Source: Arhodomonas aquaeolei DSM 8974
GTDB taxonomy: Bacteria; Pseudomonadota; Gammaproteobacteria; Nitrococcales; Nitrococcaceae
Assembly: GCF_000374645.1 (NCBI RefSeq)
Contig: NZ_KB894813.1
Coordinates: 1-64,000 of the forward strand
Direction: 5' to 3'
Length of the DNA: 64,000 nucleotides
Part shown: positions 1-64,000 of the stretch, one piece after another
Layout of the letters: each line of letters starts with the position of its first letter
Position numbering within the stretch: the stretch's first letter is position 1
Position numbers and translations under genes: made by a program
The notes under the pieces: generated by a model
What the model saw: only the letters and a program-made list of their open reading frames with translations
Databases searched by the model: none
Told to the model about the DNA's origin: nothing

Positions 1-2
1 TG

Positions 3-239
3 CCGCGCGCCCACCACAAGCATCTCAAGAGCACCAACATGCTCGAGCGGCTCAACGAGGAGATCCGGCGACGCACGCGCGTGGTGCGCATCTTCCCCAA
101 CGCCGCCAGTTGCCTGCGCCTGGTGCGCGCGCTCGCCGCCGAAACCCACGAGGGCTGGCTCGAGGACAACCGCTACCTGAACATGCAGCTACTCAAGGAG
201 CACAAGAAGGACTTGCTCAGGCAAGCCAACGCCGCCTGA
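3..239 (+). CDS. IS256-family transposase, C-terminal fragment (cut by window edge)
   Basis: This is the last ~78 residues of a transposase whose 5' part lies outside the window. The readable tail (HHKHLKSTNMLERLNEEIRR, then RTRVVRIFPN) is the hallmark C-terminus of IS256/mutator transposases, following the DDE domain. The protein would cut and paste the element through its terminal inverted repeats. I cannot tell whether the upstream part is intact. Identification of the family is firm; activity is unknown. Confidence 0.9.
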   Translation, partial: PRAHHKHLKSTNMLERLNEEIRRRTRVVRIFPNAASCLRLVRALAAETHEGWLEDNRYLNMQLLKEHKKDLLRQANAA

Positions 240-262
240 GACTCCCCAACCCGACCATGGCC

Positions 263-290
263 GCTTTTGCACAACTTGACGCACAGAACC
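263..290. repeat. Candidate right terminal inverted repeat of the IS256 element
   Basis: A 28-bp stretch starting 24 bp after the transposase stop has the look of an IS256-group terminal repeat: read inward it starts GGTTCTGTGCG and continues with GTCAAGTTGTGCAAAA. IS256 elements normally end shortly after the transposase stop. The left end is outside the window, so pairing and the target duplication cannot be verified. Confidence 0.5.
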
Positions 291-388
291 CCGGACAGGC
301 TTTCCACCGTATTAATGAACGGAATTCATTACGGCATCCAATCAATCCCGTCTGGTCGAACAATATTACGGCCTTTATTGTTGTGAAC

Positions 389-1615
389 ATGCCGGATACG
401 CCATCCAAGCCAACAACTGCCGCCCCCGCCGCACACAAGGGCTGGTACGTTCTGGCCATATTGAGCCTGTTGATGGGGTTCGCCTCGATTTCGACGGATC
501 TGTATCTGCCGGCCATGCCGGCAATCGCGGATGCGCTCGGAGCGGGGGACGGAACGATCGAACTCACCGTCTCGGGCTATCTGGTCGGTTTCAGTCTCAC
601 GCAGCTGATCTGGGGTCCGGTGAGTGACCGCTTCGGGCGCCGTGTACCGGTGGCCATCGGCCTGATCCTGTTCGTCATAGGCTCGGCGGGCTGTGCCCTC
701 TCGGACAGTGCGGCGATCATGATCGCCTGGCGGGTCGTGCAGGCCATAGGCGCTTGCGCGAGCGTTGCGCTCTCGCGCGCAATGGTCCGCGATCTGTATG
801 ACGGCAATCGGGCGGCGCAGATGATGTCGACCCTGATGACCATCATGGCAATCGCGCCCCTGCTCGGTCCACTCGTCGGCGCCCAGATTGCCGCCTTCGC
901 CGGCTGGCGCGCGATCTTCTGGACACTGGTCGGCATCGGTGCGATCGCGCTGCTCCTGCTGCTGACACTGCCCGAGACACATGCCCCGAAACACCGCAGC
1001 CGCGAAACGTTCGCGCAGGCACTCCGTCGCTACGGCGAGCTCATTCGCCACCGGCACCTGCTCGGCTACGTCGGCGTGGGCGGGTGTTTCTACGGCGGCA
1101 TGTTCGCCTATATTGCCGGGACGCCGTTCGCGTACATTGACTACTACGGCGTGCCGGACAGGCTCTACGGTTTTCTCTTCGGTGCCGGCGTGATCGGCAT
1201 CATGACCACCAACCTCGTCAACGCGCGTCTGGTGCGGTATTTCGGCGTGAACCGGATGCTACTCGCGGGATCGCTGGCGGCCTTTGGCTGCGCGGCGGTC
1301 ACCGGGGTGAACGCCACCACGGGCTGGGGCGGGCTCTGGGGGATCGCCGTACCGCTGTTCGCGTTCGTCTCGACCACCGGGTTCATCATCGCCAATGCCA
1401 TGGCGGGCGCACTGGAGGACTTTCCCCGGCGCGCCGGCGCGGTCTCCGCCCTGGTGGGCGCGACCCAGTATGGCAGCGGCGTCGTCGGCTCCGCCCTGGT
1501 CGGGCTGCTCGCCGACGGCACGCCGCAGCCGCTCGGGCTGGTCGTCGCGATGGCGGCGACCGGCACGCTGGTCAGCTCAGGATACGTCGTCCTGATACAC
1601 CGCCGAGCTCGCTAA
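389..1615 (+). CDS. Bcr/CflA-type multidrug efflux MFS transporter
   Basis: A 408-residue inner-membrane drug:proton antiporter of the DHA1 Bcr/CflA group. The early FASISTDLYLPAMP segment in TM1 is typical of Bcr/CflA, and the MFS signature loop after TM2 is present (GPVSDRFGRR). About 12 hydrophobic segments follow. The frame stays open upstream, but the homology starts at MPDTPSK (389) and the family is ~400 residues long, so the upstream codons are rejected. The putative IS right end lies only ~100 bp upstream, so the native promoter may have been altered. An AATGAA/TTCATT inverted repeat near 314-331 could be an operator (weak). Substrate is not predictable from sequence. Confidence 0.88.
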   Translation: MPDTPSKPTTAAPAAHKGWYVLAILSLLMGFASISTDLYLPAMPAIADALGAGDGTIELTVSGYLVGFSLTQLIWGPVSDRFGRRVPVAIGLILFVIGSAGCALSDSAAIMIAWRVVQAIGACASVALSRAMVRDLYDGNRAAQMMSTLMTIMAIAPLLGPLVGAQIAAFAGWRAIFWTLVGIGAIALLLLLTLPETHAPKHRSRETFAQALRRYGELIRHRHLLGYVGVGGCFYGGMFAYIAGTPFAYIDYYGVPDRLYGFLFGAGVIGIMTTNLVNARLVRYFGVNRMLLAGSLAAFGCAAVTGVNATTGWGGLWGIAVPLFAFVSTTGFIIANAMAGALEDFPRRAGAVSALVGATQYGSGVVGSALVGLLADGTPQPLGLVVAMAATGTLVSSGYVVLIHRRAR

Positions 1616-1702
1616 GAGCAGCCCGCCCGAATGCGGACAGCGGTCGTGCAATCGCCTTTCGCCGCCGAACGCCCACGCCGCCCCCTACCCTTCCCGCAGC
1701 AC

Positions 1703-2878
1703 CTATCCCGCGCGGGCCAGCGCCTGCTCCAGGTCGGCGATCAGGTCGTCCGCGTCCTCGAGGCCGACGGACAGCCGTACCATGGTCTCGCCGATGCCCC
1801 GCCGGGCACGCTCGCGTTCGTCCAGGTCGGCGTGACTGGTCATCACCGGCTGAGTCACCAGGCTCTCGACGCCGCCGAGGCTGGGAGCATTCAGGAAGAG
1901 CTCGAGGGCATCCACCATAGCCATCGCGCCGGCCGCGTCCCCTTCCAGGGTCAGCGAAAGCATGCCCCCGAAAGCGCGCATCTGCTGCCGGGCCAGGGCA
2001 TGGTCCGGGTGGTCCGGCAGCCCCGGATAATGCACCTGGCGCACCGCCGGATGGTTCGCCATGGCCTCGGCGATGCGCTGGGCATTGGCGTTGTGGCGCT
2101 GCATCCGCACGTCCAGCGTGCGCAGGCTGCGCGCGAGCAGCGCAGCAGTCTCCGGCGACGGTGTCTGGCCGAGGGTCTTGCGCCAGCCAGCCACCGGCTC
2201 CAGTAGCGCCGCCGGCCCCATGACCGCGCCGGCGGTGAGGTCGCTGTGGCCACCGAGATACTTGGTCGCGCTGTGCACCACGAGATCCGCACCGAGCGCC
2301 AAGGGGTTCTGATTCACCGGCGAGGCGAAGGTGCTGTCCACCACCAGCAGCGCCCCCGCCCGGTGCGCGGCCTCGGCGACAGCGCCTATATCCAGCACGG
2401 CGAGGTCCGGATTGCCGGGCGTCTCGATGATGACGACGCCGAAACCGGCAGAGAGGACCCCGTCGAGCGCCTCCATCTCGTCGGGGAAGGCCAGGTGCCC
2501 CCGCCACCCGAGCGCCGGGAGACGCTCCGAGACCAGCTCCAGCGTGCCCCCGTAGGCGTTGCCGACCACGGCCACCCCGCCCTGCCCGTGCGCCATGCAT
2601 ACAGCGGAGATCGCGGCCATGCCGGCCCCGAACACCAGCGCCGCCTCACCGCCCTCCAGTGCGGCGAGCTGGCGTTCCACGGCAAAGATCGTCGGATTGC
2701 TGCCGTAGCGCGTATACAGAGGACGGCGGTCCGGTGCGGCGGCAGCCTCGCGTAGCGCCTGCGTGTCCGTAAAGCCGAAGGTGGTGGTGTTGTAGACCGG
2801 CACGTACGGCGCCCCGTAAGGGTCGGCAACCTGCCCCGCATGGATACAGCGCGTGGGGAAACGCTCATCGCTCGCCAT
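1703..2878 (-). CDS. PLP-dependent Cys/Met metabolism enzyme (cystathionine gamma-synthase/lyase-like)
   Basis: A 391-residue fold-type I PLP enzyme of the trans-sulfuration family. Visible landmarks are Y55-R57 in YTRYGSNPT (PLP phosphate contact from the neighbouring subunit), D181 in VVDSTF (pyridine nitrogen) and the Schiff-base lysine K206 in SATKYLGGHSD. These are shared by cystathionine gamma-synthase, cystathionine gamma-lyase, O-acetylhomoserine sulfhydrylase and methionine gamma-lyase, so the exact reaction is unresolved. It lies 84 bp downstream of the YcaD-like MFS gene on the same strand and may be co-transcribed. It converges with the Bcr/CflA gene. Confidence 0.85.
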   Translation of the reverse strand: MASDERFPTRCIHAGQVADPYGAPYVPVYNTTTFGFTDTQALREAAAAPDRRPLYTRYGSNPTIFAVERQLAALEGGEAALVFGAGMAAISAVCMAHGQGGVAVVGNAYGGTLELVSERLPALGWRGHLAFPDEMEALDGVLSAGFGVVIIETPGNPDLAVLDIGAVAEAAHRAGALLVVDSTFASPVNQNPLALGADLVVHSATKYLGGHSDLTAGAVMGPAALLEPVAGWRKTLGQTPSPETAALLARSLRTLDVRMQRHNANAQRIAEAMANHPAVRQVHYPGLPDHPDHALARQQMRAFGGMLSLTLEGDAAGAMAMVDALELFLNAPSLGGVESLVTQPVMTSHADLDERERARRGIGETMVRLSVGLEDADDLIADLEQALARAG

Positions 2879-2962
2879 GGGTCCTCCGTCAAGGCGTATG
2901 TGGAATTCGCAGAGGATGACCGATCCCGCGGCGTCATGCGAGGCGGCGCCCCGTCAGTCACG

Positions 2963-4321
2963 TCACGCCGGTGGCGGATCGCCCGGCGTCTCCTTTTCTT
3001 CCGGTCCCCGTTCACCGTTGAATCCGGCGCCGTCACGCACCGCCGGCGGTTCACCCTCCGTTTCCCCGAGCGTCGCAACGTCCCCGGGTGCGCCGCTCCC
3101 CGCAGCACGCGGATCCAGCGCCAGGACCGCCTGCGTGGTCCGCGGCACGGCGACGAATGCCCCCTTCTCCGCCTGTGACGCGGCGCGCCCGGCCGAAATC
3201 GCGATCAGCACGAGGACGACGAGCGTGGCGTGCACGCCGGCGGTGAAGAGAAACACCCCGGCGGGACCGGCCATGTCCATCACCAGCGACGCCACCGGCG
3301 GACCGATCACCGCCCCCAGGCTGAACACGAGCAGGAGCAGGCTACTGACCTCGATAAAGGCCTGATTGGGCGCATAGTCGTTGGCGTGGGCGACGCACAG
3401 GGAATACACCGGCAACGCGCTCGCCCCGAATGCGAAGGCCGCGATCTGCAGCACGTGGGCGTCCCTGCCGAACGAGCCGGCGAGCACGACCCCGCTGATG
3501 CTGGCGAAGAGGCAGGTGAACACGATCACCTTGCGCCGGTCCACGCGGTCCGACCACCATCCCAGCGGCCACTGGGTAAACACGCTGCCGAGAATCGCCA
3601 CCGCCATGAACAGCCCCACCCCCATGGCGTCCAGCCCACCGGCCTCGGCAAACAGCGGGGCAAGGGTCCAGAACGTGCCGTTGGCGACGCCGACACCGAG
3701 GCAGCCGAGCACACCGACCGGCGAGACAGCCAACAGTCGCCCGAGGACCGGTGGCGCTCCGGCCTGCGCCCCCGGCGCCTGCATGGTGGTGAAGGCCACC
3801 GGGAGAATGGCCAGGGAGACGGCAATGGCCGCCAGCACCAGCGGCACCGAGTCGACCGGCCCCGCCCAGCCGAAGGCGAGCTTGCCGGCGATGAGCGCCG
3901 CCCAGCTCACGAGCATGTAGGCCGCGAGCACGCGGCCCCGTGTTGCCGTCGGGGCGAGGTCGTTGAGCCAGCTCTCGGTGGCGATGTAGAGCCCGGCGAA
4001 ACCGAAGCCCACCACCATGCGCAGCCCGAACCACAACGCGTCGGTCATCAACAGCGTGTGTGCAAGCAGTCCGGCGGCCACTAGGGAGCTGAACCCCGCG
4101 AACGCCCGGATGTGCCCGACCCGGTGTATGAGCGCCGGCACCGCGAGGCAGCCGAGGATGAAACCACCGTAGTAGCCGGACCCCAGCAGCCCTATGGCCA
4201 GGTTGCTGAAGCCCATCGTCCGGGCCTCCAGGGGCACGACGACGCCCTGCAGCCCCGACCCCGTCTCCAGCAGCGCAACCGCAATCAGCAGCTGGGCAAT
4301 GGAGATCAGCGTCCGTGCCAT
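2963..4321 (-). CDS. YcaD-like MFS transporter
   Basis: A 452-residue, ~12-TM major facilitator protein. The N-terminus (LLETGSGLQGVVVPL) and the TM4-5 block (YIATESWLN) followed by RGRVLAAY match the YcaD-type MFS subgroup, whose substrates are unknown. The ATG at 4321 was chosen because hydrophobic homology starts there and a GGGGGCGG stretch precedes it; the frame runs 44 codons further upstream without family similarity. The C-terminus carries ~60 extra Pro/Glu-rich cytoplasmic residues. It lies 149 bp downstream of the amidase and is separated from it by a hairpin, so it is probably a separate unit, possibly with the PLP enzyme gene. Confidence 0.82.
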   Translation of the reverse strand: MARTLISIAQLLIAVALLETGSGLQGVVVPLEARTMGFSNLAIGLLGSGYYGGFILGCLAVPALIHRVGHIRAFAGFSSLVAAGLLAHTLLMTDALWFGLRMVVGFGFAGLYIATESWLNDLAPTATRGRVLAAYMLVSWAALIAGKLAFGWAGPVDSVPLVLAAIAVSLAILPVAFTTMQAPGAQAGAPPVLGRLLAVSPVGVLGCLGVGVANGTFWTLAPLFAEAGGLDAMGVGLFMAVAILGSVFTQWPLGWWSDRVDRRKVIVFTCLFASISGVVLAGSFGRDAHVLQIAAFAFGASALPVYSLCVAHANDYAPNQAFIEVSSLLLLVFSLGAVIGPPVASLVMDMAGPAGVFLFTAGVHATLVVLVLIAISAGRAASQAEKGAFVAVPRTTQAVLALDPRAAGSGAPGDVATLGETEGEPPAVRDGAGFNGERGPEEKETPGDPPPA

Positions 4322-4413
4322 GGGTCCGCCCCCAATCTGACATTGCCGGGATCGCCTCTCGTTATACGCGATTTCCCCAACAGCAGGTCCACCGCCGTCC
4401 GGACCCATCAACC

Positions 4414-4451
4414 GCACGGAGGCGGCGGCTTGCCGGTCCCCGCCTCCGTGC
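4414..4451 (-). terminator. Hairpin ending the amide-utilisation operon
   Basis: An 11-bp perfect stem (GCACGGAGGCG with CGCCTCCGTGC) around a 16-nt loop sits 20 bp after the amidase stop codon and before the MFS gene. There is no clear T tract, so it may be a GC-only terminator or a 3'-end stabiliser. Confidence 0.5.
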
Positions 4452-4470
4452 ACGCACCGGATGGGAACCG

Positions 4471-5985
4471 CTAGCGCCCTGCCTGCTCGTGGGCGCGGGC
4501 GACCTGCAGGACGGTCTCCTCGCGGAAGTGCCCGCCGACGATCATCATCCCGATCGGCAATCCCCCCTTGCTGCCACAGGGCACGCTCATTGCCGGGTGA
4601 CCGGAGATGTCGAACGCGGCGGTATTGTGGAGATTGCCCAGGGCGCCGTCGAAGGTCTCCGCCAGGCTGTTCCCCTGGGGGCGGCGGCGCGCGACCATGG
4701 GCGTCGTCGGCATGACCATCACGTCCACCTGCGCCAGTGCCGCGTCGTACTGCTCGCGCAGCCGCCGCGCCGTGTTCTGCGCCTTGGCGTAGTAGTGGTG
4801 GTTGTGCGCCTCGGACATGTACGAGCCGACCAGGATGGTGACCTTGGTCGTCGGCGAGAAGTCCCGGCCGCGGGCCTTGCGCGCGCGCCCGTAGAAGTCC
4901 ATGAGGCCGGTCGAGTAGTGGCCTTTCCAGTTCAAGCCGTAGCCGTCACCCGCCACCATCTGCGCGGTCGCGCCCTCGAAGGCGATGGCGTTCCAGAGCG
5001 TCACCCCGAGCCGATGCAGCGGCGCCGACACCTCGGTGACGCTGGCCCCGGCGGATTCCAGCTCGGCGACCGCCGCACGCACCGCCTCGTCCACCTCCGG
5101 CTCGGAGGCCCCCGGGATCGAGAAGCCCTCGCGCAGCAGCCCGATACGCAGCCCCTTGACGTCCCGGCCGAGGGCCCCGAGGTAGTCCCCGGGCTGAAGC
5201 CCGGCCGGCTGACGGGGATCCATGCCGTCCGGCCCGGCGATGGCCTGCAGGGTCCGGGCGCATTCCTCGACGGTGCGTGCCATCGGCCCGGTGTGGTCGA
5301 GGGTCAGCTCGATCGGGAAGATACCGGTATACGGGACCAGTCCGTGGGTGGGCTTGAGGCCGCAGCAGCCGCTCCAGGACGCCGGCAGCCGGATGGAGCC
5401 ACCCTGGTCGCCGCCGGTGGCGATGTCCACCTCGCCATTGGCCACGACCACCCCGCTGCCGTTCGACGACGCCCCCGGCAGGTAGTCCGCTCCGTGCGGG
5501 TTGATCGGCTGCGGCTCCGGATAGCCGGTCACCCCGCCGCCGTCGACACAGAATCCCGGGACGTTGGTCTTGCCGACGATCGTCGCGCCGGCGTCGAGCA
5601 GCCGCGTCACCACGGTCGCGTCCTCGTCGGGGACGTAGCCCTCCATCAGCGCGGAGCCGTTGAGCATCGGCATGCCGGCGACGGCGGTGTTGTCCTTGAT
5701 GGCGACGGTCTTGCCCGCGAGCAGCCCCTCCGCCGCGCCCTCGATACGGCACTTCCAGGCCCAGCCGTTGACGGGATTGTCCTCCCCCACCGGCCGGTAT
5801 CCGACCTCCTGGCGCGGGTAGCGGACCGGCAGCTTGACGTCGGCCAGTTCGTCCATCTCCGCGTAGCCGTCGACGGCCTCGCAGGCAAAGCCCCAGTACT
5901 CCTTCAGTTCGTCGCCGGAGAGCCCGAGATTGAACCGCTCCGAAATGGCCTGGATCTCCTCCAGGGTGGGACGTGAAATCGCCAT
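4471..5985 (-). CDS. Amidase (amidase-signature family, nitrile-pathway type)
   Basis: A 504-residue amidase-signature hydrolase that would release ammonia from aliphatic or aromatic amides. The Ser-cisSer-Lys triad is visible: K97 in VAIKDNT, cis-Ser173 in GASSNGSG and nucleophile S197 in GGDQGGSIRLPA. The ~70-residue helical N-terminal extension and the DATVVTRLL and GLVPYTG segments resemble amidases that accompany nitrile hydratases in Rhodococcus and Pseudomonas. The ATG at 5985 has an AGGAG 8 nt upstream, so the seven extra upstream codons are rejected. It ends an operon-like series after the formamidase gene (31-bp gap) and the amide/urea-type ABC transporter, which supports a nitrogen-scavenging role. 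Substrate range is not predictable. Confidence 0.88.
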   Translation of the reverse strand: MAISRPTLEEIQAISERFNLGLSGDELKEYWGFACEAVDGYAEMDELADVKLPVRYPRQEVGYRPVGEDNPVNGWAWKCRIEGAAEGLLAGKTVAIKDNTAVAGMPMLNGSALMEGYVPDEDATVVTRLLDAGATIVGKTNVPGFCVDGGGVTGYPEPQPINPHGADYLPGASSNGSGVVVANGEVDIATGGDQGGSIRLPASWSGCCGLKPTHGLVPYTGIFPIELTLDHTGPMARTVEECARTLQAIAGPDGMDPRQPAGLQPGDYLGALGRDVKGLRIGLLREGFSIPGASEPEVDEAVRAAVAELESAGASVTEVSAPLHRLGVTLWNAIAFEGATAQMVAGDGYGLNWKGHYSTGLMDFYGRARKARGRDFSPTTKVTILVGSYMSEAHNHHYYAKAQNTARRLREQYDAALAQVDVMVMPTTPMVARRRPQGNSLAETFDGALGNLHNTAAFDISGHPAMSVPCGSKGGLPIGMMIVGGHFREETVLQVARAHEQAGR

Positions 5986-6016
5986 TGCGCGTCTCCTGTC
6001 GTGCAAAAGTGGGGAA

Positions 6017-7033
6017 TCAGTGTGTCTCGACGATCTTCTTCAGGGCCCCGGCACCGACCGTGTACTTCGGGTCGACGAAGTTGCCCAGGCGGACCCGCCC
6101 GCACTGACTGAGCATCATGTAGGCGTCCCACTGGTCGTAACCGTAGTCGGCGGCCATCCAGCGGACGAGTTCGCGATAGGCGATCCGGGTGGCGTCCTCC
6201 AGCGGCCGGGCGCTGCCGATCGCCATGATCATTTCCTCGTTCTCCAGGCGCGGCCAGGTGATGTGCCAGGACTTGATGAGGTCCACCCGGATCGTGGTGG
6301 TGCTCGGGTATTCCACCGCCGTGCCACAGACCTCGCCGTCCCCCTGGGAGGCGTGGGCGTCGCCGATGAACAGCCGCGCCCCCGGCACCCGCACCGGCAG
6401 GTAGGTGATGCTGCCCGGCGCCATGTCCGGGAGGTCCATGTTGCCGCCGTGCTGGTCCGGGGTGAGGGCGTTGATGGAGTCAATCTCGGGGGAGACGCTC
6501 AGGGTGCCGATGTGCGGGCGATAGCGCAGGACGTTGCGCTCGCTCCAGTAGATGTACTCGTCGTCGAGCCGCATCCGGCGAACGCGCTCCGGCAGCGGGT
6601 CGTTGAGTATCGCGGTGTGCTCGGTCCCCGTCAGCGCGCCGAACTCCGGGATCATGCAGCACGTCCCCGTGGGTTCCTCGCCGCGGGTCCTCATCTCCTC
6701 GATGTAGACCGCGAGCACGTCGCCCCACTCCGCACCTCGGACGCTGATGGGGCCGTTCTGCGGATTGAGGAACGGCATCCGCAGCAGCTCCGAGGGCGAG
6801 TCGCTCTCACTCTGGATCTTGCCGTCGAAGGCGTCGCGGGTGTCGACGACGACCCGGTCTCCCGGGTCGATCTCCATGACCGGCTCCGAGTACGGGCCGA
6901 TGGTGTAGTGATAGTCGCCCTGCACCGCCTCGGTGAGGCGGTAGGTCTGCCCCACCCGGCCACCCGCGACGCCCTGGCGGGCCATGATCGAGCCGTCGAG
7001 CCAGCGTTCCGACGGACCATTGCTATCGGACAT
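6017..7033 (-). CDS. fmdA: Formamidase/acetamidase family hydrolase
   Basis: A 338-residue member of the FmdA/AmdA family, zinc-dependent hydrolases that convert formamide or acetamide to ammonia plus the acid. The N-terminal beta-rich region (PVMEIDPGDRVVVDTRDAFD) and the segments NGPISVRGAEWGDVL and FIGDAHASQGDGE are family landmarks; the last contains the conserved Asp/His metal-site residues. It starts 15 bp after the second ABC ATPase gene and precedes the amidase, so two unrelated amide hydrolases share one operon. Formamide versus acetamide preference cannot be read from sequence, so the symbol is tentative. Confidence 0.85.
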   Translation of the reverse strand: MSDSNGPSERWLDGSIMARQGVAGGRVGQTYRLTEAVQGDYHYTIGPYSEPVMEIDPGDRVVVDTRDAFDGKIQSESDSPSELLRMPFLNPQNGPISVRGAEWGDVLAVYIEEMRTRGEEPTGTCCMIPEFGALTGTEHTAILNDPLPERVRRMRLDDEYIYWSERNVLRYRPHIGTLSVSPEIDSINALTPDQHGGNMDLPDMAPGSITYLPVRVPGARLFIGDAHASQGDGEVCGTAVEYPSTTTIRVDLIKSWHITWPRLENEEMIMAIGSARPLEDATRIAYRELVRWMAADYGYDQWDAYMMLSQCGRVRLGNFVDPKYTVGAGALKKIVETH

Positions 7034-7048
7034 GACGTTCTCCGTAAT

Positions 7049-7753
7049 CTAGAGGGAAAGCACATGACGGAGGCGCTCCCCGTCATGCATATCCGCTTCG
7101 GACAGGGCCTGGGTGATACGGCCCTTCTCCATGACGTAGCCGACACGGGCCGCTGCCTGCATCAGCTCCACGTTCTGCTCGACCAGGAGCACGGTGATCC
7201 CGGTCTGGTTCAGTTCGTTGATCAGGGCACCGATGTCCTTGACGATGTTGGGCTGGACACCCTCGCTGGGCTCGTCGAGCAGCAGGATGTCCGGGTCGCC
7301 GACCAGCGCACGGGCGATGACGAGCATCTCCTGCTCGCCGCCGCTGAGCGTGCCCGCACGCTGGCGGCGGCGCTCCCTTAGCCTGGGAAAGCGCTGGTAC
7401 ATGTCCTCGAGACGGCGCCAGTTGCGACCCCGCTCCAGCGCGCCGATGCGCAGGTTGTCCTCCACGCTCATGTGCGGGAACACCATCCGGCCCTGGGGCA
7501 CGTAGCCGAAACCGCGCACCGCCCGCTCCTCGGCATCGAGGCCGGTGACGTCGGCGCCGTTATGGGTAATGGAGCCGGCGCTCGACGGCGTCAGTCCCAT
7601 GACGGTGCGCATCAGCGTCGTCTTGCCAACGCCGTTACGCCCCAGGACGCCGACGACGTCCCCGCGCCTCACCTCAAGGCTCGCCCCCTGCAGGATGTCC
7701 CCGCTGCCGTAACCGGCGGTCAGGCCGGCGATGCTGAGTACGGTCTCGTTCAT
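7049..7753 (-). CDS. urtE: Urea/amide ABC transporter ATPase (UrtE/LivF-like)
   Basis: A 234-residue ABC ATPase of the LivF/UrtE group. Walker A is GRNGVGKTT, the signature motif is LSGGEQEM, Walker B is ILLLDEPSEGVQP, and the switch histidine is replaced by the Q of VEQN, typical of LivF/UrtE. It would power uptake together with the UrtD-like ATPase and the two permeases. It lies 40 bp downstream of urtD. Urt, Fmd (amide) and Liv systems are close relatives; the neighbouring amide hydrolases favour urea or short-chain amides over amino acids. Confidence 0.85.
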   Translation of the reverse strand: MNETVLSIAGLTAGYGSGDILQGASLEVRRGDVVGVLGRNGVGKTTLMRTVMGLTPSSAGSITHNGADVTGLDAEERAVRGFGYVPQGRMVFPHMSVEDNLRIGALERGRNWRRLEDMYQRFPRLRERRRQRAGTLSGGEQEMLVIARALVGDPDILLLDEPSEGVQPNIVKDIGALINELNQTGITVLLVEQNVELMQAAARVGYVMEKGRITQALSEADMHDGERLRHVLSL

Positions 7754-7793
7754 CAGGCTTCCTCAAAACATTCGGATCCCGCTGCGGGCCCGT

Positions 7794-8534
7794 TCATCCG
7801 AGATAGATCTCGCGTACGTCGCTGCGTCCGGCGAGGTCGTCCATCGCGCCCTCGGCGAAGATCTCGCCCTGGTGCAGCACGGTCACCCGGTCGGCGACCT
7901 GGCGGACGAACGCCATGTCGTGCTCGACCACGACCACGGTCATGCCCCGCTCGCGCAGCGCCAGCAGCGCCCGGCCGCTCGCCTCCGTCTCCTCCACGCC
8001 CATCCCGGCGGTGGGCTCGTCGAGCAGCAGCAGCCCGACGTTCTCCGAGATTGCACAGCAGATCTCCAGCCACTGCTGCTCCGCGTGAGAGAGCTCGGAG
8101 ACGAGGCGGCGGCCGTCCGCGAGGTGGGCGATACCGAACAGCGCCATCGCCTCCGCCCGGGTCACCCCGGCGCCCCGGCCGGCGTGACCGTTCAGCCGCC
8201 GCGCGACGATATCCGCGACGCGCACGTTGCGGTCGACGCCGAGCTGCTTGTAGGCACGGTTGCTCTGGAGCTTCACGCCCACACCCAGGCGTATCCGCCG
8301 GAATGGCGGCTGGGCGGTGACGTCGCGCCCGAACAGGAAGACGTCGCCCCGGTCCGGCTGCTCGATACCCGCGATGAGCTTGAACAGCGTGGACTTGCCG
8401 GCCCCGTTCGGGCCGATGAGACAGCGCAGCTCGCCGGCCTCGACGACGAACGAGACGTTCCTGGCGGGCATCACCCCGCCGAAGCTCTTGTGCAGGCCGT
8501 CGGCCATGACGACCTGCTCGGTATGCGTGCTCAT
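7794..8534 (-). CDS. urtD: Urea/amide ABC transporter ATPase (UrtD/LivG-like)
   Basis: A 246-residue LivG/UrtD-type ATPase. Walker A is GPNGAGKST, the Q/switch region is intact, Walker B is LLLLDEPTAGM and the H-loop is VVVEHD. The usual LSGG signature reads LSHAEQQWLEI, the LSHGE-like variant typical of UrtD. The ATG at 8534 has GGGGGAG about 8 nt upstream, so the longer frame is rejected. It starts 10 bp after the urtC-like gene ends. It would pair with the UrtE-like ATPase on the cytoplasmic face. Confidence 0.86.
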   Translation of the reverse strand: MSTHTEQVVMADGLHKSFGGVMPARNVSFVVEAGELRCLIGPNGAGKSTLFKLIAGIEQPDRGDVFLFGRDVTAQPPFRRIRLGVGVKLQSNRAYKQLGVDRNVRVADIVARRLNGHAGRGAGVTRAEAMALFGIAHLADGRRLVSELSHAEQQWLEICCAISENVGLLLLDEPTAGMGVEETEASGRALLALRERGMTVVVVEHDMAFVRQVADRVTVLHQGEIFAEGAMDDLAGRSDVREIYLG

Positions 8535-8544
8535 GTGACTCCCC

Positions 8545-9552
8545 CTATCCCCGGCGCCCGACGAGGCCCGAGAGACGCTGCGCCCAGCCCATCGTCGGCA
8601 CGACCATCGCCACCACAAGCAGCGCCCCGAGAATGACGAAGGCGTACTGGTTGCCGCTGGAGGAGAGCCGGAAGCTCAGGACGTTGAGCGCGACGGTCGC
8701 GACGGTGACGCCGAGCAAACTGGTGCGCGCGCCCACCGCGACCCAGACCACCGGCAGCGTCGCCTGCAGCAGCCCCATGGAATCCGGGGTGATGTAGTTG
8801 CCCCACTGCACGTAGAGCACGCCGCTCAGCCCGGCGAGCAGCGCCGCCACGCTGAAGCACAGCAGCTGCATCAGCCGCACGTCGTGGCCGAACAGCTCCG
8901 TGCGCAACGGGTCCTCGCGCAGCGCGATGAGGACGTCACCGAAGCGCGAGCGCACGCACAGCACCACCGCCAGCCAGGCGATCACGACCGCGATCAGGAC
9001 ATAGTAGAACAGCGCCCGGCCGAAGAGATCGCTGCCGAACACGTTCATCGGCGGGATGTTGGTCATGCCGTTGTAGCCGCCGAGCAGGACCTCGCCGACC
9101 TTCCATTCGTACCCGGCGGTCTGGCCCATGAACGTCGCCAGGATGAGTGTCATGACTAGCGTCACGATGGGCACGATCCACGCCTCGACGCGGCCGTAGA
9201 AGATGAAGTAGCCGAACGCCACGGCGAGAACGAGCGCCGCCGCGAGGCCGCCGGCGATCCCCGCCACGGCCGCGAGGCCGGGGCTGGAGAGGAGGTTGCC
9301 GGCAACGATCCCGTAGGTGTATCCGGCAAGGCCGAAGAAGGCGACCTGGCCGAAGCTCAGCACCCCGGAGATGCCCCAGAGCATGGCGAGTCCCAGCGCC
9401 ATCGGCACGTTCAGGATGTAATAGGCGGTGCTCGACGCCGCGTAGTCGTTGATCACCGAGCCGTAGACGGCCACGCCGATCCACAGCAGGGCGACCAGGT
9501 AGTCTTCGATCTGCAAGCGTTTGAACATGAAACGGTCCCGTACTGTTGGCAT
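8545..9552 (-). CDS. urtC: Urea/amide ABC transporter permease (UrtC/LivM-like)
   Basis: A 335-residue inner-membrane permease of the LivM/UrtC family with about 8-10 hydrophobic segments. The GISGVLSFGQVAFFGLAGY segment is the typical LivM entry motif, and the cytoplasmic ALREDPLRTELFGHDV loop is the ATPase-coupling region. The ATG at 9552 lies 8 bp after the stop of the preceding permease gene; a second ATG at 9528 is an alternative start. The frame continues far upstream through urtB in another register and is not coding there. Confidence 0.86.
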   Translation of the reverse strand: MPTVRDRFMFKRLQIEDYLVALLWIGVAVYGSVINDYAASSTAYYILNVPMALGLAMLWGISGVLSFGQVAFFGLAGYTYGIVAGNLLSSPGLAAVAGIAGGLAAALVLAVAFGYFIFYGRVEAWIVPIVTLVMTLILATFMGQTAGYEWKVGEVLLGGYNGMTNIPPMNVFGSDLFGRALFYYVLIAVVIAWLAVVLCVRSRFGDVLIALREDPLRTELFGHDVRLMQLLCFSVAALLAGLSGVLYVQWGNYITPDSMGLLQATLPVVWVAVGARTSLLGVTVATVALNVLSFRLSSSGNQYAFVILGALLVVAMVVPTMGWAQRLSGLVGRRG

Positions 9553-9560
9553 CGGTGGCG

Positions 9561-10430
9561 CTAGCTCAGCCACCGGCGCTGGATCCACTCGGACAGCCCC
9601 TTGGGCAGCAGCCGGATGAGCACCAGCGAGGCCAGGAGCATGGCCACGATGCCGATGAAGGTGCCGAACCAGATCGTGAACGGTGTCTCCGCCAGCGACA
9701 GGAAGCCGGTGCTGCCGAGGGCACCGGCGATGACGTTGGCCGACCCGCCGGTCACGACCGTGATGAACGCCGGCGCGACATACTGCTGGCCCATGTATGG
9801 CGCGATGGTCGTCGTCGGTGCCATGAGTGCACCGGCCAGCCCCGCGAGACCGCTGCCGAGCGCGAAGGTGAGCATGTACACGCGGCCCGTCTTCACCCCC
9901 AGCGCCTGCGCCATCTCGCGCTCCTGCATGGTCGCGCGGGCGCGCAGCCCGAACGCCGTGCGGTAGTAGAGGAACCACAGACCGGCGACCAGCAGCAGGG
10001 CCAGCACGATCAGCGCGATCCAGTACCAGGAGAACGAGAACGTCCCGACGGTCCCCGAGCCGAACGGGATCGGAATGGACGCGAGGAATGGCCCGAAGGC
10101 CAGCAGTGCCCCCTGGGCCAGGATCAGGCTGACGCCCCAGGTCACCACCAGCGCCTGGAGCTCGCGCCCGTAGAAGCGGCGTATCAGCACCCGCTCCAGG
10201 GCGACGCCGACCAGGGCCACCGCGAAAAAGCTCACCACGACGCAGGCGGCAAACGGCACGCCCGAGTGGTAGAGAGAGGACGCCACGTAGGCGCCGATCA
10301 TCATCAGTTCGCCGTGGGCGAGATTGATGATGTTCATCATCCCCAGGATCACGATCAGCCCGATGGCACTGAGCAGCAGAAACGCCGCGTTCGTGCCGAA
10401 CTGATAAAGAACGCTCAGAACACCGTCCAC
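9561..10430 (-). CDS. urtB: Urea/amide ABC transporter permease (UrtB/LivH-like)
   Basis: A 289-residue LivH/UrtB-type permease. The start region GLIVILGMMNIINLAHGELMM is diagnostic, and the coupling loop reads RATMQEREMAQALGVKTGRVYMLTF with the conserved A-x-A-x-G pattern. It follows the binding-protein gene after 67 bp that contain a strong hairpin. It would form the translocation path with the UrtC-like subunit. Confidence 0.86.
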   Translation of the reverse strand: MDGVLSVLYQFGTNAAFLLLSAIGLIVILGMMNIINLAHGELMMIGAYVASSLYHSGVPFAACVVVSFFAVALVGVALERVLIRRFYGRELQALVVTWGVSLILAQGALLAFGPFLASIPIPFGSGTVGTFSFSWYWIALIVLALLLVAGLWFLYYRTAFGLRARATMQEREMAQALGVKTGRVYMLTFALGSGLAGLAGALMAPTTTIAPYMGQQYVAPAFITVVTGGSANVIAGALGSTGFLSLAETPFTIWFGTFIGIVAMLLASLVLIRLLPKGLSEWIQRRWLS

Positions 10431-10463
10431 GATCTTCCCCCGAAATATGCGCGTGCAACGGAG

Positions 10464-10491
10464 CCGGGACCCGGCCGGCGGCCGGGCCCGG
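10464..10491 (-). promoter_or_regulatory. Intergenic hairpin between binding-protein and permease genes
   Basis: A GC-only stem (CCGGG-A-CCCGGCC against GGCCGGGCCCGG, one bulged base, 3-nt loop) lies 6 bp after the binding-protein stop. Such hairpins in ABC operons often protect the upstream mRNA or attenuate readthrough, giving excess binding protein over membrane subunits. No T tract follows. Confidence 0.5.
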
Positions 10492-10497
10492 CAGGCG

Positions 10498-12069
10498 TCA
10501 CTTGGCCGCCATCTTCTGCAGCATCGGGAAGAACTTGTCCTCCTGCGGCGTGTACTGCTTGTGTTCCGGCCGGCCGACCAGATTCACACCCAGGCGCTGC
10601 AGCCACCACGCCTCCACCGTCGGCCAGTCGCGCACGAAGCTGATGTCGTGGTTCTCGTCCGCGCGGGCCATGCGGATGTAGTGCGAGGCGTGGTGGGTCC
10701 CCGGTTCGAGGAACACCGGCCCCTCCGGGGCCTCGATCGTCCAGCCGCTCTCCAGCACCCGCCGTACCGCGTCTTGGTCGGTGGTGCCCGCCAGCCGCGC
10801 GGCCTTGGCATAGAGGTGGATGCTGAAGTAGGTGTTCTGGGCCATCTGCCCGAGGTAGGGGTCCTCCGGGAACATCTCGAAGAAGCGTTTGACGAACGCC
10901 CTGTTACGCGCCGTCGGGATCTCCGGCATGTAGTTGATGGCGTTGTGCATCCGCGCGAGCGACGGCTTGTTGAAGCGCAGGTGCTCGTAGCCCTGGGCCA
11001 TGTTGATCGTCGACGCCATGGGGAACTCCAGGCCGGCGGCCGCCGCCTGGGGGTAGTAGTTGGACTGGTTCTGGCCGACGAGGAGCGTCATCACCCAGTC
11101 GGGCTTCGCGGCCTGCACCTTCGAGATCACCTGGCTGAACTGGCTCACGCTCAGCGGTACGAACTCCTCGCCGACGATCTCCCCGCCCACCAGCGGCGTG
11201 TAGGCCCGCACCCACGCGGCCGTGAGCTGGCCGAAGTTGTAGTCCGCCGCGATGGTGAAGCCACGGGGGCCGTAGTTCTCGACCATGTACTGGACCACCG
11301 GGATGACCTGCTGCTCGCAGACCGCGCCGGTGCAGAAGGTGAACTCGTCGGCGACGCCGCCTTCGTACTGGTTGGTGTAGAAGTAGAGCTGCTTGTTGCG
11401 GTCGATGATCGGCCGTATCGCCTCGCGCTCCGCACTTGAGAACCCGGCAACCAGGACGTCGACCTTGTCCTGCTGGATGAGCTTGCGCGCGAGCTGCTGC
11501 CACAGCCGGTTGTTCGACTGCCCGTCCGGCGCGGTCAGCTCGACCTCCTTGCCGAGCAGGCCCTTCTCGCCGGAGGGCACGAGGATCTCGTCGTCCTCGC
11601 CGTAGAGGATGCCCGACGTCGCGTCTCCGCCGCCCTGCTCCGCGACCTTCACCTCGCCGCTTGCGGTGTCGAGACGGACCTTCGGCGGCTCCCCCGCCTG
11701 GCTGCCCGTCGAGGCGAAGCCGCCCACGCCCACCGGCCCGCCCGCCAGGGTCAGGCCCTGGTTGATCTCGGCCACCGCGAGCTGTGCGGCGTGGTACTTC
11801 TGCAGGCCATACACCGCGAGGTTGCCGGACAGGTCCTCGATGAAGCCGATGTTCACCGTCTTGGACTCCGGGGCGGCAATCGCCGGCACGCCCTTCATGA
11901 GCAGCCCACCGCCGATCATCGATCCGGCGACGGCGACACTCGCCCCCTTGAGAAAGTCGCGGCGGCTGACACCGAGCTCCGGCCCGTCCCCGTTGCCGCG
12001 ATCCGAATCACTCGCAGAATGATTCACGCCATTCACCGGGGCATCCCCCTTTTTACGATCGTCACTCAT
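10498..12069 (-). CDS. urtA: Tat-exported urea/short-chain amide-binding protein of the ABC transporter
   Basis: A 523-residue periplasmic binding protein of the Peripla_BP_5 family. The N-terminus carries a twin-arginine signal (SRRDFLKGA, about residues 35-43) followed by a hydrophobic stretch ending in AIAAPE, as in UrtA/FmdD proteins exported folded. The mature part begins VNIGFIEDLSGN. The ATG at 12069 is preceded by GGGAGG at good distance; the 23-codon longer frame lacks a ribosome-binding site. It is longer than typical UrtA (~420), with ~80 extra residues between the first strand and the main lobe. A near-consensus sigma-54 promoter ends ~53 bp upstream. Urea versus amides cannot be settled. 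Confidence 0.85.
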   Translation of the reverse strand: MSDDRKKGDAPVNGVNHSASDSDRGNGDGPELGVSRRDFLKGASVAVAGSMIGGGLLMKGVPAIAAPESKTVNIGFIEDLSGNLAVYGLQKYHAAQLAVAEINQGLTLAGGPVGVGGFASTGSQAGEPPKVRLDTASGEVKVAEQGGGDATSGILYGEDDEILVPSGEKGLLGKEVELTAPDGQSNNRLWQQLARKLIQQDKVDVLVAGFSSAEREAIRPIIDRNKQLYFYTNQYEGGVADEFTFCTGAVCEQQVIPVVQYMVENYGPRGFTIAADYNFGQLTAAWVRAYTPLVGGEIVGEEFVPLSVSQFSQVISKVQAAKPDWVMTLLVGQNQSNYYPQAAAAGLEFPMASTINMAQGYEHLRFNKPSLARMHNAINYMPEIPTARNRAFVKRFFEMFPEDPYLGQMAQNTYFSIHLYAKAARLAGTTDQDAVRRVLESGWTIEAPEGPVFLEPGTHHASHYIRMARADENHDISFVRDWPTVEAWWLQRLGVNLVGRPEHKQYTPQEDKFFPMLQKMAAK

Positions 12070-12121
12070 TCCTCGTCCCTCCCGTTGCACAGAAAAGAAA
12101 TCGGTGACCGCCAGAACATTT

Positions 12122-12137
12122 AGCACGGTTCGTGCCA
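12122..12137 (-). promoter_or_regulatory. Candidate sigma-54 promoter for the transporter/hydrolase operon
   Basis: On the minus strand the sequence reads TGGCACG-N4-GTGCT. This matches the RpoN consensus TGGCACG-N4-TTGCA at nearly every position, with GG and GC elements at the correct spacing. It would start a transcript near 12110, giving a ~40-nt leader for urtA. The element also forms a GCACG-GTT-CGTGC inverted repeat. RpoN control fits nitrogen-limited amide uptake. Confidence 0.65.
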
Positions 12138-12211
12138 ATAAAACATCACCTAAAAATCAACAAGTTATAATGTATTTTTCAAATTTTACGGGCACAGGAA
12201 TCCGTCCGAAA

Positions 12212-12265
12212 AAGTGCATTCTTTTCTGCACCATTCCGGTTCCTTTTCGCCCGATTAATGCACTT
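12212..12265 (-). promoter_or_regulatory. Possible enhancer-binding sites upstream of the sigma-54 promoter
   Basis: Three copies of a GTGCA/TGCAC half-site lie 75-140 bp upstream of the RpoN element: AAGTGCATT (12212-12220), TGCACCA (12227-12233, equal to an NtrC half-site) and AATGCACTT (12257-12265). The outer two form a perfect inverted repeat. The position suits an NtrC-type activator, but no complete NtrC palindrome is present. The rest of 12070-12390 holds no gene. Confidence 0.35.
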
Positions 12266-12390
12266 CTATGGAACGATGGATCCGTAAAGCGAGGCCCGGA
12301 ATCCGTGCCGGCGACCGCGGCCGCAACGGCCACAGCGATTCCGGCCCGGTATCGCCATCCCCCGCGGCAACGTTCCGGCTCCCGACACCG

Positions 12391-13026
12391 TCACACCCTC
12401 AGCCTCCGCGCCTCGACGTCGGAGCCGAGCGCCTGGACCGAGAGCTCACCGCTGACGATCATCGCCGCGAGATCCTCGACGGTGGTACGCCGCTCCATGC
12501 TGCCGATCTTTAGGACATGGAATGCCTCGTCCTCACCGATACCGAAGACGTCGATAATCCGGATCGCGGCGCTGCAGACCAGTTGGCGGGCCTTCAGCCG
12601 GTGGCGGAGCTCCGAAATGGTGCGGGTGCTCGTCGTCCGCTCCTCGAAGACGTGGCAGGCGATGACCAGGCTCGCGAGAATGCCGGTGCCTCGAATCGGC
12701 TTGACCAGATAGCCGCAGGCGCCCTGCTCGATCACCCATTCCACCGCACTGGGCACGTCCGAACCGATCAACGCCAGGACCGGGCGGTCCTGCGGGATAT
12801 CGACTCCCCCGCCTAGGGCGGGTGAATGACGGCCCACGTCAACGTCGATGAAAACCAGATCGCACGGCTCCTGCGCCACCGGCTCGGACATCGCGTCGAC
12901 GACGACCGGGACGATCCCCAGGCGCTGGAGCTGCTGCGTGAGTACGTCGCGGTCGCGACCGGCACCGCACAGCATCAGTGCCCGCCAGCCGAGGAAGTTA
13001 CGTCGTGGTCTCGTGTTTCTGCTCAT
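12391..13026 (-). CDS. amiR: AmiR-like ANTAR antiterminator
   Basis: A 211-residue response-regulator-like protein with an ANTAR RNA-binding domain. Residues ~15-125 form a receiver-like domain (ALMLCGAGRDRDVL, VFIDVDV) and a short coiled coil leads into the C-terminal ANTAR helices (ELRHRLKARQLVCSAA then EDEAFHVLKIGSMERRTTVEDLA). AmiR of Pseudomonas binds leader RNA and prevents termination when released from AmiC. The ATG overlaps the amiC stop (ATGA), showing translational coupling and implying a stoichiometric AmiC-AmiR complex. The likely RNA target is the leader upstream of amiC. Confidence 0.85.
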   Translation of the reverse strand: MSRNTRPRRNFLGWRALMLCGAGRDRDVLTQQLQRLGIVPVVVDAMSEPVAQEPCDLVFIDVDVGRHSPALGGGVDIPQDRPVLALIGSDVPSAVEWVIEQGACGYLVKPIRGTGILASLVIACHVFEERTTSTRTISELRHRLKARQLVCSAAIRIIDVFGIGEDEAFHVLKIGSMERRTTVEDLAAMIVSGELSVQALGSDVEARRLRV

Positions 13027-14204
13027 CGGATCACCCGTAGCCTGGGACGGTTCGTCAGCTCTCTCCGCCTCCCGTTCCAGCTCGCCCAGACACCCGTCCC
13101 GTCGACCCAGACCAGATACGGGTCGGGGCGTACCGGTTCGGCTGATTCCCGGACGATGTCGAAGGTGCCGTCGGAGCGGGACACCCCGAGCCTCGGCACC
13201 AGGAAACTGTGATTGTTCTCGCTGTCCACGGACACCTGGCCCTGCGGCGCCGCGAAGGCGACGCCGTAGAGCGAGCGCTTCACGGCCTCTATCTCCGAGG
13301 GGGTCGTCCCGGTCAGGGCTCGCGCCAGCAGGTGCACGGTGTTGTAGGAGGCCTCCGCGTCCGCACACGGCACCGCGCGCTCGCCGAACCGGCGGCGGTA
13401 GGCGTCACGGAAGGCCTGGTTGACGCGTGTCTCGACGGTCGAGAAATACACGCTGGAAGAGAGGTGACCGCCGCAGGCGCTGGCGCCGATCTCCGCGAGC
13501 TCCGGCTCGCAGAGCGTGCAGCTGCCGATCACTGTGTCATGCAGGGCCTCGTGGCTCCGGCGTGCCTCGGCAAACGCCCGGTAGAAGGCGTAGCTCGACT
13601 CGCCGATGAGCATGTTGAGCACAAAGCTGGGGCGGCGATCCAGGATCTCGTCGATGATCCGGTCCACATCGCAGTCGTGGACCTGAAGGTAGCGCTCGCC
13701 GAGGATGCGCCCGCCGCTGACCTGCGTGAGCTCGCGGACGATGCGGTGATTCTCCCACGCCCAGACATAGTTCGAGCCGACGCAGTAGATATCCCGGCCG
13801 ACATGCCTGAGGACGTAGTCCATCAGGGGCAGGACATGGTGATTCGGCGCCGCGCCGGTGTAGATCACGTTGTCGTTGGTCTCGAACCCCTCGTAGTGGG
13901 ACGGATACCAGAGCAGCGCGTCGTGCTTCTCGAAGCTCGGGATGATCTCCTTGCGGCTCGATGAGGTGTAGCAGCCGACAACGTGCTTGATCCCCTCCTC
14001 GCGCAGCAGCCGCTGCGCGCATGAGAGATACGCGGCAGGCACCCCTTCGGGGTCCTGAACGTGGGGTTCCAGGCGGAAGTCGAAGCGATCGTCGGCGTTG
14101 ACCTCCTCCAGGGCCAGCATGGCGCCGTCACGCATCGCCCGGCTGACCGTCCCGTAGGGGCCTTGCGTCGAGAACAGGATCCCGATTGGAACCACCGATT
14201 TCAT
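13023..14204 (-). CDS. amiC: AmiC-like amide sensor and negative regulator of the ANTAR protein
   Basis: A 393-residue cytoplasmic protein with the periplasmic-binding-protein fold and no signal peptide. It resembles Pseudomonas AmiC (385 residues), which binds small amides and sequesters AmiR. Recognisable segments are GILFSTQGPYG near the start, SSSRKEIIPSFEKHDALLWYP and CVGSNYVWAWENHRI. The ATG at 14204 has an excellent GGGAGGTGG ribosome-binding site; the longer frame runs through the leader terminator and is rejected. It is first in an amiC-amiR unit controlled by a terminator-containing leader, so the sensor pair probably controls its own synthesis. Confidence 0.87.
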   Translation of the reverse strand: MKSVVPIGILFSTQGPYGTVSRAMRDGAMLALEEVNADDRFDFRLEPHVQDPEGVPAAYLSCAQRLLREEGIKHVVGCYTSSSRKEIIPSFEKHDALLWYPSHYEGFETNDNVIYTGAAPNHHVLPLMDYVLRHVGRDIYCVGSNYVWAWENHRIVRELTQVSGGRILGERYLQVHDCDVDRIIDEILDRRPSFVLNMLIGESSYAFYRAFAEARRSHEALHDTVIGSCTLCEPELAEIGASACGGHLSSSVYFSTVETRVNQAFRDAYRRRFGERAVPCADAEASYNTVHLLARALTGTTPSEIEAVKRSLYGVAFAAPQGQVSVDSENNHSFLVPRLGVSRSDGTFDIVRESAEPVRPDPYLVWVDGTGVWASWNGRRRELTNRPRLRVIR

Positions 14205-14224
14205 GAGTGCCACCTCCCTGGGGC

Positions 14225-14271
14225 AAAAAAAAAAGCCCCCATCACGCCGAGCGACGGCGCAGATGGGAGCT
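14225..14271 (-). terminator. Intrinsic terminator in the amiC leader
   Basis: On the minus strand AGCTCCCATC pairs with GATGGGGGCT around an inner GCGCCG/CGGCGT helix, followed by ten consecutive T residues (A tract at 14225-14234). The T run ends 20 bp before the amiC start codon, so it would abort transcription before amiC. This is the strongest rho-independent terminator in the window, and its position makes it a regulated attenuator. Confidence 0.85.
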
Positions 14272-14339
14272 TTTTCGCTCCGTGGCCGGGTTGGCCCGAC
14301 CGACGTCTGTATTGGATCGGCTCTCCGGCAGCCACCGGA
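14266..14339 (-). promoter_or_regulatory. Candidate ANTAR-responsive leader RNA hairpins
   Basis: In transcript order: hairpin 1 at 14339-14324 (stem TCCGG/CCGGA, hexaloop TGGCTG), a middle hairpin at 14301-14284 (GGTCGGG/CCCGGCC with G-U pairs), and hairpin 2 at 14281-14266 (stem GGAGC/GCTCC, hexaloop GAAAAA). The 3' arm of hairpin 2 is the 5' arm of the terminator, so the two are mutually exclusive. Tandem hexaloop hairpins with the second overlapping the terminator are the published ANTAR target layout. The loops do not obviously carry the conserved A1/G4 residues I recall for that motif. Confidence 0.6.
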
Positions 14340-14357
14340 AAACGCGATTGCCTTGTA

Positions 14358-14386
14358 GTTATGGTAGGTGGATCCCCTCCTGTCAA
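14358..14386 (-). promoter_or_regulatory. Sigma-70 promoter for the amiC-amiR leader
   Basis: A perfect -35 TTGACA (14386-14381) is followed after exactly 17 bp by -10 CATAAC (14363-14358). The start would be near 14351, about 12 nt before the first leader hairpin, giving a ~147-nt leader before amiC. Confidence 0.7.
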
Positions 14387-14443
14387 GGCTGTCCATGATC
14401 ATCACGTGTGGACAGCGTGGAACGGGGACCGTACCGCCCCGCC

Positions 14444-15196
14444 TCAGGCCGGCATTTCCACCCCGTCCGCGATGTAGGCGAGCGAGAGGGCGTTGCGCAG
14501 GGTGATGCGCCGGCCGTCCACGCCGATGATGCCCTCGCGCCCGAGCTGCGAGACGGTGCGGCTGACGGTCTCCAGGGTGATGTTCAGATAAGCCGCGATC
14601 TCCCGCCGCCCCATCGCCAGGCGCAGGCGCATGCCGTCGAAGCCGCGGCGGCAGCGGCGCTCGGCCATGTCCAGGAGGAACCCGGCAACGCGCTGCCGCG
14701 CCGAGCCCCGGCAGGCGCCGAGCAGGCGCTCCCTTGCCGTGCTGAGCTCCTCACGCAGCAGTCGGTTGACCGCCTGCCGGACGCGCGGATCCGCCGCCAT
14801 AGCCTCTTCCACGGTCTCCCACGGGAGCTCGCAGACGCGGCTGCGCTCGAGCGTCACCAGCCGCTCGTCCGGGGCCATGCGTTCACCGGCATCGAGCCCG
14901 ATCGGCTCGCCCGGCAGGGTGAAGCCGGCGATGACCTCCTCGCCGGTCGCCGTGTAGCGCGAGCGCTTGACCGCCCCGGAGCGCAACACCCCGAGGCAAC
15001 GTCCCGGCCGCCAGCGAAGCGCCTGACGCGCCGGCAGGGTCACGCGTTGGTGCACCATCGGGGTGTCCGGCTCGCCGACGGGATTGCGCAACCCCTCCGG
15101 GAAGCACACGCGGTAGAGGTCACAGTCGGTGCAGCCCTGCAGCACCGGTATTGTGTCCCCGCGGTCAAGGGCCTGTGACGGCGCGTCGGTCGACAT
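14444..15196 (-). CDS. FNR-type oxygen-sensing Crp-family regulator
   Basis: A 250-residue Crp/Fnr regulator with all four [4Fe-4S] ligands of E. coli FNR. The N-terminal Cys cluster is C22-x2-C25-x5-C31 with the same spacing, and C122 sits in RSRVCELP, matching FNR VCEIP. The cNMP-like domain spans ~45-160. The C-terminal winged helix holds the recognition helix LNITLETVSRT with the E-x2-SR core that reads TTGAT half-sites. It is therefore a true FNR homologue rather than a cysteine-less DNR/NNR. It is divergent from the DGC-domain gene and the nor cluster, and a candidate NsrR box lies in the shared promoter region. It would couple NO reductase expression to anoxia. Confidence 0.87.
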   Translation of the reverse strand: MSTDAPSQALDRGDTIPVLQGCTDCDLYRVCFPEGLRNPVGEPDTPMVHQRVTLPARQALRWRPGRCLGVLRSGAVKRSRYTATGEEVIAGFTLPGEPIGLDAGERMAPDERLVTLERSRVCELPWETVEEAMAADPRVRQAVNRLLREELSTARERLLGACRGSARQRVAGFLLDMAERRCRRGFDGMRLRLAMGRREIAAYLNITLETVSRTVSQLGREGIIGVDGRRITLRNALSLAYIADGVEMPA

Positions 15197-15220
15197 GGCT
15201 TACCCTCCTGATCGATCATT

Positions 15221-15243
15221 AACCTGCATTAAATATACATGTA
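15221..15243. promoter_or_regulatory. Candidate NsrR box between fnr-like and DGC genes
   Basis: An 11-1-11 imperfect palindrome (AACCTGCATTA-A-ATATACATGTA) matches 8 of 11 positions in each half of the NsrR consensus AAGATGYATTT-N-AAATRCATCTT. It lies 25 bp upstream of the fnr-like gene and 31 bp upstream of the DGC gene, where it could control both. Confidence 0.5.
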
Positions 15244-15273
15244 TTTTCCCGAGTGCAATAACAGGAGCCCGTC

Positions 15274-15675
15274 ATGACCGAGTCCCGACCGCTAGTCTAC
15301 GCCTGCTCCGGCTGCTCCAATGTCGCCCAGCTCGCAAACCGTGTCGCCGTGGCCATGGACCGCGACGGCCGCGCGGAGATGTCCTGCATTGCCGGTGTCG
15401 GCGGCGGTGTGCTCTCACTGGTGCGCCGGGCCCGCAGCGGCCGGCCCGTCATCGCCATCGACGGCTGCCCTCTGGCCTGTGTCCGCCACTGCCTCGAGGG
15501 CGTCGGCGTCACCGCCGACTACCACACGACGCTGACGGATCACGACCTGCGCAAGCGCTACCGCGAGGACTACGGCGAGGAGACGGTTGCCGAGGTACGC
15601 CAGCGCGTCGAGGCCGAGGCCACCGGCGCGGGCCTGTTCGCGCCAGCAACGGATGCCTCCGCGGTTCGCGGCTGA
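15274..15675 (+). CDS. DGC-domain putative zinc-binding protein
   Basis: A 133-residue small soluble protein of the DGC family, named for a conserved Asp-Gly-Cys. Cysteines occur as YACSGCSN near the N-terminus, MSCIAGVGGG in the middle and IDGCPLACVRHC after it, consistent with metal or cluster binding. DGC proteins often sit beside nitrogen-oxide or electron-transfer genes, but their biochemical role is not established. AGGAG lies 7 nt before the ATG. It is transcribed toward the nor operon and divergently from the fnr-like gene, with a candidate NsrR box in front, suggesting a role in NO response. Confidence 0.75.
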   Translation: MTESRPLVYACSGCSNVAQLANRVAVAMDRDGRAEMSCIAGVGGGVLSLVRRARSGRPVIAIDGCPLACVRHCLEGVGVTADYHTTLTDHDLRKRYREDYGEETVAEVRQRVEAEATGAGLFAPATDASAVRG

Positions 15676-15748
15676 CCCCGCGCAAGGCCGGCCGGGACAC
15701 CGCCCGTAACCGGGGCGCCCCGGCCGGGCCGAACGAAGCATCGTGGTC

Positions 15749-15796
15749 AACATGCATTCCAGGTGTTTCTTTTAAGATGTATCTATAGTACTTTTT
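15749..15796 (+). promoter_or_regulatory. Two tandem candidate NsrR boxes before norQ
   Basis: Site 1 (15749-15771, AACATGCATTC-C-AGGTGTTTCTT) and site 2 (15774-15796, AAGATGTATCT-A-TAGTACTTTTT) each have a left half matching 9 of 11 NsrR consensus positions and a weaker right half (7 of 11). Their centres are 25 bp apart. They end 24 bp before the norQ ATG in an otherwise geneless 145-bp spacer, a suitable position for repression of the nor operon. Confidence 0.5.
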
Positions 15797-15820
15797 AATC
15801 GGAACATAGGGGATTCAACC

Positions 15821-16630
15821 ATGCACATCGTCAGCGACACCGCCGAAACCGCCCCCGCCGGCAGCTTCTACCACGCCCTGGGTGACGAGGTCGCACTGTT
15901 CGGGCACGCCGCCGCCGAGCGCCTGCCGGTACTCATCAAGGGCCCCACGGGGTGCGGCAAGACACGGTTCGTTCAGCACATGGCGGAGCGTCTGGAGCGC
16001 CCGCTCTACACCGTCGCCTGCCACGACGACCTGACCGCCGGCGACCTCGTCGGCCGCCACCTGCTCGGCAGCGAGGGTACCTACTGGCAGGACGGTCCGC
16101 TGACCCGCGCGGTGCGCGAGGGCGGGATCTGCTACCTCGACGAGATCATCGAGGCGCGCAAGGACACCACCGTGGTGCTCCATCCCCTCGCCGATGACCG
16201 CCGGGTGCTGCCGCTGGACGCCACCGGCGAGCTGATCGAGGCCCACCCGGACTTCCTGCTGGTGGTCTCGTACAACCCCGGTTACCGCAACCTGATGAAG
16301 GGCCTGAAGCCGAGCACGCGGCAGCGCTTCGTGGCCCTGTCCTTCGGCTACCCCGACGCCGCCGCGGAGCGGCAGATCGTCGCCCGGGAAGCGGGGATCG
16401 ACACGGCACGGGCGGAGCAGCTCGTGCGCCTGGCCACGGACCTGCGACGCCTCGACGGTCACGACCTCGAGGAGGCCGCCTCCACCCGGCTGCTGGTCCA
16501 CGCGGCCCGGCTGATCGCCCGGGGCGTGGCACCGCTCGCGGCCTGCCGCGCCTGCCTGGCGGAGCCGCTGAGCGACGAGCCCGCCGCCCTGGAGGCGCTG
16601 ATGGATGTCGTCGGCGCCCACCTCGGCTGA
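15821..16630 (+). CDS. norQ: NorQ/CbbQ-type MoxR AAA+ ATPase
   Basis: A 269-residue AAA+ ATPase of the CbbQ/NirQ/NorQ group, which works with the VWA protein NorD to insert the non-haem iron into NO reductase. Walker A is GPTGCGKT (residues 41-48), Walker B is ICYLDEIIEA, and PGYRNLMKGLKPSTRQRF holds the sensor/arginine-finger region. AGGGGA precedes the ATG. It is first in the nor operon, 47 bp upstream of norC. Confidence 0.9.
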   Translation: MHIVSDTAETAPAGSFYHALGDEVALFGHAAAERLPVLIKGPTGCGKTRFVQHMAERLERPLYTVACHDDLTAGDLVGRHLLGSEGTYWQDGPLTRAVREGGICYLDEIIEARKDTTVVLHPLADDRRVLPLDATGELIEAHPDFLLVVSYNPGYRNLMKGLKPSTRQRFVALSFGYPDAAAERQIVAREAGIDTARAEQLVRLATDLRRLDGHDLEEAASTRLLVHAARLIARGVAPLAACRACLAEPLSDEPAALEALMDVVGAHLG

Positions 16631-16677
16631 CCCCGCGGACCGGAACACCGCTTTCTCAACCTTCAGGGGGACATTCG

Positions 16678-18562
<1,885 letters not shown>

Positions 18563-18576
18563 GGGAGGCCCGTGCC

Positions 18577-20412
18577 ATGGAAGAGGTCGTCGGTCTCGGC
18601 TGGCACCGGGTGATCACCCGCCTCGCGCGGCGGGACCACCCCGAGGCGGCGGTGGCGCTCGCCGACGAGCAGGCCCGGCTCGGGCTCGTGCTCCGTGCCC
18701 TCGGCGGCGACGCCGGCCTGCGCGTCACCGCCGCCACGCCGCGGGCGGTCCGGGCCCGCCGACGCTGGCTGGAGCGCGTGGCCGGCACCGGCCACCGCCA
18801 TCCGCTGGCATGGCGTGACGGCGAGCGGGTCTGCGTGCCCGAGCGCATCGCCTGCTTTCCGGACGCCGGGCGCAACCGCGACCTCTACCTCTGGCTGATA
18901 GCACTCGCCAGCCGCTCCGATCCCCACGGCGGGGACTGGTTCACCGGCAACCAGGCCGCGGTCCGGCGAACCCTTGCGGCCTTCCCCGGCCTGACACCGG
19001 TGTACCGGCGGCTGGTGGCGGCGACGCTCGCCGCGCGCCGCGATCCGGACCGGCTCGGCCGTGCGGAAGGGCGCCGCGAGGCCGCGATCCGCGCCGCACT
19101 GGAGGACCCCGGCAGCCGGACGGCGCTGCCGGCGGCGCGGGGCCAGCCGGAACCGGTCCCGGTCTGGCTCTACCCGGCTCCGGAAACCGGCACGGCCCCG
19201 ACGCCGGCGGAACGCGATGACGACGCCACGGAGACCACCGCCGGCACGCCGCCGCGGGGCCGGGGGCGCAAGGCCGCGGAGTACGTCGAGGACACGGACG
19301 GCCGCAGCGGGCTGATCGTCTTCCGGCTCGAGAGCCTGTTCTCGTGGTCGGAGTACGTCCCCGTGGACCGGACCGTGGACGACAGCGAGGACGAGGACGC
19401 CCCGCGGGTCGCCGAGGACCTGGACCGGCTCAGCCTCAGCCGCACCGGCACGGCGCCGGCCTCACGCCTGCGTCTGGATCTCGACCTTCCCGCTGCCGGC
19501 GACGACGACACGCCCCTCGGCGACGGCCGGCTGCTGCCGGAATGGGACTGGCGCCGGGGCGAGCTGCGCCCCCGGCACTGCCGGGTCGTGCCCCTGCTGC
19601 CGCGGGACGCCGCACCGATGGCCATTCCCACCCACCTTGCTGCCCCGGCCGCGCGGCTGCGGCGCCGCTTCGAGGCCCTGCGCCCCGAGCGTTACTGGCA
19701 GCGCCGCCAGGCCAGCGGCCGGGCCCTGGACCTGCCCGCGTGCATCGAGCACCGCACCGCCCGCCGCCGCGGCCGGGCCGACACGGCGCCACGCCTGTGG
19801 GCGGATCCGCGGGAGCAGCAGCGCGACCTGGCCTGCCTCGTGCTCGCGGACCTGTCGCTGTCCACCGAGGCCTGGGTGGACGACGACCACCAGGTGATCG
19901 AGGTGGTGCGCGACAGCCTGCACCTGCTCGGCGAGGCCCTGGACGCCGGCGGCGACCGCTTCGCCATGTACGGCTTCTCCTCGCGCCGGCGTTCCCACGT
20001 GCGCTTCAGCCTGCTCAAGAACTTCGCCGAGCCCTGGGGTGAGACCGCCCACGGCCGCATCCACGCGCTGCGCCCGGGCTACTACACCCGCATGGGCGCG
20101 GCGGTGCGCCAGGCCACCGAGATCCTCGCCGAGCAGCCGGCCTCCCAGCGCCTGCTGCTGCTGCTCACCGACGGCAAGCCCAACGACCTGGACGTCTACG
20201 AGGGGCGCTACGGGCTGGAGGACACGCGCCACGCCCTGCTGGAGGCGCGCCGCGCCGGCGTCACACCCTTCTGCGTGACCATCGACCAGGAGGCGGCGGA
20301 CTACCTGCCTTACCTCTTCGGCCAGCGCCACCACGCCCTGCTCCACCGGGCCCAGGCCCTGCCGGAGCTGCTGCCGCGGCTCTACCTGCTGCTCACGGAG
20401 GCGACGGCATGA
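18577..20412 (+). CDS. norD: NorD, VWA-domain NO reductase activation protein
   Basis: A 611-residue cytoplasmic protein with a C-terminal von Willebrand A domain (~residues 420-605). The MIDAS motif is LADLSLST (the usual DxSxS), with later LLTDGKPND. It acts with NorQ as a chelatase-like maturation factor for NOR. The middle (~200-290) is acidic and low-complexity. GGGGAGG lies upstream of the ATG, 14 bp after norB. The stop overlaps the norE start by ATGA. Confidence 0.9.
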   Translation: MEEVVGLGWHRVITRLARRDHPEAAVALADEQARLGLVLRALGGDAGLRVTAATPRAVRARRRWLERVAGTGHRHPLAWRDGERVCVPERIACFPDAGRNRDLYLWLIALASRSDPHGGDWFTGNQAAVRRTLAAFPGLTPVYRRLVAATLAARRDPDRLGRAEGRREAAIRAALEDPGSRTALPAARGQPEPVPVWLYPAPETGTAPTPAERDDDATETTAGTPPRGRGRKAAEYVEDTDGRSGLIVFRLESLFSWSEYVPVDRTVDDSEDEDAPRVAEDLDRLSLSRTGTAPASRLRLDLDLPAAGDDDTPLGDGRLLPEWDWRRGELRPRHCRVVPLLPRDAAPMAIPTHLAAPAARLRRRFEALRPERYWQRRQASGRALDLPACIEHRTARRRGRADTAPRLWADPREQQRDLACLVLADLSLSTEAWVDDDHQVIEVVRDSLHLLGEALDAGGDRFAMYGFSSRRRSHVRFSLLKNFAEPWGETAHGRIHALRPGYYTRMGAAVRQATEILAEQPASQRLLLLLTDGKPNDLDVYEGRYGLEDTRHALLEARRAGVTPFCVTIDQEAADYLPYLFGQRHHALLHRAQALPELLPRLYLLLTEATA

Positions 20413-20999
20413 GCGATGCAGCCGCTGACACCGCGCGCCCCGGCGCCTATGCCGTGCCGGGCGATCTGGCGATGTGGTGGTTCATCCTCGCCGAGCTCGC
20501 CGTGTTCGGCGCCCTGCTCGCCAGCCTGATCGTCGCCGGCGCGCTGGCTCCGGAGGTGTTCGCGGCCGGGCGTGCCGGACTGCACCCCGTCGCCGGCCTG
20601 GCCAACACCGTGATGCTGCTGACGGGCAGCTACCTCGTCGCCCGCGGCATCGACGCCGCCGCCGCGGAGGGCCCGCGCCGCTGCGCGCCGTGGTTCCTGG
20701 CCGCGACGCTGGCCGGCGCCGGCTACGTGGCCGTCAAGCTCGGTGAATACGCCGACCTCGCCGCCGCGGGATACAATCTGCGCACGAGCACCTTTCATTT
20801 CTTTTACTTCTTCACCACGGTGTTCCACCTTATGCACGTGGTGCTGGGCATGATCGTGCTGGCGGCAGTGGCCCGGCGGTGCCGGCGGGGCGATTACGAC
20901 GACGAGGGGCTCAGGGCCCCGGAGAGCGCGGCGAGCTACTGGCACATGGTGGATCTGGTATGGCTCGCGCTCTTCCCGCTGCTCTACGTGCTGCCATGA
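20409..20999 (+). CDS. norE: NorE, cytochrome c oxidase subunit III-like protein
   Basis: A 196-residue membrane protein with about five TM helices of the CoxIII family (WWFILAELAVFGALLA at the start, FHFFYFFTTVFHLMHVVLGM and AASYWHMVDLVWLALFPLLY later). NorE accompanies NorCB in many denitrifiers and supports full NOR activity, though the mechanism is not defined. The start overlaps the norD stop (ATGA) and its own stop overlaps norF, indicating translational coupling. Confidence 0.9.
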   Translation: MSDAAADTARPGAYAVPGDLAMWWFILAELAVFGALLASLIVAGALAPEVFAAGRAGLHPVAGLANTVMLLTGSYLVARGIDAAAAEGPRRCAPWFLAATLAGAGYVAVKLGEYADLAAAGYNLRTSTFHFFYFFTTVFHLMHVVLGMIVLAAVARRCRRGDYDDEGLRAPESAASYWHMVDLVWLALFPLLYVLP

Positions 21000-21247
21000 G
21001 CCGGGCCGAGACACTGTCGCAGCACTGGATCATGCTGCTCGCGCTGACCGTCGCCGCGGCACTGGCAGCCACGGTGGTGCCTGCCCCCTGGCTTACGCCG
21101 GCGGTGGCGGCGCTGACCGTGATCAAGGGGCGCACGGTGATCGACTCGTTCATGGGGCTGCGTGGCGCCTCGCCGCTGCTGCGCCACTCGGTCAGCGCCT
21201 GGCTCGCGGGGGTGGTCGCTCTGGGCGTGGTCATACGGCTGACATGA
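20996..21247 (+). CDS. norF: NorF-like / cytochrome c oxidase subunit IV family protein
   Basis: An 83-residue protein with three hydrophobic segments and the KGRTVIDSFMGLRGA loop typical of the small CoxIV-like NorF proteins. The ATG overlaps the norE stop (ATGA), and upstream in-frame codons lie inside norE and are rejected. NorF is a small accessory partner of NorE in NOR operons. It ends the nor operon. Confidence 0.82.
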   Translation: MSRAETLSQHWIMLLALTVAAALAATVVPAPWLTPAVAALTVIKGRTVIDSFMGLRGASPLLRHSVSAWLAGVVALGVVIRLT

Positions 21248-21262
21248 TGAATCACAAATAAC

Positions 21263-21278
21263 TACCTCTTTAGAGGTA
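21263..21278 (+). promoter_or_regulatory. Perfect palindromic operator candidate before nsrR
   Basis: TACCTC-TTTA-GAGGTA, a 6-4-6 inverted repeat, lies 15 bp after norF and 95 bp before nsrR. It resembles the canonical NsrR consensus only weakly, so it may be an autoregulatory site or the site of another factor. Confidence 0.45.
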
Positions 21279-21373
21279 TCTCATCGATGGTATGACTGTC
21301 CGTCGGACGGTACACTCAACACGATGCACACCGCGTCACCTCCGGGTAACGCGTCAGCGGAGGCTCCCAGCCC

Positions 21374-21838
21374 ATGCGATTGACCCTCTACACCGACTAC
21401 TGCCTGCGCGTGCTCATGTACCTCGGTGTCAAGGAAGACCGGTTCGCGACGATCAGCGAGATCGCCGAGCGCTACGACATCTCCCGTAACCACGTGATGA
21501 AGGTGGTCTACGGACTCAGCCAGTCGGACTACATCCGAACCGTTCGCGGCAAGAACGGCGGCATGTACCTCCAGCGCGCCCCGGAGAGCATCAACCTGGG
21601 GGCACTGATCCGCGACACGGAGCAGGATCTCGCCCTGGTGGAATGCTTCGCGCCGGACAACCGTTGCGTCATCACGCCGAGCTGTCGGCTGACCCACATC
21701 CTGGGCGACGCCCTCAAGGCCTTCTTCGCGGAACTGGACAAGCATACCCTCGCGGACCTGCTCACCACCCGGGACGACATGCGCGAGCTGCTCGGCATCC
21801 GCGGCATCCCCGTGGTCCAGGCGGCGAAGAGCGGCTGA
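21374..21838 (+). CDS. nsrR: NsrR-type nitric-oxide-sensing Rrf2 repressor
   Basis: A 154-residue Rrf2-family repressor. An N-terminal winged helix (MRLTLYTDYCLRVLMYLG, then ISEIAERYDISRNHVMKVV) precedes three Fe-S ligands C91, C98 and C104, the pattern of NsrR, whose cluster is destroyed by NO. GGAGG lies upstream of the ATG. It lies directly after the nor operon and is the likely repressor acting on the boxes at 15221-15243 and 15749-15796. Confidence 0.9.
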   Translation: MRLTLYTDYCLRVLMYLGVKEDRFATISEIAERYDISRNHVMKVVYGLSQSDYIRTVRGKNGGMYLQRAPESINLGALIRDTEQDLALVECFAPDNRCVITPSCRLTHILGDALKAFFAELDKHTLADLLTTRDDMRELLGIRGIPVVQAAKSG

Positions 21839-21843
21839 CGGGG

Positions 21844-22305
21844 TCACCGCCGCGGCCGGAACACCAGCCGGCTGGAGAGCACGAAGTTCACGCTCATGCC
21901 GCCGGCGCCGCCGACTAGCACCGCGCACAGCGGCAGCAGTGCCGTACCGGCGGGCACTGCGGCCGCCACGCCCCGGCCCGCATGGAGCACGAGCGCGAAC
22001 AGCGCGAGGTTGAGGGCACCGCCGGTCGCGTGGGCGCTGTAGAAGCTCAGCAGCTGTGGCAGCACCCGCCGCCTGCGCCGGTGCCCCGCGAAGGTGAACC
22101 GGCGGTTGAGGAAATACCCCACGGTCATCGCCAAGGCCAGTGAGCCGAGGCGCGCGGCACGCAGGCCCACCGGACACAACGCGTGAATGGTGTACAGGCC
22201 GGCGGCATCCACGCCGGCCATCACGCCCCCGACCAGGGCAAAGCGGGCGAACGTCGCGCCACCCGCCGTCGACCGCGTCACGCCACCGTCCCGCCTTGGC
22301 CTCAT
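21844..22305 (-). CDS. GtrA-like membrane protein
   Basis: A 153-residue, four-TM protein of the GtrA/DPMS1-C family (FARFALVGGVMAGVD at the start, VGYFLNRRFTFAG in the middle, VNFVLSSRLVF at the end). Relatives are thought to move lipid-linked sugars across the inner membrane, but the partner glycosyltransferase is absent here. The ATG at 22305 is chosen by family length; it has no strong ribosome-binding site. It lies 140 bp downstream of the kinase gene on the same strand and converges with nsrR. Confidence 0.75.
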   Translation of the reverse strand: MRPRRDGGVTRSTAGGATFARFALVGGVMAGVDAAGLYTIHALCPVGLRAARLGSLALAMTVGYFLNRRFTFAGHRRRRRVLPQLLSFYSAHATGGALNLALFALVLHAGRGVAAAVPAGTALLPLCAVLVGGAGGMSVNFVLSSRLVFRPRR

Positions 22306-22445
22306 GCTGGGATACCCGCGTCGCCTGATCTGCCGACACCATACCGTGCCCCCGGGGGCGCCACCGTGACAGCCGGGTTTCACGTGTGCGCCACGCCCGC
22401 CGGCAGCAGTGCCGGCGACGCCGCCGGAGAAAACCGTGGCGGCGC

Positions 22446-24326
22446 TCAGGCCGCGTCGCTGTCGGCGCTTTCGCCCAGAAGGAACAGCGGCGAGGTCAGG
22501 TCGCGCGGATCGGCGGCCCGGCGCGGATTCGCCGGGTAGAAGCAATCGCCGAGCCCGGGGCGACGGCGGAAGTGACGGGTGCGCTTGTAGGGCAGCTTCA
22601 TGAACCCGGCGATCCCGACGCCGCGGATCTGGTCCACCGCCTCGGCGATACGCTCCAGCAGCGCGGCGAACTCCGCCTCACGCTCGGGCGCCAGGAGCGT
22701 GTAGTAGCTGTGGATCTTCAGGTGCGTGGGCTTGCTCTCGAAGATCACGCAGCCCGTGTGGGGGATGTCGTTGAGCTCGACGATGGCATCGATGATCGGC
22801 TGCGGCAGGGCCAGGTACTCGTCCGGATCACGCCCGTCCTCGAAATAGGAATGCGGATGCAGCCGGGCATCCGCGCTCTCCGGCGGCACCACCTCGTAGG
22901 GAATGCGCAGGTCCGGCGGCACCTCGAAGGGCTCGCCCTCGCCGGCACGCTCGAGGTGCAGGGTGTGGCGGGCATCGAACATCACGCACTTGAACACGCC
23001 CTCGCGCTCCAGCGAGCGCGCCAGGGTTACCACCACGTTCACCGCCGCGGCGAAGGCACTCACCCGGTCCGGGTCGCGCAGTTCCAGGTAACTGTCGATC
23101 TCCAGGCCCTCGGGCTTCCAGCGGATGCCCAGCCCGCCCACCACCGGGTAGCGCGAGAGGCGGCTGACCGCGGCCATGAGCGCCTTCTCCCGGTCCCCCA
23201 TGCCGTGCATGAAGTTCTTGTAGTAGCGCTCGAGCTGGGCGTCGTCCGCGCCGGCCAGGGTGGCCTCCGCCACCTCCTCGCGCAGGAACGACTTGCGCGA
23301 GCTGTAGACCACGCTCTCCATGTCCTGCGCCGGCGCGACCTTGATCGGCAACAGGGTCATGGCCGGCCTGGCCGGGCGCGGCACGGCGACGATGCGCCCG
23401 AGGTGCGCCATCTCGCCGAGGAAGTAGTCGCCGGCACGGCGACGCTCGTCGGGGTCCCGGCTGAGCAGGCCGTCGAGCACCCGGGCGAAGGGCCGCGGCA
23501 GCCCCAGCGCGCGGGCGGGAATCACGTCACTGCCGAACCTACAGGACTGCGCCGAGGCCAGTGCGTACAGGGTACTCGCCACGCCCTGCTCGTCGAAGCG
23601 CGGGGAGGACAGGCCGCCGCCCAGCTGCTCCTCGCCGATGAAGTAGACGTCGCCAAGGCGGGCATTGGTCTCGCCACCGCCGGTCATCGCGTCCAGCGAG
23701 CAGAACGGCGTGGGCTGATCCTCGTGGTCCACCTGGGCGAACACCGACGAGCCCCAGTCGATCAGCGAGACGCGGCCGTCGTCGGGGTCGTAGACCAGAT
23801 TCGAGGGTTTGATGTCCCCGTGGACGATGGGCCCGCGGGGATGATGACGCAGGTAGGCTAGCATGTCCGCGAGCTGGCGGGCGATGTGCAGCAGCTCGTC
23901 CACGGGCAGCGGCCCCACCTGGATGGAGCGCTGATCCAGGTCCTCGCCGGGGGCACGCTCCATGACCAGGATGCGCTGGCCGTGGATGCGCTCGAAGGCG
24001 AGGAAGGCCGGGACGTTGGGGTGACGCACCTGCGAGAGCATGTACGCCTCCTCCTCGAGCCGGTCCTGGATGTGCTGGGCCAGGGTGATACGCGAGAACT
24101 TGAACACCTGGCTCGCGCCCTCGCTGCGCCGGCCGGCGAACACAAAGCTGTACGCGCCCTTGCCCAGGAGGCAGACCTGGCGGTAGCCGAGCCCGCGGAG
24201 CTGCTCCTCGCACAGCCGCACCCAGGCCTTGAGGCGGTGGGCCTCGTCCTTGCTGAGCAGATAGACCGACTGCTCTTCGGGGATGTAGAAGTGGCGGATC
24301 GACTCCGCCGTCGCCGCACGGGACAT
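22446..24326 (-). CDS. Hanks-type Ser/Thr protein kinase with novel C-terminal half
   Basis: A 626-residue predicted cytoplasmic kinase. All catalytic features are visible: glycine loop LGKGAYSFVF (54-63), VAIK-type lysine K76, alpha-C glutamate near E91-E93, catalytic loop H169-G-D171-I-K173-P-S-N176, and D190-W-G in place of DFG. The HGD and DWG variants are common in bacterial RIO/APH-like or lipopolysaccharide-type kinases. Residues ~330-626 form a second region I do not recognise (starting near YYKNFMHGMGD), with no TM helix or PASTA repeats. The ATG starts 13 bp after the E2 stop, so it belongs to the dehydrogenase operon and may regulate that complex. Confidence 0.82.
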   Translation of the reverse strand: MSRAATAESIRHFYIPEEQSVYLLSKDEAHRLKAWVRLCEEQLRGLGYRQVCLLGKGAYSFVFAGRRSEGASQVFKFSRITLAQHIQDRLEEEAYMLSQVRHPNVPAFLAFERIHGQRILVMERAPGEDLDQRSIQVGPLPVDELLHIARQLADMLAYLRHHPRGPIVHGDIKPSNLVYDPDDGRVSLIDWGSSVFAQVDHEDQPTPFCSLDAMTGGGETNARLGDVYFIGEEQLGGGLSSPRFDEQGVASTLYALASAQSCRFGSDVIPARALGLPRPFARVLDGLLSRDPDERRRAGDYFLGEMAHLGRIVAVPRPARPAMTLLPIKVAPAQDMESVVYSSRKSFLREEVAEATLAGADDAQLERYYKNFMHGMGDREKALMAAVSRLSRYPVVGGLGIRWKPEGLEIDSYLELRDPDRVSAFAAAVNVVVTLARSLEREGVFKCVMFDARHTLHLERAGEGEPFEVPPDLRIPYEVVPPESADARLHPHSYFEDGRDPDEYLALPQPIIDAIVELNDIPHTGCVIFESKPTHLKIHSYYTLLAPEREAEFAALLERIAEAVDQIRGVGIAGFMKLPYKRTRHFRRRPGLGDCFYPANPRRAADPRDLTSPLFLLGESADSDAA

Positions 24327-24339
24327 CGCCCCGCCCCCG

Positions 24340-25653
24340 TCAGCCCGCCTCTGCGAGCATCAGCGCCGGCTGTTCCAGCAGTCGTTTCCAGTGATTACTG
24401 AACCGCGCCATGGTCGCCCCGTCAATCACGCGATGATCGGCGGACCAGGAGATCGGCATGATCCGGCGGGCGACCACGCAGTCCTCCGCGTCGAAGCGCG
24501 GCAGCCGCTGGGTGGCCCCCAGGGCGACGATGGCGAGTTCCGGCTTGTTGATGATTGGGGTGGCCACCGTGCCGCCGATCGCCCCGATGTTGGAGATGGT
24601 GATGGTCCCGCCCTTCATGTCCTCGGCGGCCACACGTCCGGCCCGCGCCGCCTCGACCAGCTCGTTCAGGGCCTTGGCGGTGGCGAGCAGCGACAGCGAC
24701 TCCACCCCCTTGATGTTCGGGACGACCAGCCCGTGGGCGGCATCTACGGCCACACCGATGTTGTGCCGGCGGTGGTAATGGATCTCCTCGTGCTCGTCGT
24801 CGAAGGTCGCGTTGAGCTGCGGAAAGGCGCGCAGGGTGAGGGACAGCGCCTTGACGAAGAACGGCATCAGGGTGATGCGCACCTCCTCGCGGTAGTGATC
24901 GCGGATCTCCGCATACACCTCGGTCAGGGCGGTGACGTCCACCTCGTCGGCGTAGGTGTAGTGCGGGATGGTCCGCGCCGACGCACTCATCTGCCGGGCC
25001 ATCGCCGCACGCACGCCCTTGAGGGGCTCGCGGCGGATCACCTCGTCGCCGCCGCCCGTGGCGGCGCCCGACGATGCCGAAGCCGGAGCCGCCGCCTCCG
25101 CTCCCTTCGCCGGCGCCGTTCCGGCCTCGGCAAAGGCACGCACGTCCTCCTTGTAGACCCGCCCCTTCTTGCCCGAACCAGGCACGGCATGGACGTCCAC
25201 CCCGAGCTCCCGGGCCAGGCGCCGCACTGCCGGGCTCGCCGGCACCCGTCCGGCGGGCCCGGCGGACCGCCCGTTGCCGTCCCCGGCCGCCGCCGGGGAT
25301 ACCGCCTCGCCACCGGAGGCCGGTTCCGCGGGCGGTGCCGGCGACCGGTCACTGTCCGTCGCCGGCGCCGTAGCGGCATTACCGCCGCCAGGCTCGGCGG
25401 CGTCACCGTCCTCGCCGGCGACCTCGATGGCGAACAGCGGCTCGTGCACCCGCGCGATCTCGCCCTTGGCGTAGTAGCGCTTCACCACCCGGCCGGTCTC
25501 CATGGCCGGGATCTGCACAAGGGCCTTGTCCGTCATCACGTCGCAGACGGGCTGGTCCTCCTCGACGTTATCGCCCTCCTCGACCAGCCATTCGGAGAGC
25601 TCGCACTCGACAATGCCTTCGCCGATATCCGGCAGGATGAAGTCCTTGATCAT
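24340..25653 (-). CDS. bkdB: Branched-chain 2-oxoacid dehydrogenase E2 (dihydrolipoyl acyltransferase)
   Basis: A 437-residue E2 core subunit. Order: one lipoyl domain (1-80, lipoyl-lysine K43 in MTDKALVQI), a Pro/Ala/Gly-rich linker (~90-145), a peripheral-subunit-binding domain (~148-185, [14 protein letters not shown]) and the catalytic domain with H407-R-V-I-D411-G. It transfers the acyl group from lipoamide to CoA. The E1 context and GIVECEL in the lipoyl domain favour the branched-chain enzyme over pyruvate or 2-oxoglutarate forms. It follows E1 beta after 9 bp. Confidence 0.9.
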
Positions 25654-25662
25654 GGTGGTGCC

Positions 25663-26640
25663 CTAGAAGTTCACGGTCTGCTCGATCGCGGCGAGCGTCT
25701 TGAGGTGGTCCGGCATGTACTCCCGCTCGTGGGCCAGCGGGAACGGCGTGTCCAGGCCCGTGACCCGGCAGATCGGTGATTCCAGGTAGAGGAAGCAGCG
25801 CTCCTGGACCGTGGCGGAGAGCTCGGCGCCGAAGCCGGCGGTGCGCGGCGCCTCGTGGTTGATCACCAGCCGCCCGGTCTTGAGCACGGAGCGCGTCACG
25901 GTCTCCACGTCCCAGGGCAGCAGCGTGCGCAGGTCGATGACCTCACAGTCGATGCCCTTCTCCGCGGCCATCTCCGCGGCACGGGTCACCACCTCCACCT
26001 GCGCCCCCCAGGCGAGCACCGTGACGTCGCCGCCCTCGCGCAGCACCTCCGCGCGCCCGAGCTCGGCGGTGTAGTCCTCCTCCGGGACATCGCCCACCGC
26101 CGCGCGGTAGAGGCGCTTGGGCTCGAAGAACAGCACCGGGTCCGGATCACGGATGCTCGCCAGCAGCAGCCCCTTGGCGTTCTCCGGGGTGCTCGGCACC
26201 ACCACCTTGAGGCCCGGCGTGTGGCAGAAGTAGGCCTCCGGGGACTGGGAATGGTAGTGCCCGCCGGAGATGCCGCCACCGTAGGGGCTGCGGATGGTGA
26301 GCCCGCCGACGTTGAACTCGTTGCCCGAGCGGTACCGGAACTTGGCCGTCTCGTTCACGATCTGGTCGAAGGCCGGGAAGATGTAGTCGGCAAACTGGAT
26401 CTCCGCCACCGCCCGGAAGCCGGCGGCGGCGAGGCCGTTGGCGAAGCCGATGATGCCCTGCTCCACCAGCGGCGTGTTGAAGCAGCGCTCGTTGCCATAG
26501 CGGTCGCGCAGGTGACTGGTCGCGCGGAAGACGCCGCCGAACTGGCCGACGTCCTCGCCAAAGCAGATCACCCGCTCGTCCGCCGCCATGGCGGTGTCCA
26601 GGGCACTGTTGAGGGCCTGCAGAAGATTCATCCTTGCCAT
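25663..26640 (-). CDS. bkdA2: Branched-chain 2-oxoacid dehydrogenase E1 beta subunit
   Basis: A 325-residue E1 beta chain. The N-terminal [15 protein letters not shown] and central [18 protein letters not shown] segments are typical of BCKDH/PDH E1 beta. With E1 alpha it forms the TPP-dependent alpha2beta2 decarboxylase. The ATG overlaps the E1 alpha stop (TGATG), with GGGGCGG upstream, indicating coupled translation; a GTG one codon upstream and an ATG at 26631 are alternatives. Confidence 0.92.
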
Positions 26641-27824
26641 CACTCGATCCGCCCCGCCGTCTTCGGATAGGCGTCCGGGTTCGCCCGCACCTGCTCACGC
26701 AACGCCTCGTACTGCTCGGTGAGGTTCCAGGGCGGTGCGGCGTAGACATCCTCGATCAGGCGTGCAAGCGACGGCGCCGGCTTGGCCTCGGCGGTCTTCA
26801 TCGCGGCAAGGATCTCGTCGCGGTACCCCTGGCGCAGGGCCTCGTCGCGCTCCGCGTCCCACCAGCCCTGCGCCTCCATGAACGCGCGGATGCGTGCGAT
26901 CGGATCGAAGCGCTGCCAGGCCTCCTCCTCCTTGCGGCTGCGGTAGCCGGAGGGGTCGTCGGAGGTGGAGTGGGCACCGAGGCGGTAGGTCATCGCCTCG
27001 ATGAGCACGGGCACGCCCTCGCTCACCGCCTGGCGCCGCGCCTCCTGCGTCGCGAGGTAGACGGCGAGGAAGTCGTTTCCGTCGACGCGGATGGAGCGCA
27101 CCCCATAGCCGACGCCGCGGGCGGCGACGCCGTCGCCGGCGTACTGCTCGCTCACCGGGGTGGAGATCGCATAGCCGTTGTTGCGGCAGAAGAAGATCAC
27201 CGGGCAGCGGATCACCGCCGCCATGTTCAGCGCGGCGTGGAAATCCCCCTCCGAGGCCGCGCCCTCACCGAAGTAGCAGATGCTGCAGCGCCCCTCGCCG
27301 GCGAGCTTCTGGCCGTAGGCGTAGCCCGCGGCCTGGGGGATCTGGGTCGCCAGCGGCGAGGAGACGGTCATGTACGACAGCGCGCGGCTGCCGTAGTGGA
27401 CCGGCATCTGCCGGCCCTTGCCGAGGTCGTCCTCGGTGGCAAAGAGCTGGTCCATGAACTGCGCCGCGGTGAAGCCGCGGTAGCGCAGCGCGCCCTGCTC
27501 GCGGTACTGGGGCAGAATCATGTCGTCCGGTTCGAGCCCGGCCGCACTGCCCACCGTGGCGGCCTCCTCGCCGGTGGCGGTGAGGTAGAACGACAGCCGG
27601 CCCTGACGCTGTGCTGCGACCATGCGTTCGTCGAGCAGCCGCGTAAACACCGCGGCGTCGTGCATCGCGAGCACGATCTCCTTCGCCACACCCGAGGGGT
27701 CGGCGCCTTCGTAGGGCCTGCCATCCTCGCCGAGCATCCCGTAGATCGGGATGGTCAGCGCGGACTCGGTAATGAAATCCGGGGTATGGATGCGCGGGGC
27801 ATCCACTGAAGACGGCGCATACAT
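26640..27824 (-). CDS. bkdA1: Branched-chain 2-oxoacid dehydrogenase E1 alpha subunit
   Basis: A 394-residue TPP-dependent E1 alpha chain. The TPP/Mg motif runs from G186-E-G188 through EGD to NN at 215-216 in CRNNGYAIS. The loop at 283-296 contains [12 protein letters not shown], matching the phosphorylation loop of mitochondrial BCKDH E1 alpha, with the regulated serine equivalent present near S286. The ATG at 27824 has a strong AGGAGGGGAG site; the 24-codon extension is rejected. It is first in the E1a-E1b-E2-kinase operon. No E3 gene is nearby, so lipoamide dehydrogenase must come from elsewhere. Confidence 0.92.
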
Positions 27825-28243
27825 GGCGGACTTCTCCCCTCCTCCGTGATTGTGTTCTGTCCGCGGGCCGATGCCCGCGCCGCTTATCGGTCTCAATGCA
27901 GTCTAGCAGCAGCACACCCCGCCGACGCCATCACCGGTCCTGATCCGCACCGGATAGCGATAACGCGCCCGCGAAGGGGCCGCGGACACAGTCCCCCCGT
28001 GGCCCACCGGTCTACCCGTAACACGGCGGTGATGGCGGCGCACATGGGGCTCTTCTAGGCTTACCTCCGGGGCGACCGAACCGGTCCCCCGGGATCGCCC
28101 CTGCCAGGACCCCGGCAGCGGCCGCGACGCGGCGTACGGGGGTTCCCGGCGGCGATACCGGGGTCGCGGGCATCCAGGAACATAACGACGACCGTGCCCG
28201 GACCTTCAGCCCCCGCCACACCGCAACCGGGAGGAGACAATCC
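27825..28243. other. Divergent intergenic region, no gene seen
   Basis: About 420 bp between the dehydrogenase operon and the LysM gene. It must hold both promoters, but I cannot point to convincing -35/-10 pairs. A GGGGCGA/TCGCCCC hairpin near 28075-28109 could structure the leader of the LysM mRNA. Confidence 0.4.
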
Positions 28244-29323
28244 ATGCGACGTCCACCCATTCGCCGGCACACCCTTCCCGCCGCCCTGGTTATCGCCGCC
28301 GCACTCGCGTGCCCGGCCGCCCTCGCCCAGGAGCAGTCGGGCGACAGCGGCGCCCCCGCGGACGCCCTGGCCAGCGCACAGACACGTATCACCGGCCTGG
28401 AGAACGATCTCTCAGACGCCCGCGACCGTGCGGACAACCTCGAATCACAGCTCGACGACGCCCGTGAACGCGTCGAGTCGCTCGAACAGCAGCTCACCGA
28501 GCGCACCGATGCCCGGGACCGCCTGCGTAACGAGCTCGATAAAGCGAAGGAACAGGTCGGTTCGCTGGAGGCGGAGACCGCCGAGCTGCGCAAACAGCTC
28601 ACCGCAACGCAGGGCAAGCGGGACGCCTTCGAACAGCAGCTCGCCGAGCGCACCGATACCCGGGACCGCCTGCGCGGCGAGCTCGGCAAGGCAAAAGAGC
28701 GGATCGATTCGCTGGAGGCGGAGACCGCCGACCTGCGCGAACAGCTCACCGCGACCCGCAAGGAACAGGGTCGGCTGACCGAGGCGCTGCAGAAGGCACG
28801 TCAGCAGGGCGAGGAGACCGCCGCGACACTGGACGACGCCCGCGGGACCATCGACAACCAGAAAAGCACCATCGCCCAACTCCGCGAACGCGCCGGCACC
28901 CTGAAGGATAGCCTCGACCAGGCCCGCGCCACCGTGAAGTCGCGGGAGCAGACCATCGCCGGGCTGCGCGCGCAGCTCGCCCCCGCCAACGGCGGCACGG
29001 CGTCGCTGGACGAGGCCCGTGCGCAGGCATCCGAGGCCGCGGCGCATTTCCGCGACGTACATGCCGCCCATCGCCGGGACGAGGCCGATGACCAGGCCCT
29101 CACCGAAGCACGCCAGGCGCTGCGCGTTGCCCAGTCACTGGTCGCCCGGCTGGAGCACGAAGGGCTCTACGACGTGCGCGGCGGCGACACCCTGGGCCAG
29201 GTCGCCGCGAGGTTGTACGGCGAGGCCAACCGCTGGCCCACGCTCTACGAGGCCAACCGGCACGTCCTGGAGAACCCGGACACCCTGCGTGACGGCATGA
29301 TCCTGGTGACGCCGGCCCCCTGA
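28244..29323 (+). CDS. Secreted coiled-coil protein with C-terminal LysM domain
   Basis: A 359-residue exported protein. An N-terminal signal peptide (hydrophobic LPAALVIAAALACPAALA, cleavage near ALA-QE at 28/29) is followed by a long heptad-type coiled coil (~40-250) and a LysM peptidoglycan-binding domain (~308-359, starting YDVRGGDTLGQVAARLYG). Residues 81-129 and 130-178 are near-identical 49-residue repeats. The architecture suggests an envelope protein bound to peptidoglycan, perhaps organising other factors. AGGAGA lies before the ATG. It converges with the hydrolase gene. Confidence 0.8.
   Translation: MRRPPIRRHTLPAALVIAAALACPAALAQEQSGDSGAPADALASAQTRITGLENDLSDARDRADNLESQLDDARERVESLEQQLTERTDARDRLRNELDKAKEQVGSLEAETAELRKQLTATQGKRDAFEQQLAERTDTRDRLRGELGKAKERIDSLEAETADLREQLTATRKEQGRLTEALQKARQQGEETAATLDDARGTIDNQKSTIAQLRERAGTLKDSLDQARATVKSREQTIAGLRAQLAPANGGTASLDEARAQASEAAAHFRDVHAAHRRDEADDQALTEARQALRVAQSLVARLEHEGLYDVRGGDTLGQVAARLYGEANRWPTLYEANRHVLENPDTLRDGMILVTPAP
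28484..28777 (+). repeat. Two tandem 147-bp repeats inside the LysM gene
   Basis: Units 28484-28630 and 28631-28777 encode EQQLTERTDARDRL... and EQQLAERTDTRDRL..., and stay very similar at the nucleotide level, indicating a recent in-frame duplication lengthening the coiled coil by seven heptads. Confidence 0.85.
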
Positions 29324-29331
29324 GCCGTGTC

Positions 29332-29352
29332 CCCCGGGGCTCAGCCCCGGGG
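29332..29352. terminator. GC hairpin between convergent LysM and hydrolase genes
   Basis: CCCCGGGGC-TCA-GCCCCGGGG, a perfect 9-bp stem whose 3-nt loop is the stop codon of the hydrolase gene on the minus strand. It has no T tract and could act in both directions. Confidence 0.5.
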
Positions 29353-30264
29353 CGTCGCCCCCGTCTCCGCGAGGAATCCGTGTATCGCATCGGCACACGC
29401 CGGTGCGCGTTCCTGGTGCAGGGCGTGCCCGGCGGCAGGGATTTCCGCGGTACGCAGGTCGGCGAAGCAGGCGAGTCGCGCCGACCAGTCATCGCCCCCG
29501 CGCAGACGGCGGACGACGGACGACTCGCCGCCCCAGAGCCAGAGCACGGGGGCCTCGATCGCCCGCCAGCACGCCATCGCCTCCTCGAGCCGGTAGAGCA
29601 CCGGGTTCGGCCGGCGATGGGCCGGGTCGCCACGCAGGCGCACCGCCCCGTCCACCTCCCGGCCCCAGCAGCGCGCGAGATACGCCGCCACCGCCCCGGG
29701 CATGCGGGGGTTGCGCCCGGCCAGGTGGTCCGCCAGCGCCCCGTAGTCGGGGAAGGACCGCAGGCGCGGTGTCTGTGCGAGGCTGTCCAGCCACTCCCGG
29801 TAGCGCCCAGGCGCGGTCTCCGCGGCAGTGGCCGGGAGCCCGAAGCCCTCCAGCGAGACCACCGCGCGCACCCGCTCCGGGCGCACGCCGGCGTAGAGCC
29901 CGGCGACGTTGCCACCCATGCTGTGGCCGACCAGAACCACCGCTTCGCCCGCGGGCACCGCCCGGTCGATCAGGGCGTCCAGATCAGCGAGGTAGTCGGG
30001 GAACCAGTAGCGCCCCTCGGAGGCCCGGTCGCTGTCGCCGAATCCCCGCCAGTCCGGTGCCAGCCGCCGCCAGCCGTCACCGAGGGCCGCCGCCAGCGGA
30101 CCGAAGCCGGCACCGGTATCCATCCAGCCGTGGAGCAGCAGCATCGTGGGCGCTGACGGCGCGCCGGACCACTCGTGGACGGTATAACCGACGCCGCCGA
30201 GCTCGTGCCGGCGGCTCGCGGCGGGCCACCAGTCCGGGTCAATCGATGCCGAAACGTGCTGCAT
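29341..30264 (-). CDS. Alpha/beta-hydrolase
   Basis: A 307-residue alpha/beta-hydrolase fold enzyme. The oxyanion region is LLLHGWMDTG, the nucleophile elbow is GHSMGG, and the C-terminal histidine is in PAAGHALHQE. Lipase, esterase or C-C hydrolase activity is possible; the substrate is not predictable. The ATG at 30264 overlaps the end of the SDR gene by 26 bp; a GTG at 30291 is an alternative. It is last in the operon with SDR, MtfA-like peptidase and D-2-hydroxyacid dehydrogenase. Confidence 0.8.
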   Translation of the reverse strand: MQHVSASIDPDWWPAASRRHELGGVGYTVHEWSGAPSAPTMLLLHGWMDTGAGFGPLAAALGDGWRRLAPDWRGFGDSDRASEGRYWFPDYLADLDALIDRAVPAGEAVVLVGHSMGGNVAGLYAGVRPERVRAVVSLEGFGLPATAAETAPGRYREWLDSLAQTPRLRSFPDYGALADHLAGRNPRMPGAVAAYLARCWGREVDGAVRLRGDPAHRRPNPVLYRLEEAMACWRAIEAPVLWLWGGESSVVRRLRGGDDWSARLACFADLRTAEIPAAGHALHQERAPACADAIHGFLAETGATPRG

Positions 30265-30979
30265 GCTCGCGGATATCCCATTCCTCGGCACCGAAGGCCG
30301 CCGTCTCGGTACCGGTCAGCACTGCCTCGACAAAGGCGGCCACCCGCTCCGGCGGCTCCAGCTCACCGGCCTCCTTGAGGGCGCGGAAACGCGCCACGGC
30401 AGGGAAATCCGCCTCGTCCTGCTCGCGGATGAGTGCCTGCATGTCGGTATCCACCACCCCGGGCCGCAGGCTGCCCACGGCGATGTCCCGGTCCCGGAGC
30501 TCCTCACGGAGCACCGTGTAGAGCATGTACAGCGCGGCCTTGCTGGTGCAGTAGGCCCCCCACCCCGGGATCGCCCGGTGCGCCGCCCCGGAGGAGACGT
30601 GCAGCACGCGACCGCCCGGCAGGCGGGACAGCAGGGCCTGTGTCAGGAACAGCGGTGCCTCGACGTTCACCGCCTGGCTCGCCCGCCACGCGCCCACGCT
30701 CACCCCCGCCAGCGGCCCCACGGGCTCGAGGCGGCCGGCGTTGTGCACGAGATAGCGCACGGCGCGCTCGCCCACCGCGGTGGCGACCGAGTCACGCCCG
30801 GCGGCCTCGGCGATATCCGCCGCGACGACCTCGATGCCGTCGTGGCCTTCCGCGGTTTCCTCCAAGGCCAGCCGCCGGCGTCCGACGACCAGCACACGCC
30901 CGCCCGCGCCGGCGAGGCGCCGGGCCAGTGCCCGGCCGATCCCGCTGCCACCACCGGTAATCACCGATACCGTTTCCAT
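30239..30979 (-). CDS. Short-chain dehydrogenase/reductase
   Basis: A 246-residue NAD(P)-dependent SDR. The Rossmann motif is TGGGSGIG, NAG is present in VHNAGRLEP, and the catalytic Ser and Y-x3-K are in HVSSGAAH and AYCTSKAAL. The short segments AVNVEAPLFLTQALL and LREELRD resemble sepiapterin-reductase-type SDRs, but the substrate is unknown. GAGGTG lies 5 nt before the ATG at 30979. It starts just 2 bp after the MtfA-like gene. Confidence 0.82.
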   Translation of the reverse strand: METVSVITGGGSGIGRALARRLAGAGGRVLVVGRRRLALEETAEGHDGIEVVAADIAEAAGRDSVATAVGERAVRYLVHNAGRLEPVGPLAGVSVGAWRASQAVNVEAPLFLTQALLSRLPGGRVLHVSSGAAHRAIPGWGAYCTSKAALYMLYTVLREELRDRDIAVGSLRPGVVDTDMQALIREQDEADFPAVARFRALKEAGELEPPERVAAFVEAVLTGTETAAFGAEEWDIREHAARFGID

Positions 30980-30981
30980 GT

Positions 30982-31812
30982 TCACCTCGACTCCCCGTGT
31001 CTCGATCCGCTCCGGCCGCCATGATGGCCGGCCGGCCCGTGTCCGGCGTGCGCCTCCGCGGGCGTACGCCGGTAGAAGGCCGCGAGCTGTTCGTGGACCG
31101 CCGGGAAATGGGCCGCCACCACCTCCGGCATCTCCAGGAACGTCTCACTGAATACCGCGAAGCACTCCGCCGGGTCGGTCGCCGCGTAATCGTCGATGCC
31201 CGGGTCGCGGCCCGCCTCCACCGCGGCATTGATCGCCTCGAAGGCCTCGGTGAAGGCGCGGGTCCAGGCGCGGCGGTCCATGCCACGGTGCAGCGGCGGC
31301 ATGCCGTTGGCCTCGCCGTTAAGCATGTCCAGCTTGTGCGCGAGCTCGTGGAGGACCACGTTCCAGCCATCCCGGCGGCCCCCGGCCTCCACGTCGGACC
31401 AGGACAGTATCACCGGACCGTTGTCCCAGGCCTCACCGGCCAGTGCCCGGGCCTCGTCATGCACCACGCCCGCCTCGTCCATCTCGCGGTGACGTGCCAG
31501 GAAGCCCGACGGATAGACGATCACGGACTGCCAGCCACGGTACCAGTCGATATCCAGGCCGAGCACCGGGACCGCTGCGAGGGCGGCAATGCGTACGGCC
31601 TGCTCCGGCACGAATTCACCGCCACCGGCGGCATAGAAGCGTTTGCGTGCGAGGAACAGTGTCGCCAGCTCGCGCAGGCGCACGCGCTCACCGGCATCCA
31701 GCCCGGCGAGCACCGAATCACTGTGTGTCGCCCGCCGCCAGAGCGCGTCGTCGACGGCGTAGCGGCGCAGCTGGCGACCGCGCCACCAGCCCCGCAGGAC
31801 CCGCGCGATCAC
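30982..31812 (-). CDS. mtfA: MtfA-like zinc metallopeptidase
   Basis: A 276-residue M90-family peptidase. The zinc motif H155-E-L-A-H159 is in NVVLHELAHKLD, with a downstream FSETFLE glutamate as likely third ligand. In E. coli MtfA binds Mlc and modulates the glucose PTS. The GTG start overlaps the stop of the dehydrogenase gene (GTGA). The C-terminus ends in a His/Gly-rich tail (AGHGPAGHHGG) that could bind metal. Confidence 0.85.
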   Translation of the reverse strand: MIARVLRGWWRGRQLRRYAVDDALWRRATHSDSVLAGLDAGERVRLRELATLFLARKRFYAAGGGEFVPEQAVRIAALAAVPVLGLDIDWYRGWQSVIVYPSGFLARHREMDEAGVVHDEARALAGEAWDNGPVILSWSDVEAGGRRDGWNVVLHELAHKLDMLNGEANGMPPLHRGMDRRAWTRAFTEAFEAINAAVEAGRDPGIDDYAATDPAECFAVFSETFLEMPEVVAAHFPAVHEQLAAFYRRTPAEAHAGHGPAGHHGGRSGSRHGESR

Positions 31813-32804
31813 GGCTGGGGCTGCGCCACGACGCGCACGGGCCGGCCCGCCCGCCAGGCGGCCACGTTCTCCGCGGTCTGCTCGACGACGCGCTGGCGTG
31901 CTTCAAGGCTGCCCCAGGCGCAGTGCGGGGTGACGATGAGATTCGGCAACCCGGCGGCAATCAGGGGATGGTCCGGCGCCGGCGGTTCGCCGTCGAGCAC
32001 GTCGACCGCCGCGCCGGCGATCCAGCCCTCGCGCACCGCGTGCAGCAGCGCCGCCTCGTCGACCACGCCACCGCGTGCGGTATTGATCAGGATGGCCCCC
32101 CGGCGCATGCGCCGCAAAACGCCCTCGTCCACCAGTCCGCGCGTCTGCTCCGTGAGCGGACAGTGCAGGCTGATCACGTCGCTGGTCTCAACGACCGTGT
32201 CGAACCCCACGCGTCCCGACCGCGGCGCCTGGCCGGCCCGCTCCGCCACCACGACCTCCATGCCGAGGGCGCCGCAGACACGCCCGACCTCCTCGGCAAT
32301 GGCGCCGTAGCCCACGAGCCCGAGGCGCATGCCGTCCAGCTCGCGGATCGGGTGGTCGAGCAGGCAGAAGAACGGCGATCGGCTCCACACCCCGCCGCGC
32401 ACGTCGTCGACATAGGCGGGGATACTGCGCGCGAGCATCAGCACCAGCCCGAGCACGTGCTGGGCCAGCGAGCGCGTACCGTAACCCTGGCAGTTGACCA
32501 CGGTCACGCCGTGGCGGGCGGCCGCCTCGAGATCCACGTTGTTGGTGCCGGTGGCGACGATGCACACCAGCGCCACCGCGGGATGCGCCTCGAAAAAGGC
32601 AGCGTCCAGCACCACCTTGTTGACCACCACGCAGCCGGCATCGCCGACGCGTTCGGCCACGTGCTCCGGTGGCGTGGTGCCGTACCACGCCATGCCTGGC
32701 AGCTCACGCTCCAGGGCGGAAATGTCCAGGTCACCGCGGTCCAGCGAATCGGCGTCGAGGAAGACGGCGCCCTCGCCGGGGTTGACATCGGCATTTTTAT
32801 GCAC
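31809..32804 (-). CDS. D-2-hydroxyacid dehydrogenase (glycerate/hydroxypyruvate reductase-like)
   Basis: A 331-residue NAD(P)-dependent 2-hydroxyacid dehydrogenase. The nucleotide motif is GLVGYGAIAEEVG, catalytic Arg is in NTARGGVVDE, Glu in DVLDGEPP and His in VTPHCAWGS. It is closest in appearance to HprA-type glycerate dehydrogenases; hydroxypyruvate or glyoxylate are plausible substrates. It starts with GTG preceded by GGAGGGG at 5 nt. Its promoter region contains an AT-rich block with a 20-bp palindrome. Confidence 0.85.
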   Translation of the reverse strand: MHKNADVNPGEGAVFLDADSLDRGDLDISALERELPGMAWYGTTPPEHVAERVGDAGCVVVNKVVLDAAFFEAHPAVALVCIVATGTNNVDLEAAARHGVTVVNCQGYGTRSLAQHVLGLVLMLARSIPAYVDDVRGGVWSRSPFFCLLDHPIRELDGMRLGLVGYGAIAEEVGRVCGALGMEVVVAERAGQAPRSGRVGFDTVVETSDVISLHCPLTEQTRGLVDEGVLRRMRRGAILINTARGGVVDEAALLHAVREGWIAGAAVDVLDGEPPAPDHPLIAAGLPNLIVTPHCAWGSLEARQRVVEQTAENVAAWRAGRPVRVVAQPQP

Positions 32805-32859
32805 AGGTCCCCTCCGGAGGCTTCACGGGTGTGTCATCTGGGAAAAATTTCTTATGTGG

Positions 32860-32894
32860 AATATAGAAAAACAATTTAAAAACATGTTTTTAAA
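32860..32894 (-). promoter_or_regulatory. 20-bp perfect palindrome overlapping an AT-rich promoter
   Basis: TTTAAAAACATGTTTTTAAA at 32875-32894 is a perfect 20-bp palindrome in a ~75-bp AT-rich block of an otherwise ~70% GC region. A -10-like TATATT (minus strand, 32865-32860) lies just downstream, so a dimer bound to the palindrome would cover the -35 zone of the hydroxyacid dehydrogenase operon. The binding factor is unknown. Confidence 0.55.
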
Positions 32895-32966
32895 CAAATT
32901 AATACAAGCGTGCCCGGTTTTTGATCAATCCAAAAGCGTCTCAGTGACGACGGGGATTTAGATCCC

Positions 32967-33012
32967 TTATCCGCGTTTCCTCCACAGGGTTATCCACAGC
33001 TTCTGTGGAGAA
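32967..33012. other. Cluster of DnaA-box-like sequences
   Basis: One perfect DnaA box TTATCCACA (32990-32998) is flanked by TTATCCGCG (32967-32975), TCCTCCACA (32978-32986) and, reversed, TGTGGAGAA (33004-33012), each with one or two mismatches. They lie 70-140 bp from the AT-rich block. Together they resemble a small replication-origin layout or a DnaA-titration/regulation site; the gene context is not a classical oriC neighbourhood. Confidence 0.4.
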
Positions 33013-33136
33013 CCCGGAAACCGTCCGGCGACGCCGGCCCCAGCGGTGGCACCGCCCCCGGACACCTGCCTTCGGGGTGGCGACCGGGCTACCCGCTCAG
33101 TATCATCGGTATCCCGCACCAGCGCTGTCCAGCCCC

Positions 33137-34117
33137 ATGCAGATCGGCCCGCACATGCTCGCGAACAATCTCGCCCTGGCGCCCATGGCCGGCGTTACGG
33201 ACCTGCCGTTCCGGCGGCTGTGCCGACAGATGGGCGCGGGCCTCACCGTCTCGGAGATGGTGGCCTCGGATCCGGCGCTGCGCGGCACGCGCAAGTCGCG
33301 CCTCAGGCGCGTCCACGACGGCGAGCCGGGACCGCGCGCGGTCCAGATCGCGGGCGCCGACCCGGCCATGCTCGCACGCGCGGCGGCCGACAACGTCGCC
33401 GACGGCGCCGAGATCATCGATATCAACATGGGCTGCCCGGCAAAGAAGGTCTGCAACCGCATGGCGGGCTCGGCGCTGCTCGCCGACGAGGCGCTGGTCC
33501 AGGAGATACTCCGGGCGGTGACCGCGGCGGTGGACGTACCCGTGACGCTCAAGATCCGCACCGGCGTCAGTCCCGAGCGGCGCAACGGCGTGCGCGTCGC
33601 CGAGATGGCCCAGGCAGCCGGCATCGCGGCACTGGCGGTACACGGACGCACCCGCCGGGAGGCCTACCGGGGCGAGGCCGAGTACGAGACCCTGCGCGCG
33701 ATCTGTGCCGCCGTGGACATTCCGGTCCTGGCCAACGGCGACATCACCACCGCGGAGCGCGCCCGTGCGGTGCTCGATTACACCGGCGCCTCCGGGGTGA
33801 TGATCGCCCGAGCCGCACAGGGGCGGCCCTGGATCTTCCGCGAGATCGAGCACTATCTGCGCACCGGCGAGCATCTGCCACCGCCGCCGGTCGACGAGGT
33901 CCGGGCCGTCATGCTCGGGCATCTGCATGCACTGCACGCGTTCTACGGCCCGCACCAGGGCGTACGCATCGCGCGCAAGCACATCGGCTGGTACCTCTCC
34001 GGGCGCCCCGGCGGCGAGGCGGCGCGCCGCGGGCTCGTGCGCCTGGACGACCCGCAGGAGCAGATCGGCGAAGTCGAACGGTTCTTCGACGGGCTGGCGC
34101 GCGCCGACGCCGCCTGA
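33137..34117 (+). CDS. dusB: tRNA-dihydrouridine synthase B
   Basis: A 326-residue FMN-dependent tRNA-dihydrouridine synthase. The TIM-barrel start LAPMAGVTDLPFRRL and the catalytic C100 in NMGCPAKKVCNR are diagnostic, the AKKV variant pointing to DusB. The ATG at 33137 matches the family start; the upstream open frame crosses the DnaA-box region and is rejected. No ribosome-binding site is evident. In many gammaproteobacteria dusB is followed by fis; here it is followed by a 136-bp geneless gap and an M24-family gene. Confidence 0.9.
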   Translation: MQIGPHMLANNLALAPMAGVTDLPFRRLCRQMGAGLTVSEMVASDPALRGTRKSRLRRVHDGEPGPRAVQIAGADPAMLARAAADNVADGAEIIDINMGCPAKKVCNRMAGSALLADEALVQEILRAVTAAVDVPVTLKIRTGVSPERRNGVRVAEMAQAAGIAALAVHGRTRREAYRGEAEYETLRAICAAVDIPVLANGDITTAERARAVLDYTGASGVMIARAAQGRPWIFREIEHYLRTGEHLPPPPVDEVRAVMLGHLHALHAFYGPHQGVRIARKHIGWYLSGRPGGEAARRGLVRLDDPQEQIGEVERFFDGLARADAA

Positions 34118-34253
34118 AATCGCTGCTCCCCCCCTTCCCGAAGGGTCCTGAAGCGCGCCATCATAGACCGCTTGAAGAATCGTCGGGATCGCCGCGGCGG
34201 GCGAACCGGACACCATCGCCGATCATGCAGCACATCAGCAGAGGAGACCTCCC

Positions 34254-35504
34254 ATGCAGCAGGCGAGCGGTCGTTACTTCTCCGACGCCGAGTACGAGCG
34301 TCGGCGACGCCTGGTCCGCGAACGCATGTCCGAGCAGGGACACGACGCCCTGCTCATTGCCAGTCCGGAGAACATCAATTACCTCTCCGGTCTCGACCAC
34401 ATGGGCTACTTCGCCTGCCAGCTCCTGATCTTCCCCGCCAAGGGCCAGCCCATGCTGGTGACCCGGGCGATGGAACAGGCCGTGGTACGCGATCAGGTCC
34501 CGGACCTGATCCACATCGGCTATACCGACGGCTCCGCGCCGGCAGCGGACGACCCGCTCTCGCTCACCGGTGCGGCGGGCGAGATCACCCGTGAGCCGCG
34601 CCGGCGGCCGCCGCTGATGAGCTCCGCGGCGGTGCGCGAGACCGTGCGTGCGCTGAACGATGCCGGCCTCGCCAGCGGCCAGATCGCCGTCGACCAGACC
34701 AGCACCTTCCTGCCCTACGCCGTGCTCGACGGGATCATCGAGGGCACGCCGGAGGCGAACTGGGAGGACATCGGCAGCCTGATCGACGACGTGCGCCTGG
34801 TGCAGTCCGCCGACGAGCTCGCCCTGACCCGCGAGGCCGCGGCGATCTCCGACTCCATGATGCTCTCGGCCATCGCCACCGCCGGCACGGGCATGAACGC
34901 CCGCGAGGTGATGGCGGCGATCTACGACGCCATGTTCCGCCGCGGCGGCACCTATCCCGGCTTCGTGCCACTGGTGCGCACCACCGCCAACCTCGACCAC
35001 GAGCACGGCACCTGGGAGGACCGCAACCTCGTCCATGGCGATCTGCTGTTCCTGGAGATGTCCGGCTGCGTGCGCCGCTACCACGCCCCCATGGGGCGGC
35101 TGGCGTTCATCGGCGAACAGCCCGCCGAGGCGCAGCGCATCAACGAGATCTGCCAGGAGGCGATGATGGCCGCCGCGGGCACCATTGCCCCCGGGGTCCC
35201 CGCCGGCGACGTCTACGAGGCCTGGCAGGGCGTGCTCGATCGCAACGGCCTGTCCCACTACCACCGCCACCACTGTGGCTACTCGGTGGGCATCGGCTAC
35301 CCGCCAAGCTGGTCGGGCAGCGGCGTGCCCGTGGGCCTGCGCAGGAACTCCGACATGAAGCTGCGCGAGGGGATGGTCTTCCACCTGATGAGCTGGCTGC
35401 TCGGCTCCGGCCAGGGGGACGCGTTCCTCTCCGACACGATCACCGTCACTGGTACCGGCTGCGAATTCCTGACCACGGTGAACCGCGATGCCTGTGTCCG
35501 CTGA
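34254..35504 (+). CDS. M24-family hydrolase resembling ectoine hydrolase (DoeA/EutD)
   Basis: A 416-residue pita-bread-fold protein: creatinase N-terminal domain (~10-160) and M24 catalytic domain (~175-410). The five usual metal ligands appear absent: the first Asp position reads LEMSG, the His position GYSVGIGYPP, and the later Glu positions FHLMSW and VTGTG. Metal-free M24 proteins include creatinase and ectoine hydrolase, and segments GCVRRYHAPMGR and GIGYPPSW resemble the latter as I recall it. The next gene is a dehydratase overlapping by 17 bp, like hydroxyectoine-use loci. Ectoine use is inference; other amide or guanidino substrates remain possible. Confidence 0.65.
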   Translation: MQQASGRYFSDAEYERRRRLVRERMSEQGHDALLIASPENINYLSGLDHMGYFACQLLIFPAKGQPMLVTRAMEQAVVRDQVPDLIHIGYTDGSAPAADDPLSLTGAAGEITREPRRRPPLMSSAAVRETVRALNDAGLASGQIAVDQTSTFLPYAVLDGIIEGTPEANWEDIGSLIDDVRLVQSADELALTREAAAISDSMMLSAIATAGTGMNAREVMAAIYDAMFRRGGTYPGFVPLVRTTANLDHEHGTWEDRNLVHGDLLFLEMSGCVRRYHAPMGRLAFIGEQPAEAQRINEICQEAMMAAAGTIAPGVPAGDVYEAWQGVLDRNGLSHYHRHHCGYSVGIGYPPSWSGSGVPVGLRRNSDMKLREGMVFHLMSWLLGSGQGDAFLSDTITVTGTGCEFLTTVNRDACVR

Positions 35505-36468
35505 CGCCCCGGAGCTCCCGGACCTCGAGGCGGTGCGCGCCGCGGCGGCGCGCATCCGCCCCGCCATCCCGCCGACCCCGGCGTTCCCGGCCCAGGACCT
35601 CTCGGCATCGCTCGGCACGGAGCTCTGGGTCAAGGCCGAGAGCCTCCAGCGCACCGGCTCGTTCAAGGTGCGCGGGGCCTACAACTGGACGGCGACCGCG
35701 ACCGCGGAGGAGACGGGCAACGGGCTGATCACCGTGTCCGCTGGCAACCACGCCATGGCCCTGGCCTGGGCGGCGGAGCGCCAGGGGGTACCGGTCACGG
35801 TGGTGATGCCCGAGGGCTCCAGCACGATGAAGATCGAGACCACCCGCGCCTTTGGCGCGGAGGTCATCATCCACGGGGACATCAAGGCCGCGGTGGCCGA
35901 GTGCCACCGGCTGCGCGAGGAGCGCGGCCTGACCCTGGTGCACCCCTATGACAACCCGCGGATCATGGCCGGCCAGGGCACCGTGGGCCTGGAAATGCTG
36001 GAGCAGATCCCGCGGCTGGGGCGGGTGCTCTGCCCCATCGGCGGCGGCGGGCTCGTCTCCGGGCTCGGCATAGCCATCCGCAGCCAGCGCCCGGACATCG
36101 AGCTCATCGGTGTCGAGCCCGAGGGCGCGGCGACCATGCGCAACGCCTGGGACAGGGACAGCGCCGAGGCCGCACTGGACGGCGTCAGCACGATCGCCCC
36201 CAGCCTCGCACCGGTGGTGGTGGGCAAGTACACCTACGCGGCCAGCCGCCGCTGGGTGAACGACATCGTCACCGTCAGCGACGACGCCATCGCCCGGGCC
36301 ACGCGGGCGCTGATGACCCAGGGACGGCTGTACGTGGAGACGGGGGCGGCCGTGGGACTGGCAGCGGTGCTCGACGGGGCGGTGCCCGCCGCGGCGGAGG
36401 GTGCCACCGCGCTGGTGATCACGGGCGGGAACATGGACACGGCCCAGGCCCGCGAGCTGCTGGCCTGA
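35488..36468 (+). CDS. Threonine dehydratase-like PLP enzyme (possible hydroxyectoine dehydratase EutB)
   Basis: A 326-residue fold-type II PLP enzyme. The Schiff-base lysine is in TGSFKVRGAYN, the substrate loop is SAGNHAMAL and the phosphate-binding loop is GGGGLVSG. The length fits catabolic threonine/serine dehydratases and EutB, without the ACT domain of biosynthetic IlvA. The ATG lies inside the end of the M24 gene (17-bp overlap), so the two are coupled. EutB removes water from hydroxyectoine-derived substrate in loci with EutD/DoeA; here eutC, eutE and doeB are missing, so simple threonine or serine dehydration is an equal alternative. Confidence 0.7.
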   Translation: MPVSADAPELPDLEAVRAAAARIRPAIPPTPAFPAQDLSASLGTELWVKAESLQRTGSFKVRGAYNWTATATAEETGNGLITVSAGNHAMALAWAAERQGVPVTVVMPEGSSTMKIETTRAFGAEVIIHGDIKAAVAECHRLREERGLTLVHPYDNPRIMAGQGTVGLEMLEQIPRLGRVLCPIGGGGLVSGLGIAIRSQRPDIELIGVEPEGAATMRNAWDRDSAEAALDGVSTIAPSLAPVVVGKYTYAASRRWVNDIVTVSDDAIARATRALMTQGRLYVETGAAVGLAAVLDGAVPAAAEGATALVITGGNMDTAQARELLA

Positions 36469-36474
36469 GCCCTG

Positions 36475-36502
36475 CCGGAGGGCGCCCGCGGGCGCCCTCC
36501 GG
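36475..36502. terminator. GC hairpin between convergent genes
   Basis: CCGGAGGGCGCCC-GC-GGGCGCCCTCCGG, a perfect 13-bp stem, 6 bp after the dehydratase stop and 7 bp before the end of the convergent reductase gene. It has no T tract in either direction. Confidence 0.6.
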
Positions 36503-36509
36503 GACGGCA

Positions 36510-37256
36510 TTACATGTAGACGCCGCCGTTGACGTTGATCTGCTGGCCGGTGATGTAGTCGCCGTCCGCGGCGAGAAAGACCACCGCACGCGCGATCTCG
36601 TTGGGCTCGCCGAAACGGCGCATGGGGATCTTGGCGAGGATCTTCTCGCGGATCTCCTCCGGCACCTTCTGCAGCATCTCGGTCTCGGTGAAGCCCGGCG
36701 CGATGGCGTTCACCGTGATGTTGTGCTTGGCGAATTCCTGCGCGGCGCTCTTGGTGAACGCGATGATGCCGCCCTTGCTCGCGGCGTAGTTCGTCTGCCC
36801 GAAGTTGCCGGCCTGGCCCACGAACGAGCTGATGTTCACGATCCGTCCGTAGTTGCGGTCCATCATGTGGGAGTAGGCGGCGCTGACCGTGTAGTAGACG
36901 CTGTTGAGGTTGGTGTTGATCACCTCCTCCCAGTCGTCGTCGGTGAGCTTCTTCAGGGTCTTGTCGCGGGTGATGCCGGCGTTGTTGACCAGGATATCGA
37001 GCTGTCCGAAGTGCTCGATGGTCTTCTGGACCAGGCCGCGGGCCTCGTGCTTGTCCGCCACGTTGCCCTGCAGCACCAGGCACTCGCTGCCCAGGGCCTC
37101 GACCTCGCTGGCAACGGCCTTCGCGCCGTCGGCACCACTGTTGTAGTTGATGGCGACACGGGCGCCGAGACGCGCCAGCTCCAGGGCGATCTCCTTGCCG
37201 ATACCACGGGATCCCCCCGTTACCAGGGCGACTTGGTTATCGATGCGGCTAGCCAT
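36510..37256 (-). CDS. Acetoacetyl-CoA reductase / 3-oxoacyl reductase SDR (PhaB/FabG-like)
   Basis: A 248-residue NADPH-type SDR. Motifs: TGGSRGIG, NNAGITRDKT, catalytic S-Y-K in NISSFVGQAG and NYAASKGG. The NVADKHEARG segment and the C-terminal GQQINVNGGVYM favour PhaB (acetoacetyl-CoA reductase in polyhydroxyalkanoate synthesis) over housekeeping FabG, which normally sits in a fab cluster. AAGGAG lies 8 nt before the ATG at 37256. It stands alone here, with no phaA or phaC beside it, so the pathway role is inferred. Confidence 0.78.
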   Translation of the reverse strand: MASRIDNQVALVTGGSRGIGKEIALELARLGARVAINYNSGADGAKAVASEVEALGSECLVLQGNVADKHEARGLVQKTIEHFGQLDILVNNAGITRDKTLKKLTDDDWEEVINTNLNSVYYTVSAAYSHMMDRNYGRIVNISSFVGQAGNFGQTNYAASKGGIIAFTKSAAQEFAKHNITVNAIAPGFTETEMLQKVPEEIREKILAKIPMRRFGEPNEIARAVVFLAADGDYITGQQINVNGGVYM

Positions 37257-37608
37257 GCTGCTCACTCCTTATTCGGCCTGTGTTGTGCGGTCCACTCGGA
37301 AGACCGGTTTACCGGCCCATCCCGGCCGGCTGCCTGAGATCGATTGCGGATCCGTGCGGAACGCCCGGCGCCCCGCTTCGACCCGTGGGTCGACTATGCC
37401 AGAGTTCGCACCGCCGATGCAGCCTGCGCGACGGCGTCACGAAAGCTCCCGTGTCACCAGCGCGCCTGTAGGCGCGCCGGGCGGTCCGCAAACGCCCACG
37501 CATCCCGCCCGCTCCTGTCCGCCGCCCGGAAAAACCCGGAAGTCGGGCGTGGATCAGGCGTCCGAAAACGGCGAGACATCCCGCCGCGGGACGATCTAGA
37601 CTCGCATC
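37257..37608. other. Divergent intergenic region, no gene seen
   Basis: About 350 bp between the reductase and the ada-alkA gene. It must carry both promoters. A GCGCGCCTGTAGGCGCGC hairpin-forming repeat lies near 37463. No supported reading frame, and no recognisable Ada box could be assigned. Confidence 0.35.
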
Positions 37609-39057
37609 ATGGAACTCGATCCCGATCACTGCTACCAGGCCGTACAGGCGCGTGACGCCCGCTTCGACGGGGCGTTTTTCGTCGGTGTGTCCACCACCGG
37701 CATCTACTGCCGTCCGGTCTGTACCGTACGGGTGCCGCGGCGCGAACACAGCCGCTTCTTCGCGGACGCGGCCGCCGCCGAGGCGGCGGGCTTCCGGCCC
37801 TGCCTGCGCTGCCGTCCCGAGCTTGCCCCGGGCGCCTCGCCGCTGGACTCGCCGCGCCGTACCGCCGACATCGCAGTCGCACGCATCGAGGCCGGGGCCC
37901 TGACCGACGGCGGCGTGGACGCCCTCGCTGCCGAGCTCGGCGTGAGCGCGCGGCAGCTGCGCCGCCTCGTCCAGCAGGCCTACGGCGTCACGCCGGTGGA
38001 GCTCGCACAGACGCGCCGGCTGCTGCTCGCCAAGCAGCTGCTCACGGACACGTCCATGCGCGTCGCCGACGTCGCCTTCGCCGCCGGCTTCAGCAGTGTC
38101 CGGCGCTTCAACCACCTCTTCCGCAGCCGCTACCGGCTGACACCGAGTGCCCTGCGGCGCCGCCGTCCGGCGGGCGAGCCGCAGGCCGTCACACTCAAGC
38201 TCGGCTACCGCCCGCCGCTGGCGTGGTCACCGCTGGTGACCTTCCTCGGCGGTCGCGGCGCCCCGGCGGTGGAGCAGACCGACGGGGTGCACTACTACCG
38301 GCGCACGGTGCGCATCGGCGAACACACGGGATGGATCGAGGCGGTCAACGACCCGCGCCGCCCGGTGGTCCGGATCTCGGTGGCGCCCTCGCTGCTGCCG
38401 GTGCTCACCCCGCTGCGCGCGCGCCTGCGCCACCTCTTCGACCTGGACGCCACGCCCGGCGTGATCGACGCCCACCTCAGCGGCGATCCGCGCCTCGCGG
38501 ACGCCGTCGCCGCCGCCCCCGGCCTGCGCGTCCCGGGCGCGATCGACGGCTTCGAGATCGCGGTGCGCACGGTGATCGGCCAGCAGATCGCGGTACGGGC
38601 GGCGACCACGGTCTTCACCCGGCTCATCGAGCGCTTCGGCGCACCGACAGGGACGCCGTGGCCGGACCTGAACCGGCTCTTCCCCACGCCCCGGACCCTT
38701 GCCGAGGCGCCGCTGCAGTCGATCATCGACTGCGGCCTGCCGAGCCGGCGCGCCGGCACGATCCAGGCCCTTGCCCGGGCCGTGGCCGACGATGCCGTCT
38801 CCCTCGCCCCCACCGCCACCCTGGAGGCAACCACCGCGGCGCTCACCGCGATCCCCGGGATCGGTCCGTGGACCAGCCAGTACGTCGCCATGCGGGCGCT
38901 GGCGGACCCGGACGCCTTCCCCGAGAGCGACCTCGCCCTGCGCCGCGCGGTCGGCGCGGAGCGTCCCGCCGACGTCCGCGCCGGCACCCTGGCGTGGCGC
39001 CCGTGGCGCGCCTACGCCGCCATGCATCTCTGGCACCGAAGCGCCAGCGGAGGATAA
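37609..39057 (+). CDS. alkA: Ada N-terminal/AraC regulator fused to AlkA DNA-3-methyladenine glycosylase
   Basis: A 482-residue three-part protein. Residues 1-80 are the Ada zinc domain with C34, C38, C65 and C68, where C34 (GIYCRPVC) is the methyl-phosphotriester acceptor. Residues ~85-185 are an AraC-type helix-turn-helix region. Residues ~190-480 are an AlkA-like HhH-GPD glycosylase with HhH loop IPGIGPWTSQY and catalytic Asp in PESDLALRRA. It would sense methylated DNA backbone, activate repair genes and remove alkylated bases. The methyltransferase half of classic Ada is encoded by the next gene, ogt, 5 bp downstream. Confidence 0.9.
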   Translation: MELDPDHCYQAVQARDARFDGAFFVGVSTTGIYCRPVCTVRVPRREHSRFFADAAAAEAAGFRPCLRCRPELAPGASPLDSPRRTADIAVARIEAGALTDGGVDALAAELGVSARQLRRLVQQAYGVTPVELAQTRRLLLAKQLLTDTSMRVADVAFAAGFSSVRRFNHLFRSRYRLTPSALRRRRPAGEPQAVTLKLGYRPPLAWSPLVTFLGGRGAPAVEQTDGVHYYRRTVRIGEHTGWIEAVNDPRRPVVRISVAPSLLPVLTPLRARLRHLFDLDATPGVIDAHLSGDPRLADAVAAAPGLRVPGAIDGFEIAVRTVIGQQIAVRAATTVFTRLIERFGAPTGTPWPDLNRLFPTPRTLAEAPLQSIIDCGLPSRRAGTIQALARAVADDAVSLAPTATLEATTAALTAIPGIGPWTSQYVAMRALADPDAFPESDLALRRAVGAERPADVRAGTLAWRPWRAYAAMHLWHRSASGG

Positions 39058-39062
39058 GGACC

Positions 39063-39578
39063 ATGACCCTGCGCTACACCCTGATGGACAGCCCCATCGG
39101 CGAGCTCCTGCTCGCTGGCGACGGATACGCGCTCACACGCCTGGACCTGCGCGATCCCGGCGATCCGCGCCCGGACCCGGCGGCGGGCTGGCAGCGTGAC
39201 GACACCGCCTTCACCGAGGCCCGGGCCCAGCTCGACGCCTACTTCGCCGGCGACCGCGAGGGCTTCGACCTGGCGCTTGCCCCGGCGGGCACGGCGTTCC
39301 AGCGCCGGGTATGGGACGCGCTGCTCGCGATTCCCTACGGCGAAACGGCGAGCTACGGCGACGTCGCCCGGCGCCTGGGCACGCCGGGGGCGGCCCGTGC
39401 GGTGGGACTGGCGAACAACCGCAACCCCATCGCCGTGATCATCCCCTGCCACCGGGTGATCGGCGCGGACGGCAGCCTGACCGGCTACGGCGGCGGACTG
39501 GAGCGCAAGCGCTGGCTACTCGCCCACGAACGGCGCTTCCGCGCCGTGGTCGCCGACGCCCAGGCCGAGCTGCTGTGA
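39063..39578 (+). CDS. ogt: Methylated-DNA-protein-cysteine methyltransferase
   Basis: A 171-residue suicide O6-alkylguanine repair protein. The acceptor C129 is in IIPCHRVIG, preceded by the HTH segment SYGDVARRLGTPGAARAVG and the Asn/Arg hinge LANNRNPIA. It repairs O6-methylguanine and O4-methylthymine. The start is 5 bp after the Ada-AlkA stop, with AGGATAAGG upstream, so the two form an alkylation-repair operon. Confidence 0.93.
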   Translation: MTLRYTLMDSPIGELLLAGDGYALTRLDLRDPGDPRPDPAAGWQRDDTAFTEARAQLDAYFAGDREGFDLALAPAGTAFQRRVWDALLAIPYGETASYGDVARRLGTPGAARAVGLANNRNPIAVIIPCHRVIGADGSLTGYGGGLERKRWLLAHERRFRAVVADAQAELL

Positions 39579-39593
39579 GCCCGGGGCGTTGCC

Positions 39594-40262
39594 CTAGAGG
39601 TTGAGGCGGCGGCGCGGCTTGATCGGCAGCCGGCCCCGCCAGTAGAGGATCATGACGAATCCGAAGGCCATGCCGCCGAGATGCGCGAAGTGGGCCACGC
39701 CGGAGAAGGTGTTGGTCACCCCGGCGAAGAGCTCGAAGGCGCCGTAGAGGATGACGAAGTACTTCGCCTTCATCGGGATGGGCGGGAAGATGAGGATGAC
39801 CTGCTGGTTGGGAAAGAACATGCCGAAGGCCAGCAGGATGCCGAACACCGCCCCCGAAGCGCCGACGGTGGGATAGATCATGCCGTTGCCGGCGGCCATG
39901 GTCGCGACCACGAGCTGGATCAGCCCGGCACCGACGAGGCAGACGAAGTAGTAGCTCGTGAACGCCCGCGTGCCCAGGGTCCGCTCGATGGGCGTGCCGA
40001 ACATCCACAGCGCGAACATATTGACGAACAGGTGGAACAGCCCGCCGTGGAGGAAGCCGTACGTCACCAGCTGCCAGACCGCGAAGTCCGGCACGCGCAT
40101 CAGCCCGGTGGCAGTGCGCGCGACGTCCGGCGTACCCAGGGGCCAGAGAGCGAGCTGATCCGCCGCCGTCATGCCGATGAGCTGCTCGGCGCCGAACACG
40201 AGCGCGTTCACGACCAGCAGCGCGAAGACCGCCGGAGGCAGACTGGTGTCACGTTGTAGCAT
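39594..40262 (-). CDS. Rhomboid-family intramembrane serine protease
   Basis: A 222-residue membrane protein with six TM helices. The catalytic dyad is S136 in GASGAVFG and H194 in HFAHLGG; the HGGLFHLFVNMFALWMFG segment is the rhomboid TM2 motif with conserved His and Asn. It would cleave TM segments of membrane proteins; substrates are unknown. GGAG precedes the ATG at 40262, and the 230-codon longer frame is antisense noise. It converges with ogt, with only 15 bp between the genes. Confidence 0.9.
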   Translation of the reverse strand: MLQRDTSLPPAVFALLVVNALVFGAEQLIGMTAADQLALWPLGTPDVARTATGLMRVPDFAVWQLVTYGFLHGGLFHLFVNMFALWMFGTPIERTLGTRAFTSYYFVCLVGAGLIQLVVATMAAGNGMIYPTVGASGAVFGILLAFGMFFPNQQVILIFPPIPMKAKYFVILYGAFELFAGVTNTFSGVAHFAHLGGMAFGFVMILYWRGRLPIKPRRRLNL

Positions 40263-40333
40263 CGGTACTCCAGGCAGCGGGACGTATATGGTGCGCGCAT
40301 CATAGCGCCCCCGGCTGCACCGGTGCACGCGCC

Positions 40334-41974
40334 TCAGCCGCCGCCCTTGCGCCGCTGCTCGCGCTCGCGCAGCTCCCGGCGGATGATCTTGCCGGTGGTG
40401 GTCATGGGCAGCTCGGCAACGAACTCCACCTCCCGCGGATACTCGTGGGCGGCGAGGCGCTCGCGCACGAACTGCCGGATCGACTCCGCCAGCGCCTCGT
40501 CGCCGGTCACCCCCTCGGCGGGCACGACAAACGCCTTCACCACCTGGGTGCGCAGCGGGTCCGGGCTGCCCACCACCGCCACCATCGCCACAGAGGGATG
40601 GTGCATCAGGCAATCCTCCACCTCCCCTGGACCGATGCGGTAGCCCGCGGAGGTGATGACGTCGTCGTCCCGGCCGACGAAACGGAAGTAGCCGTCCTCG
40701 TCCACGCAGCCGGTGTCGCCGGTGACCAGCCACTCGCCGCGGAACTTCTCCGCGGTGGCCTCGGGCCGGTTCCAATAGCCGAGGAACATCACCGGGTCCG
40801 GGGCGTGCACGGCGATCGCCCCCACCTTCCCCGCGGGCAGCTCGTTGCCCGCCTCGTCGATCACCGCCACCCGGTGGCCCGGCACGGCGCGCCCCATGGA
40901 CCCCGGGCGCAACGGCATCAGCCCCGCCCGGTTGGCGACGATGAGGTTGCACTCGGTCTGGCCGTAGAACTCGTTGATCGTCACCCCCAGGGTCTCCCGG
41001 CCCCAGTCCAGCAGCTCCGAACCGAGGCTCTCGCCACCGCTGCCCACCGAGCGCAGGTGCCGGCCGAAACGCTCGGCGGCGTCGGGGACCTGGCGCATGA
41101 GCTTGAGCGCGGTGGGCGGCAGGAAGGCATTGCGCACCCCATGGCGGGCGATCAGGGCGAAGGCCGCCTCCGGGTCGAAACGCCGCGCCCGGTGGGCGAC
41201 CACCGGTACCCCGTGGTGCAGCGAGGGCAGCAGCACGTCCAGCAAGCCGCCGATCCAGGCCCAGTCCGCCGGCGTCCAGAAACAGTCCCCGGGCTGGGGG
41301 AAGCCCTCGTGGGGCTGCTCCACCCCCGGCAGATGGCCGAGCAGCACCCGGTGGGCGTGAAGCGCCCCCTTGGGCTGGCCGGTGGTGCCCGAGGTGTAGA
41401 TGATCACCGCCGGATCCTCGGCCCGGGTGGTCACCGGAGTGAACGCCGCCGACGCCCCGTCGAGCAGCGTCCGCCAGGCGTGCATCCCCGCCGGCGCGTC
41501 GCCGCCGACCACGATCACCGTCTCCAGTGCCGGCAGCCGTTCGCGCAGCGCCGCCACCGTCTCGGCACAGGCGGCGTCCGTCACCAGCACCCGCGCCCCG
41601 CAGTCGCCGAGGCGGTAGGCCAGCGCGTCGGGGCCGAACAGGGTGAACAGCGGGACCGCGATACCGCCGAGACGGTAGACGGCGGTGTGGGCGACCACCG
41701 TCTCCGGGCGCTGGGAGAGCAGCAGGCCGACCCGGTCACCGCGCTCCAGGCCGAGCCCGGCGAGGGCATTGGCAAGCCGGTTGGAATCCGCACGCAGGCG
41801 CTCGAAGCTCCAGTGCTCGGCGCCGCCGTCGCCGAGGTCGTGGATGATGGCCGTGTTCCCGGGGGCAGCGTCGGCGTGGCGGTCGAGCACATCGACACCG
41901 ATGTTGTATTCCGCCGGTATCCGCCAACGGAATGCCCGGCACTGCGCCTCGTAGCTGGACGCGCTCGCGAGCAT
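40334..41974 (-). CDS. AMP-forming acyl-CoA synthetase (medium-chain/ACSM-like)
   Basis: A 546-residue ANL-superfamily enzyme that adenylates a carboxylic acid and forms its CoA thioester. P-loop YTSGTTGQPKG, A5 segment NEFYGQTECN, hinge GRDDDVITSAGYRIG and the C-terminal catalytic lysine in TTTGKIIRREL are visible. The fold layout resembles acetyl/medium-chain (ACSM-type) synthetases; acid chain length is not predictable. AGGAGGAG lies upstream of the ATG. It is divergent from the aldolase gene. Confidence 0.85.
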   Translation of the reverse strand: MLASASSYEAQCRAFRWRIPAEYNIGVDVLDRHADAAPGNTAIIHDLGDGGAEHWSFERLRADSNRLANALAGLGLERGDRVGLLLSQRPETVVAHTAVYRLGGIAVPLFTLFGPDALAYRLGDCGARVLVTDAACAETVAALRERLPALETVIVVGGDAPAGMHAWRTLLDGASAAFTPVTTRAEDPAVIIYTSGTTGQPKGALHAHRVLLGHLPGVEQPHEGFPQPGDCFWTPADWAWIGGLLDVLLPSLHHGVPVVAHRARRFDPEAAFALIARHGVRNAFLPPTALKLMRQVPDAAERFGRHLRSVGSGGESLGSELLDWGRETLGVTINEFYGQTECNLIVANRAGLMPLRPGSMGRAVPGHRVAVIDEAGNELPAGKVGAIAVHAPDPVMFLGYWNRPEATAEKFRGEWLVTGDTGCVDEDGYFRFVGRDDDVITSAGYRIGPGEVEDCLMHHPSVAMVAVVGSPDPLRTQVVKAFVVPAEGVTGDEALAESIRQFVRERLAAHEYPREVEFVAELPMTTTGKIIRRELREREQRRKGGG

Positions 41975-42169
41975 CGCTCTCTCCTCCTGTGATGACGGTG
42001 GCCGCCCGGGCCCGCGTTGATTAGGATATACGGCCCGTGCGCGCGGGCGACCGGTTTTCCGGTGCGCCCGGTACCCGTCGTACCATAAGCGAGCGCGAAA
42101 GACCTTTAAACACTGCCGCGGGCGCCCGCCGCGCCCGCGCCCGTCCAGACCCCGGAGGTTGGAGTCCCC

Positions 42170-43189
42170 ATGACCGACTACACCGAGCTCGCTGAGACCA
42201 TCGAGCGCATGGCCGCACCCGGCAAGGGCATCCTTGCCGCGGACGAGAGCTTCGGCACCATCGCCAAGCGCTTCAAGGCCATCGACGTGGAATCCACCGA
42301 GGAGAACCGGCGCACCTACCGCTCCCTGCTGGTGTCCACCCCGGGGGTGGAGGACTACATCGGGGGAGTGATCTTCTTCGAGGAGACCCTCGGCCAGCGC
42401 GCCGACGACGGCCGCACCCTGCCGGAGGTCTGCGAGGCCTCGGGGATCGTCCCCGGGATCAAGGTCGACAAGGGCACCATCGATCTGGTCAACGCCCCCG
42501 GCGACAAGATCACCCAGGGCCTGGACGGCCTGCCCGAGCGCCTCGCCGGCTTCCGTGAACAGGGCGCGCGCTTCACCAAGTGGCGCAACACCTACACCAT
42601 CGGCGGACATAACCCGACACCGCTGGCGGTATCGGCCAACGCCGAGGTCATGGCCCGCTACGCCGCACTCGTGCAGGCCGCCGGCATGGTGCCGATCGTG
42701 GAGCCGGAGGTCCTCATGGACGGCGATCACGGCGTGGAGCGCTGCGCGGCGATCACCGAGTGGGTGCACCGCAGCGTCTTCGACGCGCTCTACCGCTACG
42801 GCGTGAGCCTCGAGCACATGGTGCTCAAGCCCAACATGATCCTGCCTGGCAAGGAGCGCGAGCGCCTGGCGCCCGAGGCCGTGGCCGAGCATACCCTGCA
42901 GGTGCTGAAACGGACGGTGCCGGCGGCGGTGCCGGCGATCGCCTTCCTCTCCGGCGGCCAGACCCCGGCAGAGGCGACCGCCAACCTCAACGCCATCAAC
43001 GCCGCCGGGGGTGCCAGCCCCTGGTCACTGACGTTCTCCTACGGCCGGGCCCTTCAGGAGCCCGCACAGCAGGCCTGGCGCGGCCACAGCGACCGCATCG
43101 AGGCCGCCCAGCAGGCCTTCTACCAGCGCGCCCGGCTCAACGGCGAGGCCCGCCGCGGCAGCTATTCGGCAGACATGGAAGCGGCATAA
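42170..43189 (+). CDS. fda: Class I fructose-bisphosphate aldolase
   Basis: A 339-residue eukaryote-like class I aldolase, splitting fructose-1,6-bisphosphate in glycolysis or condensing it in gluconeogenesis. The Schiff-base lysine is K220 in HMVLKPNMILPG; GILAADES near the start and the FLSGGQ phosphate loop are diagnostic. It lacks the C-terminal tyrosine tail of animal enzymes, ending in SADMEAA. GGAGG precedes the ATG. It ends at a very strong convergent hairpin. Confidence 0.92.
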   Translation: MTDYTELAETIERMAAPGKGILAADESFGTIAKRFKAIDVESTEENRRTYRSLLVSTPGVEDYIGGVIFFEETLGQRADDGRTLPEVCEASGIVPGIKVDKGTIDLVNAPGDKITQGLDGLPERLAGFREQGARFTKWRNTYTIGGHNPTPLAVSANAEVMARYAALVQAAGMVPIVEPEVLMDGDHGVERCAAITEWVHRSVFDALYRYGVSLEHMVLKPNMILPGKERERLAPEAVAEHTLQVLKRTVPAAVPAIAFLSGGQTPAEATANLNAINAAGGASPWSLTFSYGRALQEPAQQAWRGHSDRIEAAQQAFYQRARLNGEARRGSYSADMEAA

Positions 43190-43191
43190 GC

Positions 43192-43235
43192 CGGTGGCCG
43201 GCGCGCCGGGGAGTATCCCGGCGCGCCGGCCACCG
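43192..43235. terminator. 19-bp perfect GC hairpin between aldolase and GNAT genes
   Basis: CGGTGGCCGGCGCGCCGGG pairs perfectly with its complement across a 6-nt GAGTAT loop. It lies 2 bp after the aldolase stop and 3 bp before the end of the convergent acetyltransferase gene, with no T tract, so it is a likely bidirectional terminator. Confidence 0.65.
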
Positions 43236-43238
43236 CCG

Positions 43239-43838
43239 TCAGCGTGATCCTGCTTCCCGCATACCGGCGCTCACCGCCTCGTTCCACGCGGTCCAGAACC
43301 AGGCCCCGCCCTCTTCCAGCGCCTCGTCCCAGAACGATACCGGCGTGGGTGCGATCAGCTCCATACGCCCCTCCACCTCGTCCTCGCAGCTGCACAGCGT
43401 CATACCGAACTTGCGCGCGATCTGGCGCATAGGCCGGTTGTGGCGCAGCGTCGTGAGATAGACACGCCGGATCCGGCGGTTGCGCGCGAAGGTGATCAGG
43501 CGCTGAAACAGCTGCGTGCCGATGCCCCGACCCTGCACCGGTGCCTCGACACTGAACGCCAGCTCGGCCTGCCGGGGCCAGTCCCGGGCGAGGATCTGGC
43601 ACTCGCCGGCGGCGCGCAGATCGCCGCCGACGAAGGCGCCGAAGACGGTGCGCTGCAGCCAGTCGCTGCGGTTGGCGTATTCGATGAGAAAGGCGTCGTT
43701 GACACGGCCGCCGAAGCGCAGATAGCGGTCGGTCTCCGAGAGGCGCTCCAGGTGCGCGGCCAGCGCACCGCGCTCCTGCCAGAGCAGTCGCCGAATGACG
43801 ACGGGCTGGCCGTCGATGGTGCTCGATTCGTCGTTCAC
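43239..43838 (-). CDS. GNAT-family N-acetyltransferase
   Basis: A 199-residue acetyl-CoA-dependent acyltransferase. The acetyl-CoA loop is VQGRGIGTQLFQRL, preceded by the AELAFSVEAP strand and followed by the conserved NRPMRQIARKFGM helix. The N-terminal pattern (RRLLWQERGALAAHLERL) resembles protein-lysine or GCN5-type acetyltransferases. The GTG at 43838 is chosen because similarity starts there; upstream codons have no match. Substrate unknown. Confidence 0.8.
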   Translation of the reverse strand: MNDESSTIDGQPVVIRRLLWQERGALAAHLERLSETDRYLRFGGRVNDAFLIEYANRSDWLQRTVFGAFVGGDLRAAGECQILARDWPRQAELAFSVEAPVQGRGIGTQLFQRLITFARNRRIRRVYLTTLRHNRPMRQIARKFGMTLCSCEDEVEGRMELIAPTPVSFWDEALEEGGAWFWTAWNEAVSAGMREAGSR

Positions 43839-43999
43839 GTTGCATACCCGCTGTGTTGGTGCGGACGATGCGCACGCAAGGGGCCGGCCGCGCTTGTGGC
43901 GTGGCGGCGCTTTTGCTGCATCGCAAAAAACAGTATACCAGAGGTCCGGAGCGGGCGACGCCCGCCACGCCTCGACAACCAGAACGGGAGAACCTACCC

Positions 44000-44677
44000 A
44001 TGCGTTCCGTTTCCATGAGAGCCGGTGCCTTCGCACTGCTGACCGCCACCCTGCTCGCCGGCTGCCAGACCACCGACCCCTACACCGGCGAGCCGCAGAC
44101 CAGCAAGACCACCACCGGCGCCGCGGTGGGCGCCGTCGCCGGCGCCGTGGTGGGACTGGCCACCGGGGATGACGCCACCGAGCGCCGGCAGCACGCGCTC
44201 ATCGGCGCCGGTATCGGTGGCCTCTCCGGCGCGGCGATCGGCAACTACATGGACCGCCAGGAGGCGGAGCTGCGCCAGCGCCTGCGCAATTCCGGCGTGA
44301 GCGTCACCCGCAAAGGGGACCGCATCATCCTCAACATGCCGGGCAACGTCACCTTCGCCACGGACAGTGCCGATCTGCGCTCGCAGTTCTTCGATGTCCT
44401 CGACTCCGTCTCGCTCGTGCTCAAGGAATACGAGAAGACCGTGATCAACGTCGCCGGCCATACCGACAGCACCGGTCCGGCGGACTACAACCAGCGCCTC
44501 TCGGAGCGGCGGGCACAGACCGTGGCGGACTACCTCCGTAACCGTGGCATCAACAGTCAGCGGATCATCGCCCGCGGCTACGGTGAGGACTACCCGATCG
44601 CCAGCAACGACACCGAGCAGGGCCGCCAGCAGAACCGCCGCGTGACCCTGGAGCTGACGCCGCTGCGCGCGCAGTAG
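44000..44677 (+). CDS. OmpA-family outer-membrane lipoprotein (YiaD-like)
   Basis: A 225-residue lipoprotein. The lipobox LLAGC gives lipidated C22; residues ~40-85 form a glycine-zipper segment (GAAVGAVAGAVVGL, then GAGIGGLSGAAIGNYMD); the C-terminal ~115 residues are an OmpA peptidoglycan-binding domain (FATDSADL, GHTDSTG, ARGYGED, NRRVTLEL). It likely links outer membrane to cell wall, like YiaD. A rho-independent terminator follows 8 bp after the stop. Confidence 0.9.
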   Translation: MRSVSMRAGAFALLTATLLAGCQTTDPYTGEPQTSKTTTGAAVGAVAGAVVGLATGDDATERRQHALIGAGIGGLSGAAIGNYMDRQEAELRQRLRNSGVSVTRKGDRIILNMPGNVTFATDSADLRSQFFDVLDSVSLVLKEYEKTVINVAGHTDSTGPADYNQRLSERRAQTVADYLRNRGINSQRIIARGYGEDYPIASNDTEQGRQQNRRVTLELTPLRAQ

Positions 44678-44685
44678 GCGTACCG

Positions 44686-44709
44686 CCGGACGGGAACGTC
44701 CGGTTTTTT
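44686..44709 (+). terminator. Rho-independent terminator after the OmpA-family gene
   Basis: CCGGAC-GGGAAC-GTCCGG followed by TTTTTT, a classical short stem with T tract; one of only two such terminators noticed in the window. Confidence 0.85.
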
Positions 44710-44952
44710 GCGCGATCCCGGGCAAAACGCCGTGTGATGCGGTATGTTGTCGGGCCAGGGAGACACCGGCCTGCCTGCCCGGCCCATGACACGGGCGCAC
44801 GGCGACGGTGCGCGGCCGCGCACGACCCTTACGCCCGCGGATGCGGACGACACGGCGCGTACCCGCGCCCGGGCCGGGATCGCCCACCGGCGCACAGGCA
44901 GGGCACCGGCACGGCCGGTGCAGCGGCACACGGCTAGCAGGAGGTGGCCAGC

Positions 44953-45399
44953 ATGTATCCGTTCCTCGATTACAAGGTGCATCACGTCATGGTGCGGGAT
45001 GTGATCACCATTGCCCCGGACCAGCCGCTGTCCGCACTGGATGCCCTGTTCGCGCAGTACGACTTCAACAGCATTCCCGTGGTCGACGACGGTGGCACGC
45101 TCTGCGGCGTGATCACCAAGCTCGACCTGCTCGCCGCCTTCCGTTTCGACACCGCGCACATGATGCCGCCCTACGAGGAGATCATGTGCCGTCCGGTGGC
45201 GGACGGCATGACCCGGGACCCGCTGTGGGTCCCACCGGAGCTGCCCCTGACACGGGTGCTCCAGCGCATGGTGGAAATGCGCAACAAGGCCTTCCCGGTC
45301 CTCGACGAGGAGCGGCTGGCCGGCATCATCGCGCGCGAGGACATCCTCGCCGCGCTCCACCGCGCCGCGCGCGGCGAGACGCCGGCCGGCACGAACTGA
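44953..45399 (+). CDS. CBS-domain pair protein
   Basis: A 148-residue soluble protein consisting of two CBS motifs (VMVRDVITIAPDQPLSALD with NSIPVVDDGGTLCGVITKLD, and MTRDPLWVPPELPLTRVLQ with AFPVLDEERLAGIIARED). Such stand-alone pairs bind adenine nucleotides and often regulate partner proteins. AGGAGG lies 9 nt before the ATG at 44953. It sits 65 bp upstream of the large PilZ-DUF1631-GGDEF-EAL gene on the same strand and may work with it. Confidence 0.85.
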   Translation: MYPFLDYKVHHVMVRDVITIAPDQPLSALDALFAQYDFNSIPVVDDGGTLCGVITKLDLLAAFRFDTAHMMPPYEEIMCRPVADGMTRDPLWVPPELPLTRVLQRMVEMRNKAFPVLDEERLAGIIAREDILAALHRAARGETPAGTN

Positions 45400-45464
45400 T
45401 CCACGCCGGGCGCGTCGAGGGGGACGCGCGGGGCATCCACTCACGCGGCAGACAAGGCAGAACC

Positions 45465-48400
45465 ATGAGCCGTGAGCGTCGGGCATACCAGAGGCACCCG
45501 GTCCAGTGGCCGGCGGAGATTGTCGACCAGGGGCACAACCGGGTTGCCGTGACCCTGCAGGACGTCTGCGTCGGCGGTGTATTCGCCGCCGTCGACGATT
45601 CGGGCGCAGCCGCGTCGCTGACGATCGACGATCACCGCCACGTGTGTTTTTACGATCCCGTCGCCGGCGAGACCCGCGAAATCGCCGCACGCATCGCCCG
45701 CAGCACCCCGGCGGGGGTCGGCCTGGCGTTCGAGAGCCCCCAGCCGGAGCTGGTCGGCACCCTTCAGTCCGTCGCGGGTCCCGGCGCACCGCCGCGGCCG
45801 GAATCACCAGCACCGCGCAGCGGCGCGAACGCCCGGGTCCGCTGGGTCCACGAGGTCTGCCGGCGTCACGCCGAGTGGCTATGCAACGAAACCATCCCGA
45901 CCTTCGCCTCCGACGTGGTGGACGAGCTGTTCAACCGCTCGCGCACCGTGGCCACGACCCAGGAGCAGACGAGCGTCTTCAAGACCTTCCAGATCGTTCG
46001 CCGCCAGCGCGAGACACTGCCCACGACCTTCCTGCGTCACGTCCTCGATGGTGTCGACCACCTCGGCGAGGGCAGCGGCGAGATCGACGAGGAGCCCGAG
46101 CACGACCCGACGCCGGGTGAGCTGTCACTGGTCGACGAACAGGAATTCGACGACTGGCTGCGACGCTCCGAGCTCGTCGGCGATGCCGAGCGGCGCAACC
46201 GGAATGCGCTGCGCGCGCTCAATCGCCGCCTGAACTACGCCCTGGATGCCTCCCTGGACGATTCGACCAACCCGGTCTCGCCGGAGGGTCTGACCCGCGC
46301 CCTGAGCGAGACCCTGGGCCTCGACCGCGTACCGTCGATCGCCGTCCATACCATCTACGAGGTGTTCGGCCAGAAGGTCTTCAGCGCCCTGCCGCGCTTC
46401 TACGAGCGCATCAACGCCGAGTTCCGCGAGGCCGGGCTGCTGCCCGACGCCGAGAAAGAACGCCCGGAGATCCGCATGCTCGGCGGCGGACGGGCCCTGT
46501 CCGACGACAACGCCCGCTCCGGTGGCAGACGCGGCCGGGCCCGCATTACCGGCCATGGCGTGGCCACCGGCCGTGCGGCGGACGGCACGGAGGCCCACCC
46601 GACATCCACGGGGGGCGGCGGTGAGCGGGTCACCACGGCCACACTCACCAGCGTCGCCCGGGAGCTCGAGACCCTGGCCAATGACACCGGCGGGACTGGC
46701 ACCCCTGATGGCGCCGGGGACAGCGGCCCCGCGGCCGTCCCGGCCGGCGGCAACGCCGGCAACGCGGGACCGACCCCTGCCCCGACACGCCCGGCCTCGG
46801 TGGACCAGCGCCAGAACCTCGCCGCCGTGGATCGCTGGTTCCGCCAGATCCGTGCCGATCGCGCCACGCCGGATTACGTCCGTGACTGGGCCGACGAGCT
46901 CGCCGCCGCCGCCCGTCAGGAACAGATCGACAGTGGCGCCTTCCTCGCCGGGGGCACCAGCCCGGTCAACCGACTCATCGACGCGATGGAACGCGCCGGG
47001 GTGGCCATGCGCGCCCTCCCGGAACGCAACGCCCGTGGTCTGCGCCAGACCGTGGACGCGCTCGTTCGCCCGGCACTGGAGCGGGGCGAGGCCACCGCGG
47101 TGGACGACGCCGCACGACGGGTGGCCGAGGCGGCGGCGGAACCGCTGCGCGAGCGCGCCCAGCAGATCGAGCGGATCGACAGCCAGCTGGCTGGCCGGGA
47201 CCGGCTGGAGCAGGCCCGTGAGGCCGTCGACGCTGTCCTCGCGGAGCGTATCGACGGGCATCGCGTACCGCGTCTGCTCTCACGGCTGATGACGGACGGC
47301 TGGCGGAACCTGCTGGTGCTCGTGCGGCTGCGCTTCGGTGGCGAGCACGACACCTGGCGGCGATGTGTCGCAGTGATCGACCGGCTGCTCGCGGGGCTGG
47401 GACACGACGACGACGCCCCGCGCCCGATCCGCGATGCCGAGCGGGTCGTCGAGTATGCTCGCTTCCAGCTCCGCCAGTTCTCCCGCCTCACGCCGGAGCT
47501 GGCGAACACGCTGGACGCCATCGAGTCAGCGGTGCTCGCCGTGTGCCGCGGCGAGCCTCCGGAGCCGGCGATCGACTATGCCGACGCACCGCCGCGCCCT
47601 CACGGCCCCCCGGAACGCCCGGGCCTGTGGCAGGCCCGGGCACGCCTGCTCGGCATCGGCGACTGGCTGGTCCCCGCGCTCGAGGGTGAGCCGCTCCAGC
47701 TGCGCTGGATGGACACGCACCGCCGGCGATTCGTTTTCCTCGCGCGCGATGGACACACCACCCGGGAGCTGGGGCTGGACGAGGTCGCCAACGCCCTGCG
47801 CGACGGCTGCCGCGTGGTCGACGACCTCGACGAGGCGCCCTTCACCGAACGCCAGTGGCGCGAGACCCTGGTACAGGCCCACGACACCCTGATCCGCCGG
47901 GCGACACGCGACCCACTCACCGACGCGTATAACCGCAAGACCTTCTCGCGGACCCTCGAGCAGCTCGCGCACTACGGCGCCGGCCGCCGCTACGCGGTGG
48001 TACAGATCGCGCTGCGCGACCTCAATGCCATCAACGAGCGCGCCGGGCGCATGACCGGCGACCGGCTGCTGCGACGCGCGGCGCACCTGATCCGCCGTGC
48101 CGCCGGCGCCCACGGCATCGTTGCCCGGGTCAGCGGCGACGAGTTCGCCGCGGTGATCGACGTCGCCGACACCGAGGCCGCGGAGCTGCTCACCGAGCGC
48201 CTGCGCCGCAGCGTCAGTGCGCTGCCCGGACGCATCCGCGGCGAGCTGGCCGACACCCCCTGGCGCGTCGCCGCCGTGGTCACCGTCTTCGACACTGACA
48301 ACAGCATCCCGGACCGGCTCCTCGAGCGCCTCGGCGAGGCGTGCGCCCGCGCCCGGGACAACGAGGCCAGCGCACTCGTGCCCGCACCGAGCCACGAGTC

Positions 48401-49160
48401 CCCGGTGGACCAGGACTATCTCTGCCGGCTCATCGACGACGCCATCCAGGCCGACTCGCTCTCCCTGCGCGCCCAGCGCATCCAGCCACGGGACGGCGAG
48501 CGTCAGCGCGAGCAGCGCTACGAGCTGTTCCCCGCCCTCTACGACCGTGGCGGCGAACAGCGGCTGCTGCCCGGGGAGTTCCTCGGTGTCGCCCGCCAGC
48601 GCGGGCGCATGCCCCAGCTCGACAGCACAATGATCCGTCACGGCATGGCCCTTGCCCGGCGCCTGGCGGCGCGGGATGGACGCGATACGGTGGTCCACGT
48701 GAACATCGCCGCGGCAAGCGTGGATGACGACACCGTCCTCGATACCCTCTCCCGCCTCTCCGCCGGGCGGGAACGCGACGGCAACGCCCGGGTCTGCCTC
48801 GAGATCAGCGAGGCCACCGCGGCCGGCCAGCTCGAACGCGTGGTGCGTTTCCTCGACCGTGCCCACGGCCTTGGCGTGGAGCTGTGCATCGACGCCTTCG
48901 GCACCACCCTCGCCGGCTACGATTTCATGCGGCTGCTCCCGGTGGACCTGTTAAAGCTCGACCCCCAGGTGATCGAGCGCATCGATCTCGACCGCGCCGA
49001 TCAGGCGATGACCCAGACCGTCACCGAGATGGCCCACCTCCTCGGGCGCCGGATCATCGCCGCGGGCGTCGAGCGCATCGACCTCTTCGACCGGCTCCGC
49101 GAGATCGACGCGGACTATCTCCAGGGCTACGCCATCGAGCGGCCACAGCCGCTGCGCTGA
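45465..49160 (+). CDS. PilZ-DUF1631-GGDEF-EAL multidomain protein
   Basis: A 1231-residue cytoplasmic protein. Order: PilZ c-di-GMP-binding domain (~1-105, RAYQRHPVQWPAEI and LQDVCVGG), DUF1631 region (~115-800) with a Gly/Thr-rich linker around 365-450, GGDEF domain (~815-960) with SGDEF in place of GGDEF, and EAL domain (~1000-1231). In the EAL part the signature glutamate region reads YELFPAL and DDFGTG becomes DAFGTT, so phosphodiesterase activity is doubtful; the LEISE and LLKLDP segments remain. It looks like a c-di-GMP receptor or scaffold more than an enzyme. The start follows homology to PilZ (MSRERRAYQRH); ribosome-binding site is weak. Confidence 0.82.
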   Translation: MSRERRAYQRHPVQWPAEIVDQGHNRVAVTLQDVCVGGVFAAVDDSGAAASLTIDDHRHVCFYDPVAGETREIAARIARSTPAGVGLAFESPQPELVGTLQSVAGPGAPPRPESPAPRSGANARVRWVHEVCRRHAEWLCNETIPTFASDVVDELFNRSRTVATTQEQTSVFKTFQIVRRQRETLPTTFLRHVLDGVDHLGEGSGEIDEEPEHDPTPGELSLVDEQEFDDWLRRSELVGDAERRNRNALRALNRRLNYALDASLDDSTNPVSPEGLTRALSETLGLDRVPSIAVHTIYEVFGQKVFSALPRFYERINAEFREAGLLPDAEKERPEIRMLGGGRALSDDNARSGGRRGRARITGHGVATGRAADGTEAHPTSTGGGGERVTTATLTSVARELETLANDTGGTGTPDGAGDSGPAAVPAGGNAGNAGPTPAPTRPASVDQRQNLAAVDRWFRQIRADRATPDYVRDWADELAAAARQEQIDSGAFLAGGTSPVNRLIDAMERAGVAMRALPERNARGLRQTVDALVRPALERGEATAVDDAARRVAEAAAEPLRERAQQIERIDSQLAGRDRLEQAREAVDAVLAERIDGHRVPRLLSRLMTDGWRNLLVLVRLRFGGEHDTWRRCVAVIDRLLAGLGHDDDAPRPIRDAERVVEYARFQLRQFSRLTPELANTLDAIESAVLAVCRGEPPEPAIDYADAPPRPHGPPERPGLWQARARLLGIGDWLVPALEGEPLQLRWMDTHRRRFVFLARDGHTTRELGLDEVANALRDGCRVVDDLDEAPFTERQWRETLVQAHDTLIRRATRDPLTDAYNRKTFSRTLEQLAHYGAGRRYAVVQIALRDLNAINERAGRMTGDRLLRRAAHLIRRAAGAHGIVARVSGDEFAAVIDVADTEAAELLTERLRRSVSALPGRIRGELADTPWRVAAVVTVFDTDNSIPDRLLERLGEACARARDNEASALVPAPSHESPVDQDYLCRLIDDAIQADSLSLRAQRIQPRDGERQREQRYELFPALYDRGGEQRLLPGEFLGVARQRGRMPQLDSTMIRHGMALARRLAARDGRDTVVHVNIAAASVDDDTVLDTLSRLSAGRERDGNARVCLEISEATAAGQLERVVRFLDRAHGLGVELCIDAFGTTLAGYDFMRLLPVDLLKLDPQVIERIDLDRADQAMTQTVTEMAHLLGRRIIAAGVERIDLFDRLREIDADYLQGYAIERPQPLR

Positions 49161-49434
49161 CACGGCGGCTCACCGACGCCGCCCTGACACGCCCTTGACG
49201 ACGGCCGGAACGGCACACGGACGTGCGCCCGGACACGCCGCCGGATGACGCCCCGGACCGCGCGGCAATGCTGGCGCGGGACGTGAATTGACTTATTCAA
49301 TCCCCCGTCGCGGCCATCTATGCTGCAATAACAAACCCCTCACCGGAGGCGGCATTGCCCCCGGCGGGGTGCGCGCGGGCGCTACCGGGAAGAGACAGCA
49401 CAACCGGCCAGCACAAGGCAGGGAGGAGAGCATC

Positions 49435-51333
49435 ATGAGACGCTATCAGGACGTCTATCGTCAGTCCGTCGACGACCCGGAAGGCTTCTGGCGAGAGCGC
49501 GCCCGCGAGATCGACTGGTATGAATTCCCGCAGACCATCCTCGGCCGCGACGAGCGCGGCCACTACCGCTGGTTCCCGGACGGCCGCCTGAATACCTGCC
49601 ACCTCGCCGTGGATCGCCACGTCCAGCGCGGTGCCGGCGAGCAGACCGCGATCATCCACGACTCGCCGGCCACCGGCACCCAGCGGCACATCAGCTTCAC
49701 CGAGCTCCAGGATCAGGTCGCCCGCTTCGCCGGCGCCCTGCGGGGGCTCGGCGTGGAGCACGGCGACCGGGTCGTGATCTACATGCCGATGATCCCGGAG
49801 ACCCTCATCGCCATGCTCGCCTGCGCGCGGCTCGGCGCGATCCACTCGGTCGTCTTCGGCGGCTTCTCCCCCCACGAGCTGGCGGTGCGCATCGACGACG
49901 CCCGGCCCAAGGTGGTGGTATCAGCGGGCTGCGGCATCGAGTTCGACCGGGTCATCCCCTACAAGCCCCTGGTCGACCGGGCACTGGAGATCGCCGCCCA
50001 CCCGCCGGCACACACCGTGATCGTGCCGCGGGAGCAGGCGGAGGCGGCGCTGGAGCCCGGGCGCGACCACGACTGGTTCGAGCTCATGGAAAGCGCCTCC
50101 CCCGTCGATCCGGTATCCGTGGCCGCCACCGACCCGCTCTACATCCTCTACACCTCCGGCACCACCGGTAAACCCAAGGGGGTGGTGAGGGACAACGGCG
50201 GCCATGCCGTGGCCATGAACTACAGCATGGACGTCGTCTACGACACCCATCCCGGCGAGGTCTACTGGGCGGCCTCCGACGTGGGCTGGGTCGTGGGCCA
50301 CTCCTATATCGTCTACGCCCCGCTGATCCGCGGCTGCACGACCATCGTCTACGAGGGCAAGCCGGTGCGCACCCCCGACGCCGGGGCGTTCTGGCGGGTG
50401 ATCGCCGAGCACGGCGTAAAGACCTTCTTCACGGCCCCCACCGCCTTCCGCGCGATCAAGAAGGAGGACCCGGAGGCCAGGCACAAGCAGCGCTACGACC
50501 TCTCCGGACTCGCCAACGTGTTCGTGGCCGGCGAGCGCCTGGACCCACCCACCTACGAATGGCTCGACGAGCACCTGGATTGCCCGATCATCGACCACTG
50601 GTGGCAGACCGAGACCGGCTGGGCCATCGCGGCCAACCCCATCGGCGTCGAGCGGCTGCCAATCAAGCCGGGCTCCGCCACCGTGCCCGCCCCCGGCTAC
50701 CGCGTGCGCGTCCTCGACGACGACGGCGAACCCGCCGCCGCCGGGCAGATCGGCAACATCGTCGTGCAGCTGCCGCTGCCCCCGGGGACGCTGCCGACGT
50801 TGTGGAATGACGACGAGCGCTTCGAGCGCAGCTACCTGAGCACCTTCCACGGCCATTACCTCTCCGGTGACGGTGGCTATCTCGACGAGGACGGCTACCT
50901 GTTCGTGATGGGCCGCACCGACGACGTCATCAACGTCTCCGGTCACCGCCTCTCCACCGGCGCCATGGAGGAGGTCATCGGCGGCTACGAGGCGGTCGCT
51001 GAGTGTGCCGTGGTGGGCCTGCCCGACGAGCTCAAGGGACAGGTGCCGGTGGGCTTCGTGGTGCTCAAGGACGGCGTCGACATGACCCCGGAGGCGGTCG
51101 AGGCCGCCCTGGTCGCCCGGGTGCGCGAGGAGATCGGCGCCGTGGCCGCCCTGCGCCGGGTGATGGTCGTCCCGCGACTGCCCAAGACCCGTTCAGGCAA
51201 GATCCTGCGCAAGACCATCCGCAGCCTTGCCCAGGAGGACGACGTCCCCGTGCCCTCCACCATCGACGACCCGGCGATCATGGACGAGATCCGCGACACC
51301 CTCGAGGACGCCGGGGTCGGACGCTTCTCCTGA
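49435..51333 (+). CDS. prpE: Propionyl-CoA synthetase
   Basis: A 632-residue AMP-forming acyl-CoA synthetase of the PrpE type, activating propionate. The N-terminus (RQSVDDPEGFWRERAREIDWYE) and motifs YTSGTTGKPKG, WWQTETGW, GRTDDVINVSGHRLS and PKTRSGKILRKTI are typical. The last contains the regulated catalytic lysine acetylated in relatives. It lacks neighbouring prpBCD methylcitrate genes, so propionyl-CoA must be handled elsewhere. GGGAGGAG lies before the ATG at 49435; the preceding 274-bp gap holds no gene. Confidence 0.88.
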   Translation: MRRYQDVYRQSVDDPEGFWRERAREIDWYEFPQTILGRDERGHYRWFPDGRLNTCHLAVDRHVQRGAGEQTAIIHDSPATGTQRHISFTELQDQVARFAGALRGLGVEHGDRVVIYMPMIPETLIAMLACARLGAIHSVVFGGFSPHELAVRIDDARPKVVVSAGCGIEFDRVIPYKPLVDRALEIAAHPPAHTVIVPREQAEAALEPGRDHDWFELMESASPVDPVSVAATDPLYILYTSGTTGKPKGVVRDNGGHAVAMNYSMDVVYDTHPGEVYWAASDVGWVVGHSYIVYAPLIRGCTTIVYEGKPVRTPDAGAFWRVIAEHGVKTFFTAPTAFRAIKKEDPEARHKQRYDLSGLANVFVAGERLDPPTYEWLDEHLDCPIIDHWWQTETGWAIAANPIGVERLPIKPGSATVPAPGYRVRVLDDDGEPAAAGQIGNIVVQLPLPPGTLPTLWNDDERFERSYLSTFHGHYLSGDGGYLDEDGYLFVMGRTDDVINVSGHRLSTGAMEEVIGGYEAVAECAVVGLPDELKGQVPVGFVVLKDGVDMTPEAVEAALVARVREEIGAVAALRRVMVVPRLPKTRSGKILRKTIRSLAQEDDVPVPSTIDDPAIMDEIRDTLEDAGVGRFS

Positions 51334-51412
51334 GTGCCGCGACGGCGCCGTGCGGGGTTGTCTCCCCGGCGCGGCGCCTCCATCCATCTCCGGTAGAGAA
51401 CCGGAGGTGAGC

Positions 51413-52075
51413 ATGGCAGCACAACAGCCTGTCCGGGTCGACCGGGAGCGTTCCGCCCTGATCGTGGTCGACATGCAGCCGGACTTCATGGAGGGCGGCG
51501 CCCTCGCCACCAAGGGTGGCTCGGAGATCCTGGACGGTGTCGCCACAATCATGCGCGACAGCGACTTCGGCCAGATCGCCGCCACCCAGGACTGGCATCC
51601 CGCGGGGCATATCTCCTTCGCCAGCAGCCACGAGGGCCGTCAGCCCTTCGACATCATCGAGCTCTACGGCCACGAGCAGGTCCTCTGGCCGGACCACTGC
51701 GTACAGGGCACCGCGGGCGCGGCGCTCCACGACGGCCTGCCCTGGGAGCGCGCGTCGGTGATCGTCCGCAAGGGCGAGGACCCGGCGGTGGACAGCTACA
51801 GCGGCTTCCGCAACAACGTCGACGCCCAGGGCGAGCGCCCGCCCACGGGGCTGGCCGGTTACCTGCGCGAGCGCGGGGTCACGGACGTGTTCGTCTGCGG
51901 GCTGGCCCGGGACTTCTGCGTGAAATGGACCGCGGAGGATGCCGTGGCCATGGGCTTCAACACCTACCTGCTGTGGGATCTCACCCGGCCGGTGGACCCG
52001 GCCAACGACGACGGCGTACGCCAGGCCCTGGCCGACGCCGGCGTGAACGTGACCGACAGCAGCGCCCTCAACTGA
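51413..52075 (+). CDS. pncA: Nicotinamidase/isochorismatase-family amidohydrolase
   Basis: A 220-residue cysteine hydrolase converting nicotinamide to nicotinate in NAD salvage. The triad is D20 (VVDMQPDF), K120 (IVRKGEDP) and C169 (RDFCVKWTA), and the metal site D60-x-H62-x3-H66 in QDWHPAGH is intact, favouring nicotinamidase over other isochorismatase-like proteins. GGAGGTGAG precedes the ATG. It is transcribed with prpE, 79 bp downstream, and converges with prfC. Confidence 0.87.
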   Translation: MAAQQPVRVDRERSALIVVDMQPDFMEGGALATKGGSEILDGVATIMRDSDFGQIAATQDWHPAGHISFASSHEGRQPFDIIELYGHEQVLWPDHCVQGTAGAALHDGLPWERASVIVRKGEDPAVDSYSGFRNNVDAQGERPPTGLAGYLRERGVTDVFVCGLARDFCVKWTAEDAVAMGFNTYLLWDLTRPVDPANDDGVRQALADAGVNVTDSSALN

Positions 52076-52076
52076 C

Positions 52077-52096
52077 GCCCCCGGCACCGCGGGGGC
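52077..52096. terminator. GC hairpin between convergent pncA and prfC
   Basis: GCCCCCG-GCACCG-CGGGGGC, a 7-bp stem filling the 23-bp gap between the two stop codons; no T tract. Confidence 0.5.
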
Positions 52097-52098
52097 AC

Positions 52099-53679
52099 TC
52101 AGTGCTCCCGCGTGGCGTGAAAGCCGATCTCCGGCCAGCGTTCCTCGGTGAGCTGAAGGTTCACCCGGGAAGGGGCGATATAAGTGAGGTTGCCGGCGAC
52201 GTCCTCGGCGAGGTTCGCGACATTGCGCTCGCGGAACTCCTCCAGGCGCTTCGAATCGTCGCTGTCCACCCAGCGGGCGGTCGCCACGTTCACCGGCTCG
52301 AAGCTGCACTCCACGCCGTACTCGTTCTTCAGCCGGAAGGCGACCACGTCGAACTGGAGCACGCCCACGGCGCCGACGATCAGGTCGTTGCCCTGCAGCG
52401 GCCGGAACAGCTGCGAGGCCCCCTCCTCGCAGAGCTCGACCAGTCCCTTCTGCAGCGCCTTCATGCGCATGGGGTCGCGCAGAACCGCCCGGCGGAAGAG
52501 CTCCGGGGCGAAGTTCGGGATGCCGGTGAACTTGAGCTTCTCGCCGGCGGTGAAGGTATCGCCGATCTGGATGGTGCCGTGGTTGTGCAGCCCGATGATG
52601 TCGCCGGGATAGGCATTGGCGATGTTGTCCCGGTCCGAGGCCATGAAGGTGATGGCGTTGGCGATCTTCACGTCCTTGCCGATGCGCACGTGATGGACCT
52701 TGGCACCCTTCTCGTAGACCCCGGAGCACACCCGCAGGAAGGCGATGCGGTCACGGTGGTTCGGGTCCATGTTGGCCTGGATCTTGAACACGAACCCGGA
52801 GAACGTCTCCTCCTCGGCGGCCACCTCGCGGGTCTCCGTCTCCCGGGGCTGGGGCGAGGGGGCGTCCTCAACGAAGCGGTCGAGGAGCTCGCGCACGCCG
52901 AAGTTGTTGATCGCCGAGCCGAAGAACACCGGCGTAAGCTCGCCGCGGCGGTAGGCCTCGACGTCGAAGGGATTGCTGGCCTCGCGGATCAGCTCGACCT
53001 CCTCGCGCAGGGTCCCGGCGTCGTCGCCGAGCACCTCGTCGAGGCGCGGGTTGTCCAGGCCCTCGATGGTCTCGCCCTCGTTGATCCGCCCCTCGTGGGT
53101 GGCGCTGAACAGGTGCACGCGGTCATCGAGGAGGTGGAACACGCCCTTGAAGCCCTTGCCCATGCCGATGGGCCAGGTCACCGGGGCGCAGCGGATACGC
53201 AGCACCTCCTCGACCTCGTCCATGAGCGACATCGGGTCGCGCCCCTCGCGATCGAGCTTGTTCATGAAGGTCATGATCGGCGTGCTACGCAACCGGCAGA
53301 CGTCCATGAGCTTGATCGTGCGCTCCTCGACGCCCTTGGCCGCATCGATGACCATCAGCGCCGAGTCCACCGCGGTAAGCGTGCGGTAAGTGTCCTCGGA
53401 GAAGTCCTCGTGCCCGGGGGTATCGAGCAGGTTGACGATCCGCTCCTTGTACGGGAACTGCATCACCGAGGAGGTCACCGAGATACCGCGCTGCTTCTCC
53501 AGCTCCATCCAGTCGGAGGTGGCATGGCGATCGGACTTGCGCCCCTTCACGGTCCCGGCGATCTGGATCGCGCCGCCGTAGAGAAGGAGCTTTTCGGTGA
53601 CGGTGGTCTTACCCGCGTCCGGGTGTGAGATAATCGCGAAGGTGCGCCGCCGGGCGACCTCCTGGAGAAACTCGCTCAT
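52099..53679 (-). CDS. prfC: Peptide chain release factor 3
   Basis: A 526-residue translational GTPase that recycles RF1/RF2 from the ribosome. G1 is [10 protein letters not shown]3 is DTPGHEDF and G4 is NKLDREG. The length matches E. coli RF3 (529). The ATG at 53679 begins [23 protein letters not shown] as expected. It stands alone, divergent from the YcgN-like gene. Confidence 0.95.
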
Positions 53680-53799
53680 GGGGTTCCGTGCGCTCGGGCG
53701 TTGGAGTGTGGCATCGTCAAAGCGCCGCGATTATACATGACCCGGCGGATCCGCACCGAGCCCCGGAAACACCGCGCCGACGACGAGGACGACCCGCGC

Positions 53800-54276
53800 A
53801 TGACTGGCAGCTTTTCCGGCGCCGCCGAACGCCCGTTCTGGGAGCGCAAGCGCCTCGACGAGCTCTCCGCGCCCGAGTGGGAGGCCCTGTGCGACGGCTG
53901 CGGCAAGTGCTGCGTTCACAAGCTCGAGGACGAGGACGGCGACTACCACTTCACCGAGCTGGCCTGCCGACTGCTCGACACCCGCACCGCGCTGTGCAGC
54001 GACTATGCGCATCGCCACCGCCACGTGCCGGACTGCATCACCCTCACCCCGGAGCGGGTGGAGCGCTTCGGCTGGCTGCCGAAGAGCTGCGCCTACCGCC
54101 GTGTGGCCGAGGGTCGCGGGCTGGCGTGGTGGCACCCACTGGTCTCCGGCGACCCGGAGACGGTACATCGCGCGGGCATGTCCGTGCGCGGCCGGGTGGT
54201 CGGTGAACAGGCGGTAGCGCCGCCCTACGATCTCGAGGACTTCATCGTCGAGGACCTCGACGACGACACGGACTGA
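53800..54276 (+). CDS. YcgN-like cysteine-cluster protein (UPF0260)
   Basis: A 158-residue conserved protein of unknown biochemical role. The cysteine motif CDGCGKCC near residue 30 is characteristic of the UPF0260/YcgN family, and other cysteines follow at ACRLL, LCSDY, DCITL and SCAYR. Metal or cluster binding is likely. The start at 53800 gives the usual family length; an in-frame ATG at 53737 and the longer frame lack similarity. It lies 11 bp upstream of dxs and is probably co-transcribed. Confidence 0.85.
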
Positions 54277-54287
54277 CCAGGGACATC

Positions 54288-56189
54288 ATGACACCCGGAG
54301 ACTACCCCCTGCTCGAAGGCATCGACTCCCCCGAGGCCCTGCGCGCCCTGTCCGCCGGCGAGCTCCCCGCGCTCGCCCGCGAGCTGCGGGACTTTCTGCT
54401 CCACAGCGTGGCCCGCTCCGGCGGCCACCTCGCCGCCGGCCTCGGGGTCGTGGAGCTGACCATCGCCCTGCACTACGTCTACCAGACCCCGGAGGACCGG
54501 CTCGTCTGGGACGTCGGCCACCAGTGCTATCCCCACAAGATCCTCACCGGGCGGCGCGAGCGCATCGGCACCGTGCGCAAGACCGACGGCCTCGCCGGCT
54601 TTCCCAAGCGCGACGAGAGCCCCTACGATACCTTCGGCGTCGGTCACTCCAGCACCTCACTCAGTGCGGCGATCGGCATGGCGCTCGCGGCCCGCGCCCG
54701 CGGCGACGGCCGGCGGGTCTGCGCGGTGATCGGCGATGGCGGCATGACCGCGGGCCAGGCCTTCGAGGCGCTGAACCACGCCGGCGACGCCCGCCCGGAC
54801 ATGCTCGTGATACTCAACGACAACGAGATGTCCATCTCCGAGAACGTCGGCGCGCTCTCGCGTACCTTCGCGCGGCTGCTCGCCGGCGGCCTCTACGGCA
54901 ACCTCCGTCGCGAGAGCAAGCGCGTTCTCGAGCACATGCCCCCGGCGATGCGCGAGTTCGCCAGGCGCGCCGAGGCCCATGCCAAGGGCATGGTCGTGCC
55001 CGGGACCTTCTTCGAGGAGCTCGGCTTCCAGTACTTCGGGCCGGTGGACGGCCACGACCTCTCGGCCCTGCTCCCGGTGCTGCGCCGTCTGCGCACCACG
55101 CCCGGACCACTGCTCCTGCACGTGGTCACCCGCAAGGGCAAGGGCTACGCCCTGGCCGAGGAGGATCCCATCGCCTACCACGGCGTGAAGGCGTTCGATC
55201 CCGCCGAGGGGCTGACCGGCGGCAGTGGCGGCGGCCGGCCGAGCTATACCCAGGTATTCGGGGAGTGGCTGTGCGATATCGCCGAGCGCGACAGCCGGGT
55301 CTGGGGCATCACCCCGGCCATGCGCGAGGGCTCCGGCCTGGTGGAGTTCGCCCGGCGCTTCCCCGGGCGCTACCTGGACGTCGGGATCGCCGAGCAGCAC
55401 AGCGTCACCCTCGCCGCCGGCCTCGCCTGCGAGGGCGAGCGCCCGGTGCTCGCGATCTACTCGACGTTCCTGCAGCGCGGCTACGACCAGCTCATCCACG
55501 ACATCGCCCTCCAGGAGCTGCCAGTACTCCTCGCCCTCGATCGTGCCGGCCTGGTGGGCGCGGACGGACCGACCCATAACGGCAGCTTCGACCTCTCGTA
55601 CCTGCGCTGCATCCCCAACCTCGTGGTGATGGCCCCCGCGGACGAGAACGAGTGCCGACAGATGCTCTACACGGGCTACCGGCACGACGGTCCCGCGGCG
55701 GTCCGCTACCCCCGGGGAACGGGCCCCGGGGTCACGGTCTCCCCGGAGATGCAGGCCCTGCCCATCGGCCGTGCAGAGCCGCGCCGGAACGGCCACCGCG
55801 TCGTCCTGCTCGCATTCGGCAGCATGCTCGCGCCTGCCCTGGCGGCCGCCGAGCGACTGGACGCCACGGTGATCAACATGCGTTTCGTCAAGCCGGTGGA
55901 TGAAGACGCGGTGCTGAAGGCCGCCGCCACGCACGAGCTTCTGGTGACCGTGGAGGAGAACGTGATCGCCGGCGGCGCCGGCAGCGCGGTGGCCGAGGCG
56001 CTGGACGCCGCCGGGGAGACGGCCGTCTGCCGCCACATCGGCCTGCCGGACCGATTCACCGATCACGGCGACCCGGCCACCCTGCTCTCGCGGCTGGGCC
56101 TGGACGCGGACGGTATCGCCGCACAGGTCGGGGAATGGCTGGGGTCGGAGAAGGCGGCGGCCACGGACACGGGTCGTGGCCGGGGATGA
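54288..56189 (+). CDS. dxs: 1-deoxy-D-xylulose-5-phosphate synthase
   Basis: A 633-residue TPP enzyme that condenses pyruvate and glyceraldehyde-3-phosphate, the first step of the MEP isoprenoid pathway. Early catalytic His is in [13 protein letters not shown]; the TPP site is [20 protein letters not shown] and NDNEMSIS. The transketolase pyrimidine-binding and C-terminal domains ([15 protein letters not shown]) follow. Length fits the family (~620-640). ispA is not adjacent here. Confidence 0.95.
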
Positions 56190-56194
56190 GCCCG

Positions 56195-56224
56195 GTCTGC
56201 GGGTGCCGGGCGGCACCCGCAGAC
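56195..56224 (+). terminator. GC hairpin after dxs
   Basis: GTCTGCGGGTGCC-GGGC-GGCACCCGCAGAC, a perfect 13-bp stem starting 6 bp after the dxs stop; T-less. A second small GGCCC/GGGCC hairpin lies near 56270-56282. The remaining space to trxA holds no gene. Confidence 0.6.
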
Positions 56225-56368
56225 CCGGTGGAGGCGGGGTCTAACCAGACCGTCAGGTTACCGGGAGCCGGCCCGTCGGGCCGGGGACGTCATCACATAC
56301 AGGCCGGGACGGGGCCCCGGCGCCGACACTCCCTCTGCCCTGACGCGGTTTGGTGCGACGGGCTGTCT

Positions 56369-56695
56369 CTAGACGTTGGCGTCAACGAACTGGGTCAGCT
56401 GCGCCTTGCTCAGGGCGCCGACCTTGGTATCCGCGACATCGCCGCTGCGGAAGACCATCAGCGTGGGGATGCCACGCACGCCGTACTTGGGCGCGGTCTC
56501 CGGATTGTCGTCGATGTTGAGCTTGCAGACCTTGAGCTTGCCCGCATACTCCTCGGCGACCTGCTCGAGCACGGGGGCGATCATCTTGCAGGGGCCGCAC
56601 CACTCGGCCCAGAAGTCCACCAGGACCGGGCCATCGGCCTTGAGAACCTCGTCCTCGAAGTTGCCGTCGGTGATGCTGACGATGTTTTCGCTCAT
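56369..56695 (-). CDS. trxA: Thioredoxin
   Basis: A 108-residue thioredoxin 1 with the redox motif W-C33-G-P-C36-K and cis-Pro in RGIPTLMVF. It reduces cytoplasmic disulfides. The ATG at 56695 gives the standard length; the 34-codon extension is spurious. A plausible sigma-70 promoter lies ~60 bp upstream. Confidence 0.96.
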
Positions 56696-56751
56696 CAATG
56701 CCTCCAGGGGAACTGAAAAAACGCGCGAAGGATAACGCGCCTGTGGTGGCT

Positions 56752-56780
56752 TGTATAATCGACGCGGGCGCGGAAGTCGA
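56752..56780 (-). promoter_or_regulatory. Candidate sigma-70 promoter of trxA
   Basis: On the minus strand TCGACT (56780-56775, like TTGACA) and TATACA (56757-56752) are separated by 17 bp; the start would be ~50 bp before the trxA ATG. The rest of the 340-bp trxA-fabA gap shows only a TCTAG-containing repeat near 56900-56914 and no gene. Confidence 0.45.
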
Positions 56781-57035
56781 TAGCCAGGATCAATCATTCT
56801 ACCGGATAATCGCCGGCCAGGGATGTGCCGACGTCATCACGGCGCGATCGTGTCTTGCCTCGCCGCGGGTCTCACAGTAGGGTTAGCGCGAAATTACTAG
56901 ACCTCTTTCTAGACGCCGGCAACCACCCCCGTCAAGGCGGCACCGCCGCAACACCGGGCAGGGACCTGCCAGGGCCATCGGCCGGACCGCCCGCGGCGCG
57001 ATCCGGTTCCCCCAGTGGATACGGTTGGGAGACGC

Positions 57036-57554
57036 ATGACAGGACAACCCAGTTACAGCTACGAGGAGCTGCTCGAGTGCGGCCACGGCAAGCTCTTCGG
57101 TCCGGGCAACCCGCAGCTGCCGGTGCCGAACATGCTCATGTTCGACCGCATCAGCAGGATATCCTCCGAAGGCGGGGCGTACGGCAAGGGCGAGGTCCAG
57201 GCCGAGCTCGACGTCCATCCGGACCTGTGGTTCTTCCACTGCCACTTCCCCGGCGACCCGGTGATGCCGGGCTGCCTCGGGCTCGACGCCCTCTGGCAGC
57301 TCCTCGGCTTCTACCTGGGCTGGACCGGCGGCCAGGGCAAGGGGCGCGCGCTCGGCTGTGGCGAGGTAAAATTCACCGGTCAGATCCTGCCCCGTAACCG
57401 GCAGGTGACCTACTTACTGGACATCAAGCGCCTGATCCGGCGGCGTCTGACGATGGGTATCGCGGACGGCCGAGTCCTCGCCGACGGCGAGGAGATCTAC
57501 CGGGCCACCGATCTCAAGGTCGGCCTGTTCATGGACCCGGATAGCGCGCTGTAG
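57036..57554 (+). CDS. fabA: 3-hydroxydecanoyl-ACP dehydratase/isomerase
   Basis: A 172-residue hot-dog enzyme, the same length as E. coli FabA, introducing the cis double bond for anaerobic unsaturated fatty acid synthesis. Catalytic H70 ([14 protein letters not shown]) and D84 (LGLDALWQ) are present. The ATG at 57036 begins the conserved [12 protein letters not shown] region. It precedes fabB by 30 bp, the classical gammaproteobacterial fabAB pair. Confidence 0.96.
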
Positions 57555-57584
57555 GTGCGTTGAGCAAACAGCGAGGAAGGTATC

Positions 57585-58799
57585 GTGCGACGAGTCGTCG
57601 TCACCGGACTGGGCATCGTCTCCTGTCTCGGCAATGATCGTGAAACGGTTACCCGATCCCTGCGCGAGGGCCGCAGCGGCATCCGCTTCCGCGACGCGTA
57701 TGCCGAGTACGGTCTGCGCAGCCAGGTCGCCGGCGTGGTCGACATCGACCTCGACGAGCGCGTCCCGCGCAAGCCGCGCCGTTTCATGGGCGGCGCCGCG
57801 GGGTATGCGTATGTCGCCATGGAGGACGCCATGCGCGACGCCGGCCTGGACGCGGAGCAGATCTCCGATCCGCGCATCGGTCTGATCGCGGGCTCGGGAG
57901 GCGGTTCCACCTCCAATCTCGTCCAGGCCGCGGACACGCTGCGCGAGCGTGGCGTGCGCAAGCTCGGCGCCTTCGCCGTGCCGAAGGTCATGGCGAGCAC
58001 CGTCTCCGCATGCCTGGCCACGCCGTTCGGCATCCGTGGCGTCAACTACAGCATCTCCTCGGCCTGCGCGACCAGCGCCCACTGCATCGGTTCCGCCATG
58101 GAGCAGATTCAGCTCGGCCGCCAGGACGTCGTCTTCGCCGGCGGCGGCGAGGAGGAGCACTGGTCGATGACCATGCTCTTCGACGCCATGGGCGCCCTGT
58201 CCTCGAAGTACAACGACACCCCCGAGCGGGCGTCCCGCCCCTACGACGCGGATCGTGACGGCTTCGTGATCGCCGGCGGCGCAGGCATGGTGGTGGTCGA
58301 GGCCCTCGATCACGCCCTGGAGCGCGGCGCGCCGATCTACGCCGAGCTCGTCGGCTATGGCGCGACGTCGGACGGCTACGACATGGTCGCACCCTCCGGC
58401 GAGGGCGCGGTGCGCTGCATGCGCGAGGCCCTCACTCACACCGAAGGCCCGGTGGACTACGTCAACGCCCACGGCACCAGCACCCCGGCAGGGGATATCA
58501 CCGAGCTGCAGGCGATCCACGAGGTCTTCGGCGAGTCGATGCCGGCAGTGAGCTCGACGAAGTCGCTTACCGGCCACTCGCTCGGTGCGGCGGGGGTGCA
58601 GGAGGCGATCTACTCGCTGCTGATGCTCAAGGAGGGGTTCGTCTCCGCCTCCGCCAACATCGAGAACCTGGACCCGGACGCCGAGGGCATGCCCATCGTC
58701 TCGGAGTACCGCGAGCAGCCGCTCAACACGGTGATGTCCAACAGCTTCGGCTTCGGCGGAACCAACGCCACCCTGGTATTCCGCCGCTACGAGGACTGA
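57585..58799 (+). CDS. fabB: 3-oxoacyl-ACP synthase I
   Basis: A 404-residue KAS I elongating unsaturated acyl-ACP. The nucleophile is C161 in [10 protein letters not shown], with catalytic histidines in [11 protein letters not shown] and GHSLGAAG. It starts with GTG preceded by GAGGAAGG. Pairing with fabA distinguishes it from FabF. Confidence 0.95.
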
Positions 58800-58816
58800 C
58801 GCGCCGCATCCGCCGG

Positions 58817-58835
58817 CGGCGCCCCACGGGCGCCG
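58817..58835. terminator. GC hairpin between convergent fabB and hemerythrin-like gene
   Basis: CGGCGCCC-CAC-GGGCGCCG, an 8-bp stem in the 36-bp gap between the two stop codons; no T tract. Confidence 0.5.
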
Positions 58836-59390
58836 TCAGGCGGAGGCGGCGACCGCCGAGTCCAGCCGCCCGCGCAACGCCGCCACCGCCGGCAGCGGCG
58901 CCGCCGACAGCTCCGCCGCCACCGACTCGCCCAGCGCCTGTAACGCCTTCGCCGGCAGGTTGGCCTCCAGCAGTGGGAACAGACCCTCCTCCTCGCGCTG
59001 CTCGTGGTGCGCGCTCATGTCCGCCACCCGCCGCGCCGCCGCGATCAGCCCGAGTGCCTCACGCCGCCCCGGTCCGTTGCCGGCGGCATGCTCCGCCACG
59101 GCGGCACGATGCGCGCCGGCGAGCTGCTGGAGCCGCGCGTGCTCCGCCCGATAGACCCGCGCGGGCCACGGCGTCTCCCAGTCCGCGCTCTCGAGACACG
59201 GCAGCAGCCACGCCTCCTCGGCCCGCGCATGCGCGCGCAGACGCTCGAACCAGGCATCCCATATCTCCACCGCAACAGCGCAGCGGCGCTCCAGAAGCGC
59301 CTCCTGGTGGAGCCACAGCAGCTCCTCGAATACGGCATGATCACCACTCAGCCAGCGGACGGGATCGCTGTTCCGCGGGGTATTCCTCAC
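58836..59390 (-). CDS. Hemerythrin HHE-domain-like protein
   Basis: A ~184-residue helical protein with spaced His/Glu residues resembling HHE cation-binding domains (DHAVFEELLWLHQEALL, RAHARAEEAWLLPCLE, EHARLQQL, HHEQREEEGLFPLLE). It could bind a di-iron or other metal site and take part in oxygen, NO or stress handling, but this is not proven. The GTG at 59390 has GGAAGG 8 nt upstream; a GTG at 59399 lies too close to the same site. It converges with fabB and is divergent from a GNAT gene. Confidence 0.7.
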   Translation of the reverse strand: MRNTPRNSDPVRWLSGDHAVFEELLWLHQEALLERRCAVAVEIWDAWFERLRAHARAEEAWLLPCLESADWETPWPARVYRAEHARLQQLAGAHRAAVAEHAAGNGPGRREALGLIAAARRVADMSAHHEQREEEGLFPLLEANLPAKALQALGESVAAELSAAPLPAVAALRGRLDSAVAASA

Positions 59391-59531
59391 CTTGGCCACC
59401 TTCCCTGCAGGGCTTGTACGGCGATGGTACCATTCGCGCCCGTCGACGGCGCGCGGACACCGCTCGCCTTCCAGTCGCCGGGGTGGTACGTTTCGCCCCG
59501 CGCAACAACAACGGTCCGGGGTTCACAGGGG

Positions 59532-59933
59532 ATGATGCACAGCATGGCGCCGGTAGCAGACATCAACGCGGCCTTCGAGGCCTGGCTCGACGCCACGGAA
59601 GAGGCGGAGCCGATCGGGCAGGACAACACGGGGTTGCGCCACCGCCGCATCGGGCATGCGATCGGCGCGGTGGACACCGAATCCGACTACCTCGTGCTCT
59701 GCCGCATCGAGACCGATCCCGGCCACCGCGGCGAAGGCGAGGCAACCCGGCTGCTGGAGCTGCTCAAGGGGATCTGCGAGCGCTACAACGTCACCCTGCT
59801 CGGGCAGGCGACGGCGTACGACGATACCGGACTGGATCAGCAGGCCCTGCTGGAGTGGTACCGCCGGCACGATTTCGAGATCGACCACGGCCGCACCGCC
59901 CAGCCCCTGGTCTGGTACCCGGCACGGCCGTGA
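59532..59933 (+). CDS. GNAT-like acetyltransferase
   Basis: A ~133-residue small GNAT-fold protein. The strand DYLVLCRIETDPGHRGEGEATRLLELL contains the R-x2-G-x-G/A-type acetyl-CoA loop, and the C-terminal LLEWYRRHDFEI is typical. Substrate unknown. Two adjacent ATGs (59532, 59535) and one at 59544 compete; an AGGGG lies just upstream. The longer frame upstream overlaps the hemerythrin gene and is rejected. Confidence 0.68.
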   Translation: MMHSMAPVADINAAFEAWLDATEEAEPIGQDNTGLRHRRIGHAIGAVDTESDYLVLCRIETDPGHRGEGEATRLLELLKGICERYNVTLLGQATAYDDTGLDQQALLEWYRRHDFEIDHGRTAQPLVWYPARP

Positions 59934-59955
59934 TTCCGATCCGTGTCGCCGGCGC

Positions 59956-60621
59956 TCAGCCGGCGACGCGCACCCTCGCCTCGCGCCCGAGCACCCAGCG
60001 CTGCAGCCCGGCCAGTACCACCCCGTACAGCGGCACGAAGAACGCCAGGCTCACCACCAGCTTGGTGGTGTAGTCCACGGCGGCGATCTCCGTCCAGTGC
60101 GCCGCCATGAACGGGTCCGGACTGGCATAGAACGCCAGTGAAAAGAACGCCACCGTGTCGGCGAGGTTGCCCAGCACCGTGGACGAGGCCGGCGCCACCC
60201 ACCAGGCGAAACGGCGCTGGCGCAGGCGGTCGAAGACATGTATGTCGAGGATCTGGCCGAGCACGTAGGACATGAAGCTCGCCATGGCGATACGGGCGAC
60301 GAACACGTTCAGCCCGACGAGCCCTGCCAGGCCCTGGAACTGCCCCTGCTGGAAGGCGGCGCCGAAGACATAGGACACCAGCAGCGCCGGCAGCATTGCC
60401 ATGAAGATGATCCGCCGCGCGGGCCCCTTGCCGAACACCCGCACCGTCAGGTCCGTGACCAGGAATATGAACGGGAAGGAGAATGCACCCCACGTCGTAT
60501 GGACACCCCAGACCTGGATCGGGAGCTGCACCAGGTAATTGCTGGCGGCGATGATCAGGATGTGAGCGGTCACCAGCACCGCCAGGGCACGGCGCAGCTG
60601 GGCCGGGGTGAGGGAAAGCAT
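59956..60621 (-). CDS. yhhQ: YhhQ/VUT-family queuosine-precursor transporter
   Basis: A 221-residue, six-TM protein of the YhhQ (VUT/QueT-like) family that imports preQ0/preQ1 for queuosine synthesis. Family marks are ASNYLVQLPI at the start, FPFIFLVTDLTVRVFGKGPAR and SFMSYVLGQILDIHVFDRLR with SSTVLGNLADTVAFF. GGAGG precedes the ATG. No preQ1 riboswitch is seen in the 70-bp divergent region. Confidence 0.88.
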   Translation of the reverse strand: MLSLTPAQLRRALAVLVTAHILIIAASNYLVQLPIQVWGVHTTWGAFSFPFIFLVTDLTVRVFGKGPARRIIFMAMLPALLVSYVFGAAFQQGQFQGLAGLVGLNVFVARIAMASFMSYVLGQILDIHVFDRLRQRRFAWWVAPASSTVLGNLADTVAFFSLAFYASPDPFMAAHWTEIAAVDYTTKLVVSLAFFVPLYGVVLAGLQRWVLGREARVRVAG

Positions 60622-60690
60622 GGGGGCGGTCTACCTCCGGTATGTGTCGGATCTCGGCGCCTGCGTCCCGGCGCCCGGAGAACATAGCGA

Positions 60691-62064
60691 ATGCAGGGCA
60701 CAAAGGCAAAAACGCTGAATCGAAAGGCATCCTCCCGGGTGGTCGCCCTCGCCTGGCCGCTGATCCTGTCCAACGTCACCGTGCCGCTGCTGGGGCTGGT
60801 GGACACGGCGGTGATGGGCCATCTGCCGGACAGCGACTACCTCGGCGCGGTCACCCTCGGTGCGACCCTGTTCAGCTTCCTCTACTGGGGCTTCGGCTTC
60901 CTGCGCATGGGCACCACCGGCTTCGTCGCCCAGGCCCACGGGCGCAACGACGCCGACGCCCTACGCGAGCTGCTCGCCCAGGGCCTGGTCATCGCCGCTG
61001 CCATCGGCGCCGCCCTGATCGCCCTGGCTCCGTGGGTCGTCCCCGCCGCGCTGAGCCTCTTCGACGCCAGCCCGGCGGTAACCGGGCTGGCCAATACCTA
61101 CGCCACCTGGCGCATCGCCAGTGCCCCCGCGGTACTCGCCAACTACGTGCTCATCGGCTGGTTCCTCGGGCTGGCACGCACCCGGGTGACCCTGGTGCTG
61201 ATGCTGGTCAATAACGTGATCAACATCGTGCTGGACCTCTGGCTGGTCGTCGGCCTCGGCTGGACGGTCGCCGGCGTCGCCCTCGCCAGCGTCATCGCCG
61301 ACTACCTTGCCCTGGCGACCGCACTGGCCCTCGCCGCGGCGCACCTGCGCCGCCTCGGCGGACGACTGCTACCGGCACGGCTCGCCGAGCCTACACGTTA
61401 TCTGCGGCTGCTGCGGGTGAACGCGGCGCTGTTCGTGCGCACGCTCTGCCTGCTCTTTGCGATCGCCTTCTTCCACGCCCAGGGGGCACGGTTCGGCGAC
61501 GACATCCTCGCCGCCAATGCCGTGCTCATGCAGTTCCTGATGCTGACTTCCTACGCCCTGGATGGCTTCGCTCATGCCGCCGAGGCGCTGGTCGGGGAGG
61601 CACTCGGGCGTGACAGCCGCCGGCGGCTGGCCGCCGTGGTCCGCGCCGCCACGCTCTGGTCTCTGGTGAGTGCGGTGCTGGCGAGCGTCGCCTTCGCGAT
61701 GGCGGGTGAGGCGATCATCGCCCTGCTCACCGACCTCCCCCGGGTGCGGGCTATCGCCGCCGACTACCTGCCCTGGCTCATCGCCCTGCCCCTGGTCGCC
61801 GTGTGGAGCTACCTCCTGGATGGGCTGTTCATCGGCGCCACCCGGGCCCGGGCGATGCGCGACACCATGCTGGTGGCGGTGATCGCGGTCTACCTTCCGG
61901 CGTGGTGGCTGACCCGCGGCTGGGGCAACCACGGCCTGTGGTTCGCCTTCCTGCTGTTCACCCTCGCCCGCTCCGGCGGGCTCGGACTGGTCTTCCGCCG
62001 GGCGGACTACGGCGCCGGCTGGCTCCCGGCGGACCCGCTCACCCCAGGGGGGCGAGGCGGGTGA
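60691..62064 (+). CDS. MATE-family efflux transporter (DinF-like)
   Basis: A 457-residue, 12-TM multidrug/toxin extruder. N-terminal LAWPLILSNVTVPLLGLVDTAVMGHL and the internal second half LRVNAALFVRTLCLL show the duplicated MATE fold; closest in style to DinF. It exports cationic compounds or DNA-damage related agents using a proton or sodium gradient; substrate unknown. Its end overlaps azlD on the opposite strand by 26 bp. Confidence 0.87.
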   Translation: MQGTKAKTLNRKASSRVVALAWPLILSNVTVPLLGLVDTAVMGHLPDSDYLGAVTLGATLFSFLYWGFGFLRMGTTGFVAQAHGRNDADALRELLAQGLVIAAAIGAALIALAPWVVPAALSLFDASPAVTGLANTYATWRIASAPAVLANYVLIGWFLGLARTRVTLVLMLVNNVINIVLDLWLVVGLGWTVAGVALASVIADYLALATALALAAAHLRRLGGRLLPARLAEPTRYLRLLRVNAALFVRTLCLLFAIAFFHAQGARFGDDILAANAVLMQFLMLTSYALDGFAHAAEALVGEALGRDSRRRLAAVVRAATLWSLVSAVLASVAFAMAGEAIIALLTDLPRVRAIAADYLPWLIALPLVAVWSYLLDGLFIGATRARAMRDTMLVAVIAVYLPAWWLTRGWGNHGLWFAFLLFTLARSGGLGLVFRRADYGAGWLPADPLTPGGRGG

Positions 62065-62374
62065 GCACCATGAAGACCGCGGTGCCCGCGGCGATGCTCA
62101 CCAGCGCGTTGCGCCAGCGCAGGTGGCAGAGCGCGGTCACCGCGATCGCGGCGAGATGGTAGAGACCGAAGGGCGGCGCGAGCGGCTCGACGTCGCGGAC
62201 CGCGTAGACCACCAGCAGCAGCATCACCGCCGGCGGCAGGTAGCGCCCGAGGTGGCGCACCAGCGGATGCTCCATGTAGCGCCCAAGCACCAGGAACGGT
62301 GCCGCACGGGTGAAGAACGTCGCCACCGTCATCGCGGCGATCACCGCCAGTAGGTAGCCGTCCGCACCACTCAT
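62039..62374 (-). CDS. azlD: AzlD-type branched-chain amino acid exporter small subunit
   Basis: A 111-residue, four-TM protein with family segments LLAVIAAMTVATFFTRAAPFLVLG and LGRYLPPAVMLLLVVYAV. With AzlC it forms the BrnFE-like export pump for valine, leucine, isoleucine or analogues. The ATG overlaps the azlC stop (ATGA). The tail overlaps the MATE gene on the other strand. Confidence 0.9.
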   Translation of the reverse strand: MSGADGYLLAVIAAMTVATFFTRAAPFLVLGRYMEHPLVRHLGRYLPPAVMLLLVVYAVRDVEPLAPPFGLYHLAAIAVTALCHLRWRNALVSIAAGTAVFMVLTRLAPLG

Positions 62375-63075
62375 GCCGCCTCCCGGGAACCATCGGCCAA
62401 CAGCACCGCGGTCACGAACGCCAGCGCGACGATGAGCATGTAGTCCCGTCCGCCGAACACGAAGCCGGCCGCGGCGGCGGCCGCGGCGATGACGAAGGGC
62501 CGCACGGCGCGCACGGTCATGGCCTGCTCGATGGTCAGGACCACGAACAGCGCGGTGAGCGCGAAGTCGAGGCCCGCGACGTCACCGCCCAGCCCGCTGC
62601 CCAGCCAGGCCCCGAGGCTCGTGCCGAGCACCCACCAGAACTGGTTCAGCGCGGCGACAGTCACGCGGAATCGCGCCGGGTCCGCCCCCGGTGGTGCCTG
62701 GATGCTCGTGAGCAGGGAGTAGGTCTCGTCGGTCAGCGCGAACACCGGGTACCAGCGCGTCACGCCCCGACGCGGCAGCCGCGGCCCGAGGGACAGCCCG
62801 TAGAAGGCGTGGCGGGCGTTGATCACCACCGTAGTCACCGCGATCTCGCCGACGCCGGCCCCCGCGGCAAGCAGCGTCACCGCCATGAACTGCGCAGCGC
62901 CCGCGAACACCGCGATGCTCATCAGCGTCGCATACCACCAGGCGTAGCCGAGCTGGACGAAGAGCACACCGAAGACCATGCCCAGGGGCACGTAGCCGAA
63001 GAACACCGGCAGGCTCGCCCGCGCCGCCGCGGCCAGCCCCGGTGTGCGCTCGCTCATGCGGACAAACGCGTTCAT
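62371..63075 (-). CDS. azlC: AzlC-type branched-chain amino acid exporter large subunit
   Basis: A 234-residue membrane protein of the AzlC/YgaZ family (PVFFGYVPLGMVFGVLF, then VFAGAAQFMAVTLL and NARHAFYGLSLG). It works with AzlD. The ATG at 63075 overlaps the stop of the TRAP permease gene (ATGA); a later ATG at 63057 is less likely. The pairing with a TRAP gene upstream suggests one transcript. Confidence 0.88.
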   Translation of the reverse strand: MNAFVRMSERTPGLAAAARASLPVFFGYVPLGMVFGVLFVQLGYAWWYATLMSIAVFAGAAQFMAVTLLAAGAGVGEIAVTTVVINARHAFYGLSLGPRLPRRGVTRWYPVFALTDETYSLLTSIQAPPGADPARFRVTVAALNQFWWVLGTSLGAWLGSGLGGDVAGLDFALTALFVVLTIEQAMTVRAVRPFVIAAAAAAAGFVFGGRDYMLIVALAFVTAVLLADGSREAA

Positions 63076-64000
63076 ACGCGGTAGCCCAGTGCCTCGGGCA
63101 GCCACAGCGCGACGCCCGGGAAGACGATCACCAGCGCCAGTGCGACCACCATCGCCGCCACCATCCAGGCCGCCCAGCCCAGGGTGCGTTCCATGGGCAC
63201 CTCCGCGACCTTGGTGGTCACCATCAGGTTCACCGCCACCGGTGGCGTGAACTGCCCCACCGCGATGGTCATCGCCATGAGGATGCCGAACCAGGTGGCG
63301 TTCCAGTCGAAGGCACGCATGACCGGCATGAGCATGGGGATGAGGATGAGATAGATGGATACCCCGTCGAGCACCATTCCCGCGACGAGGAGCAGCAGCA
63401 TCACCATTGCGAGCACGATCCAGCCCGTGTCCGACACGGATAGCATCGCGTGCGCGACGTCGTCGAAGGCCCCGAGCGTGCTGCCCGCCCAGGCGAAAAT
63501 CCCGGCCAGCGAGATGATCAGCAGGATCACCGCCGAGAGCACGGCGGAGTCCACCAGCGCCCGGTAGAGGGTCCGCAGGTCCAGGTTGCGGTAGACCACC
63601 ATGCCGATGAACACGCCGTAGGCCACCGCCACCACCGCGGCCTCCGTCGGCGTGAACAGCCCGCTGCGCAGGCCGCCGAGGATGATCACCGGGGCGAACA
63701 GCGCCGGCAGCGCACCGACGAAGCTCTCCCGCAGCGGCGGCCGCTCCTCGGCGTCGCGCCGCTCGAAGCCGTTACGCCGCGCCAGCCAGATCGCCGGGAC
63801 CACCACCGCCAACCCCGCCAGCAGGCCCGGGAAAACGCCCGCGGCGAACAGCGCCCGCAGGTCCACACCGGGGACCAGGATCGAATACAGGATCAGCGCC
63901 ACGGACGGCGGGATGAGGATCGCCGTGGACGCCGAGGCGGCGATCACGGTGGCGCTGAAGGCCCGCGGATAGCCGGCCCGGGTCATGCTCGGCACCATTA
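63072..64000 (-). CDS. dctM: TRAP transporter large permease DctM subunit (5' end beyond window)
   Basis: The last ~309 residues of a DctM-type TRAP permease; the start lies past the right edge. Segments TAILIPPSVALILYSILV, LRSGLFTPTEAAVVAVAYG and IAVGQFTPPVAVNLMVTTKV are typical of DctM, which uses a sodium gradient with DctP and DctQ to import carboxylates. The substrate cannot be read. Its stop overlaps the azlC start. Confidence 0.92.
   Translation of the reverse strand, partial: MVPSMTRAGYPRAFSATVIAASASTAILIPPSVALILYSILVPGVDLRALFAAGVFPGLLAGLAVVVPAIWLARRNGFERRDAEERPPLRESFVGALPALFAPVIILGGLRSGLFTPTEAAVVAVAYGVFIGMVVYRNLDLRTLYRALVDSAVLSAVILLIISLAGIFAWAGSTLGAFDDVAHAMLSVSDTGWIVLAMVMLLLLVAGMVLDGVSIYLILIPMLMPVMRAFDWNATWFGILMAMTIAVGQFTPPVAVNLMVTTKVAEVPMERTLGWAAWMVAAMVVALALVIVFPGVALWLPEALGYRV

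Follow-up and report, generated by a model that had tools for sequence, protein, structure and literature searches.

A Hanks-fold kinase that co-occurs with a mitochondrial-type branched-chain 2-oxoacid dehydrogenase and may regulate it

The window considered here is a stretch of 64,000 nucleotides from Arhodomonas aquaeolei DSM 8974 (contig NZ_KB894813.1, positions 1 to 64,000). It contains an operon in which the genes for the E1α, E1β and E2 components of a 2-oxoacid dehydrogenase complex are followed, as the final gene, by one encoding a kinase. The features are as follows, in the order of transcription:

26640..27824, (−) strand: E1α, 394 aa; PF00676 (E1_dh); by similarity a mitochondrial-type branched-chain 2-oxoacid dehydrogenase (BCKDH) E1α
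25663..26643, (−) strand: E1β, 326 aa; PF02779 (Transket_pyr) and PF02780 (Transketolase_C)
24340..25653, (−) strand: E2 dihydrolipoyl acyltransferase, 437 aa; PF00364, PF02817 and PF00198
22446..24326, (−) strand: Hanks-type Ser/Thr kinase, 626 aa; PF00069 (Pkinase), 70.8 bits
22503..23348, (−) strand: kinase residues 327-608 (C-terminal domain); putative docking or sensing region

E1α and E1β overlap by 4 bp, E1β and E2 are separated by 9 bp, and the ORF coordinates bear out the original prediction that the kinase gene starts 13 bp past E2. By Pfam, E2 is composed of one lipoyl domain (Biotin_lipoyl), an E3_binding domain and a catalytic 2-oxoacid_dh domain, and none of the four operon proteins matches an NCBIfam model above its cut-off. 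The best match of E1α among solved proteins is human BCKDHA (413.6 bits, as against 234 bits for Pseudomonas putida BkdA1), and on sequence comparison this E1α is of the mitochondrial type. A further copy, from genome G614, scores 391 bits against BCKDHA and 219.5 bits against P. putida BkdA1. Two E1αs, taken from 20 of a more distant type and compared over the matched stretch only, both favour P. putida BkdA1 over BCKDHA instead (652 versus 235 and 414 versus 225 bits). Similarity suggests that the encoded complex has branched-chain 2-oxoacids as its substrates.

The kinase protein is divided into a kinase domain (approximately residues 47-310), a linker and a conserved C-terminal domain. Residues K76, D171, N176 and D190, named in the original prediction as the catalytic set, are all present and, together with E93 and G192, are invariant in 74 of 74 kinase sequences, the window copy included. 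The kinase tree likewise comprises 74 sequences, namely 64 ORFs from 80 loci (65 were found by script, one 3-aa ORF being dropped), nine others and the window copy. Pkinase is by far the top Pfam family of the protein (cut-off 31.7 bits) and, in an AlphaFold model, the closest structural match of the kinase domain is PknB (Z 19.6, with an rmsd of 3.1 across 241 aligned residues). The kinase has the fold, by prediction, and the catalytic residues expected of an active Hanks kinase; as had been claimed, this is not the GHKL fold, and neither GHKL nor BCDHK families appear among its Pfam matches up to E = 1. A rival explanation is that the protein does not phosphorylate proteins but serves the complex as a small-molecule kinase, acting for instance on a cofactor or a substrate, or as some other transferase. 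An APH family match (35.2 bits, cut-off 23.2), present in 27 of 27 members, could be read in this way, as could the occurrence of HGD and DWG motifs in place of HRD and DFG. However, with the protein-kinase model so far ahead in Pfam and PknB the closest fold, we regard this explanation as very unlikely.

The C-terminal domain comprises two units of helix-strand-strand-helix-strand-strand and is apparently built from a repeat (hhalign E 2.4e-4, probability 43%); its predicted model has a pLDDT of 79.7. Mean pairwise identity is 0.69 in this domain (residues 336-606) versus 0.73 in the kinase domain. Neither PDB sequences (up to E = 1), Pfam (window copy) nor Foldseek (E ≤ 0.001) returned a match to it, and the best VIA match has a Z of 3.9 and an rmsd of 4.4 over 82 residues, a comparison that rules nothing out. 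The last 280-300 or so residues of the kinase, which had been described as unrecognised, thus lack a convincing Pfam, PDB-sequence or fold match. DUF4417 was considered as an identity for the domain, with matches in four of 42 members (best E 4e-4) and in two of 27 in a further scan, and was regarded as unproven. This part of the protein would represent a new domain, which may recognise the complex.

Genomes were sampled from one class, from two orders and from relatives of the window's organism; 62 of them contain the kinase, 63 the mitochondrial-type E1α and 61 both; this family count covers full-length kinases only, other, partial kinase matches at E ≤ 0.001 being found in 20 further genomes. 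With kinship ignored, Fisher p for this co-occurrence is 6e-29 (194 genomes) and 5e-35 (187 genomes). The kinase is absent from all 20 sampled genomes whose only strong E1α (E ≤ 1e-60, at most 46% identity) is of the distant type, and weaker E1α matches (31-37% identity, E ≤ 1e-40) are found in 12 genomes that have no kinase. One genome, G557, possesses an E1α of the partner type but no kinase, from which it follows that the complex can work without it. Gene order was compared at 80 loci, mostly from different species, which are the best of at least 571 confirmed candidate stretches, some of which may share a species. In 64 of these 80 best relatives, E2 lies no more than 300 bp upstream of the kinase and in the same orientation; in nine it is further away, and in seven, all Shewanella, it is missing from the examined flank. 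Rare adjacency in relatives, the outcome named with the original prediction as refuting it, is thus not what is seen. As best matches, these loci lean to close relatives and the genome samples offer the fairer count. The recurrence of the gene order, coupled with the near-perfect co-occurrence, indicates that the association of kinase and operon is not due to chance.

Such an association could nevertheless arise if the kinase merely hitchhiked with the bkd operon, the two being co-inherited without any functional connection. Close linkage (within 10 kb, on one strand) is found in 40 of the 61 genomes with both genes and could cause co-transfer. However, the remaining 21 retain both genes though unlinked, with no bkd gene in the upstream kinase flank examined in any of them (3.5 to 10.7 kb), and both domains of the kinase protein are strongly conserved; we consider hitchhiking highly improbable. 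The kinase is inherited with the mitochondrial-type E1α even where the genes are unlinked, a stricter test than adjacency, which supports the partnership originally proposed between a dedicated kinase and BCKDH.

Passages of PMC8872256 describe the mitochondrial-type BCKDH as being under kinase control in humans. In the window E1α, S286 aligns with Ser292 of human BCKDHA and S296 with Ser302 (chain numbering by our own count). The E1α alignment was assembled from 68 of the 80 loci and 16 others, giving 84 sequences, from which two loci with no kinase found (L128 and L129) were excluded to leave 82. Serine occupies the first site (S286) in all 82 of these kinase-linked E1αs, but also in 16 of 19 distant-type E1αs from genomes without the kinase, the other three having threonine; the twentieth distant-type sequence, L125, was set aside because its genome, G596, bears the kinase and both E1α types. 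Conservation of the 12-residue loop highlighted in the original prediction, of which S286 is the first serine, was rejected as evidence of phosphorylation, since this serine is nearly as frequent where there is no kinase. At the second site (S296), serine is present in 76 of 82 kinase-linked E1αs versus two of 19 distant-type ones, the six exceptions having alanine (two), leucine (three) or threonine (one). This enrichment may reflect ancestry alone. Among columns with serine or threonine in at least 95% of rows (82 E1α, 77 E1β and 81 E2 rows, with the distant type compared for E1α only), none emerged that sets the kinase-linked subunits apart, so that sequence does not reveal which subunit would be the target. 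The kinase-less G557 differs at two such columns, E1β 99 and E2 321.

The lack of a distinguishing site is compatible with a kinase that acts in branched-chain amino acid catabolism on another target, such as a transcription factor or downstream enzyme, its place in the operon reflecting co-expression only, and the 21 genomes in which the kinase gene lies apart from the bkd genes can be read likewise. However, the kinase tracks a single E1α type and is found in none of the 20 genomes whose only strong E1α is of another type. This pattern is more readily explained by a physical partner than by a role across the whole pathway, and we judge another target to be unlikely. We favour the view, with reasonable confidence, that the kinase is dedicated to regulating the branched-chain 2-oxoacid dehydrogenase complex whose genes accompany its own. 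In this proposal, the kinase would dock onto the complex via its C-terminal domain and phosphorylate one subunit, most likely E1α near the active-site loop, at S286 or S296. Phosphorylation would then lower branched-chain amino acid flux when these amino acids should be spared. The bacterial BCKDH is probably switched on and off by its co-travelling kinase.

In mitochondria, regulation of 2-oxoacid dehydrogenases by kinases of their own is textbook knowledge, and the control of bacterial BCKDH is usually described as transcriptional. The protein is best read as a dedicated BCKDH kinase that is non-homologous to mitochondrial BCKDK. It would share with BCKDK (BDK), a member of the GHKL superfamily, the proposed dedication to BCKDH and the same type of E1α, with serines at both human phosphosites. 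It differs in possessing a Hanks fold and a private domain, with no GHKL or BCDHK/PDK N-terminal family. A broader scenario is that mitochondrial-type BCKDH was twice put under a dedicated kinase, a GHKL protein in mitochondria and, in gammaproteobacteria, a Hanks-fold protein that carries a new docking domain. The two would target one and the same E1α loop and so converge on sparing branched-chain amino acids; this we offer tentatively, as conceivable but somewhat doubtful. The kinase family would give a case of convergent control, with an unrelated protein in the role of the mitochondrial kinase. Being co-inherited with the enzyme type nearest to the human one, it would also offer a bacterial system in which BCKDH phosphorylation is readily studied.

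Other bacterial kinases offer partial parallels. AceK, a kinase/phosphatase, is encoded in an operon. Its regulation of isocitrate dehydrogenase is described in PMC6591243. The window kinase would resemble it as an operon-encoded bacterial kinase for one central dehydrogenase, but the target differs and the AceK family is absent from its Pfam matches up to E = 1. In PknG, rubredoxin and TPR domains flank the kinase, whereas the window kinase has no TPR or rubredoxin match in Pfam up to E = 1. The PknG-OdhI/GarA system of Actinobacteria, as outlined in PMC9769921, places a 2-oxoacid dehydrogenase complex under Ser/Thr kinase control, the kind of control proposed here. PknG differs in working through the inhibitor protein OdhI. 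PknB-type Hanks kinases share the predicted kinase fold; the window kinase differs from them in that hydropathy shows no membrane-spanning segment (the highest 19-residue mean is 1.4) and in having no PASTA family among its Pfam matches.

Among the open-licence PMC full-text matches listed, no paper deals with this kinase judging by title and opening of the abstract, and passages of a survey of prokaryotic kinases (PMC1262709) do not mention it. PP2C_2 (PF13672), the only phosphatase family searched, was not found in the genome, and plasmids yielded no relative of the kinase at E ≤ 1e-30. The three f2 genomes form the sister group of Marinobacter in the E1α tree (84), and in the kinase tree they are located inside a 23-row group (96) with Marinobacter, Litchfieldella and H. 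salinarum; the two placements would fit a transfer of the cassette as a unit.

The Hanks-type kinase gene follows the BCKDH genes head to tail in the order E1α-E1β-E2-kinase. The first two genes overlap by 4 bp, and gaps of 9 bp and 13 bp follow, the latter as originally noted:

27824-26640, minus strand, E1α (Pfam)
26643-25663, minus strand, E1β (Pfam)
25653-24340, minus strand, E2 (Pfam)
24326-22446, minus strand, kinase of 626 residues (Pfam PF00069, 70.8 bits)

A purine-rich, ribosome-binding-like stretch precedes the E1α ATG. The E2 of the window (24340-25653) has one lipoyl domain by Pfam; many Halomonas and Marinobacter relatives have two lipoyl matches. At 14444-21838 a gene run resembles, by eye, a nitric oxide reductase cluster (norC, norB, NorQ-like, NorD-like and a Crp/Fnr-type regulator), closed by an Rrf2-family regulator, the one gene of the run checked with Pfam.

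Among the matches listed, at least 571 of 593 candidate stretches from GTDB species genomes encode a kinase relative. In the best 80 of these loci, E2 lies upstream of the kinase on the same strand in 73, at 300 bp or less in 64 and at 860 to 7,496 bp in nine; the kinase is thus commonly adjacent to bkd genes in these relatives. The fetched flank carries no bkd gene in the other seven, all Shewanella.

Searches of sampled genomes, first for the kinase and then for E1α, showed that the two occur together. The same four genomes held both in the class draw (369 genomes; E1α at ≥57% identity) and again among the nearest kin (59 genomes; full-length kinase matches only). In the order of G416 (194 genomes) the kinase occurred in 23, E1α in 24 and both in 23; in that of G399 (187 genomes) the counts were 35, 35 and 34. 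Pooled without duplicates, 62 genomes have the kinase, 63 have E1α and 61 have both. The exceptions are G703, with the kinase and no E1α (93% complete, 450 contigs), and G772 (80% complete) and G557 (97% complete; no kinase on the entire 14-kb contig), with E1α and no kinase. Fisher tests of this co-occurrence ignore kinship; in families f1, f2, f174 and f223 every sampled member has either both genes or neither, and family f197 is discordant. At the genetic level the kinase is partnered with a single type of the enzyme. The mitochondrial-type bkd genes of G557, the best-assembled exception (L128:5952-10690), are flanked, by eye, by a leucine dehydrogenase-like gene after E2 and an Lrp-like regulator upstream.

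Of the 61 genomes, 40 carry the two genes on the same strand at most 10 kb from each other; in the remaining 21 they are 69 kb to 2.0 Mb apart on one contig (seven genomes) or on different contigs (14). As some contigs are short, the DNA upstream of the kinase was read in all 21 (~10 kb or longer, with the exceptions of G658 at 3.5 kb, G778 at 7.4 kb, G668 at 8.9 kb and five genomes at ~5 kb), and no E1α, E1β or E2 was found in these stretches, so the case for the partnership does not depend on linkage. A plasmid collection held no kinase relative at E ≤ 1e-30. On the Shewanella baltica OS155 plasmid pSbal01 (L151), bkd genes stand among the chromosome-like neighbours astE, nadA, gap, seqA and pgm.

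The kinase was found in none of 20 genomes having only a distant-type E1α (≤46% identity, E ≤ 1e-60); G596 has both E1α types and the kinase. The window's E1α scores 413.6 bits against human BCKDHA (1dtw) vs 234 against P. putida BkdA1 (1qs0), and that of G614, unlinked from its kinase, 391 vs 219.5, whereas two of the 20 distant-type E1αs (matched stretch only) show the reverse (BkdA1 652 vs BCKDHA 235; 414 vs 225). The kinase-linked type (n = 84) forms a single group with support 99 in the E1α tree; these scores and this grouping together indicate that, in the samples seen, the kinase accompanies the mitochondrial-type enzyme. Marinobacter is sister to three f2 genomes in the E1α tree (84), and in the kinase tree a 23-row group (96) unites the same three with Marinobacter, Litchfieldella and H. 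salinarum, its internal order unresolved. Both are quick trees with long branches, the longest being that of the window's kinase, whose placement is unsure; they are consistent with the cassette having moved as a unit.

Judged by sequence, the kinase is intact: K76, D171, N176 and D190 are correctly placed, as had been claimed, and are, with E93, invariant in 74 of 74 family members, and its motifs are HGD and DWG. In an AlphaFold model (27 sequences, mean pLDDT 74) the kinase domain spans ~47-310, and its nearest fold by VIA is that of PknB from M. tuberculosis (Z 19.6, rmsd 3.1 over 241 residues), with many kinases tied within 1. The window's own genome has further Hanks-kinase matches at C26:17849-19420 (frame of 1423 aa) and C10:105874-106317 (1684 aa), both frames being very long.

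The C-terminal part, originally described as unrecognised, stays so, since searches of PDB sequences and, with the window's copy, of Pfam gave no match, Foldseek gave nothing at E ≤ 0.001 and the top VIA match reached Z 3.9; these negatives do not establish that the fold is new. Modelled separately (residues 327-608; 42 sequences, pLDDT 79.7), it is predicted to form two units, each helix-strand-strand-helix-strand-strand, and its halves align mutually (hhalign E 2.4e-4 in a single comparison, probability 43%). The domain is private to the kinase and conserved: in a phylum draw overlapping the earlier samples it was present in 25 of 349 genomes, each time at the site of an already found kinase and within a reading frame open for 603 aa or more, and its mean pairwise identity (0.69 vs 0.73 for the kinase domain) indicates about equal constraint.

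The kinase probably works like BCKDK/PDK, AceK and PknG, although by sequence and fold it is a member of none of them; its fold thus differs from that of mitochondrial BCKDK, as first proposed. The C-terminal domain would dock the kinase, which would phosphorylate a subunit of the complex, most likely E1α, and thereby inhibit the enzyme until relieved by a phosphatase or by reversal. The PP2C_2 phosphatase family PF13672 was not found in the window's genome, and AceK-like reversal is therefore a possibility rather than a finding. An excerpt of PMC9769921 gives PknG, acting via OdhI, as a precedent for kinase control of a 2-oxoacid dehydrogenase, and one of PMC8872256 describes inhibition of human E1α through phosphorylation of Ser292 by BCKDK. 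Among the papers listed, a search of open-licence PMC full text found no report of the present kinase.

In the E1α loop, S286 aligns with human Ser292, the equivalence originally noted, and S296 with Ser302, the second human phosphosite. As evidence for phosphorylation the loop fared less well: the S286 position is serine in 82 of 82 kinase-linked E1αs, but also serine (16) or threonine (3) in all 19 distant-type E1αs from kinase-less genomes. On sequence grounds the loop may thus permit phosphorylation and lends it no support. The S296 position is serine in 76 of 82 kinase-linked vs 2 of 19 distant-type E1αs.
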